In this document: piece after piece, positions 1 to 51,518 of the stretch
Numbering within the stretch: position 1 is the first letter of the stretch
Layout of the letters: every line of letters begins with the position of its first letter
NCBI GenBank assembly: GCA_022571295.1
Contig: JACZYA010000007.1
Coordinates: 1-51,518 of the forward strand
Reading direction: 5' to 3'
DNA from: Acidobacteriota bacterium
GTDB lineage: Bacteria; Acidobacteriota; Terriglobia; Acidiferrales; 2-02-FULL-67-57
Length of the DNA stretch: 51,518 bases
The notes under the pieces: generated by a model
The model's database searches: none
Seen by the model: only the letters and a program-made list of their open reading frames with translations
What the model was told of the DNA's origin: nothing
Program-made: the position numbers and the translations under genes

Positions 1-117
1 CGTGGCACCTGCCACGGGGCGCTCGTACCGCTTTTCCGCCCGGCGGCAGGGCCTGCCCGCCGCAGGCAGGCCGCCGGGCTCAGCGCCAAATCAACATCGT
101 GAAACTGACCCACTACC
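1..117. repeat. Dispersed intergenic repeat, copy A
   Basis: This non-coding block matches a second block at about 31820-31950. Positions 5-21 match 31849-31865 exactly, and positions 69-104 match 31902-31937 with one difference. It opens with a short palindrome (CGTGGC/GCCACG) and contains a G+C-rich hairpin (CCTGCCcgccGCAGGCAGG-like) around 51-70. It may begin before the window. It sits upstream of yebC and could overlap its leader. No coding potential is seen. Confidence 0.7.
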
Positions 118-197
118 GAGCGGCAGGGCAGCTTTACCGCGATTGGGAGCTGTGTTAGGCTTTTAAACTGCACGTTCTTCTGTAAGAAGGTGTTCCG

Positions 198-959
198 ATG
201 TCTGGTCATTCCAGATGGTCAACCATCAAGCACAAGAAGGCGGCCACGGACGCCAAGCGCGGCCAGGCTTTCTCGCGCTTAGCCAAGGAAGTAACCATTT
301 CAGCGCGCCTGGGCGGCGGCGATCCCGACCAGAACCCCCGTCTGCGCAAAGCCATCGAAACCTGCAAGGGCGCGAACATGCCCAACGACAACATCACGCG
401 CGCCATCAAGCGCGGCACGGGTGAGCTCGAAGGGATCACGCTGGAAGAGGTCACCTTCGAGGGCTACGGCACCGGAGGCGTGGCGGTGCTGGTGGAAATC
501 ACCACCGACAATCGCACCCGGACGGTGAGCGAGCTGCGGCACATGTTCTCGAAGTGGGGCGGCAACCTGGGGGAAGCCGGCTGCGTGGCTTGGATGTTCG
601 ACAAGAAGGGTTACATCACGCTCCCAAAGGAAAAAGTGGACGAGGACACGTTGATGAGCATTGTGCTGGAGGCGGGGGCGGAGGATTTGCGCGACGACGG
701 CGCCAATTGGGAAGTTATCACGCCCCCCGCAGAGCTGGAGGCCGTGAAGGACGCGCTGGCGGCCAAGTCGTTGGCGCCGGCTACGGCCGAAGTCACTATG
801 CTGCCGCAGAGTACGGTTCGCCTGGAGGGCGGCGGAGCGCGGCAACTGCTTCGCCTGCTGGGAGCATTGGAAGAGCACGACGACGTCCAACACGTGTATG
901 CGAACTTCGACATTGCCGAGAAGGAAATCGAAAAAGCCGTCACTGCCTCCGGCCAATAG
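198..959 (+). CDS. yebC: YebC/PmpR (TACO1) family protein
   Basis: A full-length YebC/TACO1-family protein (253 residues; the family is about 240-250). The N-terminus SGHSRWSTIKHKK and the block KGANMPNDNITRAIKRG are family signatures, as is the glycine-rich EGYGTGGVAVLVE segment. Members are described as DNA-binding regulators and, more recently, as translation factors that help ribosomes through proline stretches; the sequence does not decide between these. The ATG at 198 has an upstream AAGAAGG Shine-Dalgarno. ruvC follows 13 bp downstream, the classic yebC-ruvC pairing, so the two are probably cotranscribed. Confidence 0.95.
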   Translation: MSGHSRWSTIKHKKAATDAKRGQAFSRLAKEVTISARLGGGDPDQNPRLRKAIETCKGANMPNDNITRAIKRGTGELEGITLEEVTFEGYGTGGVAVLVEITTDNRTRTVSELRHMFSKWGGNLGEAGCVAWMFDKKGYITLPKEKVDEDTLMSIVLEAGAEDLRDDGANWEVITPPAELEAVKDALAAKSLAPATAEVTMLPQSTVRLEGGGARQLLRLLGALEEHDDVQHVYANFDIAEKEIEKAVTASGQ

Positions 960-972
960 GCGCGCCGCCCGC

Positions 973-1467
973 ATGCGGGTCCTGGGCGTGGATTGCGGCA
1001 GCCGTTCGACCGGCTTCGGCGTGATTGAGAGCGACGGCCGCAGCTACCAGGTGCTGGACTACGGCGCCATTCGCCCCGCCCGCTCGCACAACTTCGCCGA
1101 GCGCTTGCTCCACATCCAAATCGAGCTAGACAAACTGGTGGAGCGCTACCAGCCCAACAGCATCGCAGTGGAGCAGGTGTTCCAGGCCCTCAACGTGAAA
1201 AGCGCCATGCAATTGAGCCAGGTGCGGGGAATTGTTTTGTTGACGGCGGCCCGCGCCCAATTGCCGGTGCGGGAGTATTCGGCCCTGACGGTGAAGAGCA
1301 GTGTGGTGGGTTACGGGCGCGCTGAGAAGCATCAGGTGCAGGGCATGGTGCAACGCCTGCTCGCACTTCCGGCACTCCCGGAGCCCGACGACGCTGCCGA
1401 TGCCCTGGCCGTGGCGCTCTGCCACATTCATTGCGAGAGAACCCGCCACCTGACCCAGGCACCCTAA
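973..1467 (+). CDS. ruvC: Crossover junction endodeoxyribonuclease RuvC
   Basis: Holliday-junction resolvase that nicks four-way junctions during recombinational repair as part of RuvABC. At 164 residues it has the usual length. The four acidic catalytic residues are visible: D7 (in GVDCGSRSTG), E67 (AVEQVF), and the pair D140/D143 (DDAADALAVA). The ATG at 973 is chosen because it starts directly at the conserved MRVLGVD strand; a longer in-frame start at 898 would overlap the end of yebC without conserved sequence. ruvA and ruvB are not in the window; an unknown gene takes the following position. Confidence 0.95.
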   Translation: MRVLGVDCGSRSTGFGVIESDGRSYQVLDYGAIRPARSHNFAERLLHIQIELDKLVERYQPNSIAVEQVFQALNVKSAMQLSQVRGIVLLTAARAQLPVREYSALTVKSSVVGYGRAEKHQVQGMVQRLLALPALPEPDDAADALAVALCHIHCERTRHLTQAP

Positions 1468-2700
1468 ATGCCGTTCGCGCGCCGCTGGCAGGTTGCTGTT
1501 CTTCTAGGTGTCTTGGTTTGCGCCGGTGGCAGCGGCACCACCCACCTCCGCGCTGGCGAAGAGTCCGCCGCGGCACGGCTTACTTTCATCAAAGTCTTTC
1601 CCGGCAGCACGCCTGAATACCTGCGCGTGACGGTGGAGGAAAACGGCCAGGCCCTTTACGCCGGCGGGGCAGCCGACCAAGCCGACGAGCTCGAGCCGGA
1701 ATCGTTCCGCCTTTCCTCCGATTTTACGCAGGAGTTGTTTCGACACGCAGCCGAACTGAATTACTTTCGCGGCCTCAAGCTCGAGGGCCCGTCCAACGTA
1801 GCCTCAATGGGCGCAAAAACTTTTAGCTATGAGAAGGGGCCGGAGCGGTGGGAGGTGAAGTACAACTACACTTCGGACCGGCGCGTGCGAGAATTGCAAA
1901 GCATCTTCGAGCACATCGGGCAGGGGCGTTTTCTGATCGAGCAGCTCAGTTTTCGCATGCGCTTCGACCGCCTGGGCGTGCTGGAGACCCTGCGCCAGTT
2001 TGAGCGCGAGTTCAATTCCGACCGGCTGGTGGACGTGCAGCAGTTTGTTCCGGTCTTGGAGCAGCTTGCAAGCAACAGCCGGCTGATGAATGCGGTGCGA
2101 CGCCGTGCCCAGCGGCTGTTGACGCGCGCCCAGGGTGCGCCTGCCCGCCTGGAAATGGAACACATCAACCAGGAGGTGGGCCGACTGTTCCGGGTTGTAC
2201 TCGAAGAAGGTGGCGACGCCACTTACGACAGCCGGCGGTTCGCCCAGCCCCCACGGCCGCAGCCGCTCAAGTTGCCGGCGCAAGTGGTCTCCCGTTTGTG
2301 GGAGCTGACCCGGATGGCCAATAACTTGCGCGGTGTGGCTCCGGCCGCGGCGGAACTTCCCTCCGTGGGTTACCACCTCACCTATGAAGCAGGCTCCGAG
2401 AAGAACGAGGCGGTCTTTCACACCCCGCCTACCGCTCCGGTGGCGGAGATGGTGCACATCTTCCAACAGCTCATGCGGCAGGATGAGATGCGCAACCGCC
2501 TGCGCCGTGTGCTGGAGAATGATCCCTTCATGTTGCAGGTGGTCCTGCAGGAGTTGGAGGCCGCCATTCGGACCAATGCCGTGCTGGAACCGGCGGCATT
2601 CGTTCCATTACTGGAAGGGATTGCAAACGGAAGCGAGCACCACCAGCTTGACCGGGAAAAGGCTCGCCTCCTGCTGGAGCAGATTCAGTCGGGCCGCTAG
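1468..2700 (+). CDS. Hypothetical exported protein downstream of ruvC
   Basis: I do not recognise a family. The protein has 410 residues. A hydrophobic N-terminal stretch (VAVLLGVLVCAGG) after basic residues suggests a signal peptide. It is followed by a beta-rich segment (about residues 35-130) and a long mostly alpha-helical remainder rich in Leu, Arg and Glu. The ATG abuts the ruvC stop codon (TAA-ATG, no gap), so translation is probably coupled to ruvC. The stop at 2700 is 17 bp from the convergent MEMO-family gene. No catalytic motif was found; a structural or scaffold role in the envelope is only a guess. Confidence 0.75.
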   Translation: MPFARRWQVAVLLGVLVCAGGSGTTHLRAGEESAAARLTFIKVFPGSTPEYLRVTVEENGQALYAGGAADQADELEPESFRLSSDFTQELFRHAAELNYFRGLKLEGPSNVASMGAKTFSYEKGPERWEVKYNYTSDRRVRELQSIFEHIGQGRFLIEQLSFRMRFDRLGVLETLRQFEREFNSDRLVDVQQFVPVLEQLASNSRLMNAVRRRAQRLLTRAQGAPARLEMEHINQEVGRLFRVVLEEGGDATYDSRRFAQPPRPQPLKLPAQVVSRLWELTRMANNLRGVAPAAAELPSVGYHLTYEAGSEKNEAVFHTPPTAPVAEMVHIFQQLMRQDEMRNRLRRVLENDPFMLQVVLQELEAAIRTNAVLEPAAFVPLLEGIANGSEHHQLDREKARLLLEQIQSGR

Positions 2701-2717
2701 GGACGACGCAGCCGACC

Positions 2718-3521
2718 CTAGCGGATGATCAGCCCGGCGTACCCCACCACCGCGCTGCGGTCTCCGGTCACATCGCCCGAGTTGGCGTAGCGCACCAGTT
2801 CGGCTGTGCGCGCCCCCAGCTCGCACACGGCCGTCAGCATGGCCGTGGCAGGGCCATAGCCGCACATGGAAATTCTCTGCTGCTGCACGGTGTCGAACAG
2901 GCCGCGCGCATCCAATGCCAGGATGCGGTCGATGGCTTTGCGGTCTTTGATCCGGTTGACCTGGTCGGGTTCGTAGTGGTTCAAGTCAGAGGAAGCCACG
3001 ATCAGCGGCCGCGCCGGATGGTCAGCCAGCACGCGCGCGATGGCGCGCCCCAGCTCTTGCAACGGCTCGTAGCTGTCCACCCCCAGGGCAATAGGGACAA
3101 AGCGAAACGTTCCCTGCAAATACTGTAGGAAGGGCAACTGCACTTCCAGGGAGTGCTCGGAGCGGTGGGCTTGGTCATCTTCTTCCAATTGAGGGCAGGC
3201 TTGCTTCAGCGCCTGCGCCAGCGGCGCGTCAATGCTGACCGCGCCCAGCGGTGTCTCCCACTCTCCCTCTGACATGATTGCCAGCGGGCGCCCATGCCCG
3301 GTGTGGTTCGGGCAGAGCAGGATGTAGGAAGCCGGAAGTTGCAAGCGGCCGTACACGGCGCCGGCGACGTGGCCTGAGTACATGAGGCCGGCGTGCGGCA
3401 CCACGCAGCCCAGCGCCGCCTGCAGCGGAGTGACCCGCTCGATGTAGCTTTCCAGGTCCCGCTTGAGTGTTTCCGGGTTGGCGGGGTAGAACCGGCCGGC
3501 GACCGCGGGAGGACGATGCAT
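2718..3521 (-). CDS. AmmeMemoRadiSam system protein B (MEMO1 family)
   Basis: MEMO1-like protein of 267 residues, related in fold to class III extradiol dioxygenases. Conserved features are the N-terminal RPPAVAGRFYPANP, the metal-site histidine in CVVPHAGLMYSG, LCPNHTGHG, and the SSDLNHYEP motif near residue 180. In many prokaryotes MEMO1 homologues are linked to AMMECR1 and a radical-SAM protein (the AmmeMemoRadiSam set). Neither partner is in this window, so the gene stands alone here. The biochemical role is unsettled. The ATG start is supported by the conserved beginning. Confidence 0.9.
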   Translation of the reverse strand: MHRPPAVAGRFYPANPETLKRDLESYIERVTPLQAALGCVVPHAGLMYSGHVAGAVYGRLQLPASYILLCPNHTGHGRPLAIMSEGEWETPLGAVSIDAPLAQALKQACPQLEEDDQAHRSEHSLEVQLPFLQYLQGTFRFVPIALGVDSYEPLQELGRAIARVLADHPARPLIVASSDLNHYEPDQVNRIKDRKAIDRILALDARGLFDTVQQQRISMCGYGPATAMLTAVCELGARTAELVRYANSGDVTGDRSAVVGYAGLIIR

Positions 3522-3592
3522 AACGTTTTTCTGCAGGCATCGTAGGCTCGAACGGCGGGAGCGTCAAGAAGGAGGGCGGCGCAAGAGTAAGC

Positions 3593-3958
3593 TTACGGCG
3601 AGGGGCGGGAGCTGGGTTTCCCTTTGATCTTGACGGCTTGGTTGCTGCCGGGCAGGAAGTGGATCACTACGCGGTCGCCGTAGCGAAAGGGTTTGTCTTC
3701 GTCGATCAGACGAGCGATTTTGCGCGCCAGCTTCTGGTTGTAGGTGAAGGTGCGAATCACGGTGGTGTTGGCGCGGCTGCGAACGGTGATCGCCAGCCGG
3801 GTTATCACCAGAACTTCTCCTCGAAACTTTACGGGCTTGGCCTTGCGTTGCTCGATCTTGACAGGAGTCAGTTGCGTCGGCTGGGCCGGCGCCGGGAAAA
3901 CCGCCAGCAGGGAACCGACCAAGAGGCCGAACTGTGGGAGTCTACTTAAGGTTGTCAA
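3593..3958 (-). CDS. Small exported hypothetical protein
   Basis: Unrecognised protein of about 121 residues. A TTG start at 3958 precedes a signal-peptide-like segment (FGLLVGSLLAVFPAPAQ), followed by a short beta-rich domain (VKFRGEVLVITRLAITVRS). It overlaps the end of the upstream gene by 17 bp, which suggests translational coupling. The start is uncertain: a second in-frame TTG lies a few codons inside the hydrophobic stretch. The repeated VKF/VKI strands suggest a small OB- or SH3-like barrel, but no known domain is claimed. Confidence 0.6.
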   Translation of the reverse strand: MTTLSRLPQFGLLVGSLLAVFPAPAQPTQLTPVKIEQRKAKPVKFRGEVLVITRLAITVRSRANTTVIRTFTYNQKLARKIARLIDEDKPFRYGDRVVIHFLPGSNQAVKIKGKPSSRPSP

Positions 3959-4334
3959 TGTTGATCCGTAGCGATTTGAGGAATTTTCTGTCTTGGGGAG
4001 TAATGGTCAAAGAGGATTTCGTTCTCGTCTTGCGTTCCCGCTTTTCTCCATCCAGCCGAATTTTCAATGATTTAAGAAAGCGCTGATCGTCGGAGGCGAT
4101 TTCCGCCGTTTCCTCGGCCGGCTCGCCCGCCGGGCGTTTGTTGAGCGCAACCACGGCGTCTAGCATTAAGAAGACATCGTACCCGTGGGCCTTGATGCGC
4201 GCAATCGTGTCGGAGATGCGATCCGAGTCCGATACTGCTTCGTTGATGGCGCGCCCCAGCTCGCGCAACAACTGCTTCATGCGATTTTCCAATTGCACGC
4301 TTTGTCCTTCCGCCCTGCCTTGGATCGCTCTCAT
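3942..4334 (-). CDS. Hypothetical cytoplasmic protein
   Basis: Unrecognised 130-residue protein without signal peptide or membrane segment. The first two thirds are helical and charged (LENRMKQLLRELGRAINEA). An internal near-repeat stands out: DDQRFLKSLKIRLD in the middle and QDRKFLKSLRINID at the C-terminus, so two copies of one motif are present. It is the first gene of a two-gene minus-strand unit with the exported protein downstream. The function cannot be inferred from sequence. Confidence 0.65.
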   Translation of the reverse strand: MRAIQGRAEGQSVQLENRMKQLLRELGRAINEAVSDSDRISDTIARIKAHGYDVFLMLDAVVALNKRPAGEPAEETAEIASDDQRFLKSLKIRLDGEKRERKTRTKSSLTITPQDRKFLKSLRINIDNLK

Positions 4335-4435
4335 TTGAATTCTATGCCCGTCCCCAAAAAAGTGTCAAGCGAAAGGGAGACATGCTCTTGCGGGAATAGG
4401 AGTGAGTTGAGTACCATGCCGGTTCGTTGATTTCC

Positions 4436-6057
<1,622 letters not shown>

Positions 6058-6061
<4 letters not shown>

Positions 6062-6642
6062 GGTTGTGGCTTGCCGGGATGGTTGCCCGCTAACCCTAGT
6101 TGGTCAGCGATCCCGCGCATCGCTTCCAGGCAGAAGGCGATGTGCTCCTCCAAGTCCACCCCCAACTCAGACGCCCCACCGTAGATGTCTTCGCGCTTGA
6201 CCGTGCGGGCGAAGGCCTTGTCCTTAAACTTCTTTTTGACCGACTTTACCGCCACGTCTGCCAGGCTTTTGCTCGGTCGCACCAGCGTTACCGCCGTGAT
6301 GAATCCCGCCAGCTCGTCGCAGGCAAAGAGCGCTTTCTGCAAGGGCGTCTCGCGCGGGACGTTCATGTAGTCGGCGTGCGAAAGAATGGCTTGGATGAGC
6401 TCCTCGGGATAGCCGCGCGCCCGAAGAATTTTTGATCCTTCCAACGGATGGTCAGGCGCGTTGGGGAACTTTTCGTAGTCGAAGTCGTGCAGGAGAGCGG
6501 TAACAGACCACAGCGCTTCGTCGCCGCTGAACTTGCGGGCGTACGCCCGGACACAGGCTTCGACCGCCAGAGCGTGTTTGCGAAGGTTCTCGCTCTGCGT
6601 GTATTCGCAGAGGAGCTTCCAAGCTTCTTCCCGGTTCGGCAT
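6058..6642 (-). CDS. HD-domain (HDIG-type) hydrolase
   Basis: HD superfamily phosphohydrolase of 194 residues. The metal ligands are visible as H23 (LRKHALAVE), the HD doublet in [13 protein letters not shown], then HPLEGSKIL and [10 protein letters not shown], the usual order for the compact HDIG class. Such proteins hydrolyse phosphate esters of nucleotides or related small molecules; the substrate is unknown. It is convergent with the mutase gene, and the two stop codons overlap by 4 bp. Confidence 0.88.
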
Positions 6643-7000
6643 AGATGGTAATTCCTATCGTATCGAGCCTTGCAATAGCAAGAGCGAAGCTACGGCGAAG
6701 TAGAGCTTGCGGGTGAATTTCTCGCGGGCCGTGGGAATAGGAAAAAAGTCACAAAGTTGGCAGGAGGGTGAGTTTCTCGGGTGTAGAGCGAGTATAGGTA
6801 GTCCTAGTTCGGAAGGCGGGTCCAGCGGTAGCAGGGAAAATCATATAAGCGGTAGATACGAAGATGGTTACGAGTATTCCCCTGGTGTAAGTCTAGGTCA
6901 TGCTCCGTAGGCAGAACTGCCCATTGACCCCTGGGATAGGGGCAGGAAAATCGGCGCAGCAGTAACGAAGTAAGAAACTTTTTGAGGAGGGTTCCAGAAA
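6643..7000. other. Intergenic region, 358 bp, upstream of the small secreted peptide
   Basis: No convincing gene on either strand. It contains an interrupted inverted repeat (CCTAG near 6803, CTAGG near 6892) and a short G+C hairpin (GACCCCTGGGATAGGGGC, near 6924-6941) just before the small-peptide gene at 7001. A structured leader or small RNA is possible, but no known riboswitch consensus was recognised. Confidence 0.4.
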
Positions 7001-7165
7001 ATGAGGCGTATAATTGTGTCTTTGATGTTTGCGCTGTTGTTGCTGTGCTCGGTCGTCGGGTTGAAGAACATCGCGACGCAGGGCGCGCTGGACGGCACAC
7101 CGGTGGTGCTGGGAAGCGGCAGTTCACCGCCGCCACCGGTGCCCCGCGATGGGGGCGGGGGCTAG
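7001..7165 (+). CDS. 54-residue secreted small protein with proline/glycine tail
   Basis: Short gene below usual length cut-offs. A strong Shine-Dalgarno (GAGGAGG at 6984-6990) stands 10 bp before the ATG. The product begins MRRIIVSLMFALLLLCSVVG, a clear signal peptide or membrane anchor. A short linker follows, then a low-complexity tail SSPPPPVPRDGGGG ending at TAG. The ribosome-binding site plus signal sequence make it a credible gene. The function is unknown. It precedes a membrane-protein pair in the same orientation and may share their promoter. Confidence 0.65.
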   Translation: MRRIIVSLMFALLLLCSVVGLKNIATQGALDGTPVVLGSGSSPPPPVPRDGGGG

Positions 7166-7233
7166 CCTCGGAACGTAGCCAGCCGGGTCTAGTTTTCGGT
7201 ACGCGTCGAGGGATAGAATCTGAGAGCTAGACC

Positions 7234-7965
7234 ATGGTTGGCACCTACGATCTGGTGATAGAGGTGCTCGGTGCGGTGCTCGCGCTGGGCGTAGTGGTTA
7301 TCAGTGCGCGCCAAGGCTTCTTTAAACGCTATCTTTTCCTCAATGTTTACTTGCTAACCAACGTTGTCTTTACTTCAGGCTGCTATTATGTCCGTTCTCT
7401 TTACGGGTATACTTCGCTCGAGTACTACTACTTTTACTACGTGGGCGATGCCATTCCGAACGTCATTGGATATTTGTTAATTGGCAGTTTCTTTGATCGG
7501 CTGCTCCGAGAGTCGGTTTTTCACAAATATGTCCGCCCAACTTTGGCGATTTTCTTCGTGCTCATTGTAGGAATCTCCGCCTTTTTCATCGTTGGCAGTG
7601 TTGAACACTTGTACTCAGAGTTTGTGCTCGAATTGCAGCAGAACCTGTATTTCGTCGGCGTGCTGCTCACGTTTCTTTTGTGGATGGCCGTAAGCTACTT
7701 GGATGTTCGGAGTCGCAGGTTTACCCTGCTTGTCTCCGGGCTCGGCATCTACTTCGCCGCTCACGCGGCCAGCTACGCCCTACGCTTCCTCTTCTCCGGT
7801 TTGGAGGCCCCGATGACGGCGGTGCCTCCCTTAGCCTATAACTTCATGGTCGGTCTGTGGCTCTATACCTTCCTTTGGGTTCCCGAGGAAGAAGTGGCGG
7901 TGCAGCCCGCACGCCAGGTATTTCAGCGGCTCGCTCCGGTGGGAGCGCACTCTTTGAGAAAGTGA
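7234..7965 (+). CDS. Integral membrane protein, about seven TM segments
   Basis: Unrecognised polytopic membrane protein of 243 residues. It has roughly seven hydrophobic segments, from an N-terminal helix (VIEVLGAVLALGVVVISA) to one near residue 200 (YNFMVGLWLYTFLWV), and is rich in aromatic residues, notably a tyrosine cluster (LEYYYFYYVGD). The cytoplasmic tail is short. The gene below starts 6 bp after its stop, so the two probably form an operon. The 7TM layout recalls sensor-type membrane domains, but no effector domain is attached. Confidence 0.7.
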   Translation: MVGTYDLVIEVLGAVLALGVVVISARQGFFKRYLFLNVYLLTNVVFTSGCYYVRSLYGYTSLEYYYFYYVGDAIPNVIGYLLIGSFFDRLLRESVFHKYVRPTLAIFFVLIVGISAFFIVGSVEHLYSEFVLELQQNLYFVGVLLTFLLWMAVSYLDVRSRRFTLLVSGLGIYFAAHAASYALRFLFSGLEAPMTAVPPLAYNFMVGLWLYTFLWVPEEEVAVQPARQVFQRLAPVGAHSLRK

Positions 7966-7971
7966 GGTCCG

Positions 7972-8433
7972 ATGTTTGCCACCTTCATTAGCGTATTCAT
8001 TTTGCTTAGCTCGTTGGCCTTCCTTTTTTCCTGGTTGCGAGCGGTCTCTCGTGCCGCTTTGCGCCAGACTTTCGAGCGCGACTATTCGGCCGATGTCGCC
8101 GAGGCCAGCCAACTGGAGTTCTTGGCCATCCGCCGCGCTCTGCAGGAATACCCGGAGGAGATCGCCGACTACAGCGGCGTCTTGACCACCCTCGAACGCG
8201 ACTACGAAGCCCTGACTTACCTGCTCCGCAACGCCGGCACTGTCCATGTGGGGAAGTATTCGCGCGCGGAACGCCTCCTGATGTTGGATTTCCAGTTGCT
8301 CCGTTTCTGGGTGCGTGTGCAGCGCCTCTTGGGATTGCAAAGCTGGCACTCGGCCTTGCTGGAGATGACCTCCATCCTCCAGTATTTTGGCAATGTCATG
8401 GGCCAGCGCCTGGCCACTTCCCCCCTTTTCTAG
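7972..8433 (+). CDS. Hypothetical membrane-anchored helical protein
   Basis: Unrecognised 153-residue protein. One N-terminal transmembrane segment (FISVFILLSSLAFLFSWL) is followed by an amphipathic, helix-rich domain with many Leu, Glu and Arg residues. It starts 6 bp after the 7TM gene and probably interacts with its product. No motif of known function was seen. Confidence 0.65.
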   Translation: MFATFISVFILLSSLAFLFSWLRAVSRAALRQTFERDYSADVAEASQLEFLAIRRALQEYPEEIADYSGVLTTLERDYEALTYLLRNAGTVHVGKYSRAERLLMLDFQLLRFWVRVQRLLGLQSWHSALLEMTSILQYFGNVMGQRLATSPLF

Positions 8434-8580
8434 CAGAGTCGGTTTTGCCCGCTCCACTGCGGGTCTTGGTCCACAGCCTTTTCTCAAAGTACGATTTGGT
8501 TTTCTCGGGGCACGGTTAAGCGTGGCAAGTTCGCGCGGGGCCCCTGCATCTGTGCTGGTGGGGAAAGGCAGGCGCAAGTT

Positions 8581-9534
8581 TCACTGCGCGATGAAGAGAG
8601 TCAGCGCGAAGGGCCATTCCTCATCCATCCACTGGGCCTCGCACCGGAAGCCGCCTCGCTCCCCCAGTTGAATTACTTCCTGCGGATTGAACTTGTGGGA
8701 GCTCTCGGTCCAGATGGTTTCTTCCCGGCGTAACGGCACGGTGAGGTCAGCTTTGCCAATCGTGATTGTCTGCTCGATGGTTGAGCGGAGATGCATTTCG
8801 ATCCGGCGCTCGCGGGCATGGTAACGAGCCAGATGTTGGAATTGTGAAAGTTTAAAATCGGCGTCGAGCTCGCGATTGATGCGGGCCAGCAGGTTCAAAT
8901 TGAAAGCGGCAGTGACGCCCAGGGGGTCATCGTAGGCAAGTATGAGTTGCTGGGCAGATTTTTCCAGGTCGGTGCTCAGCAGGAAGCCGTCGCCGGGGCG
9001 GAGGGTTCCGCGCACCTCTCGGATAAATTCTTGGGCGGCGGGGCGCTCAAAGTTTCCGATCGTGCTTCCCAGGAACAACACCAGCAGGTGTGTATCGGGC
9101 GGGCGGCCCGCAACCGCCTCGCGCAATCCTGGCAGATAGGAGTGTTGCAATCCCACCACGCGAACGGAATCCAGATGTTCCATTTCCGTCTGGCAGCGGC
9201 GCAGCGCGGCCGCCGAGACGTCAATCGGGTGGTAGAGGATGGGTTGTCGGCGAGAAAGCTCCTCCAAAATCAATCGGGTTTTTCGCCCGTTGCCGCTGCC
9301 CAACTCCGCCACCGTCACAGGCGACGCCATCCGCTCCGCTAGCTCGCCCGCGTGGCACCGCACCAAACGCTCGTCGGCCCGCGTCAGCCCGTACTCGGGC
9401 AGCGCGCAAATCGCTTCAAACAGCGCTGAGCCTACCTCGTCGTACAGATACTTGGAGGGCAGCTCCTTTTGGCCCTTCTTGTTCAGGCCGGCCCGCACGT
9501 CGCGGGCAAACTCGTTCACGAGATGGGTGGTCAC
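8581..9534 (-). CDS. egtD: L-histidine N-alpha-methyltransferase (EgtD family)
   Basis: SAM-dependent methyltransferase of 317 residues (the EgtD family is about 320). EgtD trimethylates histidine to hercynine, the first step of ergothioneine synthesis. Signatures: LPSKYLYDEVGSALFEAI, ALPEYGLTRAD, the SAM loop VAELGSGNGRKTR, LLVLFLGSTIGNF and the C-terminal IWTESSHKF block. The sulfoxide synthase EgtB, usually adjacent, is absent from this window, so the pathway may be completed elsewhere or the enzyme may act on another substrate. It is divergent from the osmoprotectant transporter. Confidence 0.92.
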   Translation of the reverse strand: MTTHLVNEFARDVRAGLNKKGQKELPSKYLYDEVGSALFEAICALPEYGLTRADERLVRCHAGELAERMASPVTVAELGSGNGRKTRLILEELSRRQPILYHPIDVSAAALRRCQTEMEHLDSVRVVGLQHSYLPGLREAVAGRPPDTHLLVLFLGSTIGNFERPAAQEFIREVRGTLRPGDGFLLSTDLEKSAQQLILAYDDPLGVTAAFNLNLLARINRELDADFKLSQFQHLARYHARERRIEMHLRSTIEQTITIGKADLTVPLRREETIWTESSHKFNPQEVIQLGERGGFRCEAQWMDEEWPFALTLFIAQ

Positions 9535-9721
9535 GGCGCGGGCGGTGTGGGGGCTTCTGGTACAATCAGCCGCGGAAATCCTTTCTCGGAAGGTGATGGG
9601 TGCAGTATGTGCAGCATAGGTTCCGGCCTTATTTATCGGGATGCGGCCGGAATGTCAACCCACGCGCAAGCGGTTTCGTGCCCGGGTTTGCACGGCCAGC
9701 TTTGACGGCGCAGGCAGAGTG

Positions 9722-10480
9722 ATGGACAACGGCGTCATTCAGTGCCACCGGGTTTCCTATCGCCTTGGCGACGGCCGCGCGCTTGTCTCCGATCTTAGCT
9801 TCACTGTCGGACGGGGGGAAACTCTGGTTTTGCTGGGACGCAGCGGCTCCGGCAAGACCACCACGCTCAAGCTGATCAATCGCCTGCTCGAACCCACCGC
9901 CGGCGAGGTTTGGGTCGAGGGACGCGCAACCACAGCCTGGGACCCGATTCGGCTGCGGCGCCGCATCGGTTACGTCATTCAAGAGGTTGGGTTGATGCCG
10001 CACCTGACGGTGGAGGAGAACGTCGGCCTGGTGCCGCGCCTGGAAGGGTGGAAGCCGGAGCGCGTGCGCACTCGCGTGCGCGAGCTGCTCAACCTGATGG
10101 GCCTGGACCCGAGCGAGTTTGCCCGGCGCTGGCCGCACCAGCTCTCCGGTGGACAGCGGCAACGCGTGGGCGTGGCTCGGGCGCTGGCGGCCGACCCGCC
10201 CGTGTTGCTGCTGGACGAGCCCTTCGGCGCCCTCGACCCGGTAACCCGCGCCGAGTTGCAGCGCGAGTTCCGCCGTTTGCAAGAGCAACTGCAGAAGACG
10301 GTTGTATTCGTCACCCACGACGTGCGCGAGGCGCTGCTGCTGGGGACGCGCATTGCGCTGGTGGCTGACGGGCGGCTGGTGGCCGTTCATTCTCCGGCGG
10401 AGTTTCTCCGCGCGCAAGAGCCGGAGGTGGCGGCTTTTGTTTCTGCGCTGCGCGGCTGGCAGGAAAAAATAACTTTCTAA
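9722..10480 (+). CDS. Osmoprotectant ABC transporter, ATP-binding subunit
   Basis: ABC ATPase of 252 residues of the OpuA/OsmV (glycine betaine/choline/carnitine) type. Walker A is GRSGSGKT (39-46), the Q-loop lies in YVIQEVGLMPH, the signature is LSGGQRQR, Walker B is VLLLDEPFGALDP, and the switch histidine is in VTHD. It lacks the C-terminal CBS pair found in some OpuCA/OsmV proteins, so ionic-strength sensing through CBS domains is not expected. The start is set at ATG 9722, which begins the conserved domain; the extension to 9641 has no conserved sequence. It is the first gene of a three-gene operon. Confidence 0.9.
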   Translation: MDNGVIQCHRVSYRLGDGRALVSDLSFTVGRGETLVLLGRSGSGKTTTLKLINRLLEPTAGEVWVEGRATTAWDPIRLRRRIGYVIQEVGLMPHLTVEENVGLVPRLEGWKPERVRTRVRELLNLMGLDPSEFARRWPHQLSGGQRQRVGVARALAADPPVLLLDEPFGALDPVTRAELQREFRRLQEQLQKTVVFVTHDVREALLLGTRIALVADGRLVAVHSPAEFLRAQEPEVAAFVSALRGWQEKITF

Positions 10481-10493
10481 CGCGAGGTGGCGG

Positions 10494-11129
10494 GTGAACG
10501 TCTTCGATTTTCTGTTCCGCAATCGGGCTGAAGTGTTGGCGTTGACGCTCGAGCACTTGGCGCTGGTGGCGGTCGCCATGCTGATCGCGGTTGCGCTCGG
10601 CATCCCGCTGGGAATTCTGGTGACGCGGCAGCAAGCGCTTCGCCGCTGGGTTCTTGGCATTGCCAACATTTTCCAAACCGTGCCCAGCCTGGCGCTCTTC
10701 GGTTTCCTGATTCCTGTGCCGCTCCTGGGCGGCATCGGCGGCCGCACAGCCATCGTGGCGCTGGTGCTGTACGCTTTGCTGCCCATCATTCGCAACACCT
10801 ACGTGGGCATTTCCGGTGTCGATCCCGCCGTGGTGGAAGCCGCCCGCGGCATGGGCATGACCGACCGCCAACTGCTCTGGCAGGTAGAGATTCCCCTCGC
10901 GCTGGGAGTGATTCTGGCCGGGATTCGCGTCGCTACGGTGACGTCGGTGGGTGTGGCTACGATTGCGGCCGCCATCGGCGCGGGAGGATTGGGGACTTAT
11001 ATCTTCCGCGGGCTGTCCATGGTGAACAATCAAATCATCCTGGCCGGCGCCATCCCGGCGGCGCTGCTGGCTTTGCTGGCCGACTTTTCTCTCGGCTGGG
11101 CCGAACGCCGCCTGCGAGTGCCCCGCTAG
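10494..11129 (+). CDS. Osmoprotectant ABC transporter, permease
   Basis: Membrane subunit of 211 residues with about five to six TM helices, of the OpuCB/OsmW/YehW class. The coupling-loop motif is present (EAARGMGMTDRQLLWQVEIPLALGVILAG, about residues 122-150). It starts with GTG 13 bp after the ATPase gene. It would form a homodimeric channel with the ATPase and the lipoprotein encoded next. Only one permease gene is present, consistent with a homodimer. Confidence 0.9.
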   Translation: MNVFDFLFRNRAEVLALTLEHLALVAVAMLIAVALGIPLGILVTRQQALRRWVLGIANIFQTVPSLALFGFLIPVPLLGGIGGRTAIVALVLYALLPIIRNTYVGISGVDPAVVEAARGMGMTDRQLLWQVEIPLALGVILAGIRVATVTSVGVATIAAAIGAGGLGTYIFRGLSMVNNQIILAGAIPAALLALLADFSLGWAERRLRVPR

Positions 11130-11130
11130 C

Positions 11131-12012
11131 ATGCGACGCCTGGCCGTCTTTCTCTTTGCCTGCCTGCTGGCAATCCTTTCGGGCTGCCGGTCGGGACGCG
11201 AGAACCGCATCGTCATCGCCTCGAAGAACTTCACCGAGCAGATCATCCTGGCCGAGCTCTTGGCGCAGCACATCCAAGCCCGCACCGGGCTTGCGGTGGA
11301 GCAGCGCGTCAACCTGGGCGGCACCATGATCTGCCACCAGGCCCTGCTCGCGGGTGCGGTTGACCTCTACGTCGAGTACACCGGCACGGCGCTCACCGCC
11401 ATCCTGGGCGAGGAAACCATCGGTGATCCCGCGGCGGTGTACCGGCAGGTCAAGGCTGAGTACAGTCGGCGCTTCGACGTGGAGTGGATGGAACCCCTGG
11501 GTTTTGAAAACACCTTCGCCATCGTGGTGCGCGGCGAGGATGCCCGCCGCCTGAAATTGAAAACCATCTCCGATGTGGCCCGGTACGCGCCCGAGTGGCG
11601 CGCCGGTTTCGGCTACGAATTCATGGCGCGGCCTGACGGGTTCGCCGGCCTGGCTGCAACCTATGGACTGCGCTTCAGCCGCTCGCCCCGGACAATGGAG
11701 CTGGGCTTGCTCTACCGCGCGCTCAAGGAGAAGCAGGTGGATATCGTAGCGGGCAATTCCACCGACGGGGTGATTGCCGCGCTCGACCTGGTGGTGCTGG
11801 AAGATGACCGCCACTACTTCCCGCCCTACCAGGCGGCTGCGGTGGTCCGCCGGGCGGCGCTCGACCGCCATCCGGAATTGCGCGGGGCGCTGGACGAGCT
11901 GGCAGGGTTGTTTTCCGAAGAGGAGATGCGCCGGCTGAACTACGCCGTCGATGGCCAGCACCGCGACGTGAAAGACGTGGTGCGGGACTTTCGCCGCGCC
12001 AAAGGGCTCTAG
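11131..12012 (+). CDS. Osmoprotectant ABC transporter, substrate-binding lipoprotein
   Basis: OpuAC-type binding protein of 293 residues. A lipoprotein signal ends in the lipobox LSGC (about residue 19). The mature part opens RIVIASKNFTEQIILAELLAQ, the hallmark of the YehZ/OsmX/OpuBC group, and contains the DLYVEYTGTALTAIL segment. It captures quaternary ammonium osmolytes outside the membrane for the permease. Its start lies 1 bp after the permease stop, so the three genes are tightly coupled. An interspersed palindrome at its 3' end may terminate transcription. Confidence 0.92.
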   Translation: MRRLAVFLFACLLAILSGCRSGRENRIVIASKNFTEQIILAELLAQHIQARTGLAVEQRVNLGGTMICHQALLAGAVDLYVEYTGTALTAILGEETIGDPAAVYRQVKAEYSRRFDVEWMEPLGFENTFAIVVRGEDARRLKLKTISDVARYAPEWRAGFGYEFMARPDGFAGLAATYGLRFSRSPRTMELGLLYRALKEKQVDIVAGNSTDGVIAALDLVVLEDDRHYFPPYQAAAVVRRAALDRHPELRGALDELAGLFSEEEMRRLNYAVDGQHRDVKDVVRDFRRAKGL

Positions 12013-12037
12013 GCCCTCATCTGATGCAACGGCCTAG
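12009..12037. terminator. Palindrome spanning two convergent stop codons
   Basis: A perfect 7-bp inverted repeat (CTAGGCC at 12009-12015, GGCCTAG at 12031-12037) contains the TAG of the binding-protein gene and the TAG of the convergent DUF427 gene. The loop is 15 nt and there is no clear T-tract, so a terminator role is tentative. Confidence 0.35.
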
Positions 12038-12318
12038 CTTTGGATTTGCACTCCCTTCCAGAAGGCCACGTGGTCTTTGATCTGGTGAGCGGCCTCTTTG
12101 GGTTCCGGGTAGTACCAGGCGGCCGCCGGATTGGTTTTCCCATTCGCTTCAAGGTCGTAGTAGTGCGCCACTCCTTTCCAGGGACAGACGGTGGTTTTCT
12201 GGCTGGGTTTGAAGTAGCCCCGTTGGAGGGAAGCGGGCGGGAAATACTGGTTGCCTTCCACCACCACGCACTTGTCGCTTTCCGCCAGTACAGCACCTTC
12301 CCAGATTGCTTTGGGCAT
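12034..12318 (-). CDS. DUF427 domain protein
   Basis: Small single-domain protein of 94 residues. The DUF427 pattern is clear: KAIWEGAVLAES, VVVEGNQYFPP, TVCPWKGVAHYY and AAWYYPEPKEAA. The biochemical function of the family is not established. The ATG at 12318 is chosen because GGAGGAGGAAAG stands just upstream on the minus strand. A longer reading frame upstream would overlap the divergent hydrolase gene. Confidence 0.9.
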   Translation of the reverse strand: MPKAIWEGAVLAESDKCVVVEGNQYFPPASLQRGYFKPSQKTTVCPWKGVAHYYDLEANGKTNPAAAWYYPEPKEAAHQIKDHVAFWKGVQIQS

Positions 12319-12368
12319 AACGCTTTCCTCCTCCGTGCTTCTGCCTTTACTATAGCGGGTTAGCTGCC

Positions 12369-13430
12369 ATGAGCGATGCGGAAAATTTCGGCTCGGCTCG
12401 CCCCTCAGCGCAAGCTGAGGCGACACGCTTCGATCCCTCCAGTTTTGTAGCGCCGTGGTTCCTCCGCAACGGCCATCTCATGACTTTCGCCGGAGCGCTG
12501 TGGCCGCGTCGCTTTCCGGCCTTGCCGGATTCCGAAGCGCGCCTGGTTGAAGTTGCGCCTGAAGTGCGGCTGCGGCTGGACATCCACTGGCAGCCCCGGC
12601 GCGCTTCCCGTCCCACGCTTCTGCTGGTGCACGGCCTGGAAGGTTCCAGCCAATCGAACTACGTGCGGGGCACCGCCGAGAAAGCCTGGCGGGCTGGCTT
12701 CAATGTGGTGCGGATGAACGTGCGCAACTGCGGGGATACGGAGCACCTGACGCCGTCGCTCTACCACTCCGGCCTCTCCGGCGACGTCCGCGCGGTGGCG
12801 GAACATCTGCGCGCAACTGAGAGTCTCACGGAATTTCACTTGGTGGGGTTTTCCATGGGCGGCAACATGGTGCTCAAGCTGGCGGGCGAATGGGGCGCGC
12901 ATCCGCCCGGCGAGGTGGCGAGCGTGGTCGCCGTCTGCCCGTCGCTCGACCTCGCCCGCTGCGCCGACGCTCTCGAACTTCCCGCCAACCGGCTCTATCA
13001 GTGGCGGTTCGTCGGCAGCCTCAAAGCCCGTCTGCGTCGCAAAGCCCGCCTCTTCCCTCGGTTCTATCAGGCCGATGGTCTGGGGCGCGTCCGCACCGTG
13101 CGTGAGTTCGACGATCTTTTCACCGCGCCCCATTTCGGCTTCGGCACCGCCGCCAACTACTACCGGCAGGCCAGCGCCCTGCCGCTGGTGGGCAACATCA
13201 AGCTGCCCACGCTCACCATCGCCGCTCAGGACGATCCTTTTATCCCTTTTGATTCCTTCCGCCAACCGGCCCTGGTGGAGAATCCGAACATCACGCTGTT
13301 GACTCCCGAGCACGGGGGCCACGTGGGATTTTTTGCTTCGCGTGGACCCGGCAGCGCCGGGGGTGAAGACCGCTACTGGGCGGAGAACCGCATCGTAGAG
13401 TTTTGCCGCAGCCATTCCCAGCGCCGATGA
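12369..13430 (+). CDS. YheT-like alpha/beta hydrolase
   Basis: Alpha/beta-fold hydrolase of 353 residues similar to the YheT/ABHD1-3 group. The oxyanion and HG motif is LLVHGLEGSS. The nucleophile elbow is GFSMGGN (Ser162), the acid is in AAQDDPFIPF and the histidine in EHGGHVGF. The N-terminal FRNGHLMT-like block (APWFLRNGHLMTFAG) is typical of this group. It is a likely esterase or lipase acting on lipid substrates; the physiological target is unknown. It is divergent from the DUF427 gene with a 50-bp gap that must hold both promoters. Confidence 0.9.
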   Translation: MSDAENFGSARPSAQAEATRFDPSSFVAPWFLRNGHLMTFAGALWPRRFPALPDSEARLVEVAPEVRLRLDIHWQPRRASRPTLLLVHGLEGSSQSNYVRGTAEKAWRAGFNVVRMNVRNCGDTEHLTPSLYHSGLSGDVRAVAEHLRATESLTEFHLVGFSMGGNMVLKLAGEWGAHPPGEVASVVAVCPSLDLARCADALELPANRLYQWRFVGSLKARLRRKARLFPRFYQADGLGRVRTVREFDDLFTAPHFGFGTAANYYRQASALPLVGNIKLPTLTIAAQDDPFIPFDSFRQPALVENPNITLLTPEHGGHVGFFASRGPGSAGGEDRYWAENRIVEFCRSHSQRR

Positions 13431-13528
13431 TGAAACAAGAGTGAGTATCTACGAACTGGGCTGTGTAGCTGCGCGCAAGGACTAGGAGAGAGAGTCGGTC
13501 GCGCTTTGAAATCGTACGGGAGGGCACG

Positions 13529-14683
13529 ATGACCAAGACAAGTTGGAAGTTTCCTTTGCTCGGACTGCTGGTTTCGCTCCTGGCGCCGGGTTGGGCGCAA
13601 GCGCAGGTCACCATCGAGTACATCGCGCACGCTTGCTTCCTGGTCCAATCGCCGGCAGGCATTCGCATCGTGATCGACCCCTACAATAGCCATCGCTGGC
13701 TGGGCTACTCTTTCCCGGCGGCTCCGGCTGCTGACGCGGTTCTCATCACGCATCCGCACTACGACCACGACGCCGGCTACTACTGGGGTGCCGAGGTTCC
13801 GACCATCCGAGCACCGGGGCGGTACGCGGTGGGCGACGTGCGGGTCGAGGGAATTCGCGGTAAGCACGCCGACCCCTACGGAACCGACTTTGGGCAGGTC
13901 AACACCATCTGGATGCTGGAAGTGGGCGGCCTGCGGATCGCTCACCTGGGCGACAACGGTCCGCTTTCCCGAGCTGACATCCGCGCCCTGGGCCGTGTGG
14001 ACGTTCTGATGATCCCCATCGATGGCCAGTACCACATCCTGAGCCGGGACGCGATCGAAGCCATCCGAAGCGCGCTTCGGCCGCGCGTGACCATCCCCAT
14101 GCACTATCGCATTCCCAGCCTGTCGGACCTGCCCGAAAGTCTGGGCCCGATTGAACCCTGGTTGGCTGAGCGCCGGAACGTCACCCGGCTGGAAACCAAC
14201 CGCACTGTTCTTGCTCCCGAGACGCTGCCGCGTACGGAGCACATCATGGTGTTTCCACCTTCCCCCGCAGTCCAACCGTGGAGCGAGTCCCTTCGGCAGG
14301 CGTGGGCGGAGGCGCGGGAGGCTAGGGAACGGCTGCAAGAAGATTCTCCCGATGCGAGCCAGGCGGCAGTCGAACATTTACGCAGAGCCACGGCGCTGGC
14401 CCCGGAAGCGATCTTCTTTTGGTGGGAGTTGGGAAAGGCGCTAAACCAAGCTGGGCAGCAGGAGGAAGCCATCCGAGTCTTGGAGCGCGGGCTGGCCGGG
14501 GCCGGGCGGAGCGACTGGGAGCATAGAATGAAGGCGCGCGCGCTGCTGGCCGATTTGTACCGGGCTGCCGGGAATGTGCAGCTCGCCACGAAGCAGTATC
14601 GCCTGATTTTGGCGGGGAGCTATCGGACCGAGCTGCGCCGGCAGGCCGAGGACTTCTTGCGCGTGGGCGAGTCGCGCGACTAA
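13529..14683 (+). CDS. Exported metallo-beta-lactamase-fold protein with C-terminal TPR-like region
   Basis: Protein of 384 residues. A signal peptide (about 1-25, ending GWAQAQ) is followed by a UlaG/YcbL-like metallo-beta-lactamase domain with the metal motif ITHPHYDHD (His75, His77, Asp79, His80), GDNGP, and MHYRIP. Residues from about 255 on form helical repeats resembling TPR units (ALAPEAIFFWWELGKALNQAGQ). The fusion suggests a periplasmic hydrolase held to a partner by its helical tail. The substrate is unknown. The last 182 bp of the gene are duplicated 1.4 kb downstream. Confidence 0.85.
   Translation: MTKTSWKFPLLGLLVSLLAPGWAQAQVTIEYIAHACFLVQSPAGIRIVIDPYNSHRWLGYSFPAAPAADAVLITHPHYDHDAGYYWGAEVPTIRAPGRYAVGDVRVEGIRGKHADPYGTDFGQVNTIWMLEVGGLRIAHLGDNGPLSRADIRALGRVDVLMIPIDGQYHILSRDAIEAIRSALRPRVTIPMHYRIPSLSDLPESLGPIEPWLAERRNVTRLETNRTVLAPETLPRTEHIMVFPPSPAVQPWSESLRQAWAEAREARERLQEDSPDASQAAVEHLRRATALAPEAIFFWWELGKALNQAGQQEEAIRVLERGLAGAGRSDWEHRMKARALLADLYRAAGNVQLATKQYRLILAGSYRTELRRQAEDFLRVGESRD
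14501..14682 (+). repeat. 182-bp direct repeat, copy 1 (inside MBL-TPR gene)
   Basis: The 3' end of the MBL-TPR gene. It is repeated at 15913-16094 with a single mismatch (G at 14644, A at 16056), i.e. 181/182 identical. The two copies flank the glycosyltransferase gene, spaced 1412 bp apart. Confidence 0.95.
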
Positions 14684-14695
14684 AGGCAGAGTCCG

Positions 14696-15595
14696 ATGGC
14701 TGGCTTGGACATCTCGGTCGTAATGGCGGCGAACAATCCGGGGGCTGCCATCGCAGAGTGTCTGGAGTCCCTGGCGCGACAAACTTTCTTCTCCCGGGCC
14801 GAAGTTATTGTGGCGGAGTGTTCCACCGACGGCACCGGCGCGCGAATCCGGACAGAGTTCCCCTGGGTGACGTTGCTGCACTTCGACCGGCCGGTGGGCC
14901 TGCCGGGATTGATGAAGGAGGCGATGCGACAGGCGCAGGGAAAAGTGATGGCAGTAACCGATCTCCACTGTGTGTTTCCTCCCGACTGGCTGGAAAAACT
15001 TTTCCGGGCGCACCAATCAGACTACGCCGTTATCGGCGGCGCGGTTGAAAATGGCCGGTCGGAGCGGCTCTTGGATTGGGCCTGCTATTTCGCCGACTAT
15101 GCGGCTTTCATGCTGCCTTCTGCCCGCCGGGTTACACCCGTGCTGGCGGGCAATCATGTGTCTTACAAGAGTTGGGTCATCAAAGAAGCGCTCGACTCGA
15201 TGGAGGGCGGTTTCCGGAAGGTTTTCTTTCATTGGGAGCTGGAGCGGCGCGGGGTCCGTTTCCTTTTTGATCCCGAATTGGTGATCTATTATGCCCGCCG
15301 CAACACGTTTGCGGGTTTCATGCGGGGATACTACCAGCACGCTTGGTTGTTTGCCGCCGTGCGAACGAAGCGAATGTCGGTGGCTGCCAGGTTCATGCGC
15401 ATCATCACGGTACCCGTACTTCCAGTTTTTCTTCTTTACCAGCGGATTCGTCCTGCCCTGGGCAAGAAGAGAAACAGAGGGCAACTGCTGCTGTCGATTC
15501 CCCTGCTGGCGCTGTTCGTGACCGCGTGGGCAACCGGGGAGCTCAAAGGCTACCTGCTGGGCCCAACCAACCTATCGGGAGAAGTCTACCGATAA
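14696..15595 (+). CDS. Glycosyltransferase family 2 membrane protein
   Basis: GT-A-fold glycosyltransferase of 299 residues. The N-terminal nucleotide-sugar strand DISVVMAANNPGAAIAECLESL and the VTDLHCVFPPDWL segment at the place of the DxD motif support family 2. Residues 235-290 hold two hydrophobic segments (TVPVLPVFLLYQ and LLLSIPLLALFVTAWA), so it is membrane-associated. The acceptor is unknown. It begins 12 bp after the MBL-TPR gene and is probably cotranscribed with it. It is flanked by the two copies of the 182-bp repeat. Confidence 0.87.
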   Translation: MAGLDISVVMAANNPGAAIAECLESLARQTFFSRAEVIVAECSTDGTGARIRTEFPWVTLLHFDRPVGLPGLMKEAMRQAQGKVMAVTDLHCVFPPDWLEKLFRAHQSDYAVIGGAVENGRSERLLDWACYFADYAAFMLPSARRVTPVLAGNHVSYKSWVIKEALDSMEGGFRKVFFHWELERRGVRFLFDPELVIYYARRNTFAGFMRGYYQHAWLFAAVRTKRMSVAARFMRIITVPVLPVFLLYQRIRPALGKKRNRGQLLLSIPLLALFVTAWATGELKGYLLGPTNLSGEVYR

Positions 15596-15708
15596 CCACG
15601 CTAGCAGAGAATGGCGGGAGCTTCGGCGAGTCAACGAGAGGTCAGGCTTGTCTGCGGGCGGGGGCCGAGCAAGGGCCCGCCAAAACTGCGACGGTCGTGG
15701 CGACACCA

Positions 15709-15742
15709 GCCACTACTGCCAGGTTCGACCGCCAGTAGTGGC
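15709..15742. repeat. Perfect 10-bp hairpin
   Basis: GCCACTACTG at 15709-15718 is exactly complementary to CAGTAGTGGC at 15733-15742, with a 14-nt loop. No T-tract follows, so it is more likely a REP-like element or mobile-element end than a terminator. Only one copy was noticed in the window. Confidence 0.5.
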
Positions 15743-15779
15743 GGAAGCTCAGCCGGAGAAGCGTAGTCGTTCGCATGCA

Positions 15780-15912
15780 TCAGGGTTGTGCATTGGAGTC
15801 GTAGCTCAGCACAAAGCGCAGAAAGTCAGAGACTTCAATCATGTCTTGTCCGCGGAAGCGGATGGAGTGGGAGTCGGTTCGCTCGATCAATCGGAGGTAG
15901 GCGAGGACTTCC
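15780..15912 (-). pseudogene. C-terminal remnant of an unrecognised minus-strand gene
   Basis: On the minus strand this stretch reads as a well-formed protein C-terminus (EVLAYLRLIERTDSHS..., then IEVSDFLRFVLSYDSNAQP and stop) with natural-looking composition. It breaks off exactly where the 182-bp duplicated segment begins (15913). This suggests a gene whose 5' part was lost when the duplication was inserted. I do not recognise the family. Confidence 0.35.
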
Positions 15913-16094
15913 GCCGGGCGGAGCGACTGGGAGCATAGAATGAAGGCGCGCGCGCTGCTGGCCGATTTGTACCGGGCTGCCGGGAATGTGCAGCTCGCCA
16001 CGAAGCAGTATCGCCTGATTTTGGCGGGGAGCTATCGGACCGAGCTGCGCCGGCAAGCCGAGGACTTCTTGCGCGTGGGCGAGTCGCGCGACTA
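15913..16094 (+). repeat. 182-bp direct repeat, copy 2 (orphan)
   Basis: Copy of 14501-14682 with one substitution. It carries the last about 60 codons of the MBL-TPR gene without its start, ending in TAG rather than TAA. One mismatch in 182 bp implies a recent event or ongoing gene conversion. Confidence 0.95.
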
Positions 16095-16477
16095 GCGGGG
16101 GGCCGCAAAGCACTGACAGTCGAAAAACTCCCCCCTGTTTTCATGTCTAGCGCGGCTGGTTTCGATAGAGCACCATGCCCACGGCGTCTTTCATCTTCAA
16201 ACGTGCACTCGGCTTGACTCGTGGGCCGGCTCCAAATACAGGCCAAGGCCAAGGAGCTCCTCCGTGCCCTGAGAAATACAAAGCAGCCATCAGGAGAGTT
16301 TTGCGTCGCAATGGGCGATAGCCTTGGGGCCGGGGGTCACCGTTTTACGCTAGGATTCATCAGGAGTCCCGTAGTAAAAAGGCGGGTAAGGGGGTGGGGA
16401 AACTTTCCTGGGTAGCAGAGGACCTTTAATATGGTTTTGGTGCCTTCGATTCAAACCAACTACGCGCTTCTCTACTC

Positions 16478-17245
16478 CTACTCTGTGTAATCAGCCCACC
16501 AACACTCAGCCGCCCTCGACTGGGGACAACTCGGCTGGCACGCCCACGGATCGCCGGCATCGTTCGCCTGATTTGCCCGCTGTCCGCATACCTCCACCGC
16601 ATTGCCCCATGGGCCGTTGGTCATCCACCATCCGCCGCTGTCAGTGAACGACGTAGCAACGTCAGCCTCGGACGCGGCCCGCCATATCCCGACCAGGCTA
16701 CCCATGTCGGCAGGATTGCTGCATCCTTTGGTTGTAGAATCGCACGTGACGTGCTCGTCGAGCACTTCTACCACGTGGATCGTTTGACCCAGCGGCCTGA
16801 CTCCACACGTATCCGTTTGCGCATCAATGTCGAATCTTACTCGCTTTGTCAGCGCAAAGCCCGGAATCTCTGAAGCGGTCCCTGGTCCGGATATCTCACA
16901 CAACAGGTCACCGCGAGAATAAGTACTTCCATTTGCAGTATCGGGAACAACCAGCCAGTACTTGACCGTAAAGGTCACCTGCGCATCTGACTCCGTGGTG
17001 AAGCCCGTCCCTGTCACGGACCACTCGATGAAAAACCAATCATAATCAAGAATGCCTGCTGGAGGATTCGACACCCTCGCGAAGTCCAGTCCCGGAATGT
17101 GAGCCCCAATGACGAGGTTGTTTTGCAGCATAACATCCACAACACTCGCGACTGGATCTGCCGTGGTGTCCTTGACATCGGACCCACAAGCGGCAACAGT
17201 TATCGACATCGCTATCGCCAACGCACTCCACCTGCTGATCATCAT
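16478..17245 (-). CDS. Cysteine-containing lipoprotein of unknown function
   Basis: Unrecognised lipoprotein of 255 residues. The signal sequence ends in the lipobox VAAC (about residue 20). The mature part is beta-rich with many Thr/Asp, and the C-terminal third is rich in Cys and Trp (CDSTTKGC, CQPSCPQSR, AECWW). The start is set at the first of two adjacent ATGs (17245), preceded by AGAGG on the minus strand. Codon usage and base composition are visibly less G+C-rich than the neighbours. Together with its place in a scarred region, this suggests transfer. Confidence 0.75.
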   Translation of the reverse strand: MMISRWSALAIAMSITVAACGSDVKDTTADPVASVVDVMLQNNLVIGAHIPGLDFARVSNPPAGILDYDWFFIEWSVTGTGFTTESDAQVTFTVKYWLVVPDTANGSTYSRGDLLCEISGPGTASEIPGFALTKRVRFDIDAQTDTCGVRPLGQTIHVVEVLDEHVTCDSTTKGCSNPADMGSLVGIWRAASEADVATSFTDSGGWWMTNGPWGNAVEVCGQRANQANDAGDPWACQPSCPQSRAAECWWADYTE

Positions 17246-17880
17246 GATATCCTCTCTTTTTTGAATCCCAATCACGGCGTTTCTACTGATGATGATTTGT
17301 TAGCCCAACCCGGTCATGCGATCAAGCTTTTTTGTCCGCTGGGCTACTAAGTGGGAATTTCCGTTTTCAACTCTGCCTTCGCCAACAATTGTACGCAAGC
17401 CGCCCTTACATTTCAAGCTCAGATCGCCATGGCCCCTTTTGGGTGGCATCGCGGCTCGTGTTGGCCGTTCTGCTGAGTTGTCTGGTTTGTTTCCCGCTTC
17501 CAATCCCTCCTCCGCCGCCTGCCTGCGGTAGGCAGGCATGAACTTCCAGGAGTAGGGGCGGCGTGGCTCCGCGTGCCTTTGCAACCCACCGAATCGCCGG
17601 GGACAGGTGGGGGGCGCTTCGCGCTTGCCCACCAACAAGTGTTTTTGGGCTCCCTGCTACGCTGACTACTCTCGCAGTAAAGTCAGTCAGTTACGCTGGG
17701 CTACAACGTGGAGTTTTTGGGCGGGCCCGAGCGTGACTGAGGCTTGCGCACGCAGACAGGGCGGATATAGAATTGGCCAACCTGACCGGCTAGGCTGTGT
17801 GAATTCAGGCCAAGGTAAAGTGGGCCAGGCAGGCTTTCACAGCCGCATATTTTGGGCCAGCGAGAAGGAGGAGTGGAATC
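17246..17880. other. Intergenic tract, 635 bp, with a GC hairpin
   Basis: No supported gene. A perfect palindrome GCCTGCCTGCGGTAGGCAGGC (positions 17519-17539; arms GCCTGCCT/AGGCAGGC) belongs to the same hairpin type seen in the repeats at 51-70 and 45045-45065. The 3' end supplies the AAGGAGG ribosome-binding site of the next gene. Confidence 0.5.
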
Positions 17881-18336
17881 ATGAAGTATCTGATAACTCT
17901 CACAATCGGAGTGTGCCTGCTTTTTTCCGCAGTGCCAGCGATGGCGGATCAGGCTGAAGATGAAGCGGCTATTCGGAAAGTGTTGGAGCAGATCAACGCA
18001 GCGTTTAATAACCACGATGCTAAAGGGATGTTTGCACTTGCGGACAAGTCTGTTGAAAGCTGGGATGGTAGTCGAAAAGGCGCGGCACACTTTGAATATT
18101 ATGCAGATATGTTCAAGCGGATGCCGAGCATCAAAAGCAACCACTTGGGGGAAATCGGTATCATCTTCGTGACTCCCGATGTCGCCATCTACAAAGCGCG
18201 CAGGGACAATACCGGCTTGGTTGACGAGGATGGAAAAGCACTGCCGCAGTTGAAGTGGTTAGGAGCCTGGGTAATGGTGAAGAAAAACGGCAAGTGGCTT
18301 AGTGCGGCTTTCTTCAGTCGGCCAATAGAGGAATAG
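17881..18336 (+). CDS. Exported NTF2-like (SnoaL/DUF4440-type) protein
   Basis: Protein of 151 residues. A signal peptide of about 22 residues (ends AVPAMA) precedes an NTF2-like cone-shaped domain (DEAAIRKVLEQINAAFNNHDAKGMFALA, WVMVKKNGKWLSAAFFSRP), the pattern of DUF4440/SgcJ-like proteins. The domain binds small hydrophobic ligands or acts as a small enzyme; here it would be periplasmic. The start follows GAAGGAGGAG closely. Confidence 0.8.
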   Translation: MKYLITLTIGVCLLFSAVPAMADQAEDEAAIRKVLEQINAAFNNHDAKGMFALADKSVESWDGSRKGAAHFEYYADMFKRMPSIKSNHLGEIGIIFVTPDVAIYKARRDNTGLVDEDGKALPQLKWLGAWVMVKKNGKWLSAAFFSRPIEE

Positions 18337-18388
18337 TTCTTCGACTCGATAGAAGCCGGGTTCGCTTGTTCTGAGTGCCAGTTGAAGG

Positions 18389-18416
18389 GAACCAACGACC
18401 TCTACCGTGTCAAGGT
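18389..18416 (-). other. tRNA-Val gene fragment (possible att scar)
   Basis: These 28 bp match the intact tRNA-Val gene at 20691-20718 with one mismatch, including 21 consecutive identical bases (18396-18416). The matched part runs from the anticodon stem into the T arm, the region commonly used as an integrase crossover site. Flanking sequence does not extend the match, so this is not a complete tRNA pseudogene. Confidence 0.6.
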
Positions 18417-18512
18417 GGGGCCGAACAAAACCTGTGGTGCGGATTCGCCGCTTCTCCGTAAAAGTCAAAAATATGTCATTATGGAGTGTTTGTATTTAGG
18501 AGATATTTCTGC

Positions 18513-20318
18513 ATGCAGGACAGCATTCGCAACATAGCCATTATTGCCCACGTGGACCACGGCAAGACCACGCTGGTGGACGCGCTGCTGTATCAATCGG
18601 AGGCCTTCCGCGTCCGGGGCGAGAACACCACGCTCATCATGGACTCAAACGAGCTCGAGCGTGAGCGCGGCATCACAATTTTTTCCAAGAACGCCTCGAT
18701 CCGTTACAAGGGCCACAAAATCAACATTGTTGATACGCCGGGCCACGCCGACTTCGGCGGCGAGGTCGAGCGCATCATGCGGATGGTCAATGGCGCGCTG
18801 CTGCTGGTGGACGCTAAAGACGGCCCCATGCCGCAAACCAAATTTGTGCTCAAGAAAGCCTTGCAGGCCGGCCACCGCATCATCGTGGTTATCAACAAGA
18901 TTGATGTGCCGGAGGCGCGCCCCAACTGGGTGCTGAACCATACCTTCGACCTCTTCATCGAACTCGGTGCGACGGACGAACAGGCCGAGTTCCCGGTTAT
19001 CTACACTTCCGCCACTCAGGGCAAAGCGGGAATCGATCCTCAGCTTGAGAACATGACGAACATAGAGCCGCTGTTCGAGATGATTACGCGAGAGATCCCA
19101 CCGCCCCGAATCTTGGACACCCCCACTCAAATGCTGGTGGTGAACACTTTCTACGACAATTACAAAGGACACATCGCCATCGGCCCCTTGATGAGCGGCT
19201 CGATTCGCAAAGCTCAGCCCCTGATGCAGATCAAAACCGACGGCACTCAGGTTCCGGGCAAGGCCCTGGCGGTGATGTCGTTTGACGGGATCAGCCGGGT
19301 GGAGGTGGACGAAGCGCAGGCGGGTGACATTGTCGCTATCGCGGGCATTGAGAACGTAAAGATAGGCGAAACGCTCGCCGACTTTGAAAATCCGATTGCC
19401 CTGCCTCCGATCCACATTGACGACCCCACGGTGAAGATGCTGTTTTCCATCAACAGCTCGCCTCTCGCAGGGCGCGAGGGCGAATACTCCAGCGCCCGGC
19501 TGCTCAAGGCGCGGGTGGAGCGTGAAGCGCTCGCCGATGTGGCGTTGAAAGTAACTTCGGTGGGGAACTCCGATTCCACCTTCACCGTTTCGGGCCGGGG
19601 CGAGCTTCACCTTTCCATCTTCATCGAGAAGATGCGGCGCGAAGGCTACGAATTTCAGGTGGGAAGGCCCGAGGTCATCTTCCATGAAATGGACGGGCTC
19701 AAACTCGAACCCTTCGAAGACGTTCATATCGAGTGCCCGGAGGAGTTTTCCGGCGCCGTCATAGAAAAGATGGGCCGCCGCAAAGCCGAGATGCACGAAA
19801 TGAAGGTCGAGCGCGGCATCGCCTACTTGCACTTTCTGGTTTCGACGCGCGGGCTGATTGGCTACCGCTCCGAATTCCTGACTGACACCAAGGGCGCAGG
19901 CATCATGGACATGCTCTTCCATGACTATCTTCCCTGGCAGGGCGAACTGCGGGCCACCCCGCACGGCTCCCTGATTGCTTTTGAATCGGGCGTGAGTTCA
20001 CTCCACGGTTTGCTGGGCGCGCAGGAACGCGGAACCCTGTTTATCCACCCGGGAACGGAAATTTATGAAGGGATGATTGTCGGCCGGAACGCTAAAGCGG
20101 AAGACCTGATGGTAAACGTCTGCAAAACCAAAAAGCTCACCAACATGCGCTCGAAGGGCGACGGCGTGGCGGAGCACTTCGACACACCGGTAGCGCTCAG
20201 CCTGGAAGAAGCGATTGAATACCTCGGCGACGACGAACTGCTCGAGGTCACGCCGAAAAGTTTACGGATCCGCAAAGCCATCCTCAACAAGCACGACCGC
20301 AAACGTGCCACGGTTTAA
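18513..20318 (+). CDS. typA: Ribosome-associated GTPase TypA/BipA
   Basis: Translational GTPase of 601 residues (family about 600). G1 is [11 protein letters not shown]3 is [16 protein letters not shown]4 is NKID. The EF-G-like domains follow ([21 protein letters not shown]), then the TypA-specific C-terminal domain ([21 protein letters not shown]). It binds 70S ribosomes and is involved in ribosome assembly and stress growth. The ATG at 18513 is chosen because it begins the conserved [15 protein letters not shown] region and has AGGAG upstream. Confidence 0.96.
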
Positions 20319-20670
20319 TTGTTGGGATAACTCCTACTTTGTTGCGTCGAGGTTGATGACGGCTTCGTTGCCCAACGCCTCGGCATCGCGGACGGTTCCG
20401 GCTGGTATGATTCCTGCTCGCCGTGCGTCGAGAGTGGATCCGATGGTCGCACTCCGTTACGAATAATCCAGACTCGTCAGCCGATCTGTGGTTACCAGAT
20501 CGTAAATCGAAGGTGAGTGTGAACTGACCTGCCCCCGGGGATTGTACGGCCCGACATCCAGGGCCGAAACTTCTTCCAAGGTGCTACATTTTCCGCTACA
20601 GTGGAAAAAATGACCCCTTGGGGGCCAACCGCAGGACACGCCTATCCCCTTGGAAACAAATAAGAAGAAA
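20319..20670. other. Relic-bearing spacer between typA and tRNA-Val
   Basis: No intact gene. It contains the C-terminal relic of a permease (20398-20466) and a palindrome TTTTCC-N8-GGAAAA at 20589-20608 followed by TGACCCC, reminiscent of insertion-sequence ends. Both fit a history of insertion and loss next to the tRNA gene. Confidence 0.5.
20398..20466 (+). pseudogene. C-terminal relic of a MacB/FtsX-type (ADOP-like) permease
   Basis: This short frame ends PARRASRVDPMVALRYE followed by TAA, almost identical to the canonical C-terminus of the large acidobacterial MacB-like permease family. The upstream part of the domain (TM segments) is missing. It is compatible with the tails of the two intact permeases in this window (VACLRYE, AVALRAE) but closer to the family consensus. 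I read it as the last 20-odd codons left by a deletion. Confidence 0.7.
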
Positions 20671-20747
20671 TGGTAGGCGCGAATGGATTCGAACCATCGA
20701 CCTCTACCGTGTCAAGGTAGCGCTCTAACCAACTGAGCTACGCGCCT
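20671..20747 (-). tRNA. tRNA-Val (GAC), CCA encoded
   Basis: A complete cloverleaf on the minus strand. The 7-bp acceptor stem is AGGCGCG/CGCGCCT, the D arm is GCTCAGTTGGTTAGAGC, and the anticodon arm is CTACC-TTGACAC-GGTAG with anticodon GAC. The T arm is TGGTTCGAATCCA. Discriminator A and the 3' CCA are encoded. A fragment of this gene recurs at 18389-18416. Confidence 0.96.
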
Positions 20748-21154
20748 ATGGGATTGATTTTGGCCCACGTGGATAGTTTTGGCAAGGGCGCTCCTTCGAC
20801 TGCAATGTCCGGTTGATTCCGGTCCCGGGCGCAGAGGATGATCGGGGGACGAGATGGGTCGCGACGCTACACTTTTGTTGTTCTAGCAAAGAACGGTAGC
20901 GGCTTGTTGGCCGAAGAGGGCTTCCGCTGCGGTGAATTGACCCCTGGACAGTCCGCGCTCGCACCTAACAAGCGCCTATCTTTTTCCCTCCTGGAACCAT
21001 AACCTGTAAAATATCCTACTGGCGCTGAAATGATGACACCGGTAATCCGGCACTGGCGGCCGGATGCGGAGATGCGCCGGCCCGCCCGCTACGTTATATT
21101 TGAACTGCCCGAATGGACAAACCAAAGCGAAAGCTCTCGACAGGAGGATACGCG
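20748..21154. other. Intergenic region upstream of the porin
   Basis: 407 bp with no gene seen. A TTATAT box near 21092-21097 could be the -10 element of the porin promoter, and AGGAGG at about 21143-21148 is its ribosome-binding site. An ATTGACCCCTGG word near 20937 recalls the TGACCCC next to the palindrome at 20589. Confidence 0.4.
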
Positions 21155-22657
21155 ATGAAGTGGTCGTTGATGCGGCACAGCTCGACTGTTCTATTGGCAG
21201 TGCTCTTGCTAACGGGTTCCGCCCGCGCGGAGGAAACATCCAAGCGGAGCTCGCCTCTTACGCCCGAACAGTTGCAGCAACAGTTCGAGCACCAGCAGGA
21301 GCGCCTGCTGAGGCTGGAGCGCCTGGTACGGGAGCAGGGCTTGTTGCTGGCGGAACTGCGGAAGCAACTGGCCGCGGGGGGAGACCGGTTTATTGCTGTG
21401 CCCAGCTCCGCTGCGGTGGCGGCTTCGGCCGTGCGGGGCGCCACTGCCACGCAGGAAATCCAGCAACTGTCGGGAGAATTGCAGGCCTTGGCGGAGAATA
21501 CCAACCAAGTCACAGCTCGCGTGGCCCACTTGGAAAAGGACAGCAAGGGTCTGAAGACGATGTTGGCCGAAAAGCCCAAGGGGCTGGGAAACATCGCCTT
21601 CAGCGGCGACCTGCGGCTGCGCTATGAGCCCTTCCTCGGCGGCACCGGGGCGGATCGGCATCGCGCCCGTTTCCGTCTGCGGTTCAATGCCACCTCGAAG
21701 TTCAGCCAAGAGTTGCAGGGGGGCCTGCGGCTTTCGAGCGGCAGCGACACCGACCCTACTTCCGCCAACCAGACCGAGACCGCTTTCTTTACCCGCAAAC
21801 CGATCAACATCGACCGCGCTTATCTCAGGTACACCCCGCTGTGGGCCAAGCCGCTCACCATCACCGGCGGCAAGTTCGCTTACACCTGGAAGAAAACCGA
21901 ACTGACCTTCGACAACGACCTGAACCCGGAAGGGTTGTCGCAAGCGCTGTCGTTTGACGTGAACGCCGGAGCGCTGAGCAACGTCACGCTGGTGGGCTAC
22001 CAATTGCCGTTCCGCGAGTCCGGCAGTGGCCCCGACAGCTACATGATTGGCGGGCAGGTCCAGACCCGGTGGAATCTGGGCCATCACACGTTCTCCGCCC
22101 ACGCTGGCTATTCCAACTGGTTCCGCACCGACACCATTCGAGCGGCGCAGACAGCCGGCAGCTTGAGCGGCAGCAGCAATCGCAACGCGGCTTCGGCCAC
22201 GGCATTTGCGTCACGCTTCGGCCTACTCGACTTGATTGCCCAGCTTGACATCGACACCGGCAACAAGAAGTGGCCCCTCAAGCTGGTGTTTGACTACGTC
22301 ACCAATACCCGCGCCTGTGCCCAAGCCGATATCGCCGGAGTGGCGTGCAACTCCAGCGACCGCCAGGGTTACTGGGCCGAGGTAAGTGTCGGCGAGACTA
22401 AGAACCCGCACGACGTAGTGCTGGGCTACACCCTCATCCACATCGAGCGAGAGGCGGTGCTGGGGGCGTTCAACTTCAGCGACCTGCGAGCTCCTTCGAA
22501 CGTCGTCAACCACCGGTTCGAGTTCGGCTACCAGGCCTACAAGAATCTCACACTGAACTACACGCTGCTGGTGGGCCGTCAATTGGTGACTGCCACTTCG
22601 CCGGTGGAGGAGCCCTGGCTGAAGCGGATGCAGTTCGACGCCATATACAAGTTCTGA
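21155..22657 (+). CDS. Putative outer-membrane porin with N-terminal coiled coil
   Basis: Protein of 500 residues. A signal peptide (LLAVLLLTGSARAEE) is followed by a glutamine/leucine-rich coiled coil (about 30-140: EQLQQQFEHQQERLLRLERL), then a 16- to 18-strand-type beta-barrel ending in a C-terminal Phe (FDAIYKF). Alternating aromatic strands such as GDLRLRYEPF and RHRARFRLRFNA match the putative-porin family (porin_5-like). It probably forms trimers held by the coiled coil. The ATG at 21155 sits 6 bp after AGGAGG. Confidence 0.85.
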   Translation: MKWSLMRHSSTVLLAVLLLTGSARAEETSKRSSPLTPEQLQQQFEHQQERLLRLERLVREQGLLLAELRKQLAAGGDRFIAVPSSAAVAASAVRGATATQEIQQLSGELQALAENTNQVTARVAHLEKDSKGLKTMLAEKPKGLGNIAFSGDLRLRYEPFLGGTGADRHRARFRLRFNATSKFSQELQGGLRLSSGSDTDPTSANQTETAFFTRKPINIDRAYLRYTPLWAKPLTITGGKFAYTWKKTELTFDNDLNPEGLSQALSFDVNAGALSNVTLVGYQLPFRESGSGPDSYMIGGQVQTRWNLGHHTFSAHAGYSNWFRTDTIRAAQTAGSLSGSSNRNAASATAFASRFGLLDLIAQLDIDTGNKKWPLKLVFDYVTNTRACAQADIAGVACNSSDRQGYWAEVSVGETKNPHDVVLGYTLIHIEREAVLGAFNFSDLRAPSNVVNHRFEFGYQAYKNLTLNYTLLVGRQLVTATSPVEEPWLKRMQFDAIYKF

Positions 22658-22837
22658 GGGTTCACAGGAAAGCAATCAGGCTGGAGCAGAAGTGTAGCAA
22701 TCCCAGACGGGAATCAAGTTCAAGGGATAATTAACGAAGAACAGAAAACCGGCAGGTCTGGCAGTGTGCGTAGGCCTGCTGGGGGAAGGCGACCGGGAAG
22801 GGCAGAAGACAACGGCCGCCCGTCCACCTTCCGCAGG

Positions 22838-23701
22838 TTATCCGGTGCGGGGCGTGCGGGTCCCCTGGAGTTCTCGTCCCGACTGCAGGTGGGAAAGGAC
22901 GAAGTGGAGCAGTAACATCAGCACCAGGACGCCGCCAAACGTACAGACAATAGTGGCGCCGGTGGGAAAATCCAGCACGACTGAGAGATAGACGCCCAGC
23001 CCGGACACTACCGTGCCCATCGTCCAGCCGATTGCCAGCCGGGGTCCGATTCGATCCGCAAACAGCATGGCGCCCACCGAAGGCACGATCAGGTAGCAGA
23101 AAACCAGCAGCACCCCGGCGATGGCCACCGAAGAGGTGACCACGAGTCCGAACGAAGCGTAGAAAAGAAAATCCCACAGGCGAATGGAAACGCCTTTGGC
23201 TTCCGCGGCGGCGGGATTCATCGAGATGAGCAGGAAGTTTTTCCGGAAAATGTAGTGGAACAGCCCGACGGCGCCGTAGAGAAGCGCCGTGTGCCTGACC
23301 TCCGACCAGGAAACCGCCAGGATGTTGCCGACCAGCATGTGCTTGAGGTGCTCGGTCTCGCCGATTGCTTTGCTGGTGGCCAGGATGGCGGCAGCGGAAG
23401 CCACGACGTAGGCGATGCCGATGAAGGCTTCTTGAGGGATGTGCGCGCGTCGCATTCGCACCAGGGCAAAGATGGCCGCGCCCATGAAGGTGAAGCCCAG
23501 GCTGACCCAGTAGGAGCCGCCGCCGTGGGGATCCAACTCCATCAGGATGGCGATGATGGCGCCGAGCGCGGCAATCTGGGCCAGGGCGAGGTCAACGAAG
23601 ATGACGCCGCGCTCGACCACGTGCACGCCCAGATAGGCGTGGATGCCGGTCAGAATCAGGCTGGCGATGAAGGGAGCGAGAAGAAATTCAAAGGTGCTCA
23701 T
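22838..23701 (-). CDS. Metal ABC transporter permease (ZnuB/MntB type)
   Basis: ABC-3 family permease of 287 residues with about eight to nine TM helices. Family features include HAYLGVHVVERGVIFVDLALAQIAALG near the start, the central ISMNPAAAEAKGVSIRLWDFLFYASFGL loop, and VLLVFCYLIVPSVGAML. It transports Zn(II) or Mn(II) handed over by the binding protein encoded directly upstream; the start codon abuts the stop of that gene. No ATP-binding subunit is encoded in this unit. Confidence 0.92.
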   Translation of the reverse strand: MSTFEFLLAPFIASLILTGIHAYLGVHVVERGVIFVDLALAQIAALGAIIAILMELDPHGGGSYWVSLGFTFMGAAIFALVRMRRAHIPQEAFIGIAYVVASAAAILATSKAIGETEHLKHMLVGNILAVSWSEVRHTALLYGAVGLFHYIFRKNFLLISMNPAAAEAKGVSIRLWDFLFYASFGLVVTSSVAIAGVLLVFCYLIVPSVGAMLFADRIGPRLAIGWTMGTVVSGLGVYLSVVLDFPTGATIVCTFGGVLVLMLLLHFVLSHLQSGRELQGTRTPRTG

Positions 23702-24646
23702 TTATTTTGTCCTATCCAGGGCGGCGGTCAGCAGCCCGATGTTGTAGTCAAAAAGCTTGAAGTAGTCGGTCACTTCTCTTTCTCCGCCCACGGAGGGCAA
23801 CAGAACCAGCACTTCCGCCCCGGTTGCGCGGGCAATGGACTCCGGAGTTTTGAGGTCGAAGTAGGGTTCCACCAGGATGAGCTTGATGTTGTCGCGGCGC
23901 ATCTGGTTGATCAGTCTTAGGGTATGTCGCGGGGTGGGGGGGATACCCGGCTTGGGTTCCACGTAACCCACCACCACCAGCCCAAAGCGTTTGACAAAAT
24001 TGGGCCAGGAGCGGTGATAGCTAACCACCTGGGTGCCGCGGTAGGGAGCCATCTGCTGGTCCCATCGCTTTTCTGCCTCGGCCAGACGCCGGCTGAAATC
24101 TTCAAAGCGCTGCTGAAAATAGGCGGCGTCTTCCGGGCGCAGTTGGGCCAGCCGGGCTTGAATGGCGCGGGCGCTGCGGCGGCCGTTTTCGGGGTCGAGC
24201 CAGTAGTGGGGATTCCCCAGCGGGTGGACGTCGCCCATGGCCCGCGTGATCACCCCGGTGGGGATATCGAGAATCTGGTTGTACTGCGAGACATCCATGT
24301 AGCCCGGCGCGCCAACTTGCACCCGGCGGTTGCGGCTCTGGGTAATCAAGGGCGGCAGCCAGCCGATCTCGAGTTGCAGGCCGACGAAGATCAGCAGGTC
24401 GGCGCGGCTCAGCTTGAGAATAAAGCTGGGCTTGGGATCGACAAAGTGGGGGTCTTGGTAGCCGCGGGCGATGGCCTCCACCTGCACGCGATCGCCGCCC
24501 ACTTCGCGCGCCAGGGCCGCCAAGTCTTCGGTGGTGGCGACGACCCGGAGCTTGGAGGCGGCCGCCGCTGGCGCAGGCGCCAGCACCCACAGGCAGACGC
24601 CCGCCGCGGCTAACCGAAACCAAGGTCGTACAGAGAGTTTCTTCAT
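23702..24646 (-). CDS. Metal ABC transporter substrate-binding protein (ZnuA type)
   Basis: Periplasmic cluster A-I binding protein of 314 residues. A signal peptide (about 1-30, ending APAAAAS) precedes the mature domain. Candidate metal ligands follow the family order: His in QDPHFVDPKPS, His in GNPHYWLDP, His in SYHRSWPNF and an acidic residue in VEPYFDLKTP. There is no His-rich loop. The ATG at 24646 has AAGGAGGG just upstream. It lies between the outer-membrane protein gene (10-bp gap) and the permease gene in one minus-strand operon. Confidence 0.92.
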   Translation of the reverse strand: MKKLSVRPWFRLAAAGVCLWVLAPAPAAAASKLRVVATTEDLAALAREVGGDRVQVEAIARGYQDPHFVDPKPSFILKLSRADLLIFVGLQLEIGWLPPLITQSRNRRVQVGAPGYMDVSQYNQILDIPTGVITRAMGDVHPLGNPHYWLDPENGRRSARAIQARLAQLRPEDAAYFQQRFEDFSRRLAEAEKRWDQQMAPYRGTQVVSYHRSWPNFVKRFGLVVVGYVEPKPGIPPTPRHTLRLINQMRRDNIKLILVEPYFDLKTPESIARATGAEVLVLLPSVGGEREVTDYFKLFDYNIGLLTAALDRTK

Positions 24647-24656
24647 CGTACCCTCC

Positions 24657-25946
24657 TTAGTAGGAGTGCGCACCGTGGGTGCCCAACGTGAACAGGAATT
24701 GGATCAGAAGCTCATTGGCGGCGGTGTTTTCCGCGTAGCGGGTGCGGCGGAGTTGCGAGCGGATAGCGCTGAACTCGCTAGGCCAGTAGGTGAGTATGAG
24801 GGAGCCGCTGCTGTCGTGCTGGGCGGCGTTCTGCGCGCGTTCCGACCAGTCGTAGCGCCCGCCCAGGAACCAGCGGCGCGCCAACTGGTAGTCGAGGGAG
24901 GTAAAGTAGCCGAAGGTTCGCTGGGGATTGGCCGGGTCGTCGCGGCGGCTCCAGGTGAACTCGGTGCGGGCGACGAAGCTGCGGTAGATGGCCCGCCGCA
25001 GCGGCTTCCAGCGCAAGGTGGCGTCCAACCCGAACAGGCGCGTGATGAAGCCGCTGCCGAAATCATTGTGGCCGCGTGCGTAGGAGCCGCCCAGTTCCAG
25101 GTTGGTCTGTTCGGTCAGATCGTAGAAGCTCTTCAGGTGGCCGACCACGGACGCGTCGCTGCGCCGGCTGGACTGGAAGAGCGAGCCGGAATCCCCGCGA
25201 AAGACCTGCACGGTGGCTTCCAGGAAGAGGCCACCGGGGGCCGGCAGGATGCGGCTGACGGAGAAACCAGCGTCCTTGATGCCGGTGTCCGGTTCATCGA
25301 TGTCCCCTCCCATCAAGTTAAAGGCCACCAGCGGCCGGTCAATCCAGGGCAGGGAGTGGTTGTGCATTTCGTTGGTCTTGCCGAAGGCAGCGCGCATTTT
25401 CCCCACCCTCACTAGGAAGCCGCCCGGCACCGCCGGGAAGGTGAGGTAGCCCTCTTCTACCTCCACACCTTCTTCGCCGAGGGCCAGGAAGAAGTCGGCG
25501 CGCGCAAAGGGGTCAATGATGGCCTGAAAAGAGACCTCGCTTTCCTGCAAAGAGAGGAAGGGCATCGGGTTCACGCGATTGCGCCCGGCCGCGCCGGTGA
25601 AGTTGCCGATGACGCCGATGTCGGGATTGAACACTTTCGAGCGGGCGCCGACTCCGGCGTAAACGGGTAGCTGGCCTGAGGGAGTGCCCGGCACCGGCGC
25701 GGTCGCGACCGAGGGCGCCGATGCGGGTGCAGGTGTCACCTGTGTTTTGGTTGGGGTGGCCTTGAGCGTCTCAAGTTCCGCTTCGAGTGCTCGCACGCGC
25801 TCTTCCAGCGCCTTGAAGCGGGCCAGCAAGTCCTCGCTGGTTGTTTGTGCGCCGAGGCCGGTCGGAGCGAGCATCAGCACCCACACAATCGTGAGGGTCA
25901 ACCAAGTGGTGCTCTTCGAAAAAGAAAATCCTGATCGTGTCAACAT
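24657..25946 (-). CDS. Outer-membrane beta-barrel protein with coiled coil, first in metal operon
   Basis: Protein of 429 residues. A signal peptide (LTIVWVLMLAPTGLGAQ) is followed by a short coiled coil (LLARFKALEERVRALEAELETL), a Pro/Ala/Thr linker, and a barrel domain with features such as YAGVGARSKVFNPDIGVIGNF. The barrel resembles the phosphate-selective-porin O/P-like or uncharacterised porin families. The ATG at 25946 has GGAGGGTGGGAG upstream. Cotranscription with ZnuA/ZnuB-type genes suggests an outer-membrane channel for the same metal. Confidence 0.8.
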   Translation of the reverse strand: MLTRSGFSFSKSTTWLTLTIVWVLMLAPTGLGAQTTSEDLLARFKALEERVRALEAELETLKATPTKTQVTPAPASAPSVATAPVPGTPSGQLPVYAGVGARSKVFNPDIGVIGNFTGAAGRNRVNPMPFLSLQESEVSFQAIIDPFARADFFLALGEEGVEVEEGYLTFPAVPGGFLVRVGKMRAAFGKTNEMHNHSLPWIDRPLVAFNLMGGDIDEPDTGIKDAGFSVSRILPAPGGLFLEATVQVFRGDSGSLFQSSRRSDASVVGHLKSFYDLTEQTNLELGGSYARGHNDFGSGFITRLFGLDATLRWKPLRRAIYRSFVARTEFTWSRRDDPANPQRTFGYFTSLDYQLARRWFLGGRYDWSERAQNAAQHDSSGSLILTYWPSEFSAIRSQLRRTRYAENTAANELLIQFLFTLGTHGAHSY

Positions 25947-26118
25947 ACTCCCACCCTCCAATTTAAATTTGGGACGGTCAGGGCCGTCGCCTGAGCCCAG
26001 GCGGGCAGGCTGGCCAGAAAAAGGATTGCGACAGTAGAACAAACGATGAAAATGGGTTTGGGCTGCATCTGTTTTACACCTCCAGAAAAATTAACGCTAG
26101 TTGGGCAGGAGCCTGGAA

Positions 26119-26436
26119 CTAAGCGAGCGGAGGTGCGCGGCTGGAGACAGCGGGGTTAAAGTCTTGGAAATGGTAAGAGACCGGCTGGACGGGAACCGCC
26201 TCCTGGGAAGGGGAAACCCCCAGAGGCTCGATTGCGAGCGGCGTGGCTAGCAAGCTGCCGGCGGTGCGGCATCCCAAGCAGGGGCTTAGATTTCCCCATT
26301 GTGCTTGGGTGCTGCCTTGCTCCGGCAGTTGGTGCACTTGCGGCGCTGACGGGCCAGCGGAAAGCGGCACGTGCACGACAGGGTGCACCAGCACCTGAAC
26401 CAGCAGCAAAACTGCGATTAAGGTTCCTGCTTTCAA
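26119..26436 (-). CDS. Small exported hypothetical protein upstream of the metal operon
   Basis: Unrecognised protein of about 105 residues. A TTG at 26436 is favoured because GAGGAA lies 6 nt upstream; an earlier TTG at 26457 is possible. The N-terminus (KAGTLIAVLLLVQVLVHPVVHVPL) is a signal or anchor segment with His-Pro-Val-Val-His. The rest is Pro/Gln/Ser-rich with a Cys pair (CLGC). His and Cys in a product placed before a metal transporter suggest a periplasmic metal-binding role, but that is inference only. Confidence 0.45.
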   Translation of the reverse strand: MKAGTLIAVLLLVQVLVHPVVHVPLSAGPSAPQVHQLPEQGSTQAQWGNLSPCLGCRTAGSLLATPLAIEPLGVSPSQEAVPVQPVSYHFQDFNPAVSSRAPPLA

Positions 26437-26455
26437 CTCGGCTTCCTCATTTGGC

Positions 26456-26505
26456 AAACAACTCTACATTTTGTTGTGATGGTCAATCCCTGTCAAGAGT
26501 TGTTT
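26456..26505. promoter_or_regulatory. Long inverted repeat in the promoter region of the metal operon
   Basis: AAACAACTCT (26456-26465) and AGAGTTGTTT (26496-26505) form a perfect 10-bp inverted repeat 30 bp apart. Inside it, ACAAC-N10-GTTGT (26458-26477) forms a second dyad. The position directly upstream of the minus-strand small gene and metal operon fits an operator, possibly for a Fur/Zur-type regulator, but it does not match a consensus I can name with confidence. Confidence 0.4.
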
Positions 26506-26605
26506 CGGGCTTGCGCGACTGCTCGATGAGGCGCCCGGGGGCCGAGCCATGCGGTTGGCTGAGTTTTATCGGGGTGGGGCAAAAGCGTGGAGGAACCAGA
26601 AGCAG

Positions 26606-26977
26606 TTAGGAGCGTTCTTCTTCCTTCGCGGCTTCCAACGGGCTTTCGCCCGGTCGCAGGAAGCGGTAGCGATCGATGCGAGCGGCCACGCCCTGGCGCT
26701 GGGGTTCATCCTTGTCCGGTTCAACGCGGAGGATGCTCCCAACGCAGTGCAAAAGGACACCGCCCTTTTCTGCGCCTTCCATTTGGAGCTGGACGTAGAA
26801 CTCGATCTTGCTTTCGGGGCGGACTTCGCGGTCAACCGTGAAGTAGACGCCGCTGGCGCTAATATCTCGAATGCTCGCAAGTTTCTGGATGACTTCTGTT
26901 TCTTCCTGCCACTTGACCTCCATCGGGAGGTCGAGCGGGAAGCGCTGCGCCCGGCGTCGTTCGTCGTTGTCAACCAT
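26606..26977 (-). CDS. PilZ domain protein
   Basis: Single-domain PilZ protein of 123 residues. The c-di-GMP-binding signature is present as the RRxxR-like motif in RRRAQRFPLDLPM (residues 7-19) and the DxSxxG motif in RDISASGVYF (about 37-46). It probably binds cyclic di-GMP and passes the signal to a partner protein, for example in motility or envelope export. No other c-di-GMP gene is adjacent. Confidence 0.87.
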   Translation of the reverse strand: MVDNDERRRAQRFPLDLPMEVKWQEETEVIQKLASIRDISASGVYFTVDREVRPESKIEFYVQLQMEGAEKGGVLLHCVGSILRVEPDKDEPQRQGVAARIDRYRFLRPGESPLEAAKEEERS

Positions 26978-27302
26978 ATGCCTGACTCACCTCACAAGTG
27001 ATGTTACTGAACCACCGCCCAGTATAGGCCATCTTCTTCGGAAGGCATGGGCGAGTCAATGTGAACAATGGTTAGTTTCTCGCAGAGCCAGATGGATAGG
27101 AGCTAGCCCCCCAGTCCTGCCCTTCGGTTGCAACCTCTGTCCTAATCTTAGTGTGTTGGTAAACATATAGTTACCTTTGCGGGCCGAGCAGGACAGGTGC
27201 GGCTCCGTCCCCGCGAGAAAGAAACCGAGTCCCACCGCAAGCAATTCAACCCCTGCCCCAGACGGAGCAAGCTGGTTCTACGTCCGGTATCGAGGTCGAA
27301 CC
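26978..27302. other. Intergenic region, 325 bp
   Basis: No gene, repeat or clear regulatory motif seen. It contains the promoter region of the PilZ gene (minus strand) and the 3' flank of the phosphatidyltransferase gene. Confidence 0.4.
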
Positions 27303-28640
27303 TCAGTCGGCTTCGGCAGCAGCTTTGGGTGGACGGAGGAGGCGATGTTGGTAGAGGAGCATCAACCAAAAGATGTTGGCGCCCAGCGTGACCCAACCCA
27401 GCAGCAGCACGCGCAAATCGAGCAGGCAGAAAAGGAAGACGAAGTAAGGCAAAACGGCCCGCCTGGTCAGAAATACCGCGTGCAGTGAGAGCCAGTGGAA
27501 GAAATTTCCACTGTTCTCTTCGAGTTTCTTGCAGACGCGGTTGGCATAGTCGGCCGGGTTATCCTTGCTGACCAGCCTGCGTTGGTGACTCTGCACAATG
27601 AAGCTCAAGAGTGTGCCGAACAGGAAGAGGGCGCCGACGATCAGGTGGTGTGCGACGCCAGTCTCGCGGTAGAGCCCAACCGCCAAGCCGGAGAAGATGG
27701 CCAGGTAGCTGGCATAGTCCACCGCGGATTCGAACCAGGTTCCGAACTTCGTCTCTTGAAATTTCAGCCGGGCCACCATCCCGTCGCAATGGTCCATGAT
27801 GGCCGAGCTGTAGCTCAACAGGGCCCCAAAGAGACTCCACCAATAGCTGCCCTGTGCGAACGCCACCCCGGCGGCCACCCCCAGCAGCAATCCCAGGGTG
27901 GTGATGAAGTTGGGCGTCGCGGGCGTGTGCAAGAAGAAGCGAATCAACGGCTCGGCCACCACCAGCTTGTTGAACTTGGCGAACATGCCGTCGGAGGGCT
28001 TCAGGTGGAAGTGGGAGAGTGCGCGCCCAATCTCGCGCAGGCGGTCGGCGTCGGTCACTCGCCCCCACACCTGCCCGTCGATTTCCACCTCGCTCAGGCG
28101 CTCGCGGGTGTGCAGGGCGCTGGCGAACGAGCCAACTCCATCCGTGGCACCGTTGGGCGAGTGGTGATCGTCGAGGAGTTGAAGAAACTCCGGGCGGCAG
28201 AGGTAGAGGGCGCTGTCGGCCCCGGCGGCGTCGCCCTGCGGCTTCACTGCGCGCGCTGCTTTGCCGTCCAGCGAGGCCGAGCGGAGCGACTGGAGTGCGG
28301 CCGCGTCGAAGGTCGAGTCAGCAAACAGCAGCACGAAGTCTTCCTTCACCTCGTGTCGGAGGTGCCGCAAGACGCTGAGTTCATCGGAGGAGCGGGCGCC
28401 GTGGTTCTCCCCGCTGGCCTGCTGGGACGAATCAAGCGGCACCCAGCGCCACTTGATGGTGACGCGCGGGTGGCGGCGCAACAGCGGGGCTGGGTCGGGG
28501 CCGCCGCCGATAATCACTTCCTCCAGGCCCGCTCGCTGTGCGGTCAGGACGGCCCGGAGCAGCAACGGCAGGCCGGCCAGTCGGGGTGCCCCGGCCGGAG
28601 TGGAATTTGGCAGATTGATTAAAACCGCTGTGCGAACCAT
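27303..28640 (-). CDS. Bifunctional-type protein: degenerate NTP-transferase domain fused to CDP-alcohol phosphatidyltransferase
   Basis: Protein of 445 residues. Residues about 1-230 have a nucleotidyltransferase-like fold, but the usual LAAGxGxRL loop is replaced by LINLPNSTPAGAP. Residues about 240-445 form a CDP-alcohol phosphatidyltransferase with several TM helices and the motif DGMVAR-x8-G-TWFESAVD. The family motif has Asp where this protein has Glu (TWFE), the other aspartates being kept. The layout recalls IPCT/DIPPS fusions that make inositol-phosphate compounds. The start at 28640 follows the conserved beginning. It is the last gene of a minus-strand envelope cluster. Confidence 0.8.
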   Translation of the reverse strand: MVRTAVLINLPNSTPAGAPRLAGLPLLLRAVLTAQRAGLEEVIIGGGPDPAPLLRRHPRVTIKWRWVPLDSSQQASGENHGARSSDELSVLRHLRHEVKEDFVLLFADSTFDAAALQSLRSASLDGKAARAVKPQGDAAGADSALYLCRPEFLQLLDDHHSPNGATDGVGSFASALHTRERLSEVEIDGQVWGRVTDADRLREIGRALSHFHLKPSDGMFAKFNKLVVAEPLIRFFLHTPATPNFITTLGLLLGVAAGVAFAQGSYWWSLFGALLSYSSAIMDHCDGMVARLKFQETKFGTWFESAVDYASYLAIFSGLAVGLYRETGVAHHLIVGALFLFGTLLSFIVQSHQRRLVSKDNPADYANRVCKKLEENSGNFFHWLSLHAVFLTRRAVLPYFVFLFCLLDLRVLLLGWVTLGANIFWLMLLYQHRLLRPPKAAAEAD

Positions 28641-28771
28641 GAGTGCTGGAATCGAAACAGTATTGTTGAGTTCAGCCCGCCGGGGCCAATTCTCAACTCC
28701 ATGCCTGGACCCCAAACGCACCCGCCATCATACTAGAATCAGCCCGCGGGGAGGGAAAGAAAGTTCCCCGC

Positions 28772-29848
28772 TTACTTTTCGGTGCCCGCTCCCGTGGTTG
28801 GCCGCTCGGGCAAGGCAGCCGGGCTCACGCCCTGCAAAATCATTACCAGGTTGCCAATGCCAACCCACACCAGCGCCCGCGCGCGCCGCGCCAGCACCAG
28901 GGTAAGAGCCAGGGCGGCGCTCATCTCAAAGAGCTGGAAGATCAGCGCCATGCCGCCTTCGCGCACGCCCACATTGCCCGGCACCACAAAAGCAAAAAGC
29001 CCCAGCGTCTTACCGATCCCTTCAAGTAAGAAGGCGGTTGCCAGGCTCACTTCCACTCTCAGCCCACGCAAGATCAGGTACACCTCCAGCACGCCCGCGA
29101 ATGTGGCCAGGAAGTTCAGCCCGGCCAGCCGGGCAAAGTTTCTCTTGCTGTGCAGGAAGGCGGCGGCCAGGTCGTGCTCCAGGGCAGTGACAAAAATCTG
29201 CAACCGCCGCAAAAACGCAGAGTGGCTGTGACGCGCGAGAAAGGAGCTGAAACGATTCAGCAACCGGGTGACGGTCGGCCTGCCTGTAAGAGGGAGGACC
29301 GAGATCGCCAGCAGGGGCACACTGGCCGCAGCCAGCAGCGGCCGGATGACCGCTTGCGGCGGCAAGAGAAAGTAGCCCAGCATAAAGCTGGCGGTCATCA
29401 AAACGATGGTCGAATAAAAATAGACGATCCGGGAGGCCAACAGCGCGGAGAGCCCGCGCTCCACCGGTATGGTTTGGCTGCTGGCGGCCGCTCGGAAAGC
29501 GTCACCCGACCACCCGAAAGACAAATGGGCCACCGCCTCCCCGGCCAGCCACAGGCTGAGCGCCCGGCGGAAAGGGAGTTGTCTTCGGTCTTCCTGCAGG
29601 CAGAGACGCCAGGAAATCGTCCGCAGCAGATGCACGCCCCCGAACAGGGCCACGGTGGCCAGGAACGTCCAGCCCAGTTGCCGGGCGTGGGCTACAAGCG
29701 TCCCCAGCCCTACCTGACGCAGCAGCAGGACAAGCAGCGCCAGGCCGAGAAAAAGGGAGAGCAAGCGCAGAGGTTGCCACCCGCGCCACCGGCGGGGCGG
29801 GCGAGTACCTTGCTGCGAGGGCTGTGCGCCGGTTGCAGGAGCGTTCAC
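28772..29848 (-). CDS. Flippase-like integral membrane protein (lysylphosphatidylglycerol synthase TM family)
   Basis: Polytopic membrane protein of 358 residues with about eight TM segments, of the LPG_synthase_TM/UPF0104 group. Family features are the N-terminal LLLRQVGLGTLVAHARQLGW, the LSFGWSGDAFRA loop and the C-terminal FVVPGNVGVREGGMALIF block. It lacks the soluble aminoacyl-transferase domain, so a role in moving or anchoring lipid intermediates is more likely than lysylation. It overlaps the upstream glycosyltransferase by 4 bp (ATGA coupling). Confidence 0.87.
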   Translation of the reverse strand: MNAPATGAQPSQQGTRPPRRWRGWQPLRLLSLFLGLALLVLLLRQVGLGTLVAHARQLGWTFLATVALFGGVHLLRTISWRLCLQEDRRQLPFRRALSLWLAGEAVAHLSFGWSGDAFRAAASSQTIPVERGLSALLASRIVYFYSTIVLMTASFMLGYFLLPPQAVIRPLLAAASVPLLAISVLPLTGRPTVTRLLNRFSSFLARHSHSAFLRRLQIFVTALEHDLAAAFLHSKRNFARLAGLNFLATFAGVLEVYLILRGLRVEVSLATAFLLEGIGKTLGLFAFVVPGNVGVREGGMALIFQLFEMSAALALTLVLARRARALVWVGIGNLVMILQGVSPAALPERPTTGAGTEK

Positions 29849-30852
29849 GCCAACTCCGCGTAGAGTTCCACGTAGCGCTGGACGCAGCGGGAGAGGGTGA
29901 ACCGCTCTTCCACTTTGGCGCGGTTGTAGGCTCCCATCCGCGCGCGCAGGTCGGGGTCGCGCGCCAGCCGTCGGATGCCCTCGGCAAACGCATCCACATC
30001 ATCGCGCGGGCAGAGCGTGCCGCCGCGCCCGTCGTCAATCAATTCAGGCAGGGAGGAATAGTTTGTGCACACCACCGGCTTGCCGCAAGCCATGGCCTCG
30101 GCCACCGGATAGCCGAAGCCCTCCAACCGCGAGGGGAACAGGAAAATATCCGAGCGCTGGTAGGCTTGCACCAGCTCTGCGCCTCGCAACTGTCCCAGGC
30201 AGCGCATGGCCAGGTGGGGCGGCCGGCGGGCGCGGGTGCGCAGGCCGCTGGTATATTCCAGAATAAAGCCTTTCCCCAGGCGGTCGAGGATGCGGGGCAG
30301 CAGATCAAACCCTTTCCGAGCGGTGCAGTTGCCCACGAACAGCAGTCGGTGGGGCGGGTCGCGGCGCGGAGTGTTGTCAGTGGGCGGACGGAAGAGGCTC
30401 TCGTCCACTCCGTTGTGGATCACGCGGATGTCGTCGCGCCCGAAGCACTCCGCAATGCTGCGGGCGGAGAAATGGCTGACGGTGACGATGCGGTCGGCGC
30501 GGGCAAAGGAGCGGGCGATATTGCCTTTGAGTTTCAGGTTGTGGTAGAGGCGCTTCCCCAGGCCTTTGCTACCTGCATAGGCAGGGTCGAACACCGAATG
30601 CGCCAGCGTGACCACCAGGGGTCGTTGCGGCACCGCGAACAGCCAGCCGTATTCCGCTTTGGTGTGGACCAGGGTGCAATCCCGGTTGGGCCGGAGAAAA
30701 GGTTTGAGCGCGGTGTAGGGAAGGAATTCCATGATGTGGGGGTAGCGCCGCAGATCGGATTGCCAGCCCTGGTCTGCCAGCCCCGCGGCCAGCCGCTCGA
30801 AATAGATATCCGCTCCGGAGAAGTTGGTGATAATCGGGAAAAAAACTTTCAC
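29845..30852 (-). CDS. Glycosyltransferase family 4 (GT-B)
   Basis: Retaining GT-B glycosyltransferase of 335 residues. The C-terminal nucleotide-sugar site carries the EX7E-like segment (FLFPSRLEGFGYPVAEAMACGKPVVCTNYSSLPE, about 245-278), with LLFVGNCTARKG at the inter-domain strand. It transfers a sugar to a lipid or polysaccharide acceptor in the cytoplasm. It is joined by 4-bp overlaps to the flippase-like gene downstream and the methyltransferase upstream, so the three products probably act in one pathway. Confidence 0.9.
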   Translation of the reverse strand: MKVFFPIITNFSGADIYFERLAAGLADQGWQSDLRRYPHIMEFLPYTALKPFLRPNRDCTLVHTKAEYGWLFAVPQRPLVVTLAHSVFDPAYAGSKGLGKRLYHNLKLKGNIARSFARADRIVTVSHFSARSIAECFGRDDIRVIHNGVDESLFRPPTDNTPRRDPPHRLLFVGNCTARKGFDLLPRILDRLGKGFILEYTSGLRTRARRPPHLAMRCLGQLRGAELVQAYQRSDIFLFPSRLEGFGYPVAEAMACGKPVVCTNYSSLPELIDDGRGGTLCPRDDVDAFAEGIRRLARDPDLRARMGAYNRAKVEERFTLSRCVQRYVELYAELA

Positions 30853-31652
30853 GGCCCGCCTTTCCTGCCGGCAGGCTTGCAGGCTCGCACCAGGGCCACG
30901 CCTTCAGTCTGATGCACGGAGCTGATGTTGCGCATGGCCGCCTCATCGACCCGCATCCAGCAGCAACCGTAGTCTTCGCGTCGATAATAGTTTACCTCCT
31001 GGAGTTCGAAGCGTTCCAGGAGTTTTCCTAGCCCGGCGCGGTCATAGACGCGTTGATGAGAAGTCTGGGCGGCTTCGCCATAGGGGACGGTCAGCAGGAA
31101 ACAACCGCCCGGCTTGAGCAGGCGCCAAATCTCCTGCACGGCGAGCAAGTCCCCCTCCGCGACCGAAGGGCCGCCATAGTAGGGGATGCCCATGTGCTCC
31201 AGCGTGGAGATGGCAAGCACCGCGTCCACACTCTCCGCCGGCAGCGAGTTCTGGAGGAAGTCGCCTCCCCGAAACTCCAGCTTGGGGTGGGTAAAGGGAT
31301 AGGGGCGGACATCAGCCGCGATCACCCGGTAGCCGAAGTTGGCCAATTGCAGCGCCAGGGCGCTGCCGGTCGCGCCCAGGTCGAGGATGGTGCTACCCAG
31401 TGGCAGGTTCAAGTGGCGAAGCACAAACGGGTACTCAACAATGCGCTCGGTGACGCGCAAGTGCAGGAAGGGCCGCTTGACCGCGTAGGGAAGCCAGCCC
31501 ACCAGTGCGCATGCCAGCGGATGCCGATAGCGTATCCTCCAGCGGATGGGGTCGGAGGGGAAGTTCACCGAGTAGGAAGACTTGTAAAAGAAGAAGAGCT
31601 TCTTGGCAATGCGAACGGCGGAGGGAGCCAAGCTCCTCCACTCCGACCTCAT
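30849..31652 (-). CDS. Class I SAM-dependent methyltransferase
   Basis: Methyltransferase of 267 residues. The SAM-binding glycine loop is ILDLGATGSALALQLA and the later motifs are VIAADVRP, DAVLAISTLEHMG and LKPGGCFLLTVPYGE. The start at ATG 31652 is chosen because upstream in-frame sequence runs into the dispersed repeat at 31820-31950. The 3' end overlaps the glycosyltransferase gene by 4 bp. A sugar or lipid headgroup is the likely substrate from context. Confidence 0.87.
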   Translation of the reverse strand: MRSEWRSLAPSAVRIAKKLFFFYKSSYSVNFPSDPIRWRIRYRHPLACALVGWLPYAVKRPFLHLRVTERIVEYPFVLRHLNLPLGSTILDLGATGSALALQLANFGYRVIAADVRPYPFTHPKLEFRGGDFLQNSLPAESVDAVLAISTLEHMGIPYYGGPSVAEGDLLAVQEIWRLLKPGGCFLLTVPYGEAAQTSHQRVYDRAGLGKLLERFELQEVNYYRREDYGCCWMRVDEAAMRNISSVHQTEGVALVRACKPAGRKGGP

Positions 31653-32025
31653 CGCGCGCTCCGGCTTCTTCTCATTTCGCCTGGGCCACTTCCTGGTGGT
31701 GATCTCTGCTTGTGGGTTCACGAGCAACGCACGAATGCTACCCCCAACCTGCCGTAGTTTCAAACGGAAAAGCCTTCCGGTAGTGGGCCTTTTTGAAAAT
31801 GGTAAGCTCACGCCGAGCCCCGTGGCCTGTCCTGAGCGAAGCCGAAGGGCACCTGCCACGGGGCGTTTGTGCCGCTTGTCTGCCCCTAGGGCGGGCAGGT
31901 AGGCCGCCGGGCTCAGCGGCAAATCAACATCGTGAAATCGGATCACTACCAACCGTCTGGGCTGGCAAATGCTTCCGCCGGGAATTCCGGGGTCGGATCA
32001 GCCGGCTGGAGGAACGAAGGCCGGG
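31653..32025. other. Intergenic region holding dispersed repeat copy B
   Basis: 373 bp between the methyltransferase and the phosphatase-superfamily gene. Most of the middle is occupied by the repeat described at 31820-31950. The rest should contain the promoter of the methyltransferase-glycosyltransferase-flippase unit; no clear box was recognised. Confidence 0.45.
31820..31950. repeat. Dispersed intergenic repeat, copy B
   Basis: Counterpart of 1-117. It is longer by an inserted TCCTGAGCGAAGCCGAAGGG-like word (from about 31830) inside the opening palindrome CCGTGGC/GCCACGG. The 3' part (31902-31937) matches 69-104 with one difference. Confidence 0.7.
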
Positions 32026-34686
32026 CTAGTTGCCCTTGCTGGCCGCGGGTGTGCGAGCCCCGGCAGCCATGAAGCTGGGCGAGGGCGCGATCGGCAGCGG
32101 TTGGCCTGCAAAGGGCAGGAAGGGCCGCTCGCGCACCGCGCCGGGCTGCGGCACCATCTTGCCCTCGGCGTCCACCATTCCCAGCAGCGTTGCCAGCGTC
32201 GGCACGATGTCCAGCGTGGTGGCCGGCTGGGTGATGACCGTGCCCGCCGGCAGGGCAAAATCCTTTCCGCCCCAGAGCAGAAACGTTGTTCGCGCCACCT
32301 GCGGTGTCAGGCCCCCGTGGCTGCCGCCGGCGGTGTAGGTCTTGGAAGACAGGTTCCAGAGATAGCTGCTCCAGACCAGCAAGTCGGGCTGTTGCGAGGC
32401 GTATTTCCAGCGCAAGCCCCGCAAGTAGAACTGCTTGTTCTCCTCGTCGGGGAAGCCAGTCAGCGCCCGCTGGAAGTCGGGGTTGTTAATGAAAGCGTCG
32501 GTGTGGATGCCGGCCACGTCGAGGAACACCAGCGGGGCAATCGTATAGCCGGTGGCAAACGTCGCGCGCAGCCACTCCTTGCGCGAGTGGAAATCCTCGA
32601 GCCAGAGAAAAGCCGGCAGTCCAGCGGGAGCGCGGAACTCGGGGTCGGTGAGCAGCCCCAGCGGGTCGATCTCATTCGCCGGATCGAAGGTAAAGCTCCC
32701 CTCGGCGGTCTCCTGCAAGCGGTCGATGGGCAGGTAGCGCACCCGGCCGTCGGCGTGTTCCAGCACCAGCGCCTGCCCGCCCCGGCGCAGGTTGTGTTGC
32801 GCGGTGGAGATCACCCAGAGCGCCCGGCGCAAGGATACGTCCTGCTGGAGCCAGCCGCGTTCCCGCAGGGCAGCGGCCACCGCTTGGGCCGGCACCGCCG
32901 TCACCAGCAGGTCCAGGGGATTGCGCTCGTAGCTCAGCGGCGGATTGGGAACCTGGTAGTTGGGCAGGATGGAAAAGTAGTCCATCGGCACCCGCCGGCC
33001 GCGGGGGTCCACGGTGGTTTCCACCCACTGCAACTCTTCGTCCAGCCCGACGGTGTAGTGGCTAAGTTGATAGACTGTGTTGCGCGGCCCGAAATACTTT
33101 TTGGGAAGCAGCTTGGGGATGCTGAGGTCGCGTTCCTCCAGCCACGCCAGCGGGTCTTCGGCCCGAGCGAGCGTGGCCAGGCGGTCGAGGCGGCGGAGTT
33201 GGGCGGTGTCGCGCTCGTTTTCGCTTCCCAAGCGAGCCGCCACGTCGCGCCAGTAGGAGTCGGCGCGGCGTTTCAATTCAGGCAGCCAGGCCCGCACCCC
33301 CTGGGAGTAGTCTCGGTAGGCGGCCAGCTCCGGTTCCAGCCATTCCCACACCTCCGCCAAGGCGGCGCGGAGAAGCTTGCGCAGCCGGACGCGGTGCTGC
33401 TCGTCCAGCTTGCGGTAACGGGCCTGCAAGAGGAGGTGCAGCCGGTTCAGGTCGTTGTTGCGCAGGTGGATTTCGGCGCGGGCGTTGCCGAAGTTGTCTA
33501 CGAACGCGGTGGTGTAGCCCTTCTCGGCGCCGGGGCCCTGGTTGTAGGGAGAGTAGGGCCCTTCATAGACGCGGGCGAAGTCAATGCCCTGCACCGGCGT
33601 AGTCAGAGCGTGGACGGCGTTCTCGGCCATCACGGTGCCGACCGTGTGCCCGCCGAACAGCCGGGTGCGCATCGCGCGCGTGAGCGGGAAGGTCACATTG
33701 ATGGCCCCGGGGAGATACTCGGAGCCGTGGTCGGAAATCAGAACCACCAGGGTATGGTCCCGCCGCTTGCTCCGCTCCACCGCTTGCAGGATGCGCCCGA
33801 TGCGGCGGTCCAGCCGCGCCATCCGCCGCACCAGGTTTTCGGGGTTGGGGTCAACGTGGTGCTGGTGGTCAATGGTAAAAAAGGTGCTGATGTAGTCGTA
33901 GCGTTCGCTGCCGGCCAAGTCGGATTCCAGCACTTTCTTGGCGACGTGGTCCACCACGAACTCTTCCGCAAAGTCGGGGTAATCTATGCCGTTGGCCAGC
34001 CGGGCCATGTGGCTGCGAAAAATGTCCTTGGGGTGGCTTTTTCCGCCGGTGACGTAGCGTTTCCCCAAGTCCGACAGATAGGCAACCGGGGCAAGACGGT
34101 AATACATCCACGGCGTGACGTAGGACCGCAAGGGGTTGAAGCCGTCGGCAAACAGGCTGACCCCGGCTTGGTCCAGCTCCCACAGGGCATTGGTTTTGCG
34201 TGCCTTGCGCGCAAGCAGCTCGAACGAGTCTCGAAAGCCGTCCAGGTGGGAGCGCAGGTAGCCGGTCTGGCGGCTGGACATCATGTGGCGCTTGATTACG
34301 CTGGGCTGTCCGGTTTGGATCACGCTCCAGGCCACCGAGGAGAGGGTCACGGTGGCCGAGACCATGTTCTGCGTGCGCACCCCCCGCTGGTAGAAGAACC
34401 GCTGCAGGTTGGGCACCAAATCCCGCTGGCCGATCTCCTGCCGAACCATCGCGATCGCCCGCCGGAAACCCTCTGGGTCGGGCAGGCGCGCCAGCTTGGC
34501 CGGGTCGTCCGGATCAACCAGCGCATCCAGAAACATTGGGCTGAGGCCGTCCACTTTGATTTCCACCAGGCGGGGTCGCGGCGTCACAGGGGACGCCGCT
34601 GGCGGCTCTTGGGCGCCGACGGGCAAGGTCAGTGCCAGGAGCAGCAGCAGGGGTGCCGGATTGTGCCAGCCCGCAGAGGGACGCAT
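32026..34686 (-). CDS. Large secreted alkaline-phosphatase-superfamily enzyme
   Basis: Protein of 886 residues with a signal peptide (LLLLLALTLPVGAQE). The alkaline phosphatase/phosphodiesterase core is visible: the metal Asp in LVEIKVDGLSP, the nucleophile region in SATVTLSSVAWSVIQTGQP, the zinc site FTIDHQHHVDPN, LISDHGSEY, and the late His in AGGSHGGLTPQVARTTF. The core is split by a long charged insert (about 410-560). It probably hydrolyses a phospho- or sulfo-ester in the periplasm. The 783-residue unknown lies 3 bp upstream in the same operon. Confidence 0.85.
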   Translation of the reverse strand: MRPSAGWHNPAPLLLLLALTLPVGAQEPPAASPVTPRPRLVEIKVDGLSPMFLDALVDPDDPAKLARLPDPEGFRRAIAMVRQEIGQRDLVPNLQRFFYQRGVRTQNMVSATVTLSSVAWSVIQTGQPSVIKRHMMSSRQTGYLRSHLDGFRDSFELLARKARKTNALWELDQAGVSLFADGFNPLRSYVTPWMYYRLAPVAYLSDLGKRYVTGGKSHPKDIFRSHMARLANGIDYPDFAEEFVVDHVAKKVLESDLAGSERYDYISTFFTIDHQHHVDPNPENLVRRMARLDRRIGRILQAVERSKRRDHTLVVLISDHGSEYLPGAINVTFPLTRAMRTRLFGGHTVGTVMAENAVHALTTPVQGIDFARVYEGPYSPYNQGPGAEKGYTTAFVDNFGNARAEIHLRNNDLNRLHLLLQARYRKLDEQHRVRLRKLLRAALAEVWEWLEPELAAYRDYSQGVRAWLPELKRRADSYWRDVAARLGSENERDTAQLRRLDRLATLARAEDPLAWLEERDLSIPKLLPKKYFGPRNTVYQLSHYTVGLDEELQWVETTVDPRGRRVPMDYFSILPNYQVPNPPLSYERNPLDLLVTAVPAQAVAAALRERGWLQQDVSLRRALWVISTAQHNLRRGGQALVLEHADGRVRYLPIDRLQETAEGSFTFDPANEIDPLGLLTDPEFRAPAGLPAFLWLEDFHSRKEWLRATFATGYTIAPLVFLDVAGIHTDAFINNPDFQRALTGFPDEENKQFYLRGLRWKYASQQPDLLVWSSYLWNLSSKTYTAGGSHGGLTPQVARTTFLLWGGKDFALPAGTVITQPATTLDIVPTLATLLGMVDAEGKMVPQPGAVRERPFLPFAGQPLPIAPSPSFMAAGARTPAASKGN

Positions 34687-34689
34687 CGT

Positions 34690-37041
34690 TTAGTCGTCTC
34701 CCGTCAGGCTGGTGGCCTTCTGCCGGTTCAAATCTTGGAGCAGCGCCTGCGCCAGCCGCCGGTTGTTGAAGAGGAAGTCCGGACGCCAGAGGTCAGGCTG
34801 ATTGGCATCGCACTGGCTCAGGGCGGTTTCCACCTCAGCGAGCACGTTTTCCAGGCCGGGACGCTGGAGCGCGATTTCCGTCCGGAACGGTTCTGTTTGC
34901 GACGCCACCTGAATGGTTTGCGCCAGCAGCGTCAGTTGCGCTTCCAGTTCGGTGGGCGAGGCCTGGTTGGGGTCGCACCCGGCCCGGGCCACCCGCCACA
35001 ACTCCCTGCGGCTTTCGTGGAGCAGCTTGCGCAAACCTTTGAGTTGCTGCTTCTGCGCCGCGCGTTGCTTTTTCTGGTGTTGCGCGTGCGCCTGCTGCTC
35101 TACGCGGGTCACTTGCGGCTCAAAGTCGGTCGTACCACCGGCCTCGGCCACGCGCTGCCAGGCTTGCCGTGTGAGTGCGCGGAAAGACCGAACGCGAGAA
35201 AGGGTGTCGTCGGAGAACCGGCCCTGCCGCTGCTCCCGCTGTTGGCGTGGTGGGGGGGGCAAGCGCAGCTCGTACACGTAGAGCGTGGTGTAGAGATCGC
35301 GCAAAGTCGTTTCCAGTTTTTTCGGATGGGGCGGGTCGCTGCGGAGAAATAACTCCAGCGGCGCGCGCAGGGCGTCCAGCGATTCAATGTCGCCCGCCAG
35401 ATGGTAGGAAAGTGTCCGCAGACGAGTCAGTTGGTGCCAGGCCACCAGCCGTCGGGCCAGTTCCGCGCGCTGCGCCTCGGGCGGCAGGGTGAGGGCAACG
35501 CCGAGGCGTTTCTTCATCTTCCTGCGCACGCGTTCCACCGTCCGGCAGATGGCTTGGTTGTCGCGCGCACGCAAACTCGCGTACTGGATGCGGGCCAGCA
35601 GCCGCTCGACCGGGCCGGGTTTGATCAACGGGTTCAGCACGCGCCGGTCAACGCGCTCCAGCAGCCAGGGCCGCAGCGCCGGGTCAAAATAGAGGCCGGA
35701 TTCGAGCGACATCCGCAGCTCTTCAATCCCCGGCCGCGCACTCTTGTCGGTCAGCAAGGTAAAGCCCTTCTTGTTGGCCGCCCAGGTAACCGCGCGGTAG
35801 GGCAGGCGCTCCAGCGAGTAGGCCCCGGTGGTAATCGCCAGCCAGTTGCGCAGCAGCACCATCAGTTGCTGGTTGTTCTCGCGTGTGCGCGGATTGCCGG
35901 GGGCGATAAAGTCGATCACCACAGTCGGCCGGAAGGCCAAGTCGGTTTGGAAGGTGTACACCGCCAGGGGAATCAGTTGGTCCGGGTTCTCTTGCGCCAG
36001 CCGCTGCACGGTGGGATGGGTGTGTGGATTGTAAGGAAGATCGAAAGGATTGCCGACGCCCCACCATGCGGGATCGCCGGCCGGCAGGCGCGGGTCGTAG
36101 TAGAGCACTCCGCCCAGGGGCAAGGGTGTGCCGTTCTCCGCAAAGCGGTAGATTGGTTGGTAGCGCAGATAGTTTTCGTTGGCCGCGCTCTGCAACCAGG
36201 AGGAGGATTTTCCCAGCCGCTCGCGCATCACGCTGTCGTAGTTGTGGGCCATCTCGCTCCCGTCTTCGGGGCGAATCCAGCGGGCGAAGAAGGAGCGCGT
36301 GCGGAGCAGGTGGAAACGCATGTCGTCCAGGGTTGCTATCCAGGCCGCGTCCCGCCGCCCATCGAACTCCAGGTCGATCAGCCAGTGCAGGCTCATGTAA
36401 GTGCGCTGGAAGCGGCGGCCGCGGTCGTCGCCCCGACGCTCCAGGTAGGTGCGGAAGATGAATTGTGCCGGGTTGAAGACGCTGGCCCACTTCAAGCCGC
36501 GCCGCAGCATCCCCAGGATGCCGTGCGTGCGCGGGATGCGTCCCAGGTTGGCGAGGGTAAGCGAAGGGTCGGGCACCAGCCGGCGAGCGCCTTCTTCCTG
36601 CACTTGCAGTTGTTCCAGTCGTCGTTCCAGGCGCTCCAGCTTTCCGGCCGAAGCGCGGGCGGAGCCTACCGGCAGGGGCAGCAGGGAGCGCGCGGTGCGC
36701 CGCCAGCCCGCAGGCGAAGGCCCAAAGATCCAAAGCGCCAGCCACTCGCCGGTTTCGTCGTCCCGGAGGGTACGGTCAAAGGCCAGGGTGGCGAGCGGAT
36801 GGAATTCCGTCTCCTGGCCCGACGACATTTCGGTACCCAAGGTTAGCAGCAGGATATCCGGCTGGTCGCCGAAGGGCTGGCAGCGGCAAGGTTCGCGGCG
36901 CACCACCATGCGGGCCGCGTCGGGCGTAAGCAGTCGCCCGATCACCGCCTTCTCGGAAGGATTGTAAGCTGGTTCCTGGGCGGAGGCGGGGAGGAAGAGA
37001 AGCAGCGTCAACCCCAGCAGGAATCCTGTTGGTCTTGCCAT
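34690..37041 (-). CDS. Large secreted protein of unknown function, partner of the phosphatase-superfamily enzyme
   Basis: Unrecognised protein of 783 residues. The signal peptide is FLLGLTLLLFLPASAQE. The N-terminal half is mixed alpha/beta with conserved-looking blocks (HWLIDLEFDGRRDAAW, MAHNYDSVMRERLG, VVIDFIAPGNPRTRENN). The C-terminal half is strongly helical and charged with a Gln/Lys/Arg-rich coiled coil (about 640-690). The gene below starts 3 bp after its stop. The tight linkage and shared secretion suggest a complex or a common substrate. Confidence 0.8.
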   Translation of the reverse strand: MARPTGFLLGLTLLLFLPASAQEPAYNPSEKAVIGRLLTPDAARMVVRREPCRCQPFGDQPDILLLTLGTEMSSGQETEFHPLATLAFDRTLRDDETGEWLALWIFGPSPAGWRRTARSLLPLPVGSARASAGKLERLERRLEQLQVQEEGARRLVPDPSLTLANLGRIPRTHGILGMLRRGLKWASVFNPAQFIFRTYLERRGDDRGRRFQRTYMSLHWLIDLEFDGRRDAAWIATLDDMRFHLLRTRSFFARWIRPEDGSEMAHNYDSVMRERLGKSSSWLQSAANENYLRYQPIYRFAENGTPLPLGGVLYYDPRLPAGDPAWWGVGNPFDLPYNPHTHPTVQRLAQENPDQLIPLAVYTFQTDLAFRPTVVIDFIAPGNPRTRENNQQLMVLLRNWLAITTGAYSLERLPYRAVTWAANKKGFTLLTDKSARPGIEELRMSLESGLYFDPALRPWLLERVDRRVLNPLIKPGPVERLLARIQYASLRARDNQAICRTVERVRRKMKKRLGVALTLPPEAQRAELARRLVAWHQLTRLRTLSYHLAGDIESLDALRAPLELFLRSDPPHPKKLETTLRDLYTTLYVYELRLPPPPRQQREQRQGRFSDDTLSRVRSFRALTRQAWQRVAEAGGTTDFEPQVTRVEQQAHAQHQKKQRAAQKQQLKGLRKLLHESRRELWRVARAGCDPNQASPTELEAQLTLLAQTIQVASQTEPFRTEIALQRPGLENVLAEVETALSQCDANQPDLWRPDFLFNNRRLAQALLQDLNRQKATSLTGDD

Positions 37042-37120
37042 GTCTGTTACTACCCAGAAGGGCGCTTAAGAGTTCCTTCTACCGTCCCTTATCATTAATC
37101 GCCTGAGACTCCTGAAGAGA

Positions 37121-37930
37121 TTAGTCGCCGGAAACTGTTGAAGGGTTGGCTGCCGCCACTTCTGACGCCAGGGCGGAGGATTGAGCAGGGGAGCGAGTCT
37201 TGCGTTGCAAGATGGCGGGCCAGACCTGCTCACAGGCGCAGCGCAAGTCTTCCACGAAATCAATTTCGGTCCACGGCAGCCCATCCACCGGCACGGCGTG
37301 CAGGGGGTGATGGGGCGCGATGGCGTCAAAGGCAAACGGGCAGAATTTCCGCTCCGCCCCCGAAGCCAGCAACTTTTCCATCTGGGCGAAAAGGACCTGC
37401 GAGCCTGCGGTGGAGAACTTGAGCACACCCAGGTTTTCGGCGTGGGCGCGGGACGCGTCGAGGTCCTTGCTCAAGGCCAGGATGCGGTCGCCGGCCAGGG
37501 ACACCTTCATTTCCTCGCGGCCAAAGTGGTCGCGGCGTTCCACCGCCAGGGCATCCGGGTAGGGGGAGTCGAGCAGGCGGCGCAGCACCTCGGGGTCGAA
37601 GAGCACGTCGGCGTTCAGAAGCACAAAACCTTGGCGGGCCTGTTCGCGGGCCAGCCAGAGCGAGTAGAGGCTGTTGGTCTCGGCGTGGCGGGCGTTGGTC
37701 ACATATTCGACCGTGGAGCCCAGCTTGGCTTCGACCGCGGCGGCGTTATAGCCCACCACGACAAACACGCGTTTGAGGCCGCAGGATTCGAGCGCCTCCA
37801 ACTGGTGCTCAATCAGCGTGCGCTCGCCCACCTGCAGCAGACACTTCGGGCGGTCGTTGGTACAAGCGCCCAGGCGGCGACCCCGCCCAGCAGCCAGGAT
37901 GATGGCAGGCACGTTTGGCACAACAGTCAT
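37121..37930 (-). CDS. Nucleotidyltransferase (sugar/alcohol-phosphate NTP transferase)
   Basis: GT-A-like nucleotidyltransferase of 269 residues. Signature loop AIILAAGRGRRLGACTNDRPKCLL, then LIEHQLEALESCGLKRVFVVVGY and LLNADVLFDPEVL (metal Asp). It resembles phosphocholine cytidylyltransferase or inositol-phosphate cytidylyltransferase-type enzymes, which make CDP-alcohols. It could supply the CDP-alcohol for the phosphatidyltransferase at 27303-28640, whose own NTP-transferase domain looks degenerate. The ATG at 37930 begins the conserved domain. Confidence 0.87.
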   Translation of the reverse strand: MTVVPNVPAIILAAGRGRRLGACTNDRPKCLLQVGERTLIEHQLEALESCGLKRVFVVVGYNAAAVEAKLGSTVEYVTNARHAETNSLYSLWLAREQARQGFVLLNADVLFDPEVLRRLLDSPYPDALAVERRDHFGREEMKVSLAGDRILALSKDLDASRAHAENLGVLKFSTAGSQVLFAQMEKLLASGAERKFCPFAFDAIAPHHPLHAVPVDGLPWTEIDFVEDLRCACEQVWPAILQRKTRSPAQSSALASEVAAANPSTVSGD

Positions 37931-38006
37931 TTTGTCGCAGGGGCCCGATAGGCGCAAGATAAAAGTACGCTTGGGAGCGGGGGGACGCGACTGGGAAGGC
38001 AGGGGG

Positions 38007-40496
38007 TCAAAAGTCGATGGCGAACTTGCCGCGGAAGAGCCGGCCGCGGGCGTTGAAGAAACCCAGGGCATTGAAGGCGTCCAGGTTTTGTTGCACGTCG
38101 CGGGGGTTGAAGTGGTCAAGCATGTTGAAAATCTTGAGCCCCACCAGGATGCCGCGCTGCTTGCCGAAGGCTTTGAACTTGAACCGTTTGAGGAACTGGG
38201 AGTCCAGCGTGGCCCAGGTGGGGAAGCGCCCGCCCTGGTTACGGGCGCCGACGAAGTTTTGCTCCTCATCCAACAAGGAAAAGGGGAAGCCGCTGCGCAC
38301 CTCCAGCACCGGCGCCCAGTGCACCCCCCAGAGCAGCTCGATATTGCCCCAGGCCACCAGCCGGTCGGGGACGTCGAAGCTCAGCCGGGAGCGCTCATTG
38401 GGCCGCAGGATGGGATTTTCAAAGTTGCCGAAGAAGTCCTGGAAGGTGTTGAGGTCGCCCGCCGACTCCGAATGCACGTAGGAGACGTTGAGGAAGCTGC
38501 CCTCGCGGAAGCGGTAGTTGGCCGTCAGTTGAAACTCGCGGTAGCGGCTGCGGCCGCGCGCCGCCAGCTCCAAGGTGGGCTGCCCGCCCACGTCATCGAA
38601 AGGCTCGACGATGTATTCGTCCCGCCCCTCCCGCTGTGTGTAGCCGAAGCGGACCAGCAGGCCGCGGGCAACTTCCCGGTCCAGCTCCAGGTTGAAGGCC
38701 AGGCTGCGCGGGTTTTCGATTTTCGTCAGCCGGTTGACGAAGGTGCGCGGCCCGTCCAGCACCGTCACCCCGTCGGCGGCCAAGCGGGTGACCACCCGCT
38801 GTTGCAGTTGCTCGAAGGTGGCGACGTTCAACGGCACCTTGTCGTAGAAAAGCCCCACCCCGCCGCGCAGGAGCGTGCGCGCATCTTTGGTCAGCACGTA
38901 GGCGAAGGCCACCCGGGGCGCAAGGTTGTGGCGCTGGGCGATGCTGTCGTAGTCGTAGCGCGCGCCCAGGTCGAAGGTGAGGCGCCGGTGCAGGTTCCAT
39001 TTGTCGTGGAAGAAGAGCGTGAACTCGGACTTGTTGCGGCCCAGCGCCGTGTTGCCCACGAAGTCAATCCGTTCTGCCAGGGTGCCATCGCCGCGACGGA
39101 TCTCGACCGCCCCGCTCCGGTGGGTGCCGTCAAAGTCGTCACGGGCGAAGTTGAACCCCAGCTTCAGCCAGTGCTGCCCGTGCGCTTGGTGGGCAGCAAA
39201 GCTGTAGACTTCCAGCAGCTCGTAGCGCCGGCTGGTGCGGTTCTGGGTGTTGAAGAAGCTGCCGGACTTGCCTTCGGGCCGAAGCACAAACGCCGCGCCG
39301 GCGGTAGCGGGGAAAATGTCGGCGTCAAAGTCCTTCACGCTGAAGGTGGATTCCAGCAGCGAGCCATCGGTAAAGATGTAGTGGTGCTGCGTCCCCACCA
39401 TCCAGCCGCGCTGGCGGTAGTTGGCGGTGGCTGGCTGCGGCGTGAAGGTGTCCAAGGTGGCGAAGCGGTTCTTCTGCGGGTAGAGGCTGAAGACGGTGGA
39501 GAGTTTGTGGGTGGGGCTGAAGCTGGCATCCAACTGGGTGAAGGAGTCGAAGCTTTCGATGTCGGTATCGCGTTCGAGCTCCGGCAGGCTGGTGACGGGA
39601 TTGCGGGAGAGGCGATACTCGAACGATTGCAGGATGGCCAGCTTGTCTTTGACCAGCGGGCCGGAGAACGTGACCCGGGGCGTGGCCCCCTCCACTCCGC
39701 GGATGCTGCCGTTGCGCCGGCGGAAGCGGGGGAAGAAATTGTTGAGCTTGAAGCTCCACTTGTCGCTCGACGGCTTGGTTTCGATGGTGGTGACCGCGCC
39801 GGCGAACTTGCCGTATTCGGCCGCGTAGGGGTTGGAGAGAACTTCCACTTCTTGGATGACGTCCACCGGCAGGTTGATGGCCTGCTCGCCGGTCACGGGG
39901 TCGGTGACGTTGGCGCTGTTCACCAGCCAGCCGGTTTGGGTGGAGTTGGCGCCTTTAATTTTTATCAGCCCGTCAGGGCCGCGCAACACGCCCGGCACCA
40001 ACGGCAGCGCGTCCAGAAAGCGCTCGGAGGCCAGCGGCGCATTCTCGTAGACCGAGCCTGCCAGTTCCGTACTGGAGGTGGTTTGTTCGGTCTGGATGCC
40101 CTCGGCCCGGCCGGTGACGGTGACTTCTTGCCGAAGCACCTGGAGTGTGAGCGTAACCGTAATCTCCAATGGACTTCCGGCCTCGATCAGTACGTCCTGA
40201 GTCTGCGCTTCGTACCCTTCCAGCGAGACTGTCAGCGTGTAGGCCCCGGCAGGGACATTCGCAAAGCGGTAGGCGCCGGTGGCATCGCTGCGGGCCGCGA
40301 AGGTCGGGCCGGGCTCATTCTTCAGAGCCAGCGTGAGGGTCGCCCCCGGCAGGCGGAGCGGTTCGCCACTGGCTCCGACAGTAACTACATGGCCGGAAAG
40401 CTGCCCGCTGGCTTGAGCGGCGACCAACAAGGCCGGCAGCAGCACAGCGGCCAGCAACAGGCCGAGAAGAATCAGACGTGAACGGTGCGTTACCAA
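38007..40496 (-). CDS. TonB-dependent receptor with carboxypeptidase-regulatory-like N-terminus
   Basis: Outer-membrane receptor of about 829 residues. A signal peptide (LILLGLLLAAVLLPALLVAAQ) is followed by a beta-sandwich CarboxypepD_reg-like domain (ATGAYRFANVPAGAYTLTVSLEGYEA), a plug domain (LPLVPGVLRGPDGLIKIKG, VIQEVEVLSNPYAAEYGKFAG), and a 22-strand-type barrel ending in RGKFAIDF. This is the Oar-like type abundant in Acidobacteriota. The start is uncertain: TTG 40496 after GGGAGAG is chosen because it gives a clean signal peptide, while the open frame reaches 40649. The ligand is unknown. Confidence 0.85.
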   Translation of the reverse strand: MVTHRSRLILLGLLLAAVLLPALLVAAQASGQLSGHVVTVGASGEPLRLPGATLTLALKNEPGPTFAARSDATGAYRFANVPAGAYTLTVSLEGYEAQTQDVLIEAGSPLEITVTLTLQVLRQEVTVTGRAEGIQTEQTTSSTELAGSVYENAPLASERFLDALPLVPGVLRGPDGLIKIKGANSTQTGWLVNSANVTDPVTGEQAINLPVDVIQEVEVLSNPYAAEYGKFAGAVTTIETKPSSDKWSFKLNNFFPRFRRRNGSIRGVEGATPRVTFSGPLVKDKLAILQSFEYRLSRNPVTSLPELERDTDIESFDSFTQLDASFSPTHKLSTVFSLYPQKNRFATLDTFTPQPATANYRQRGWMVGTQHHYIFTDGSLLESTFSVKDFDADIFPATAGAAFVLRPEGKSGSFFNTQNRTSRRYELLEVYSFAAHQAHGQHWLKLGFNFARDDFDGTHRSGAVEIRRGDGTLAERIDFVGNTALGRNKSEFTLFFHDKWNLHRRLTFDLGARYDYDSIAQRHNLAPRVAFAYVLTKDARTLLRGGVGLFYDKVPLNVATFEQLQQRVVTRLAADGVTVLDGPRTFVNRLTKIENPRSLAFNLELDREVARGLLVRFGYTQREGRDEYIVEPFDDVGGQPTLELAARGRSRYREFQLTANYRFREGSFLNVSYVHSESAGDLNTFQDFFGNFENPILRPNERSRLSFDVPDRLVAWGNIELLWGVHWAPVLEVRSGFPFSLLDEEQNFVGARNQGGRFPTWATLDSQFLKRFKFKAFGKQRGILVGLKIFNMLDHFNPRDVQQNLDAFNALGFFNARGRLFRGKFAIDF

Positions 40497-40698
40497 AGCT
40501 CTCCCGGAAACTCTCTTATGCTTCCCTGTTAGATGGCGCGGCGGGGCGGGCCGATGCTGCCCGTGCTGCAATCGGCGACGACGATCCTTCGCAAGAACAA
40601 GAACTAACAGAGTAGGGGGCTTCCAAATAGGTGTCAAGCAACCAACCACGCCGATTAATAAGGTATTTGAGGCCTTCGAAGAGCGTCGAATGTTTTTC

Positions 40699-40727
40699 TT
40701 GACAATATACCTTTAAATATATACCCT
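40699..40727 (+). promoter_or_regulatory. Promoter/operator of the HigBA module
   Basis: TTGACA at 40699-40704 is a consensus -35 box. The -10 is AT-rich and ambiguous (TATACC at 40720 or TACCCT at 40722). A direct repeat ATATACC (40705-40711 and 40719-40725) overlaps it and could be the antitoxin operator. The distance to the toxin ATG (40735) is very short, so the transcript may be leaderless or nearly so. Confidence 0.55.
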
Positions 40728-40734
40728 GAAGGGG

Positions 40735-41088
40735 ATGAGATGGACGGTAGATTTCTTTGAGGAGGAAGACGGTTCGGCACCGGTTGAGGATTTTATTTCT
40801 GGGTTGCCTGGACAACATAGAGCTAAAGCTCTTGCCATCGTGAAACGCTTGGAAGAGGCTGGGCCCACGTTGCGGTTTCCATACTCGTCTCAAGTTAGGG
40901 GGAAGCTGAGAGAGCTAAGAACGCAGCAAGGCAAAGATAGGATTCGCATCTTATATTTTGGAGATTCGAGAAGATGGTTCATTCTTCTTCATGGATTAAT
41001 TAAGAGAACGGATAAGTTGAGTGAGAGCAATATTCAGATTGCGGAACAAAGAATGGATAAGCACAACGAAAAACTAAAGAAAAGATAA
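40735..41088 (+). CDS. higB: HigB/RelE-family toxin (Gp49-like)
   Basis: Predicted toxin of 117 residues of the phage-derived Gp49-like/HigB-2 group. Typical features: the opening TVDFFEEEDGSAPVEDFISGL, KLRELRTQQGKDRIRILYF (basic mRNA-contacting strand) and FILLHGLIKRTDKLSES. Such proteins cleave mRNA on the ribosome. The antitoxin gene follows 14 bp downstream, the inverted toxin-first order of higBA. The A+T-rich composition differs sharply from the surroundings and points to transfer. Confidence 0.9.
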   Translation: MRWTVDFFEEEDGSAPVEDFISGLPGQHRAKALAIVKRLEEAGPTLRFPYSSQVRGKLRELRTQQGKDRIRILYFGDSRRWFILLHGLIKRTDKLSESNIQIAEQRMDKHNEKLKKR

Positions 41089-41102
41089 AAGGAGTTAGGG
41101 AC

Positions 41103-41378
41103 ATGACTCGGTGGAATCGGTTCTATCAAAAACAGCTTGAGGATAAGAAACTCAAGGCTCTTGTGGAGCAGGAGCTCGAAGCTCTGCGGATCGGCGAGAA
41201 AATTGCGCAGTTACGCGATGAAGAAGGGTTGACACAAACCAAGCTGGCGGCAAAGGCAGGGATGCCAAGCTCGAAAATTTCGGTAATTGAAAACGCACCG
41301 CAGAATCTGGAAATTGTGACGCTCCTCAAAATTGCACGCGCAGCCAATCGGAGACTGAAGATTAGCTTCTCTCACTAG
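41103..41378 (+). CDS. higA: HigA-type antitoxin (Xre/Cro HTH)
   Basis: Antitoxin of 91 residues. An N-terminal helical region is followed by an Xre-type helix-turn-helix (IGEKIAQLRDEEGLTQTKLAAKAGMPSSKIS, about 31-61). It should neutralise the upstream toxin and repress the shared promoter. A ribosome-binding site AAAGGAG precedes the ATG. Confidence 0.9.
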   Translation: MTRWNRFYQKQLEDKKLKALVEQELEALRIGEKIAQLRDEEGLTQTKLAAKAGMPSSKISVIENAPQNLEIVTLLKIARAANRRLKISFSH

Positions 41379-41499
41379 GGGTTAGCGAACCCACACTACG
41401 CAAACTCCGCAGATGGTTCGCAACGTCAGCCATCATCGAATCAGTAGGGAGACCCAACGAGCGCAGGGTAGAGCCATTGTTATCTTCAGACTTGCCCCG

Positions 41500-41562
41500 G
41501 TTCTTCGAAAAGGCATTTGTCAGACAGGCAGATCGCTTGGGTTGCCTTTTCAAGGTACGCCA
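41500..41562 (-). pseudogene. Possible IS1-like transposase remnant
   Basis: On the minus strand this segment reads WRTLKRQPKRSACLTNAFSKN. The LTNAFSK word is characteristic of the C-terminal part of IS1-type transposases. Sequence on either side does not continue the similarity. It lies between the HigBA module and queF, a plausible place for a decayed insertion. Confidence 0.35.
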
Positions 41563-41607
41563 CCGGTAAAGTCGGGGGCACGTGCTATGATGATTTTTGA
41601 GGGGGGA

Positions 41608-42021
41608 ATGGCGCGGTACACTGACAAGCAGGCGCGTGCGGGCTTGGCCGCGCGGCTGCCCCAAATTGAAACCTGGGCCAACCAGTATCCCGGCTACGAA
41701 ATCACCATCACCATTCCGGAATACACCTCGGTTTGCCCGCTCACCGGCCTGCCGGACTTCGGCACCGTAGTCATCCAGTATGAGCCCAACCGGAAGTGCC
41801 TGGAGTTGAAGTCGCTCAAGCAGTACATCACCGCCTACCGCAATCTGGGCATCTTCTACGAGAACGCGGTCAACCGCATCCTGCGCGACCTGGTGGCGGC
41901 CTGCCAGCCTGTGCGGGCGGTGGTGCGGGGCGAGTTCACTCCTCGCGGTGGCCTGCGCAGCACCATCGAGGCGCGCTACCAGCGGCCCCGGCGCACGCCG
42001 TCTCGAAAACGCCGCTCTTAG
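41608..42021 (+). CDS. queF: NADPH-dependent 7-cyano-7-deazaguanine reductase QueF
   Basis: Unimodular QueF of 137 residues; it reduces preQ0 to preQ1 in queuosine biosynthesis. The catalytic Cys43 and Asp50 lie in SVCPLTGLPDFG, and the QueF motif ELKSLKQY with the following IFYENAVNRI block is intact. ATG 41608 is chosen: a TATGAT box at 41586-41591 and GAGGGGGG just before the ATG fit this start better than the ATGs at 41587/41590. No preQ1 riboswitch was recognised upstream, and no other queuosine gene is nearby. Confidence 0.92.
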   Translation: MARYTDKQARAGLAARLPQIETWANQYPGYEITITIPEYTSVCPLTGLPDFGTVVIQYEPNRKCLELKSLKQYITAYRNLGIFYENAVNRILRDLVAACQPVRAVVRGEFTPRGGLRSTIEARYQRPRRTPSRKRRS

Positions 42022-42022
42022 G

Positions 42023-42028
42023 TATAAT
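42023..42028 (+). promoter_or_regulatory. -10 box (TATAAT) upstream of proline dehydrogenase
   Basis: A perfect TATAAT directly follows the queF stop. No good -35 is seen 17 bp upstream. Transcription would begin near 42035, giving a short leader before the gene below. Confidence 0.45.
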
Positions 42029-42084
42029 GGCGTTCGAGCACCGGGGTGTGCCCCGAGCTCCGGCCAGCGAATCTCGTAAACCAA

Positions 42085-43002
42085 ATGGCGCTACGTAAAT
42101 TTATCTTCTGGCTTTCCACCAAGAAGGCTTTTACCGATCCCATTGGCCGCACCGGCATGCGCCTGGGCTTTGCCCGGCGCTTCGTGGCCGGCGAAACTCT
42201 GGAGGACGGCCTGCGGGTGGCCGCCGAGCTGAACGCCAAGGGCTTGCTGGTGAACATGAACCAACTGGGCGAGAACGTCAGCGACCGGCGCGAGGCAGAG
42301 GCGTCTTGCGAGAGTTACCTCGAAATCCTCCGGCAACTCGCCGCCCGAAAAATCCGGGGCAGCACCTCCATCAAGCCCACCCAACTCGGGCTCGATTTCT
42401 CGCCCGCGCTCTGCCAGGAGCTCACCGAGCGCATCGTGCGCGAAGCCGCCGCGCTCAACAACTTCGTCGAGATTGATATGGAAGCCTCCGCCTACACCGA
42501 AGCCACCGTGGCGCTGTTCGAAGCGGTGCGGCGCAAGCACTCCAACGTTGGGCTGGCAGTCCAGTCTTATCTTTACCGGACGGAAAAAGATTTGCAGCGC
42601 TTGCGGCCGCTGCGGCCCAAGATTCGGCTGGTGAAAGGCGCCTACCTGGAACCGGCCAGCATCGCGTTCCCCCACAAGCGCCAGGTGGATGAGAACTACC
42701 GCAAGCTGATGAAATGCCTGTTCAGCGACAACGGTTTTACTCCCGCCATCGCCACCCACGACCCCGCCTTGATTGAGGAGGCCAAGCGGGTTGTCCGCCG
42801 GGGGGGCATCGGCACCGACCGCTGGGAGTTCCAGATGATTCTGGGCGTGCAGCGCGACTTGCAGGTGCAGTTGGCCCGCGAAGGCTACCGCATGCGGGTG
42901 TACATTCCGTTCGGCAGCCACTGGCTGCCGTATTTCCTGCGGCGGCTGGCCGAGCGCCCCGCCAATCTCTTCTTCATCCTGCGCAGCCTGCTGCGCGGTT
43001 AG
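42085..43002 (+). CDS. Proline dehydrogenase
   Basis: FAD-dependent proline dehydrogenase of 305 residues, the monofunctional PruB/PutA-like barrel that oxidises proline to pyrroline-5-carboxylate. Motifs: VEIDMEASAYTEAT, IRLVKGAYLEPASIAF (substrate and flavin site), PAIATHDPALIEEA and EFQMILGVQRDLQ. The ATG at 42085 matches the usual beginning (ALRKFIFWLSTKKAF); a GTG at 42046 is an alternative. The P5C dehydrogenase partner is not in the window. Confidence 0.93.
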   Translation: MALRKFIFWLSTKKAFTDPIGRTGMRLGFARRFVAGETLEDGLRVAAELNAKGLLVNMNQLGENVSDRREAEASCESYLEILRQLAARKIRGSTSIKPTQLGLDFSPALCQELTERIVREAAALNNFVEIDMEASAYTEATVALFEAVRRKHSNVGLAVQSYLYRTEKDLQRLRPLRPKIRLVKGAYLEPASIAFPHKRQVDENYRKLMKCLFSDNGFTPAIATHDPALIEEAKRVVRRGGIGTDRWEFQMILGVQRDLQVQLAREGYRMRVYIPFGSHWLPYFLRRLAERPANLFFILRSLLRG

Positions 43003-43070
43003 GCTGCCCCCAAGCGGGGCAGCGTGATACATTCTCCTTCGCTGGGTCGTACCTGTTGGGGGAGGGCGTT

Positions 43071-43526
43071 GTGTCGCTTCTTGCGTTTCTGTTAATGGTT
43101 TTCGCCCTGCTGCACGTGCCCCCGCTCGGCAGGCTGAGCTACCTGAAAACCCGGCGAGCCAAAGCTCGCGTAGCGTTGTCGGTGGGTTTCCTATTTACCA
43201 GCAGCCTACACTTCCTCACGCCGGATCGTTTTGTGGCTATGGTGCCTCCTTTTCTCCCCTGGCACTTGGAGTTGGTTTACTTGAGCGGTTTTTTTGAACT
43301 GGCGGGTGCGGTCGGACTCCAAGTCCCGAAGTTCCAGCGGGCCGCCGGGTGGGGGCTGGTCGCGCTGCTGGTGGCAGTCTTTCCGGCCAACGTGTACGTG
43401 GCCGTGAGTGGTCTTTCGGTCGCAGGGCTTCCTGCCAATCCGCTCTACTACTGGCTCCGTCTGCCGGTCCAGGCCGTTTTCATCTGGTGGGCGCTCTGGT
43501 GCTCAAAATGCGAAATGGAACCTTAG
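43071..43526 (+). CDS. DoxX-like membrane protein
   Basis: Four-TM protein of 151 residues of the DoxX/DoxD-like group. Features are the SLHFLTPDRFVAMVPPFLPWHLELVYLSGFFEL segment and the PLYYWLRLPVQAVFIWW C-terminus. The GTG at 43071 is chosen because GGGGGAGGG lies 5 bp upstream. The family is tied to redox or organic acid transport in a few cases; the function here is unknown. Confidence 0.8.
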   Translation: MSLLAFLLMVFALLHVPPLGRLSYLKTRRAKARVALSVGFLFTSSLHFLTPDRFVAMVPPFLPWHLELVYLSGFFELAGAVGLQVPKFQRAAGWGLVALLVAVFPANVYVAVSGLSVAGLPANPLYYWLRLPVQAVFIWWALWCSKCEMEP

Positions 43527-43675
43527 CGCCACCTGTCGAGCGCAACCGAGCTTCAGAATTTCTTTGTACTCGGCGGCGGCCGGGGGCTCACATTGAGCCG
43601 GAACAATTGTAGGAACTTCATCGCCTTCAATGCTGTGATAGACTTTCTTGGTGAAACTTTTTTAAGGAGCTAAAC

Positions 43676-44230
43676 ATGCGGAAGGAAACTTTCTTGAGTG
43701 GGTTGGTTGTCGTCTTGGCTGCAGGCATCGGACTGGCGGGTTGTCAGGTGGAAGCGCCCGCTTTGCAATCCGGGCAGGCCAAGGAGTTGTTGGGGAGCTG
43801 GACCAATCAGGGCAAGAAGTTGATCGAGATGGCGGAGGATTTCCCCGAGGACAAGTACGGTTACAAGGCCAGCGAGGAGATTCGGCCTTTCGGCGAGTTT
43901 ATCCGCCACATCGCCGCCGTCAACTTCCGCTACGTCCGCATGGAGCAGGGGCAAGAGTACGACCCGGCGGAGTTCGCGCCCGAGAACTTCAAGAGCAGAG
44001 CGGACCTGGCCGCGCTCATCAAGCGCTCGTATGACGAGGGGGCGGTGCTGCTTGAGCAGGCCGGCGACGCGCAGATGGTGGAGGCGGTCAAGAACCCCTA
44101 CGGCGACTACACCAACAGTCGCTACGCCTACTGGATGCAGGCGGTCGAGCACGCCGCCGAGCACTACGGCAACCTGGTAATCTACTACCGCTTGAACGGC
44201 CTCGTACCCCCGGCCTCGCGCGGCAACTGA
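43676..44230 (+). CDS. DinB-like lipoprotein (first of tandem pair)
   Basis: DinB-superfamily four-helix protein of 184 residues with a lipoprotein signal (lipobox LAGC, about residue 23). The likely metal histidines are in FIRHIAAVN and VEHAAEHYGNL. DinB proteins include thiol-dependent transferases acting with bacillithiol or mycothiol, but exported members have no assigned role. A paralogue follows 143 bp downstream. AAGGAG precedes the start. Confidence 0.85.
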   Translation: MRKETFLSGLVVVLAAGIGLAGCQVEAPALQSGQAKELLGSWTNQGKKLIEMAEDFPEDKYGYKASEEIRPFGEFIRHIAAVNFRYVRMEQGQEYDPAEFAPENFKSRADLAALIKRSYDEGAVLLEQAGDAQMVEAVKNPYGDYTNSRYAYWMQAVEHAAEHYGNLVIYYRLNGLVPPASRGN

Positions 44231-44373
44231 GTTAAGTGTTCTGAACAGAGGAAGACCACGGTGACGAGGGCACGCCGAGATTTTCTGGCAACCTTGTGGG
44301 CTGGTATTCCGTCCAAGTGTCTGAACGAACGGTTGCGGTTGAATCCGACCACACAACTTTGAAGGAGGGCTTT

Positions 44374-44895
44374 ATGCGCAGGTTAGTGACCTTTTCCGTG
44401 CTGTTGGCAGTTTTCATCGTTGGAGCCGGGCTGGCTCAGGCTCAGGACCAAACGCCCCCGACTCCGCAGGAACGGCTGGCGCGCTCCTGGAACAGCGTCC
44501 ACAAGAAACTGATCGACATGGCTGAAGACTTCCCCGAAGACAAGTACGACTACAAGGCCCACCCTGACGTGCGCAGCTTTGGCGAAGAGCTTATGCATGT
44601 CGCCCGGGTCAATGCTGTTGTTGGCCAGAGGGCTGGGGGGCGGGAGGACAGCTTTGGGAAAATCTTTGGTGAAATCGCTGAGGACTACAAGTACACGTCC
44701 AAAGCTGACACGGTCGCCAAGCTGAAGAAGTCGGTAGAGGATTGTGAGGCGGCAGTGAACGCGGAAGACAATTCCCGGCTGATCGGCATCCTCGAACACG
44801 CGGGGGAGCACTACGGCAAGTTGGTGGTGTACTACCGCGTCAACGGGCTGGTGCCACCCGCCACCCGAGCGGCGCAGGAACAGCAACAGCAGTAA
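44374..44895 (+). CDS. DinB-like exported protein (second of tandem pair)
   Basis: Exported DinB-superfamily protein of 173 residues with a signal peptide (VLLAVFIVGAGLAQAQ). The core KLIDMAEDFPEDKYDYKAHPDVRSFGEE is nearly identical in pattern to the upstream paralogue (KLIEMAEDFPEDKYGYKA). The three candidate metal histidines are kept (LMHVARVN, EHAGEHYGKL). It is periplasmic but not a lipoprotein, unlike its neighbour. GAAGGAGG precedes the ATG at 44374. Confidence 0.87.
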   Translation: MRRLVTFSVLLAVFIVGAGLAQAQDQTPPTPQERLARSWNSVHKKLIDMAEDFPEDKYDYKAHPDVRSFGEELMHVARVNAVVGQRAGGREDSFGKIFGEIAEDYKYTSKADTVAKLKKSVEDCEAAVNAEDNSRLIGILEHAGEHYGKLVVYYRVNGLVPPATRAAQEQQQQ

Positions 44896-45307
44896 TTACT
44901 CGTAGTGCTCGCAAGCTTGCTCGCCAATTGTCATTCCGAGCTTGCCTGCCTGCCCGCCACGGCGGGTCTGCAGTAGGCAAGCGAAGAATCCCACCCTTCG
45001 GTGACGCCGCAACGGTGAGATTCTTCGTCGCCTGCTCAGGGCGGGCCTGCCTACCGCAGGCAGGCTCCTCAGAATGACAGATGGGCTGGGCGTGCCTGTT
45101 GGTCGCCACAGTTGGGCGGCGTGTGCTGCGGTGTCTCTATGGGTTGGTGCGTGTCACTCTGCGCGTCGCATGTCATTCTGAGCGCAGCGAAGAATCCCTT
45201 GTTGCGCGCCGAGCTGTCATTCTGAGTGCAGCCGGCCGAAGCTGTCTGCTGCTGGCAGCTCTAGTTTTCTAGCAGCGACTGTCGGCATCTTTACCTCGCC
45301 TAGCGAA
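44896..45307. repeat. Cluster of REP-like intergenic repeats
   Basis: 412 bp without a gene. It contains several copies of a GTCATTCTGAGnGCAGCGAAGAATC-type word in both orientations: near 44931, inverted between about 45017 and 45080, near 45170, and a truncated copy near 45216. A palindromic hairpin CCTGCCTACCGCAGGCAGG lies at about 45047-45065. The arrangement is palindromic overall and would fold into a long stem, perhaps acting as a terminator after the DinB genes. Confidence 0.75.
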
Positions 45308-46558
45308 CTACTCATAGCGTAGGCAGGCCACCGGGTCGAGCGCGGCGGCGCGGATCGCCGGGTAGATGCCAAAGAAGAGCCCGACCCCGACCGACATCAG
45401 GAGCGCCGTCACCACCCAGAAGAGCGAGAGCTCGGCCGGCAAGCCGGGCATGGTCAGGCGAATCGCCGTGCTCAGGGCTGCCCCCAGCAGGACGCCCGCG
45501 ATTCCCCCCAGGCTGGTGATGGTGACGGCCTCGGTGAGAAACTGCTGGCGGATGTCGCGCCGGCGCGCCCCCATGGCTTTGCGCAAGCCGATTTCCCCCG
45601 TGCGCTCGGTGACCGAAACCAGCATGATGGTCATCACCCCGATGCCGCCCACCACCAGCGCGATGGAGGCGATGATAGAAGTCAGCAGCACCACCGCCCC
45701 GGTGAGCTGACTCCAGAGGTCGGTGAGGAAGTCGGGCGAGGTGATTTCAAAGTCATTTTCCTGGTGTGGCCGGACTCCGCGGCGGCGGCGCAAGATGCCG
45801 GCGGCTTCATCCTGCGCTTGCGCCAACTGCGCCGGGTCGTCCACTCCCACCGCGATGATCTGCTCTTCAATTTCCGGCCAGAGTTTCCCAAAGGTGTTGT
45901 AAGGGATAATCACAAACTGGTCGATGCCGGGGCCGCCCAGCAGGCCCTGGTGTTTTTCCCACACGCCGATGACGGTGAATTCGGTGCCGTTCACCCGCAC
46001 CACCTGCCCGATGGGGTCGCGCGGGCCGAAGAGCGAATCGGCAATCGCCATCCCCAGCACCGCTACGCGGGCGCTGTGGTCGTTCTCCACCTGGGTGAAC
46101 ATCCGCCCTTCCTTGATGGAAAACACCGGCATAGCCTCGGGCATGTCTGTCTCTGTGCCCCGGATGAAGGGGTTGTTGACTTTCTGGTTGCGGTAGCGAA
46201 CTTCGCTGAACTGGCCGAAGAAGGGAAACCGGGTCAGGAACGGAGTGGCGAGCGTGCAGGAGCGGCACTGCTCGCGCAGCGCCACTGCGTCGGCATAAGT
46301 AAGGTGTTTGCGCACGCGGATGTGCTCGGGCCAGTTGCCGAGGCTGAAGGCGGGGAAGCGCGTAACGAAAAAGACCCGCGCGCCAATCTCCTGCGCTTTG
46401 TCGGCGATGTGTTTGTTCAGGCCGTGGATGATGGCGGCTACGCTGATCACCGACACCACCCCGATCACCACGCCCAGCATGGTCAGCGCCGCCCGCAGCT
46501 TGTGCGCGCGCAGGGCGGCGAAGGCCGTGCGCAGATTTTCCTTCCAGCTAATGCCCAT
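45308..46558 (-). CDS. MacB-like ABC transporter permease (second)
   Basis: Permease of 416 residues: one N-terminal TM helix, a large periplasmic MacB_PCD domain, and three C-terminal TM helices of the FtsX domain (ERTGEIGLRKAMGARRRDIRQQFL motif) ending LDPVACLRYE. The periplasmic part has a CxxC pair (EQCRSC). It follows the paralogous permease with a 3-bp gap. Neither an ATPase nor a membrane-fusion protein is in the window, so a MacA/MacB-like complex must draw them from elsewhere or use a different partner. Confidence 0.88.
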   Translation of the reverse strand: MGISWKENLRTAFAALRAHKLRAALTMLGVVIGVVSVISVAAIIHGLNKHIADKAQEIGARVFFVTRFPAFSLGNWPEHIRVRKHLTYADAVALREQCRSCTLATPFLTRFPFFGQFSEVRYRNQKVNNPFIRGTETDMPEAMPVFSIKEGRMFTQVENDHSARVAVLGMAIADSLFGPRDPIGQVVRVNGTEFTVIGVWEKHQGLLGGPGIDQFVIIPYNTFGKLWPEIEEQIIAVGVDDPAQLAQAQDEAAGILRRRRGVRPHQENDFEITSPDFLTDLWSQLTGAVVLLTSIIASIALVVGGIGVMTIMLVSVTERTGEIGLRKAMGARRRDIRQQFLTEAVTITSLGGIAGVLLGAALSTAIRLTMPGLPAELSLFWVVTALLMSVGVGLFFGIYPAIRAAALDPVACLRYE

Positions 46559-46561
46559 CTA

Positions 46562-47785
46562 TTATTCCGCTCGCAATGCCACCGCCGGGTCGAGCCGGGC
46601 GGCTTGGACCGCCGGGTAGATGCCGAAGATGAGAGCGATCAGCGAGCTCAGCAGCAGGCCCGCCACCGCCACCCAGATTTTGATCGTGGCCGGGAAGGGC
46701 GTAAACTCCCGCAGCAGCAGCGCCAGGATGAACCCCACCGCTTCTCCTATCAGTCCTCCGGTGATGCAAACTGCCAGCGCTTCCAGCAGGAAGTGCCACA
46801 GGATGTCCCGGCGGGTGGCGCCCAACGATCGCCGCAGGCCGATCTCTTTCCGGCGCTCGCTCACCGAGACCAGCATGATGTTCATGATGACGATCCCGCC
46901 CACCAGCGACGCAATCGAGCTGACCAGCACGAACACTACAAAGAAGACCGAGCTGATGTCCTCCCACAGTTCAAGATAGGTTTCGGCGGTGGCCAGGTAG
47001 AAATCGTTTTTGTCGGCGTAACGCAGGTTGCGCTGGCGGCGCAGCAGTGCCCGCACGTCCTCCATCACCGCCGGGAGAGCCTCCTGCGAAGGGGCCTGGA
47101 TTTTCAGGGTCAGGCTGTGGCGGCGTCCGTAGAGCTTCTCAAAACTCGTCAGCGGTATGATGACAAAGTTGTCCTGCTCCTGGCCGAGGACCGAGCCGAT
47201 TTCTTCCGCCACGCCGATGATGCGGAACTCCTCGCCTGCAATCCGCACGCTCTGCCGCAGCGGGTCCACCTGCGGGAAGAGTTCTTCCCGCACCCCGTAG
47301 CCCAGCAACGCCACCGGCACGGCCTGTTGGTCTTCGGTGGTGGTGAACCAGCGGCCGACGGCCAGGTCGAGGGTGGTGATGCGGGCCATCTCGGCGCTCT
47401 CGCCGCGAATCCGGATGTCGGCCAGGCTCTGGGTGGCGGAGCGCACCCGTCCGCCGGTGGCGCCGACCGCGCCCACCTCCACGCAGGTGCGGCACCCTTC
47501 CGCCACCGCGCGCCACTGCTGGCGGGTGATGTCCTTGTGCTTGAGCGCCTCGATCATCTCGTCAAAATTGGTCATGACCAGGGGCGTCTTGGCCACTTCA
47601 AAGACGTTGGTGCCCAGGTTGGCGATCTTGTCCTGCACGTAGGTGTTGGCGCCCTGCACCAGCGTCATCACCACGATCAGCGAGGTGACGGAGATAATCA
47701 GCCCCAGCAGCGTGAGCGCGCTGCGCAGCTTGTGCGCCGCCAACGACGTCAGCGCCAGGCGGGCAGCTTCAGTCGGACTGACCAT
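46562..47785 (-). CDS. MacB-like ABC transporter permease (first)
   Basis: Permease of 407 residues with the same architecture as its downstream paralogue. The FtsX coupling motif is ERRKEIGLRRSLGATRRDILWHFLLEA and the C-terminus is LDPAVALRAE. A CxxC pair is also present (EGCRTC), so the cysteines are a shared feature. It starts 5 bp after dtd. Two different permeases would allow a heterodimer. Confidence 0.88.
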   Translation of the reverse strand: MVSPTEAARLALTSLAAHKLRSALTLLGLIISVTSLIVVMTLVQGANTYVQDKIANLGTNVFEVAKTPLVMTNFDEMIEALKHKDITRQQWRAVAEGCRTCVEVGAVGATGGRVRSATQSLADIRIRGESAEMARITTLDLAVGRWFTTTEDQQAVPVALLGYGVREELFPQVDPLRQSVRIAGEEFRIIGVAEEIGSVLGQEQDNFVIIPLTSFEKLYGRRHSLTLKIQAPSQEALPAVMEDVRALLRRQRNLRYADKNDFYLATAETYLELWEDISSVFFVVFVLVSSIASLVGGIVIMNIMLVSVSERRKEIGLRRSLGATRRDILWHFLLEALAVCITGGLIGEAVGFILALLLREFTPFPATIKIWVAVAGLLLSSLIALIFGIYPAVQAARLDPAVALRAE

Positions 47786-47790
47786 TGGTG

Positions 47791-48243
47791 TTAGTAGAAG
47801 CTCCGGTCGGTGTCCACCAGCAGGGTCACCGGCCCCGCGTTCACCAGTTCCACCTCCATCGTCGCCTGGAAGACGCCGGTTTCTACCTTCAGCCCGCGAT
47901 GCCGGAGCACGTGGAGGAATTTTTCGTAGAGCACCTGCGCCTGGGCGGCGGGGGCGGCGCGGTCAAAGCTGGGGCGGCGGCCCTTGCGGCAGTCGCCGTG
48001 CAAGGTGAACTGGCTCACGACCAGGACAGCGCCGCCGACTTCCCCGACCGAGCGGTTCATTTTGCCGTTGTCGTCGTTGAAGAGGCGCAGCCCGGCGATC
48101 TTCTCCGCCAGTTGGGCGGCGTCGGCTTCCGCGTCGGTCTTGGCCACGCCCACGAGCACCAGCATCCCCTCCCCGATTTCGCCGGTGGTTCGACCGTCCA
48201 CTTCGACCCGCGCCCGGCTGACTCGTTGCACCACTGCTCGCAT
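47791..48243 (-). CDS. dtd: D-aminoacyl-tRNA deacylase
   Basis: DTD of 150 residues (family about 145-150); it hydrolyses D-aminoacyl-tRNAs and glycyl-tRNA-Ala errors in the cytoplasm. The two active-site motifs are present: [18 protein letters not shown] and [12 protein letters not shown]. The ATG at 48243 begins the conserved [11 protein letters not shown] and has AAGGAGAG upstream. It is divergent from merR and the first gene of a unit with the two permeases. Confidence 0.95.
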
Positions 48244-48335
48244 CTGCGTTGCTCTCCTTTCTTTCTCGATGATAAGCAATTTCATTGTCGCGTTACTATA
48301 CGTTCCGGTCAACGCAGTTATTTCGGGGAAAAGCC

Positions 48336-48367
48336 TTGACTCTATAGCCAGCTATAGGGTTTAGACT
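48336..48367 (+). promoter_or_regulatory. MerR-type promoter/operator
   Basis: -35 TTGACT (48336-48341) and -10 TAGACT (48362-48367) are separated by 20 bp, the over-long spacing typical of MerR-activated promoters. The spacer holds the dyad ACTCTATAG-CCAG-CTATAGGGT (48339-48360) with 8 of 9 arm positions paired. The start codon of merR (48374) lies about where transcription should begin, so the message is probably leaderless and the regulator controls its own operon. Confidence 0.85.
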
Positions 48368-48373
48368 GTAGGC

Positions 48374-48817
48374 ATGAGCGCGCGGCTCTTTATCGGCAAA
48401 GTCGCCCAGGCGGCCGGCCTGAGCGTGCAGGCGGTGCGCTACTACGAGCGGCTGGGGTTGCTGCCGCCCGCGGAGCGGACGGCGGGAGACTACCGCGCCT
48501 ATCGCCCCGAGGCGGTGGAGCGACTACGGTTCATCCGCCAGGCGCAGGCGGCGGGTTTTCGGCTGGAAGAAATCCGGGAGATTTTGCGGATGAAGTTTGC
48601 CGGGCAGTCGCCTTGCGAGTGCGTGCGCACGATGCTGCAACGGAAACTGGAAGAGGTGGAGGAGCAGATGGCGGCGCTGGGGCGCTTTCGGAAACAACTG
48701 CGGCGAACCTTGCAGCGAGCTCACTCATTGCCCCGCCTGCCACATCGGGCCAGCGCCATCTGTCCGATGATCGAAAGTATGCCTACGGTCGGAAACAAGG
48801 GAGGCAAGAAGCGATGA
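48374..48817 (+). CDS. MerR-family metal-responsive regulator
   Basis: MerR protein of 147 residues. The winged helix is standard (LFIGKVAQAAGLSVQAVRYYERLGLLPP), followed by the long dimerisation helix (EVEEQMAALGRFRKQLRRTL). Metal-site candidates are Cys81 and Cys83 (SPCECV), His117/His124 and Cys130 (AICPMIE). The first region and the late CPxI match mercury- and zinc-sensing MerR/ZntR proteins, but the cysteine usually found shortly before the CPxI segment is missing. It ends in TGA, and the same frame stays open to 48946. Confidence 0.92.
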   Translation: MSARLFIGKVAQAAGLSVQAVRYYERLGLLPPAERTAGDYRAYRPEAVERLRFIRQAQAAGFRLEEIREILRMKFAGQSPCECVRTMLQRKLEEVEEQMAALGRFRKQLRRTLQRAHSLPRLPHRASAICPMIESMPTVGNKGGKKR

Positions 48818-48827
48818 GGGGCGCAGC

Positions 48828-48844
48828 GGTCGGGTTGGCCGACC
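48828..48844 (+). other. SECIS-like hairpin downstream of the merR UGA
   Basis: A perfect 6-bp stem GGTCGG/CCGACC with loop GTTGG lies with its loop 17 nt after the merR TGA. This meets published bacterial SECIS criteria (stem of at least 4 bp, G at loop position 1 or 2, 16-37 nt distance). It may mean read-through of merR, or be an unrelated structure. Confidence 0.4.
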
Positions 48845-48901
48845 ATGGGTGGATTCGAGCAAGCATGCGGCGTTGTGGAATGCCGAGAAAGGAGGCAGAC
48901 G

Positions 48902-48946
48902 ATGTGTCCATTGTGTCCGTATTGCCCGGATGACGGCTGCTGCTAG
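48902..48946 (+). CDS. 14-residue cysteine-rich microprotein
   Basis: The frame encodes MCPLCPYCPDDGCC and stops at TAG: six cysteines in fourteen residues. AAAGGAGG at 48888-48895 stands 6 nt before the ATG, an ideal ribosome-binding site. Spaced CxxCxxC and a terminal Cys pair would bind a soft metal ion. It sits between the MerR regulator and the MerT-like selenoprotein, so it should be expressed with them. The frame is also in phase with merR across its TGA, leaving the alternative that it is a C-terminal extension of the regulator. Confidence 0.65.
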   Translation: MCPLCPYCPDDGCC

Positions 48947-49060
48947 GCGGTCGTGATTCGCATAGTCCCGCCGAGAAGGTGGCGGGCGAACCGGCTGCGG
49001 GGGTGGAGCGGCCGATCCACTCCCAGCCGATTCGGACAGCGGCAAGATCAAGAAGGAACG

Positions 49061-49363
49061 ATGCGAGAAAAACCTTCCAGCGCGGTGAGCGTTCTGCTGG
49101 CGGTTCCCTGGTGTTGAGTGGCCCCGGCGCTGCTGTCCACGTTTGCGGTGGGTGGCGCCGCGGCGGCTCGGGGAGTCGTCGGCCAACTCTTGCCCTGGTT
49201 GTTTCTGGGCACGGTGGGCTTCCTCGCCTACGCGCACTATTTGGCTTGGGTGCGAGGGCACGGGCGCAGGGCAACCCGGTGGATTCTGGGAATCAACACA
49301 GTGATGGTAGTGTACTTCTGGTACGGGCGGGTGCGCTTTTGGGTCGAAGGCTGGTTGAGCTAG
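49061..49363 (+). CDS. MerT-like membrane selenoprotein (Cys-Sec pair)
   Basis: Translated with TGA (49115-49117) as selenocysteine, this is a 100-residue protein with three TM segments. The first contains PWCUVAP, with Cys18 and Sec19 at the place of the vicinal Cys-Cys in MerT helix 1 (ACCLGP type). The second is LLPWLFLGTVGFLAYAHYLAW, the third WILGINTVMVVYFWY. Read without Sec, the gene would need to start at a GTG directly after the TGA with no ribosome-binding site and half of helix 1 missing. GAAGGA precedes the ATG. It should carry Hg(II) or a similar ion across the inner membrane. Confidence 0.82.
49131..49157 (+). other. Candidate bacterial SECIS for the MerT-like UGA
   Basis: Stem CTGTCCAC (49133-49140) with GTGGGTGG (49148-49155), extendable by two pairs to 49131/49157, includes G-U pairs. 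The loop GTTTGCG has G first and begins 24 nt after the UGA. All three properties fit the bacterial SECIS pattern. Confidence 0.65.
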
Positions 49364-50184
49364 TTCTGCTGGCGGTGGTGCTCTGGCTGCCGGGCGCAGC
49401 GCAGGCGCAGATTGTGGCGCCGGGCGGGCGCACGCTGTTCAACCGGGCGGTGATGGTGCGCAGCTTCGTGCGCATCGACAACTTCGCCGAAGGCGTGCCG
49501 GGGGTGCGCGTGCGGCGCGTAGTCAATCCCTACGCGGTGGTCTGGGGCGCCTACCCGCATCTGAATTTGACTTTTGTAGCCCCGCTGGTGAGCGTGCAGA
49601 GCGACGCGCCCGGCCTGCCCGCGCGCAACTTCACCACCACCAGCTTCGGCGACGGGTTCATCTTTGCCCGCTACGACCTGCTGCGCAAGAACGTGCGCGG
49701 CGGATTCACCCGGCTCTCGCCCGAGATCGGCGTGAAGCTGCCCAGCGGGGGCGCCTTCGGCAGCGGCTCCACCGATCCCATCGCCGCGCTCATTTTCTCT
49801 CACGTGCGCGACCCGCATTGGTTCATCGCCGACGCCGAGTTCACCTACACCACCACCGGCGACGGCGGCCTGCGGCAGGGAAACCACTGGAACTACGACC
49901 TCGCTTACCTTTATCGTGTGCTGCCGCGCGGCGGGCTGGGCATCCCCGCCTTGTATTTGGTGCTGGAGATGAACGGCCAGCACATGCGCCGGGCGCGGCT
50001 GGGCGGGGCTAAGCTGCCCGACACCGGCGGCAATTTGGTTTTCTTGTCACCCGGAATCGAGTTCATGGCATCCAATCGGGTGGTGTTAGAATTCTCTTCG
50101 CCCATCCCGGTGGGGCGGGATTTGAACGGCTCGCAATTGAAGCCGACTTCCAGCTTCATCTTGGGGATTCGGTGGTTGTTTTGA
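49339..50184 (+). CDS. Outer-membrane beta-barrel transporter of the mer-like operon
   Basis: Protein of about 281 residues. From a TTG at 49339 it begins with a clear signal peptide (VELVLLAVVLWLPGAAQAQ) and continues as an all-beta barrel with alternating strands (LNLTFVAPLVSVQS, FGDGFIFARYDLL, LSPEIGVKLPSGGAFG) ending in IRWLF. It resembles the MetA/phenol-degradation type transporters (PF13557-like). The start overlaps the end of the MerT-like gene by 25 bp; other starts are possible because the frame is open from 48979. In context it should let the metal ion or its ligand through the outer membrane. Confidence 0.75.
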   Translation: MGRRLVELVLLAVVLWLPGAAQAQIVAPGGRTLFNRAVMVRSFVRIDNFAEGVPGVRVRRVVNPYAVVWGAYPHLNLTFVAPLVSVQSDAPGLPARNFTTTSFGDGFIFARYDLLRKNVRGGFTRLSPEIGVKLPSGGAFGSGSTDPIAALIFSHVRDPHWFIADAEFTYTTTGDGGLRQGNHWNYDLAYLYRVLPRGGLGIPALYLVLEMNGQHMRRARLGGAKLPDTGGNLVFLSPGIEFMASNRVVLEFSSPIPVGRDLNGSQLKPTSSFILGIRWLF

Positions 50185-51146
50185 TGAATCGGATAACGCT
50201 CAGCTTGGTGAGTCTGTCGGCTGTCCTGCTGGCGGCCTGCGCGCGCGAACCGGCGCCCCCGCCGGAGCCGGTCGGGGCGCACTACCATTTGCTGGCAGTG
50301 TGGGGTGAGTCCGGCCGGGAGCCGGGCCAGTTCGACGGCGTGCAGGGGTTGGTGGTGGATGCGCAGGGCCAGGTGTACGTGGCCGACGCGGAGAACTGCC
50401 GCGTGCAAGTCTTCACCAACGCAGGAGAATTTCTGCGCATGTGGGGCAAGTGCGGGGAGCGGCGGGGCGAGTTCCTCAAGCCGGTGGACGTGGCGGTGGG
50501 TCGCGGCGGCGAAGTGTTGGTGGTGGACTTCATGCTCGACCGGGTGCAGGTGTTCGACCGCGAAGGAAATTTCCTGCGCCAGTGGGGGCGCTCAGGGAAA
50601 CGCAACGGAGAGTTTTCCGCGCCGGTTGGTGTGGCAGTGGATTCCGAAGGGAACGTCTATGTGACTGACTTCTACAACCATCGCGTGCAGAAATTTTCTT
50701 CGCAGGGGAAGTTTCTGGCTGCGTGGGGGGTGGACGGCGGGGCCGAGGGCCAGTTGCATTACCCGGGGAAGTTGACGGTGGCCGCCGACGGAAATATCTA
50801 CGTGGCCGATGCGCACAACTACCGCGTGCAGAAGTTTGATTCCGAAGGGAAGTTCCTGGCAACGTGGGGAACTTCGGGCACTTGGCAGGGGCAGTTCCAG
50901 GACCCGACCGATCTGGTCGTGGACCGGAACGGAAACCTGCACGTGGCCGACAGCGGCAACTTCCGCGTGCAGTGGCTGGACGCGGAGGGGAACTACCTGG
51001 CGGAGTGGGCGGTGCCGGAAAGCGCCGGGCCCAAGTTCCAGTCTCCGCAGGCGCTGGCCCTGGATGCCGAGGGATTGCTGTACGTCAGCGACGCCGCCAA
51101 CAATCGCATCTATAAATTGGAGGCGGTGACAGGGAGGCAGGAATGA
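50184..51146 (+). CDS. NHL-repeat lipoprotein
   Basis: Lipoprotein of 320 residues. The signal ends in lipobox LAAC (about 15). The mature part is a six-bladed NHL propeller, each blade with the pattern GLVVDAQGQVYVADAENCRVQVF (for example at about 57, 104, 151, 198, 245, 292). Such propellers act as protein- or ligand-binding scaffolds. Its ATG shares one base with the stop of the barrel gene, and its stop overlaps the HMA gene (ATGA), so translation is coupled across the operon. A role in the metal system is inferred from position only. Confidence 0.88.
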   Translation: MNRITLSLVSLSAVLLAACAREPAPPPEPVGAHYHLLAVWGESGREPGQFDGVQGLVVDAQGQVYVADAENCRVQVFTNAGEFLRMWGKCGERRGEFLKPVDVAVGRGGEVLVVDFMLDRVQVFDREGNFLRQWGRSGKRNGEFSAPVGVAVDSEGNVYVTDFYNHRVQKFSSQGKFLAAWGVDGGAEGQLHYPGKLTVAADGNIYVADAHNYRVQKFDSEGKFLATWGTSGTWQGQFQDPTDLVVDRNGNLHVADSGNFRVQWLDAEGNYLAEWAVPESAGPKFQSPQALALDAEGLLYVSDAANNRIYKLEAVTGRQE

Positions 51147-51518
51147 ACAAACAAGTACGCCGGGCAATTTTTTCCATCGCGCTCTTGAGCGCTTTCGGGC
51201 TTGTGGCTGCGGCGCCGGCCGCGGCGCAGGTGGAAAGCGCGCGGGTGCGCGTTGACGGGATGTCTTGACCGCTTTGAGCCTACGGGGCAGAAAAAGCCCT
51301 GCGACGCCTGGATGGCGTCGGCCAAGTGAAGGTGGAGTTGAAGACCGGCCAAGCGGTCGTGCGGCCGGCGGAGGGAAAGAGCTTCGACCCGACACAGATT
51401 CCGCGGGCGATCAAGGACGCCGGTTTCGACGCGGGAGAAATTGAGCTGACCGCGGTCGGGACGCTGGGTAAGCAGGAAGATTTCTTACTGTTGGAGCTGT
51501 CCGGTGCGGTGCGCAAGT
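51143..51518 (+). CDS. MerP-like HMA-domain selenoprotein with Sec-x-x-Sec (partial, runs off window)
   Basis: With TGA read as selenocysteine, the visible 125 codons give a signal peptide (FSIALLSAFGLVAAAPAAAQ) and an HMA ferredoxin-like domain: RVRVDGMSUPLUAYGAEKAL, LDGVGQVKVELKTGQAVVRP, IPRAIKDAGFDAGEI. In MerP and copper chaperones the motif is GMxCxxC; here both Cys are TGA (Sec42 at 51266-51268, Sec45 at 51275-51277). Without Sec there is no usable start for the rest of the domain. AGGGAGG lies 5 bp before the ATG. The sequence continues past the domain (LGKQEDFLLLELSGAV) and is cut by the window end. Confidence 0.85.
51283..51320 (+). other. Two tandem SECIS-like hairpins for the HMA UGA codons
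   Basis: Hairpin 1: CGGGGC/GCCCTG (51283-51288, 51296-51301), loop AGAAAAA, loop start 21 nt after the first UGA. Hairpin 2: perfect 7-bp CGACGCC/GGCGTCG (51302-51308, 51314-51320), loop TGGAT, loop start 32 nt after the second UGA. Both loops have G in position 2. Each UGA thus has its own element within the 16-37 nt window. Confidence 0.7.

Follow-up and report, generated by a model that had tools for sequence, protein, structure and literature searches.

The window, a stretch of 51,518 nucleotides from an Acidobacteriota bacterium, ends in a mer-like run of genes that raises two questions: whether in-frame UGA codons in its two transport genes encode selenocysteine (Sec), and which metal, if any, such a system would handle. 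Positions 48336–51518 of the forward (+) strand, on which all features below lie unless stated otherwise, hold a MerR-type promoter followed by merR, a 14-aa Cys-rich ORF and the genes for a MerT-like protein, an outer-membrane barrel, an NHL lipoprotein and a MerP-like protein. All six genes proposed in a first-pass annotation were recovered at their positions, and the overlapping stop and start codons that it described were seen at three junctions: the end of the MerT-like gene (49363) overlaps the barrel start (49339), the barrel TGA overlaps the NHL ATG at 50184, and the NHL TGA overlaps the MerP ATG at 51143. Position 51518 is the end of contig C112 and falls inside the MerP-like gene. 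The host is a groundwater-type bacterium. The operon is real and represents an apparently undescribed version of mercury-type uptake machinery, for a metal that is still putative, and relatives across the phylum retain it.

The promoter (48336–48367) consists of TTGACT, a 20-bp spacer holding the inverted repeat CTATAG-n4-CTATAG, and TAGACT. The head of a related locus, L011, reads TTGACT-CTAGAG-n4-CTCTAG-GGGT-TTAGCCT, in which both dyad arms are changed yet the dyad is preserved. The proposal of a single MerR-led operon is supported. The regulator (147 aa; 48374–48817) contains Pfam MerR domains over cut-off and scored 97.6 bits against the best equivalog MerR model, whose cut-off is 150.9. 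Its nearest solved regulators are Hg-sensing MerR proteins (5crl, 4ua1), and alignment to 5crl placed Cys at the Tn501 C82 and C126 positions, with an extra Cys beside C82 and no Cys at the C117 position, one of the three Hg ligands. Sensors of Hg and Cd stand nearest to this protein, and at the metal-valence position it carries Cys, where the monovalent-metal CueR group has Ser. Downstream of merR, the 14-codon ORF MCPLCPYCPDDGCC (48902–48946) is preceded by a strong ribosome-binding site, and its coding status is uncertain. A relative, MGPCCPFPCCPDDGGR, was found in one family member only (L011, at 4718, elsewhere within the locus), and a search of 396 genomes with the Cys-peptide pattern matched the window alone; this peptide is the least supported part of the operon.

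The MerT-like membrane protein (100 aa; 49061–49363) has an in-frame UGA at 49115–49117 that gives the first helix a vicinal Cys-Sec pair, within the motif PWCU. It is MerT-like by motif and position only, as its match to NF033560 (MerT; E=2.8e-4) scored 21.2 bits, far below the cut-off of 130, and a Pfam search with PF02411 gave no match. PWCU is also present in L011 and L080, and Sec-Sec stands in its place in L083 and L084. The MerP-like periplasmic protein (51143–51518, 3′ end missing) has an HMA domain (PF00403, E=1.7e-12, over cut-off) with the motif GMSUPLU (Sec-x-x-Sec), encoded with UGAs at 51266 and 51275. It scored 37.8 bits against TIGR02052 (MerP; cut-off 92.6), with Sec as ligands; CopZ models score this domain as well as MerP does, and its solved relatives are mostly copper proteins. 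The C-terminal part was located by profile on contig C121 (L073, minus strand). It shows weak DUF4431/DUF5818 matches only, and an OB fold for it is a guess; a structural model of the MerP-like protein from a two-sequence alignment had a pLDDT of 55. A 691-aa YpdA/NapH-like protein adjoining MerP on C121 was considered as a reductase of the system and dropped, being absent after MerP in L011 and L024. The expectation that selenols replace thiols in both transport components was confirmed insofar as each contains Sec, and needs correction for the MerT-like protein, which retains one Cys.

The genome encodes tRNA-Sec (selC), SelA, SelB and SelD, all above curated cut-offs, and the host selD itself has an in-frame UGA. 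The UGAs of the operon are not chance stops, because the frames remain open and homologous beyond each of them in family members sharing the same UGA positions (two loci show PWCU and three show UPLU). Two hairpins follow the MerP UGAs. Hairpin 1 (51283–51301), with its loop 20 nt downstream of the first UGA, is a candidate SECIS for that codon; 89.7% of its cells are paired in 13 Sec-Sec genes versus 61% in Cys/UC homologues, and the 13 genes show both-sided changes at 3 pairs. Hairpin 2 (GACGCC-UGGAU-GGCGUC, 51303–51319), with its loop 31 nt downstream of the second UGA and a candidate SECIS for it, is paired in 100% versus 33% of cells; its outer pair covaries between G-C and A-U, and the loop GG is invariant. 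The 13 Sec-x-x-Sec genes have in common this tandem pair of SECIS-like hairpins, in which compensatory changes are seen; Cys homologues lack it. The MerP gene has the stem-loop just 3′ of the UGA and the G in the apical loop that characterize a bacterial SECIS, a call that rests on the alignment test, since an automatic scan with single-sequence shuffles did not decide. A tandem arrangement with one SECIS per UGA, the two UGAs lying nine bases apart, is a candidate for a further new feature. At the MerT UGA, the stem-loop at 49118–49168 (−31.3 kcal/mol, z −1.7), found again in L011 (z −3.4), is only suggestive of a SECIS. The reading that the UGAs are true stops in decayed genes is refuted by the same UGA positions recurring in many species; with intact downstream frames, Sec machinery and hairpins also against it and nothing found in its favour, we give it virtually no weight.

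The outer-membrane β-barrel protein (49339–50184, probable start TTG at 49339) carries a signal peptide and matches PF13557 at E=6e-4, as do 6 of 14 barrel homologues to that family, the best at 1.4e-15. FapF was the sole PDB match of the barrel profile (E=0.002); beyond this weak similarity, the window barrel differs from FapF in having no fap genes nearby and a metal-gene context. A model from a two-sequence alignment reached a pLDDT of 30. The NHL β-propeller lipoprotein (320 aa; 50184–51146) has six repeats (PF01436, E=3.5e-46) and the lipobox LAAC. Both had been singled out as non-classical mer parts, and they proved to be constant companions of the module in relatives.

Conservation in relatives had been chosen beforehand as one point on which the annotation could fail, and the gene set is kept there. 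Two family members carry the same genes and UGA codons. MerP and the barrel, often with NHL, MerT and MerR, occur together in 17 of 19 MerP-anchored loci from Acidobacteriota and in all 7 loci located from the barrel alone; MerT-family partners are present in 9 of the 19, and Sec-x-x-Sec MerP genes extend to many relatives beyond the three UPLU loci. In L082, a MerT over the Pfam cut-off stands together with the barrel, the NHL gene and MerP (UPLU) in one unbroken run. The barrel/NHL/MerP set also has other neighbours in relatives: CopZ-like and CsoR/RicR-like genes adjoin it in L082 and L089, and a TlpA/ResA-like thioredoxin gene lies directly 3′ of Sec-MerP in L104, L105 and L108 and upstream in L087. 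The order-level relatives with this thioredoxin had no MerT by the models used. Searches of plasmids returned two HMA-domain matches only, both in P-ATPase contexts, and viral contigs gave no matches.

The first-pass annotation had suggested looking past position 51518 for merA; C121 supplies the MerP 3′ end. In one relative (L099; G155), a true MerA over cut-off lies 6.2 kb from the module. None over cut-off was seen in the window genome (98.6% complete). The two best MerA-like proteins there scored 356.7 and 344.4 bits against 454.5 and have no C-terminal Cys pair. A MerB search (PF03243) of the same genome, run with no positive control, gave no match. Oxidoreductases with GTCALRGCDPKK near MerT in L080, L089 and L090 resembled MerA in a local search and none was counted; the L089 and L080 proteins fit glutathione reductase better and do not reach the MerA cut-off.

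The placement of the module beside a true MerT, and once near a true MerA, favours soft-metal handling, most likely of Hg(II). A link to mercury genes is thus supported in relatives, but it does not establish mercury, an inward direction or detoxification, given that no MerA over cut-off is seen here and that CopZ-, CsoR- and TlpA-type genes also neighbour the module. With somewhat better than even confidence, we read the locus as a MerR-controlled operon for capture and relay of a soft metal, most likely Hg(II), by ligand exchange over selenols. Selenolates are very strong mercury ligands. The metal would activate MerR at the long-spacer promoter and would cross the outer membrane via the barrel, the NHL lipoprotein being a putative envelope partner. 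In the periplasm it would bind to the MerP-like protein, at Sec-x-x-Sec, and then move on to the MerT-like protein of the inner membrane, whose first helix carries the Cys-Sec pair. Gene order, Sec coding, hairpins, conservation and the linkage to MerT (once to MerA) in relatives stand as observations; the metal, its inward passage, the parts played by barrel and NHL protein and, because no MerA is seen in the window genome, where the metal ends up are inferred. A more tentative version is an envelope-spanning selenol wire, in which Hg(II) or some other soft metal would pass from the barrel and the NHL protein to Sec-x-x-Sec MerP and Cys-Sec MerT and end in a sink other than MerA.

Copper or redox roles retain some weight because no MerA over cut-off is seen here, MerR lacks one Hg ligand and cousins carry a TlpA-like thioredoxin. 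One alternative is copper or silver trafficking, in which the Sec HMA protein would chaperone Cu(I) or Ag(I) in the periplasm and the MerT-like protein would move a monovalent metal, whether as supply or as detoxification. It fits the CopZ scores of the HMA domain, the copper proteins that make up most of its solved relatives and the CopZ-like and CsoR/RicR-like neighbours in L082 and L089; the regulator's Cys at the metal-valence position, its closeness to Hg and Cd sensors and the presence of MerT-family partners at 9 of the 19 loci make it unlikely. Less probable again is a periplasmic redox function, with a Sec-x-x-Sec diselenide trading electrons with a thioredoxin-like partner and metal binding secondary: the TlpA/ResA-like genes at four related loci and the usually catalytic role of Sec in known selenoproteins (PMC13188914) speak for it, but the window operon contains no thioredoxin gene, the Cys-Sec pair sits within a MerT-type membrane helix, and the HMA fold with MerR and MerT partners indicates metal. 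Handling of organometals or selenium-bound metal, as in the Sec-assisted organometallic (SAO) system, seems quite improbable; other multi-selenoprotein metal operons exist (PMC13188914) and organomercury biochemistry includes Sec proteins, whereas this operon is without ABC genes and the uncontrolled MerB search was negative.

Like the Tn501-type mer operon (merR-merT-merP-merA), the window has a MerR-led long-spacer promoter, a periplasmic HMA protein and a small protein of the inner membrane whose first helix holds a vicinal ligand pair. It differs in having Sec for Cys in both transport parts, in adding a barrel, an NHL lipoprotein and a second MerP domain, in a MerT-like protein without the cytoplasmic Cys pair, and in a genome with no MerA over cut-off. 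By 2008, a Sec-MerP and a putative Sec mercuric transport protein were on record from marine metagenomes (PMC2398784); PF02411 is reported with C/SxxU (PMC13188914). As in the window, it is these two types of protein that carry Sec, but the accessible parts of both sources list them singly and mention no barrel/NHL operon. NF045683 (MerT/CopZ fusion-like selenoprotein) and NF041115 (UxxU metal-binding selenoprotein) share the Sec-x-x-Sec HMA domain and the MerT/CopZ association; the window differs from them in separate MerT and MerP genes and an extra C-terminal domain, and its protein scored 38.8 bits against NF041115 (cut-off 95) and, over the HMA part only, 30.3 bits against NF045683 (cut-off 375). 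The SAO system (Haft and Gwadz 2023, as covered in PMC13188914), with its MerB-like lyase and ABC transporter, likewise combines several selenoproteins of one metal-related pathway per operon, but no MerT, MerP, barrel or NHL protein is listed for it in PMC13188914. The claim of an undescribed system is accordingly too strong for the parts (PMC2398784; NF041115 and NF045683 in NCBIfam) and may hold for the operon. Our literature search found no description of a conserved envelope-spanning operon, one of which may be contained in the 2023/2025 papers on SAO and Tso operons. Sec-MerP and Sec-MerT are each known singly, and their conserved envelope-spanning operon may be new.

Selenocysteine is known mostly as a catalytic residue; here it stands at the expected metal-ligand sites of consecutive steps of one pathway. 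As anticipated, start-to-stop ORF calling breaks both the MerT-like and the MerP-like gene, and the finding is for that reason relevant to metagenome surveys of mercury genes. Classical mer operons are not known to have an outer-membrane side, and this operon suggests that mer-type systems can possess one. If the Sec-x-x-Sec motif is indeed served by two adjacent hairpins, the way in which SelB decodes UGAs lying close together could be tested cleanly on it.

The operon begins downstream of a minus-strand gene (47791–48312), named by eye from sequence as D-aminoacyl-tRNA deacylase-like, with a homologue at the matching place in L011, a locus of the same-family genome G002. A promoter-like stretch, TTGACT-CTATAGCCAGCTATAGGGTT-TAGACT (48336–48367, plus strand), precedes merR (48374–48817). 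This gene is followed on the same strand by a Cys-rich ORF of 14 codons (48902–48946), a MerT-like gene with one UGA (49061–49363), a barrel gene (about 49339–50184), an NHL lipoprotein gene (50184–51146), and, from 51143 to the window end at 51518, a MerP-like gene containing two UGAs. ATGA overlaps were found at the barrel/NHL and NHL/MerP junctions, and the MerT-like and barrel genes also overlap. The merR product contained MerR domains over cut-off; its top equivalog match was MerR, at a score below that model's cut-off. Aligned with Tn501 MerR (5crl), it has Cys at C82 and C126 and an additional Cys adjoining C82, and lacks C117. A near-palindrome, GGAGTGGAGCGGCCGATCCACTCC-like, lies 3′ of the Cys-rich ORF in the window (48990–49025; GGGGTGGAGCGGCCGATCCACTCC) and in L011 (about 4770–4810), possibly as an attenuator or protein site. 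In L011, merR is also preceded by a gene for a Cys-rich exported protein of 70 aa (906–1118), and MerP is followed by a Cys-rich ArsR/SmtB regulator (4301–4687), behind which lies the second Cys-rich short peptide.

Selenocysteine in the operon is real. The genome (G000) encodes tRNA-Sec, SelB, SelA, and SelD, and since its selD gene (L116, C258:3829–4758) contains one in-frame UGA, SelD is probably itself a selenoprotein. The same genes were found in two members of the family: L011 retained both PWCU and UPLU, and L024 (genome G003), which is cut inside MerT, retained UPLU. Across the phylum, the same two positions of the MerP family are filled as Sec-x-x-Sec, Sec-x-x-Cys, or Cys-x-x-Cys. In a tree of 25 MerP sequences, these forms clustered (three changes versus 10.1 with shuffled labels); because the rooting and deep forks are weak, the direction of Sec/Cys change is not readable from it.

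A gap-free alignment of 13 Sec-x-x-Sec genes, counted from the first UGA, revealed two hairpins. The loop of hairpin 1 lies 20 nt past the first UGA, and that of hairpin 2 (ACGCC-UGGAU-GGCGU), with an invariant GG, 31 nt past the second. Standard pairs made up 94.9% of pair cells, and four pairs were altered on both sides. The covariation score was higher than in any of the 500 shuffles or in any slid register, the latter control somewhat favouring the structure because it was picked from those same 13 sequences. RNAalifold, unaided, recovered nearly identical hairpins. In 12 Cys-x-x-Cys or Sec-x-x-Cys homologues, the hairpin columns paired in 47.2% of cells, inside the slid-register range. 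We infer that each MerP UGA is served by its own hairpin; a hairpin behind the MerT-like UGA is only suggestive of a SECIS element.

The MerP-like protein carries an HMA domain, matched by profile, and a second domain without an assigned fold. The window, which is all of contig C112, stops inside this gene. Contig C121 (L073, minus strand) begins with GGAKAKELEGRAELLGKRLRVTGKLHPSHTDRPPGLTVERW, the absent MerP end by comparison with L011; the two contigs do not overlap, and alignment with L011 suggests a gap of about four codons. The next gene on C121 (1197–3272, minus strand) encodes a 691-aa protein in which a YpdA-like NAD(P)/FAD domain is fused to a NapH-like 4Fe-4S membrane part, and it is followed by an opposite-strand gene common to L011 and L024.

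The MerT-like protein matched the MerT model weakly but still has the vicinal pair in helix 1, here Cys-Sec; three helices are likely, judged by eye. Two other MerT-like genes, each beside barrel and NHL genes, contain two adjacent UGAs that place vicinal Sec-Sec within a membrane helix (PWUU, L083 7692–7991, plus strand; ALUU, L084 4122–4427, minus strand). The barrel is PF13557/FapF-like: PF13557 was matched by 6 of 14 homologues, and FapF was the sole PDB match of the barrel profile. The NHL protein was identified unambiguously by profile match.

The gene set of the operon recurs in G002 and G003, and parts of it in more distant relatives. Among 19 MerP-anchored loci of the phylum (L074–L092), the barrel was present in 17, the NHL protein in 10, and a MerT-family gene in 9. 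Stronger than this count is the reverse test, in which seven loci of order-level relatives were picked by a weak barrel search (L103–L109, from G053, G026, G017, G056, G055, G015, and G039): the MerP family adjoined the barrel, with Sec-x-x-Sec (GMTUNFU), in all seven. Control stretches elsewhere in the window and G000 gave no barrel, NHL, or MerT match and one weak MerP match. From these counts, the reverse test, and the controls, barrel and MerP, often with NHL, form a conserved unit. In all three of the L103–L109 loci that were read, a TlpA/ResA-like lipoprotein formed a tight set with the barrel and Sec-MerP; the MerT models used found no MerT in L103–L109.

Gene neighbourhoods in relatives link the unit to mercury. 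In L082 (genome G170), MerT (PF02411 over cut-off), HMA, CopZ-like, barrel, NHL, and MerP (UPLU) genes are contiguous on one strand. Genome G155 has a run of MerR, Trx-like, MerT, barrel, and MerP (UGLU). Behind it stand a further MerR-MerT set and, 6.2 kb past MerP in the downstream direction, a MerA that scores over cut-off and carries CC at its C terminus. L089 joins the barrel, a CsoR-like gene, Sec-MerP, MerT, a CopZ-like gene, a MerC/MerF-like gene, and a reductase, whose score ruled it out as MerA. Flavin disulfide reductases of a subgroup with GTCALRGCDPKK occur near MerT genes at L080 16961–18001, L089 2039–3529, and L090 3415–4449; two of the three were scored, both below the MerA cut-off. 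Two results count against the mercury link: G000 contained no MerA over cut-off, its two top MerA-model matches both lacking the CC tail, and in the same-order relatives the unit is joined to a TlpA-like thioredoxin. We regard a copper or silver role as unlikely, a redox role as less likely, and an organometal role as the least likely of the three.

Sec-MerP was already known as a single protein, as was a mercuric transport protein with Sec (PMC2398784), and NCBIfam already contains Sec models. Multi-selenoprotein metal operons such as SAO are also known (PMC13188914). The first-pass description of an undescribed system thus does not extend to these single proteins; for the operon, its barrel and NHL parts, and the tandem hairpins, a still incomplete literature check found no prior description. 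The operon is a conserved, MerR-led unit in which Sec occupies three likely metal-ligand positions and which has an outer-membrane side; it would function as an inward soft-metal relay, most likely for Hg(II).

Follow-up and report, generated by a model that had tools for sequence, protein, structure and literature searches.

Selenocysteine-containing (Sec) forms of MerT- and MerP-type proteins have already been described (PMC2398784; PMC13188914), and NCBIfam already holds models for selenoproteins of the MerT/CopZ type (NF045683 and NF041115). Short Cys-rich ORFs are also known from mycobacteria, where, as far as the account cited in PMC9094748 goes, they act as cysteine-responsive regulators (Canestrari et al. 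2020). Our search of the open-licence literature turned up no earlier description of a Cys-rich micro-peptide from a mer or ars operon. In this paper, we have analysed a 14-codon Cys-rich ORF, hereafter the micro-ORF, in a 51,518-nucleotide stretch of DNA from an Acidobacteriota bacterium (the window), which makes up one entire contig (C112) from a genome of 3.24 Mb. The micro-ORF belongs to a + strand operon in the order MerR, micro-ORF, MerT-like protein, outer-membrane-type protein, NHL protein and HMA protein, the last of which reaches the contig end. The features of this region are as follows.

48336..48367, + strand: candidate MerR-type promoter/operator, TTGACT - 20 bp - TAGACT, with dyad CTATAGCCAGCTATAG (48342-48357), inferred from sequence.
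48374..48817, + strand: MerR-family metal regulator, 147 aa (Pfam MerR_1 6.7e-19, MerR-DNA-bind 7.2e-19).
48888..48895, + strand: Shine-Dalgarno site AAAGGAGG, read from the sequence and kept in the homologues (alignment).
48902..48946, + strand: micro-ORF MCPLCPYCPDDGCC, 14 aa, five Cys (translation, shuffles, homologues, coding signature).
49000..49023, + strand: 3' dyad/stem-loop GGGGTGGA-GCGGCCGA-TCCACTCC, whose loop does not vary among the seven dyad-containing loci.
49061..49363, + strand: MerT-like membrane protein, 100 aa, with an in-frame TGA at codon 19 (49115-49117); weak match to NCBIfam merT_RC607, 2.8e-4.
49357..50184, + strand: predicted outer-membrane-type protein, kept in the operon (Pfam PF13557 5e-4, below cut-off).
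50172..51146, + strand: NHL-repeat protein with a lipoprotein-like N-terminus (Pfam NHL 3.8e-46).
51143..51518, + strand: MerP/CopZ-like HMA domain, cut by the contig end, in which TGA-xx-TGA (51266-51268, 51275-51277) replaces CxxC.

Translation from the ATG at 48902 to the stop at 48944-48946 gives MCPLCPYCPDDGCC*, with cysteines at C2, C5, C8, C13 and C14, and a spacer of 6 nt separates the ATG from the Shine-Dalgarno site. The first-pass annotation had rightly described a 14-residue ORF with a ribosome-binding site at good spacing, located between a regulator and a transporter gene, but had counted six cysteines instead of five; its span of 48888-48946 does hold the micro-ORF, but takes in the ribosome-binding site and gives a wrong frame if read from 48888. 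The observation is therefore real and partly confirmed, with the cysteine count corrected. Longer readings from in-frame starts upstream were rejected, the upstream part being without conservation. The Cys-rich micro-ORF is more than a product of chance: no other ORF on either strand of the window combines a length of 8-40 aa with at least five Cys and at least 30% Cys, and 200 dinucleotide-preserving shuffles of the window yielded no such ORF with an ATG and a Shine-Dalgarno site (a mean of 0.045 Cys-rich ORFs per shuffle when the latter requirement was dropped).

Seven other Acidobacteriota genomes contain near-copies of the micro-ORF, which follow a MerR gene in one genome and an ArsR gene in six; all eight loci have the same architecture, i.e. 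a regulator gene followed by GAAAGGAG(G) and a short Cys/Pro ORF. The second MerR-linked locus is that of another Acidobacteria MAG (L024), in which MCPCGPCPCCPADGD lies between merR and a Sec-Sec merT. In two of the ArsR-linked genomes (G001 and G002), an ArsR gene stands at the end of the same Sec-mer operon and is followed by MCPCGPCPCCPDDGE and MGPCCPFPCCPDDGGR, respectively. Two further ArsR loci were found through the dyad described below, namely G032 (MSPCCPGPCCPGDGCC) and G028 (MKPCCPWPCCPGDA); G038 (MSPCCPGPCCPGDGCC) and G067 (MKPCCPWPCCPGGA) came to light when the 95 available genomes of the order were searched for the motif, the reversed control pattern giving zero matches in the same genomes. 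Furthermore, a search of this order with an ArsR alignment matched six genomes, which are exactly the six that contain the micro-ORF motif. In the alignment the ribosome-binding site is kept in all eight loci, and the peptides of the relatives contain 4-6 Cys in 14-16 aa; the pattern varies (CPLCPYC, CPCGPCPCC, PCCPxPCC), the version in the window being the most divergent. The known range is one order and one further Acidobacteria MAG. In a sample of 396 genomes of the phylum, a pattern allowing at most two mismatches gave no instance outside the order, apart from one spurious match, but as this pattern misses the window's own shorter variant, more divergent members may have been missed. A search of viral contigs gave no match. 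The first-pass annotation had staked its claim on finding a conserved Cys-rich micro-ORF at the same place in related operons, with loss of the cysteines or of the ribosome-binding site speaking against it; such an ORF was found, with both conserved, in the seven other genomes.

The frame itself also carries a coding signature. Over the 14 codon columns, 5, 8 and 12 columns are variable at codon positions 1, 2 and 3, respectively, and in a column-shuffle test the observed amino-acid similarity was reached in 0 of 2000 shuffles and the observed synonymous fraction in 13 of 2000, the two other frames having far lower scores. As judged from the six to eight related sequences on which these tests rest, the signature is supportive rather than strong. 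Taken with the comparative data, the micro-ORF appears to be a real, conserved gene, and it is highly probable that its peptide is truly made and selected.

The surrounding operon provides a selenocysteine context. In the MerT-like frame (49061-49363) the TGA stands at the second vicinal Cys position and is read as C-Sec, and in the HMA frame (51143-51518) a predicted SecxxSec replaces CxxC; a standard gene caller would break up both genes or cut them short. The genome encodes SelB (358 bits, over the curated cut-off) and a tRNA-Sec (67.9 bits, anticodon TCA), so selenocysteine is the likely reading of these in-frame UGAs. Relatives of the MerT-like protein were found with an alignment as query, a single MerT sequence having given no match. 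In all seven aligned sequences (that of the window and six others) a UGA stands at the same position, giving C-Sec or, in L013, L016 and L024, Sec-Sec. More distant MerT-like frames whose vicinal Cys position is occupied by TGATGA were seen in other Acidobacteriota families (L018 and L021), the frame in L021 adjoining an NHL-repeat gene. The Sec-containing MerT/MerP part of the operon is of a known kind. As for the regulator, the best NCBIfam models for the MerR protein were MerR, CueR and CadR, all below cut-off, and no metal-specific model scored above cut-off; a MerR-type promoter/operator similar to that of the window is present in L011 and L024. Elsewhere in the window, two adjacent and similar genes at 43676-44230 and 44296-44895 encode secreted-looking proteins (HAAEHYGNLVIYYRLNGLVPPASR and HAGEHYGKLVVYYRVNGLVPPATR), probably a tandem duplication.

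In three further close Sec-merT operons (L023, L026 and L025), small Cys-rich ORFs likewise lie beside merR or close to it. Those at L023:5791-5943 and L026:3077-3226 encode peptides of 50 and 49 aa, respectively, with signal-like N-termini, which are located between merR and the Sec-merT and have a CCxxPADCxHPxCC stretch near the C-terminus, whereas L025:906-1121, immediately in front of merR in G002, encodes a secreted-looking protein of 71 aa that contains two CCC clusters. Since the family searches had a 20-residue minimum, they covered these longer Cys-rich neighbours rather than the 14-aa peptide. No Pfam or NCBIfam match was obtained for the 71-aa protein, and none above cut-off for the 49-50 aa peptides, one of which was tested; an SbtA-type identity of the 50-aa peptide was rejected (E 0.64, covering the N-terminal 20 residues only). 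The ArsR proteins of the micro-ORF loci in turn have CC or CCC clusters, and in G032 an arsenate-reductase-like (arsC-like) LMWPc protein and an aquaporin-family protein are encoded divergently from ArsR, which we take to be an arsenic-resistance arrangement. The common theme is a small product dense in thiols beside a soft-metal sensor.

Other explanations of the micro-ORF turn in part on the region 3' of it, which contains an 18-nt dyad, GTGGAGCGGCCGATCCAC (49003-49020), near-palindromic and with the self-complementary core CGGCCG. This dyad, the selenocysteine context and the ArsR-linked copies were absent from the first-pass annotation. The dyad is present in seven of the eight loci, with one copy per genome behind the micro-ORF, and its stem is mostly paired around the invariant 8-nt loop. 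Used as an independent probe of 61 genomes, the dyad matched six, in five of which (the window's genome, G001, G002, G032 and G028) it lies behind the micro-ORF; the match in G048, inside an unrelated coding gene, was rejected. This association, the nearly invariant core and a compensatory pair change in the stem, the one instance of covariation, would fit a conserved RNA or DNA element composed of the Shine-Dalgarno site and GTGGAGCGGCCGATCCAC, e.g. an mRNA 3' end or stability hairpin or a protein-binding site, to which the ORF is incidental. However, the dyad lies outside the ORF, which itself varies as coding DNA does; moreover, the dyad is absent from L024, which has the ORF, and an Rfam search with the dyad gave no matching family. 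We regard an incidental ORF as the least probable of the alternatives weighed here.

A regulatory leader peptide, also suggested in the first-pass annotation, would sense cysteine, or a metal-depleted Cys supply, through ribosome stalling on the Cys codons and control downstream expression via the 3' stem-loop. Such a role would suit the very high Cys content and short length of the ORF, its strong ribosome-binding site and the conserved stem-loop behind it, and the mycobacterial ORFs provide a precedent within the limits of the cited account; in both MerR loci the micro-ORF does precede merT. The suggestion is weakened by the ArsR loci, however: in four of the six (G001, G002, G028 and G067) a convergent gene comes next and leaves nothing to attenuate, so that a leader role is unlikely where the micro-ORF is the last cistron, and a position upstream of co-transcribed genes that it could regulate is found in the MerR loci only. 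In addition, the stem-loop has no U-tract, and the Pro, Asp and Gly positions of the peptide are conserved too. A leader role is accordingly less likely, and we consider it rather improbable. The 49-50 aa ORFs occupy the same place and likewise have a C-terminus rich in Cys and Pro, which might instead suggest that the micro-ORF is a decaying remnant of longer secreted Cys-rich peptides (G001, G049), or that it couples translation or acts as a spacer, its peptide being without function. Yet homologues of the micro-ORF itself exist, preceded by the same ribosome-binding site, and the two kinds of ORF are separate genes, because G001 carries both a secreted ORF behind MerR and a micro-ORF behind ArsR; we therefore think a remnant or spacer improbable.

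The reading that we prefer, with a probability of about 0.55, is that the micro-ORF encodes a cytoplasmic Cys/Pro peptide that may buffer or hand over a soft metal or metalloid. The micro-ORF would share a transcript with a metal(loid) regulator (MerR in the window, a Cys-rich ArsR in the relatives), and its translation would start from a strong ribosome-binding site of its own. Sensing of the ion by the regulator would induce the operon and with it production of the peptide, metal-induced expression being suggested by the position behind MerR or ArsR. The closely spaced thiols would most likely bind a soft, thiophilic ion such as mercury or arsenite, which could be kept from vital thiols, or be passed to or from the Sec-containing MerT/MerP pathway or the regulator. 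The chelator or hand-over idea, with its predicted binding, is plausible, as it fits the pattern and has comparative support; ArsR, MerT and HMA, like the arsC-like and aquaporin-family genes of G032, are partners from thiol-metal systems, and the Cys-rich small ORFs of the other Sec-merT operons point the same way. Counting against a metal-binding peptide are the frequent proteolysis of peptides as short as this product, the variable cysteine pattern, the restriction of the finds to one order and one further MAG, and the absence of a metal-specific match above cut-off for MerR. More tentatively, and with less confidence than in the preferred reading, it is possible that ribosome-binding site, ORF and 3' dyad form a unit that is exchanged between ArsR and MerR regulons, and that it encodes an undescribed family of 14-16-residue thiol peptides, which serve as minimal metallochaperones supplying the Sec-based MerT/MerP pathway. 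If true, few encoded metal-handling proteins would be smaller than such a conserved metal peptide, which would be linked to metal sensors of two unrelated families. Genes of this size are invisible to gene callers, the regulator-plus-motif signature offers a simple way to look for more of them, and the link to Sec-containing metal transporters provides a testable pathway.

Compared with the described selenoprotein MerT/CopZ-type transport proteins (NF045683, NF041115; PMC2398784; PMC13188914), the MerT-like and HMA proteins of the window share UGA at the metal-binding Cys positions, but their scores fall below the NCBIfam cut-offs, the MerT and HMA genes are separate, and MerT has C-Sec or Sec-Sec. 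The mycobacterial leader ORFs, as described in the account cited in PMC9094748 (Canestrari et al. 2020), are likewise short Cys-rich ORFs in an operon; the micro-ORF differs from them in having a Shine-Dalgarno site, in following a regulator gene and in often being the last cistron. Bacterial metallothioneins and short Cys-rich metal-binding peptides are likewise short, high in Cys and linked to metal regulators, and the micro-ORF peptides probably have thiolate chemistry in common with them. The peptide of the window shows the small size and the large share of Cys in CC, CxC or CxxC spacing that mark metallothioneins (five of its 14 residues), and the micro-ORF peptides are set apart from the bacterial metallothioneins by their length of 14-16 residues and their CCP/CP motifs.

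Follow-up and report, generated by a model that had tools for sequence, protein, structure and literature searches.

A candidate two-domain HMA selenoprotein with a Sec-x-x-Sec motif and tandem SECIS-like hairpins in a mer-like operon of an Acidobacteriota bacterium

Can both metal-ligand cysteines of an HMA domain be replaced by selenocysteine (Sec) and, if so, how are two such closely spaced UGA codons decoded and what might the resulting protein bind? These questions are raised by the end of contig JACZYA010000007.1 (assembly GCA_022571295.1) from an Acidobacteriota bacterium, the whole of which (51,518 nucleotides, ending at 51518) was analysed and is referred to here as the window.

The HMA gene, its two TGAs and their conservation

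The HMA gene (51143-51518; this and all features below lie on the + strand) specifies an HMA domain preceded by a signal peptide; in-frame TGAs stand exactly in place of both cysteines of its GMxCxxC motif (GMS-U-PL-U). The first TGA (51266-51268) would specify Sec42 and the second (51275-51277) Sec45, the first and second metal ligands, respectively. Besides these two codons the frame is open up to 51518, where the contig ends and the 3' part of the gene is lost; full-length orthologues have 174-176 residues, so about 49 C-terminal residues are missing. The ATG overlaps the stop codon of the preceding gene (ATGA). TGA is a stop codon in translation table 11, and a plain table-11 list of open reading frames splits both the HMA gene and the MerT-like gene described below at their UGAs. 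The HMA product matches PF00403 with an E-value of 1.7e-12 and 48 bits, above the gathering score of 24.8. Its signal peptide, which an earlier note on this DNA had also proposed, was read from the sequence and appears as an N-terminal helix in the model of an orthologue.

The alignment-based AlphaFold prediction for that orthologue, a full-length one (pLDDT 90.6), shows an HMA domain whose best PDB match is MerP (1osd, TM 0.82 on the target), followed by a second, beta-rich C-terminal domain; our guess, from one weak match, is that this domain may be OB-like. The description of the protein as MerP-like, offered in the earlier note, stands as far as the nearest structure goes and in that the product is an exported HMA protein with a MerT-like partner encoded upstream. 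It does not extend to the curated MerP model (TIGR02052, 37.8 bits against a cut-off of 92.55), nor to the second domain. Similarly, the protein carries UxxU in its HMA loop and scores 38.8 bits against NF041115, for which the cut-off is 95. Three relatives score 37.6-43.9 bits under the same cut-off, which was reached in none of the 297 genomes sampled in this phylum. Membership in MerP or in NF041115 proper was rejected because the scores fall far below the curated cut-offs. Together with the score against NF045683 (30.3 bits, cut-off 375), these values indicate that the two-domain HMA proteins form a distinct, uncurated family.

The host genome (98.6% complete) encodes the complete Sec machinery expected for a bacterial selenoprotein, namely selA (579.6 bits), selB (358.1 bits), selD (375.1 bits) and a tRNA-SeC with anticodon tca. 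The host selD is a selenoprotein gene itself, having an in-frame TGA at the usual Sec site (GUASK). Among 101 relatives, selA is present in every genome that bears a TGA form; this co-occurrence is weak evidence, since 91 of the 101 carry selA anyway.

When the 101 relatives were searched with the protein, exactly two TGAs were seen in 19 genomes, the window's own among them, and one TGA in several others; a profile search covering 399 class-level and 396 phylum-level genomes yielded many more homologues with two, one or no TGA. After removal of duplicates, 34 UxxU, 6 UxxC and 14 CxxC distinct proteins were counted, spread over a phylum. All 34 UxxU orthologues have both TGAs at the identical two positions and an intact frame beyond them, and the first TGA is also kept in the six UxxC proteins. 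The 14 CxxC proteins supply the cysteine homologues aligned at the UGAs by which selenoproteins are recognised (for example GMVCSFC); a protein scan of genome contigs found only one distant CxxC relative. The distribution of two-TGA, one-TGA and CxxC forms across a phylum excludes sequencing error and a pseudogene, and chance TGAs were rejected on the conservation of both codons in 34 distinct orthologues. Thus the earlier note was right in placing the TGAs exactly on the ligand cysteines of an otherwise intact frame (51266 and 51275, open to 51518) and in judging sequencing errors unlikely, and the Sec genes and Cys-x-x-Cys homologues that it had proposed to look for are present. A Sec-x-x-Sec motif in an HMA/MerP-type domain is supported, having survived all available tests; Sec would presumably be inserted in vivo at both UGAs.

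In a maximum-likelihood tree the UxxU proteins cluster and need one change (range 1 to 3; support 63/80, with 66% of bootstrap trees in agreement), which points to one or a few old innovations. No single reversion of either Sec was seen within the UxxU group.

The UxxC proteins form a sister group with the first Sec only (GMDUxxC) and a single SECIS-like hairpin. Their genes adjoin that of the outer-membrane-type protein where examined (two loci), and in two genomes, G001 and G097, a gene for a Cys-Sec membrane protein lies on the same contig. Three other small HMA proteins of the phylum have one in-frame TGA and match NF041115 below its cut-off.

Tandem hairpins downstream of the UGAs

Two hairpins follow the second UGA in tandem. 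Hairpin 1 (51283-51301; CGGGGC-AGAAAAA-GCCCUG), a candidate SECIS for UGA1, has its loop 20 nt past the first UGA, and hairpin 2 (51302-51320; CGACGCC-UGGAU-GGCGUCG), a candidate SECIS for UGA2, has its loop 31 nt past the second. Folding of positions 51279-51320 gave a z of -4.35. An Rfam scan of the window returned a tRNA-Val only, and a scan of the host genome for SECIS_1 (RF00031) gave no match; control genomes also gave none, so the latter scan is uninformative. Published rules for bacterial SECIS elements specify a loop of 3-9 nt, a G in the first two loop positions, a distance of 16-37 nt from the UGA and an MFE of at most -7.5 (PMC13188914). Both UGAs of the window conform to these rules, UGA1 through the loop AGAAAAA at 20 nt (-9.0) and UGA2 through the loop UGGAU at 31 nt (-12.5).

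The same layout was found throughout the UxxU genes, which have two tandem hairpins 3' of UGA2, the loop of hairpin 1 about 20-22 nt past UGA1 and that of hairpin 2 31-32 nt past UGA2, while the UxxC genes have a single hairpin with its loop 17 nt past their only UGA. At codons 1 and 2, respectively, the bSECIS rules are passed by 23/34 and 32/34 of the UxxU genes, 4/6 and 0/6 of the UxxC genes, and 0/14 and 1/14 of the CxxC genes; hairpin 1 accordingly fails the published rules in about one third of the UxxU members. In every UxxU member hairpin 2 combines a stem of 6-8 bp with a G in the loop; it is not conserved in the CxxC homologues. Its alignment contains 222 paired cells out of 231, compared with a mean of 211 when the 3' arm is shuffled, and none of 2000 shuffles scored as high. 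All UxxU members share the same Arg (CGC) and Gly (GGC) codons in this stem. Hairpin 1 shows a one-base register shift with compensatory changes between subgroups of UxxU members; covariation beyond shuffles was not found for it in the NF clade, because the stem there is nearly invariant.

Synonymous codon diversity is suppressed over codons +1 to +17 after the first Sec, both in the NF clade (0.18 against 0.47 elsewhere, p 3e-5) and in the other members (0.29 against 0.61 elsewhere, p 1e-3), and the suppressed stretch coincides exactly with the hairpins. Of the evidence for a selenoprotein, that from the RNA is the strongest.

One dedicated SECIS per UGA is the simplest reading, because hairpin 2 lies outside the published range for UGA1 and hairpin 1 is too close to UGA2. 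SelB and tRNA-Sec would read each UGA as Sec, using hairpin 1 for UGA1 and hairpin 2 for UGA2. Once UGA2 occupies the A site, the start of hairpin 1 would be about 5 nt downstream, inside the mRNA channel of the ribosome, and this hairpin should be melted; it could then serve UGA1 only, and hairpin 2 would have to act at UGA2. This arrangement of two hairpins with one SECIS for each UGA had been anticipated in the earlier note, and the rule-conforming loops, the folding score and the codon constraint bear it out.

It is possible, if rather doubtful, that one element (hairpin 2, or both hairpins as a compound structure) serves both UGAs. Such sharing would fit the greater invariance of hairpin 2 and its more SECIS-like loops (AGUCU, AGGCU, UGGAU), the loops of hairpin 1 being variable. 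Nevertheless, the loop of hairpin 2 is 40-41 nt from UGA1, beyond the published 16-37 nt (PMC13188914), and in the UxxC relatives the lone hairpin is 17 nt away from the sole UGA.

The surrounding operon and the candidate metal

A putative MerR-type promoter (48336-48367), read from the sequence, lies upstream of a merR-family gene and consists of TTGACT (48336-48341), a 20-nt spacer with CTATAG-CCAG-CTATAG, and TAGACT (48362-48367); by analogy with MerR-family operators it is probably functional. The gene (48374-48817) encodes a 147-residue metal-responsive regulator of the MerR family (PF13411, E 6.7e-19), whose best NCBIfam MerR score (TIGR02051, 97.6 bits) is under the cut-off of 150.85. 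The operon that it heads is probably metal-inducible. A second selenoprotein gene follows (49061-49363, TGA at 49115-49117), encoding a MerT-like small membrane protein with a Cys-Sec pair (PWC-U-VAPALL) and weak similarity to merT_RC607 (E 2.8e-4 in the window, 5.5e-5 in relative G002). Both this gene and merR with its promoter had been missed in the earlier note. Next comes an outer-membrane-type protein (49339-50184, exact start uncertain), probably a beta-barrel and a conserved partner of the HMA gene, whose homologues adjoin that gene in relatives. Its AlphaFold model is poor (pLDDT 29.7, shallow alignment), and the basis for calling it a barrel is a match to PF13557 just below threshold (20.5 bits, cut-off 22). 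An NHL-repeat beta-propeller, likely a lipoprotein (50172-51146, ATG at 50184; PF01436, E 3.8e-46), overlaps the start of the HMA gene.

Between the merR-family gene and the MerT-like gene the window may also encode a 14-residue Cys-rich peptide, MCPLCPYCPDDGCC (48902-48946), which is preceded by a GGAGG ribosome-binding site and was judged from sequence alone. A secreted Cys-rich peptide, SFCPMKCCSGPADCPHPACCARK, occurs at the same place in G001 (L138, near 1893), and in the f3 genomes a larger exported protein rich in Cys occupies a similar position.

In eight genomes, MerT-like proteins with Cys-Sec or Sec-Sec pairs are encoded on a contig that also carries an HMA homologue, and such genes in other genomes lie near Sec- or Cys-HMA genes. 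The gene order of the window recurs in G164, where the MerT-like protein is Sec-Sec and the carrier UxxU. This is one of three relatives with a Sec-Sec form (PWUU..P motifs; G164, G656 and G139), and consecutive in-frame TGATGA codons are displayed for the genes from G164 and G656. A MerA that exceeds the curated cut-off is encoded within about 4-9 kb of the module in G131 and G485. G131 has two copies of the MerT-CU, barrel and UxxU-HMA module, each near merA genes. Of the MerR, MerT/MerP and MerA that together make up a mer mercury-resistance operon, the genome of the window itself has MerR, MerT-like and MerP-like proteins; its best MerA score, 356.7, stays below the curated cut-off of 454.45.

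On this evidence we consider it likely that the gene encodes an exported two-domain carrier with two Sec metal ligands, each UGA having its own hairpin, which passes a soft metal to the MerT-like selenoprotein. The carrier, a MerP-like HMA domain joined to a small C-terminal domain, would be produced together with the outer-membrane-type protein and the MerT-like inner-membrane selenoprotein from the merR-headed, probably metal-inducible operon. Its periplasmic diselenol site would likely bind a metal ion of very soft character, with Hg(II) or a related species the most likely candidate, and the metal could then be handed to the Cys-Sec or Sec-Sec site of the MerT-like protein. From its chemistry, a diselenol would be expected to bind Hg(II) more tightly than a dithiol. 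The MerT-like partner and the MerA near the module in G131 and G485 make mercury the favoured metal; both the identity of the metal and the direction of transfer are inferred. Our broader proposal has chances somewhat short of even: a selenium-based mercury uptake relay, with diselenol and selenol ligands in carrier and transporter, two UGAs 9 nt apart each with its own SECIS, a TGATGA-encoded Sec-Sec transporter in some relatives, and Sec acting as a ligand and not as a redox catalyst.

A variant of the favoured explanation, which we regard as a minority possibility, is that the carrier serves another soft species (Cu(I), Ag(I), Cd(II), As(III) or organomercury) and owes its mer-like look to shared ancestry. 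The regulator scores nearly equally as MerR, CueR, CadR-PbrR and ZntR, CopZ-type HMA profiles score slightly above MerP for the carrier, and no MerA in the host genome reaches the curated cut-off; the MerT-like partner and the curated MerA close by in G131 and G485 speak against it. We hold it improbable that Sec-x-x-Sec serves primarily in redox chemistry as a diselenide/diselenol centre, acting for instance with a TlpA-like partner or to protect or reduce another periplasmic protein. Redox proteins make up the majority of known selenoproteins (PMC13188914), and in another group of relatives (several genomes) a TlpA-like thioredoxin gene instead lies directly downstream of the HMA gene, which leaves room for such a role. 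However, the fold is that of an HMA domain with MerP as its nearest solved structure, the neighbours include MerR and a MerT-like protein, joined in some relatives by MerA, and the visible part of the window operon contains no thioredoxin gene, the sequence past the HMA gene being beyond the contig end. That the TGAs are true stops in a truncated gene, pseudogene or assembly error, which one genome by itself could not exclude, is highly implausible and refuted in substance by the orthologues, the codon and RNA-structure constraint, the CxxC homologues and the complete Sec machinery.

If the carrier reading is correct, the locus is a conserved natural case of Sec as a paired soft-metal ligand, in a carrier as well as in its membrane partner. 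A Sec carrier beside a second Sec transport protein suggests a selenium-based capture route for toxic soft metals such as mercury. The tandem arrangement of UGAs and hairpins, with UxxC and CxxC genes as controls, also makes the decoding of closely spaced bacterial UGAs directly testable.

Comparison with known systems

UxxU HMA selenoproteins are already known, and the idea raised in the earlier note is not a new one: NF041115 (UxxU_metal_bind, metal-binding (seleno)protein) has been entered as a 'putative mercuric reductase' with UxxU and two Sec (PMC13188914). Like the window protein, it has Sec-x-x-Sec at the metal ligands of an HMA domain; it is, however, a single 74-position HMA model, whereas in the window protein an export signal and a second domain accompany the HMA domain. 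NF045683 (MerT_CopZ_Se, MerT/CopZ fusion-like heavy metal transport selenoprotein) likewise joins MerT-like and HMA parts but does so in one fused polypeptide, while the window divides Cys-Sec and Sec-x-x-Sec between two genes, which have other partners besides. The periplasmic mercury-binding protein MerP (TIGR02052) shares the exported HMA fold; classical MerP has CxxC, and the C-terminal domain of the window protein is extra. MerT (PF02411, NF033560) resembles the window MerT-like protein in being a small membrane protein with a vicinal pair in its first helix, encoded as the partner of an HMA carrier, but its pair is Cys-Cys and not Cys-Sec (Sec-Sec in relatives), and the similarity is weak (E 2.8e-4).

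Two Sec-MerP sequences have been reported from ocean metagenomes (PMC2398784), as has a Sec-containing putative mercuric transport protein with C/SxxU (PMC13188914), and a role of Sec as a metal ligand has been proposed only (PMC13188914, PMC2398784). Against the open-licence literature, what appears new here is the two-domain family and its breadth, the tandem SECIS elements, for which UxxC and CxxC genes act as natural controls, and the association with Cys-Sec/Sec-Sec MerT-like proteins in an operon headed by a MerR-family gene, part of which may be described elsewhere.
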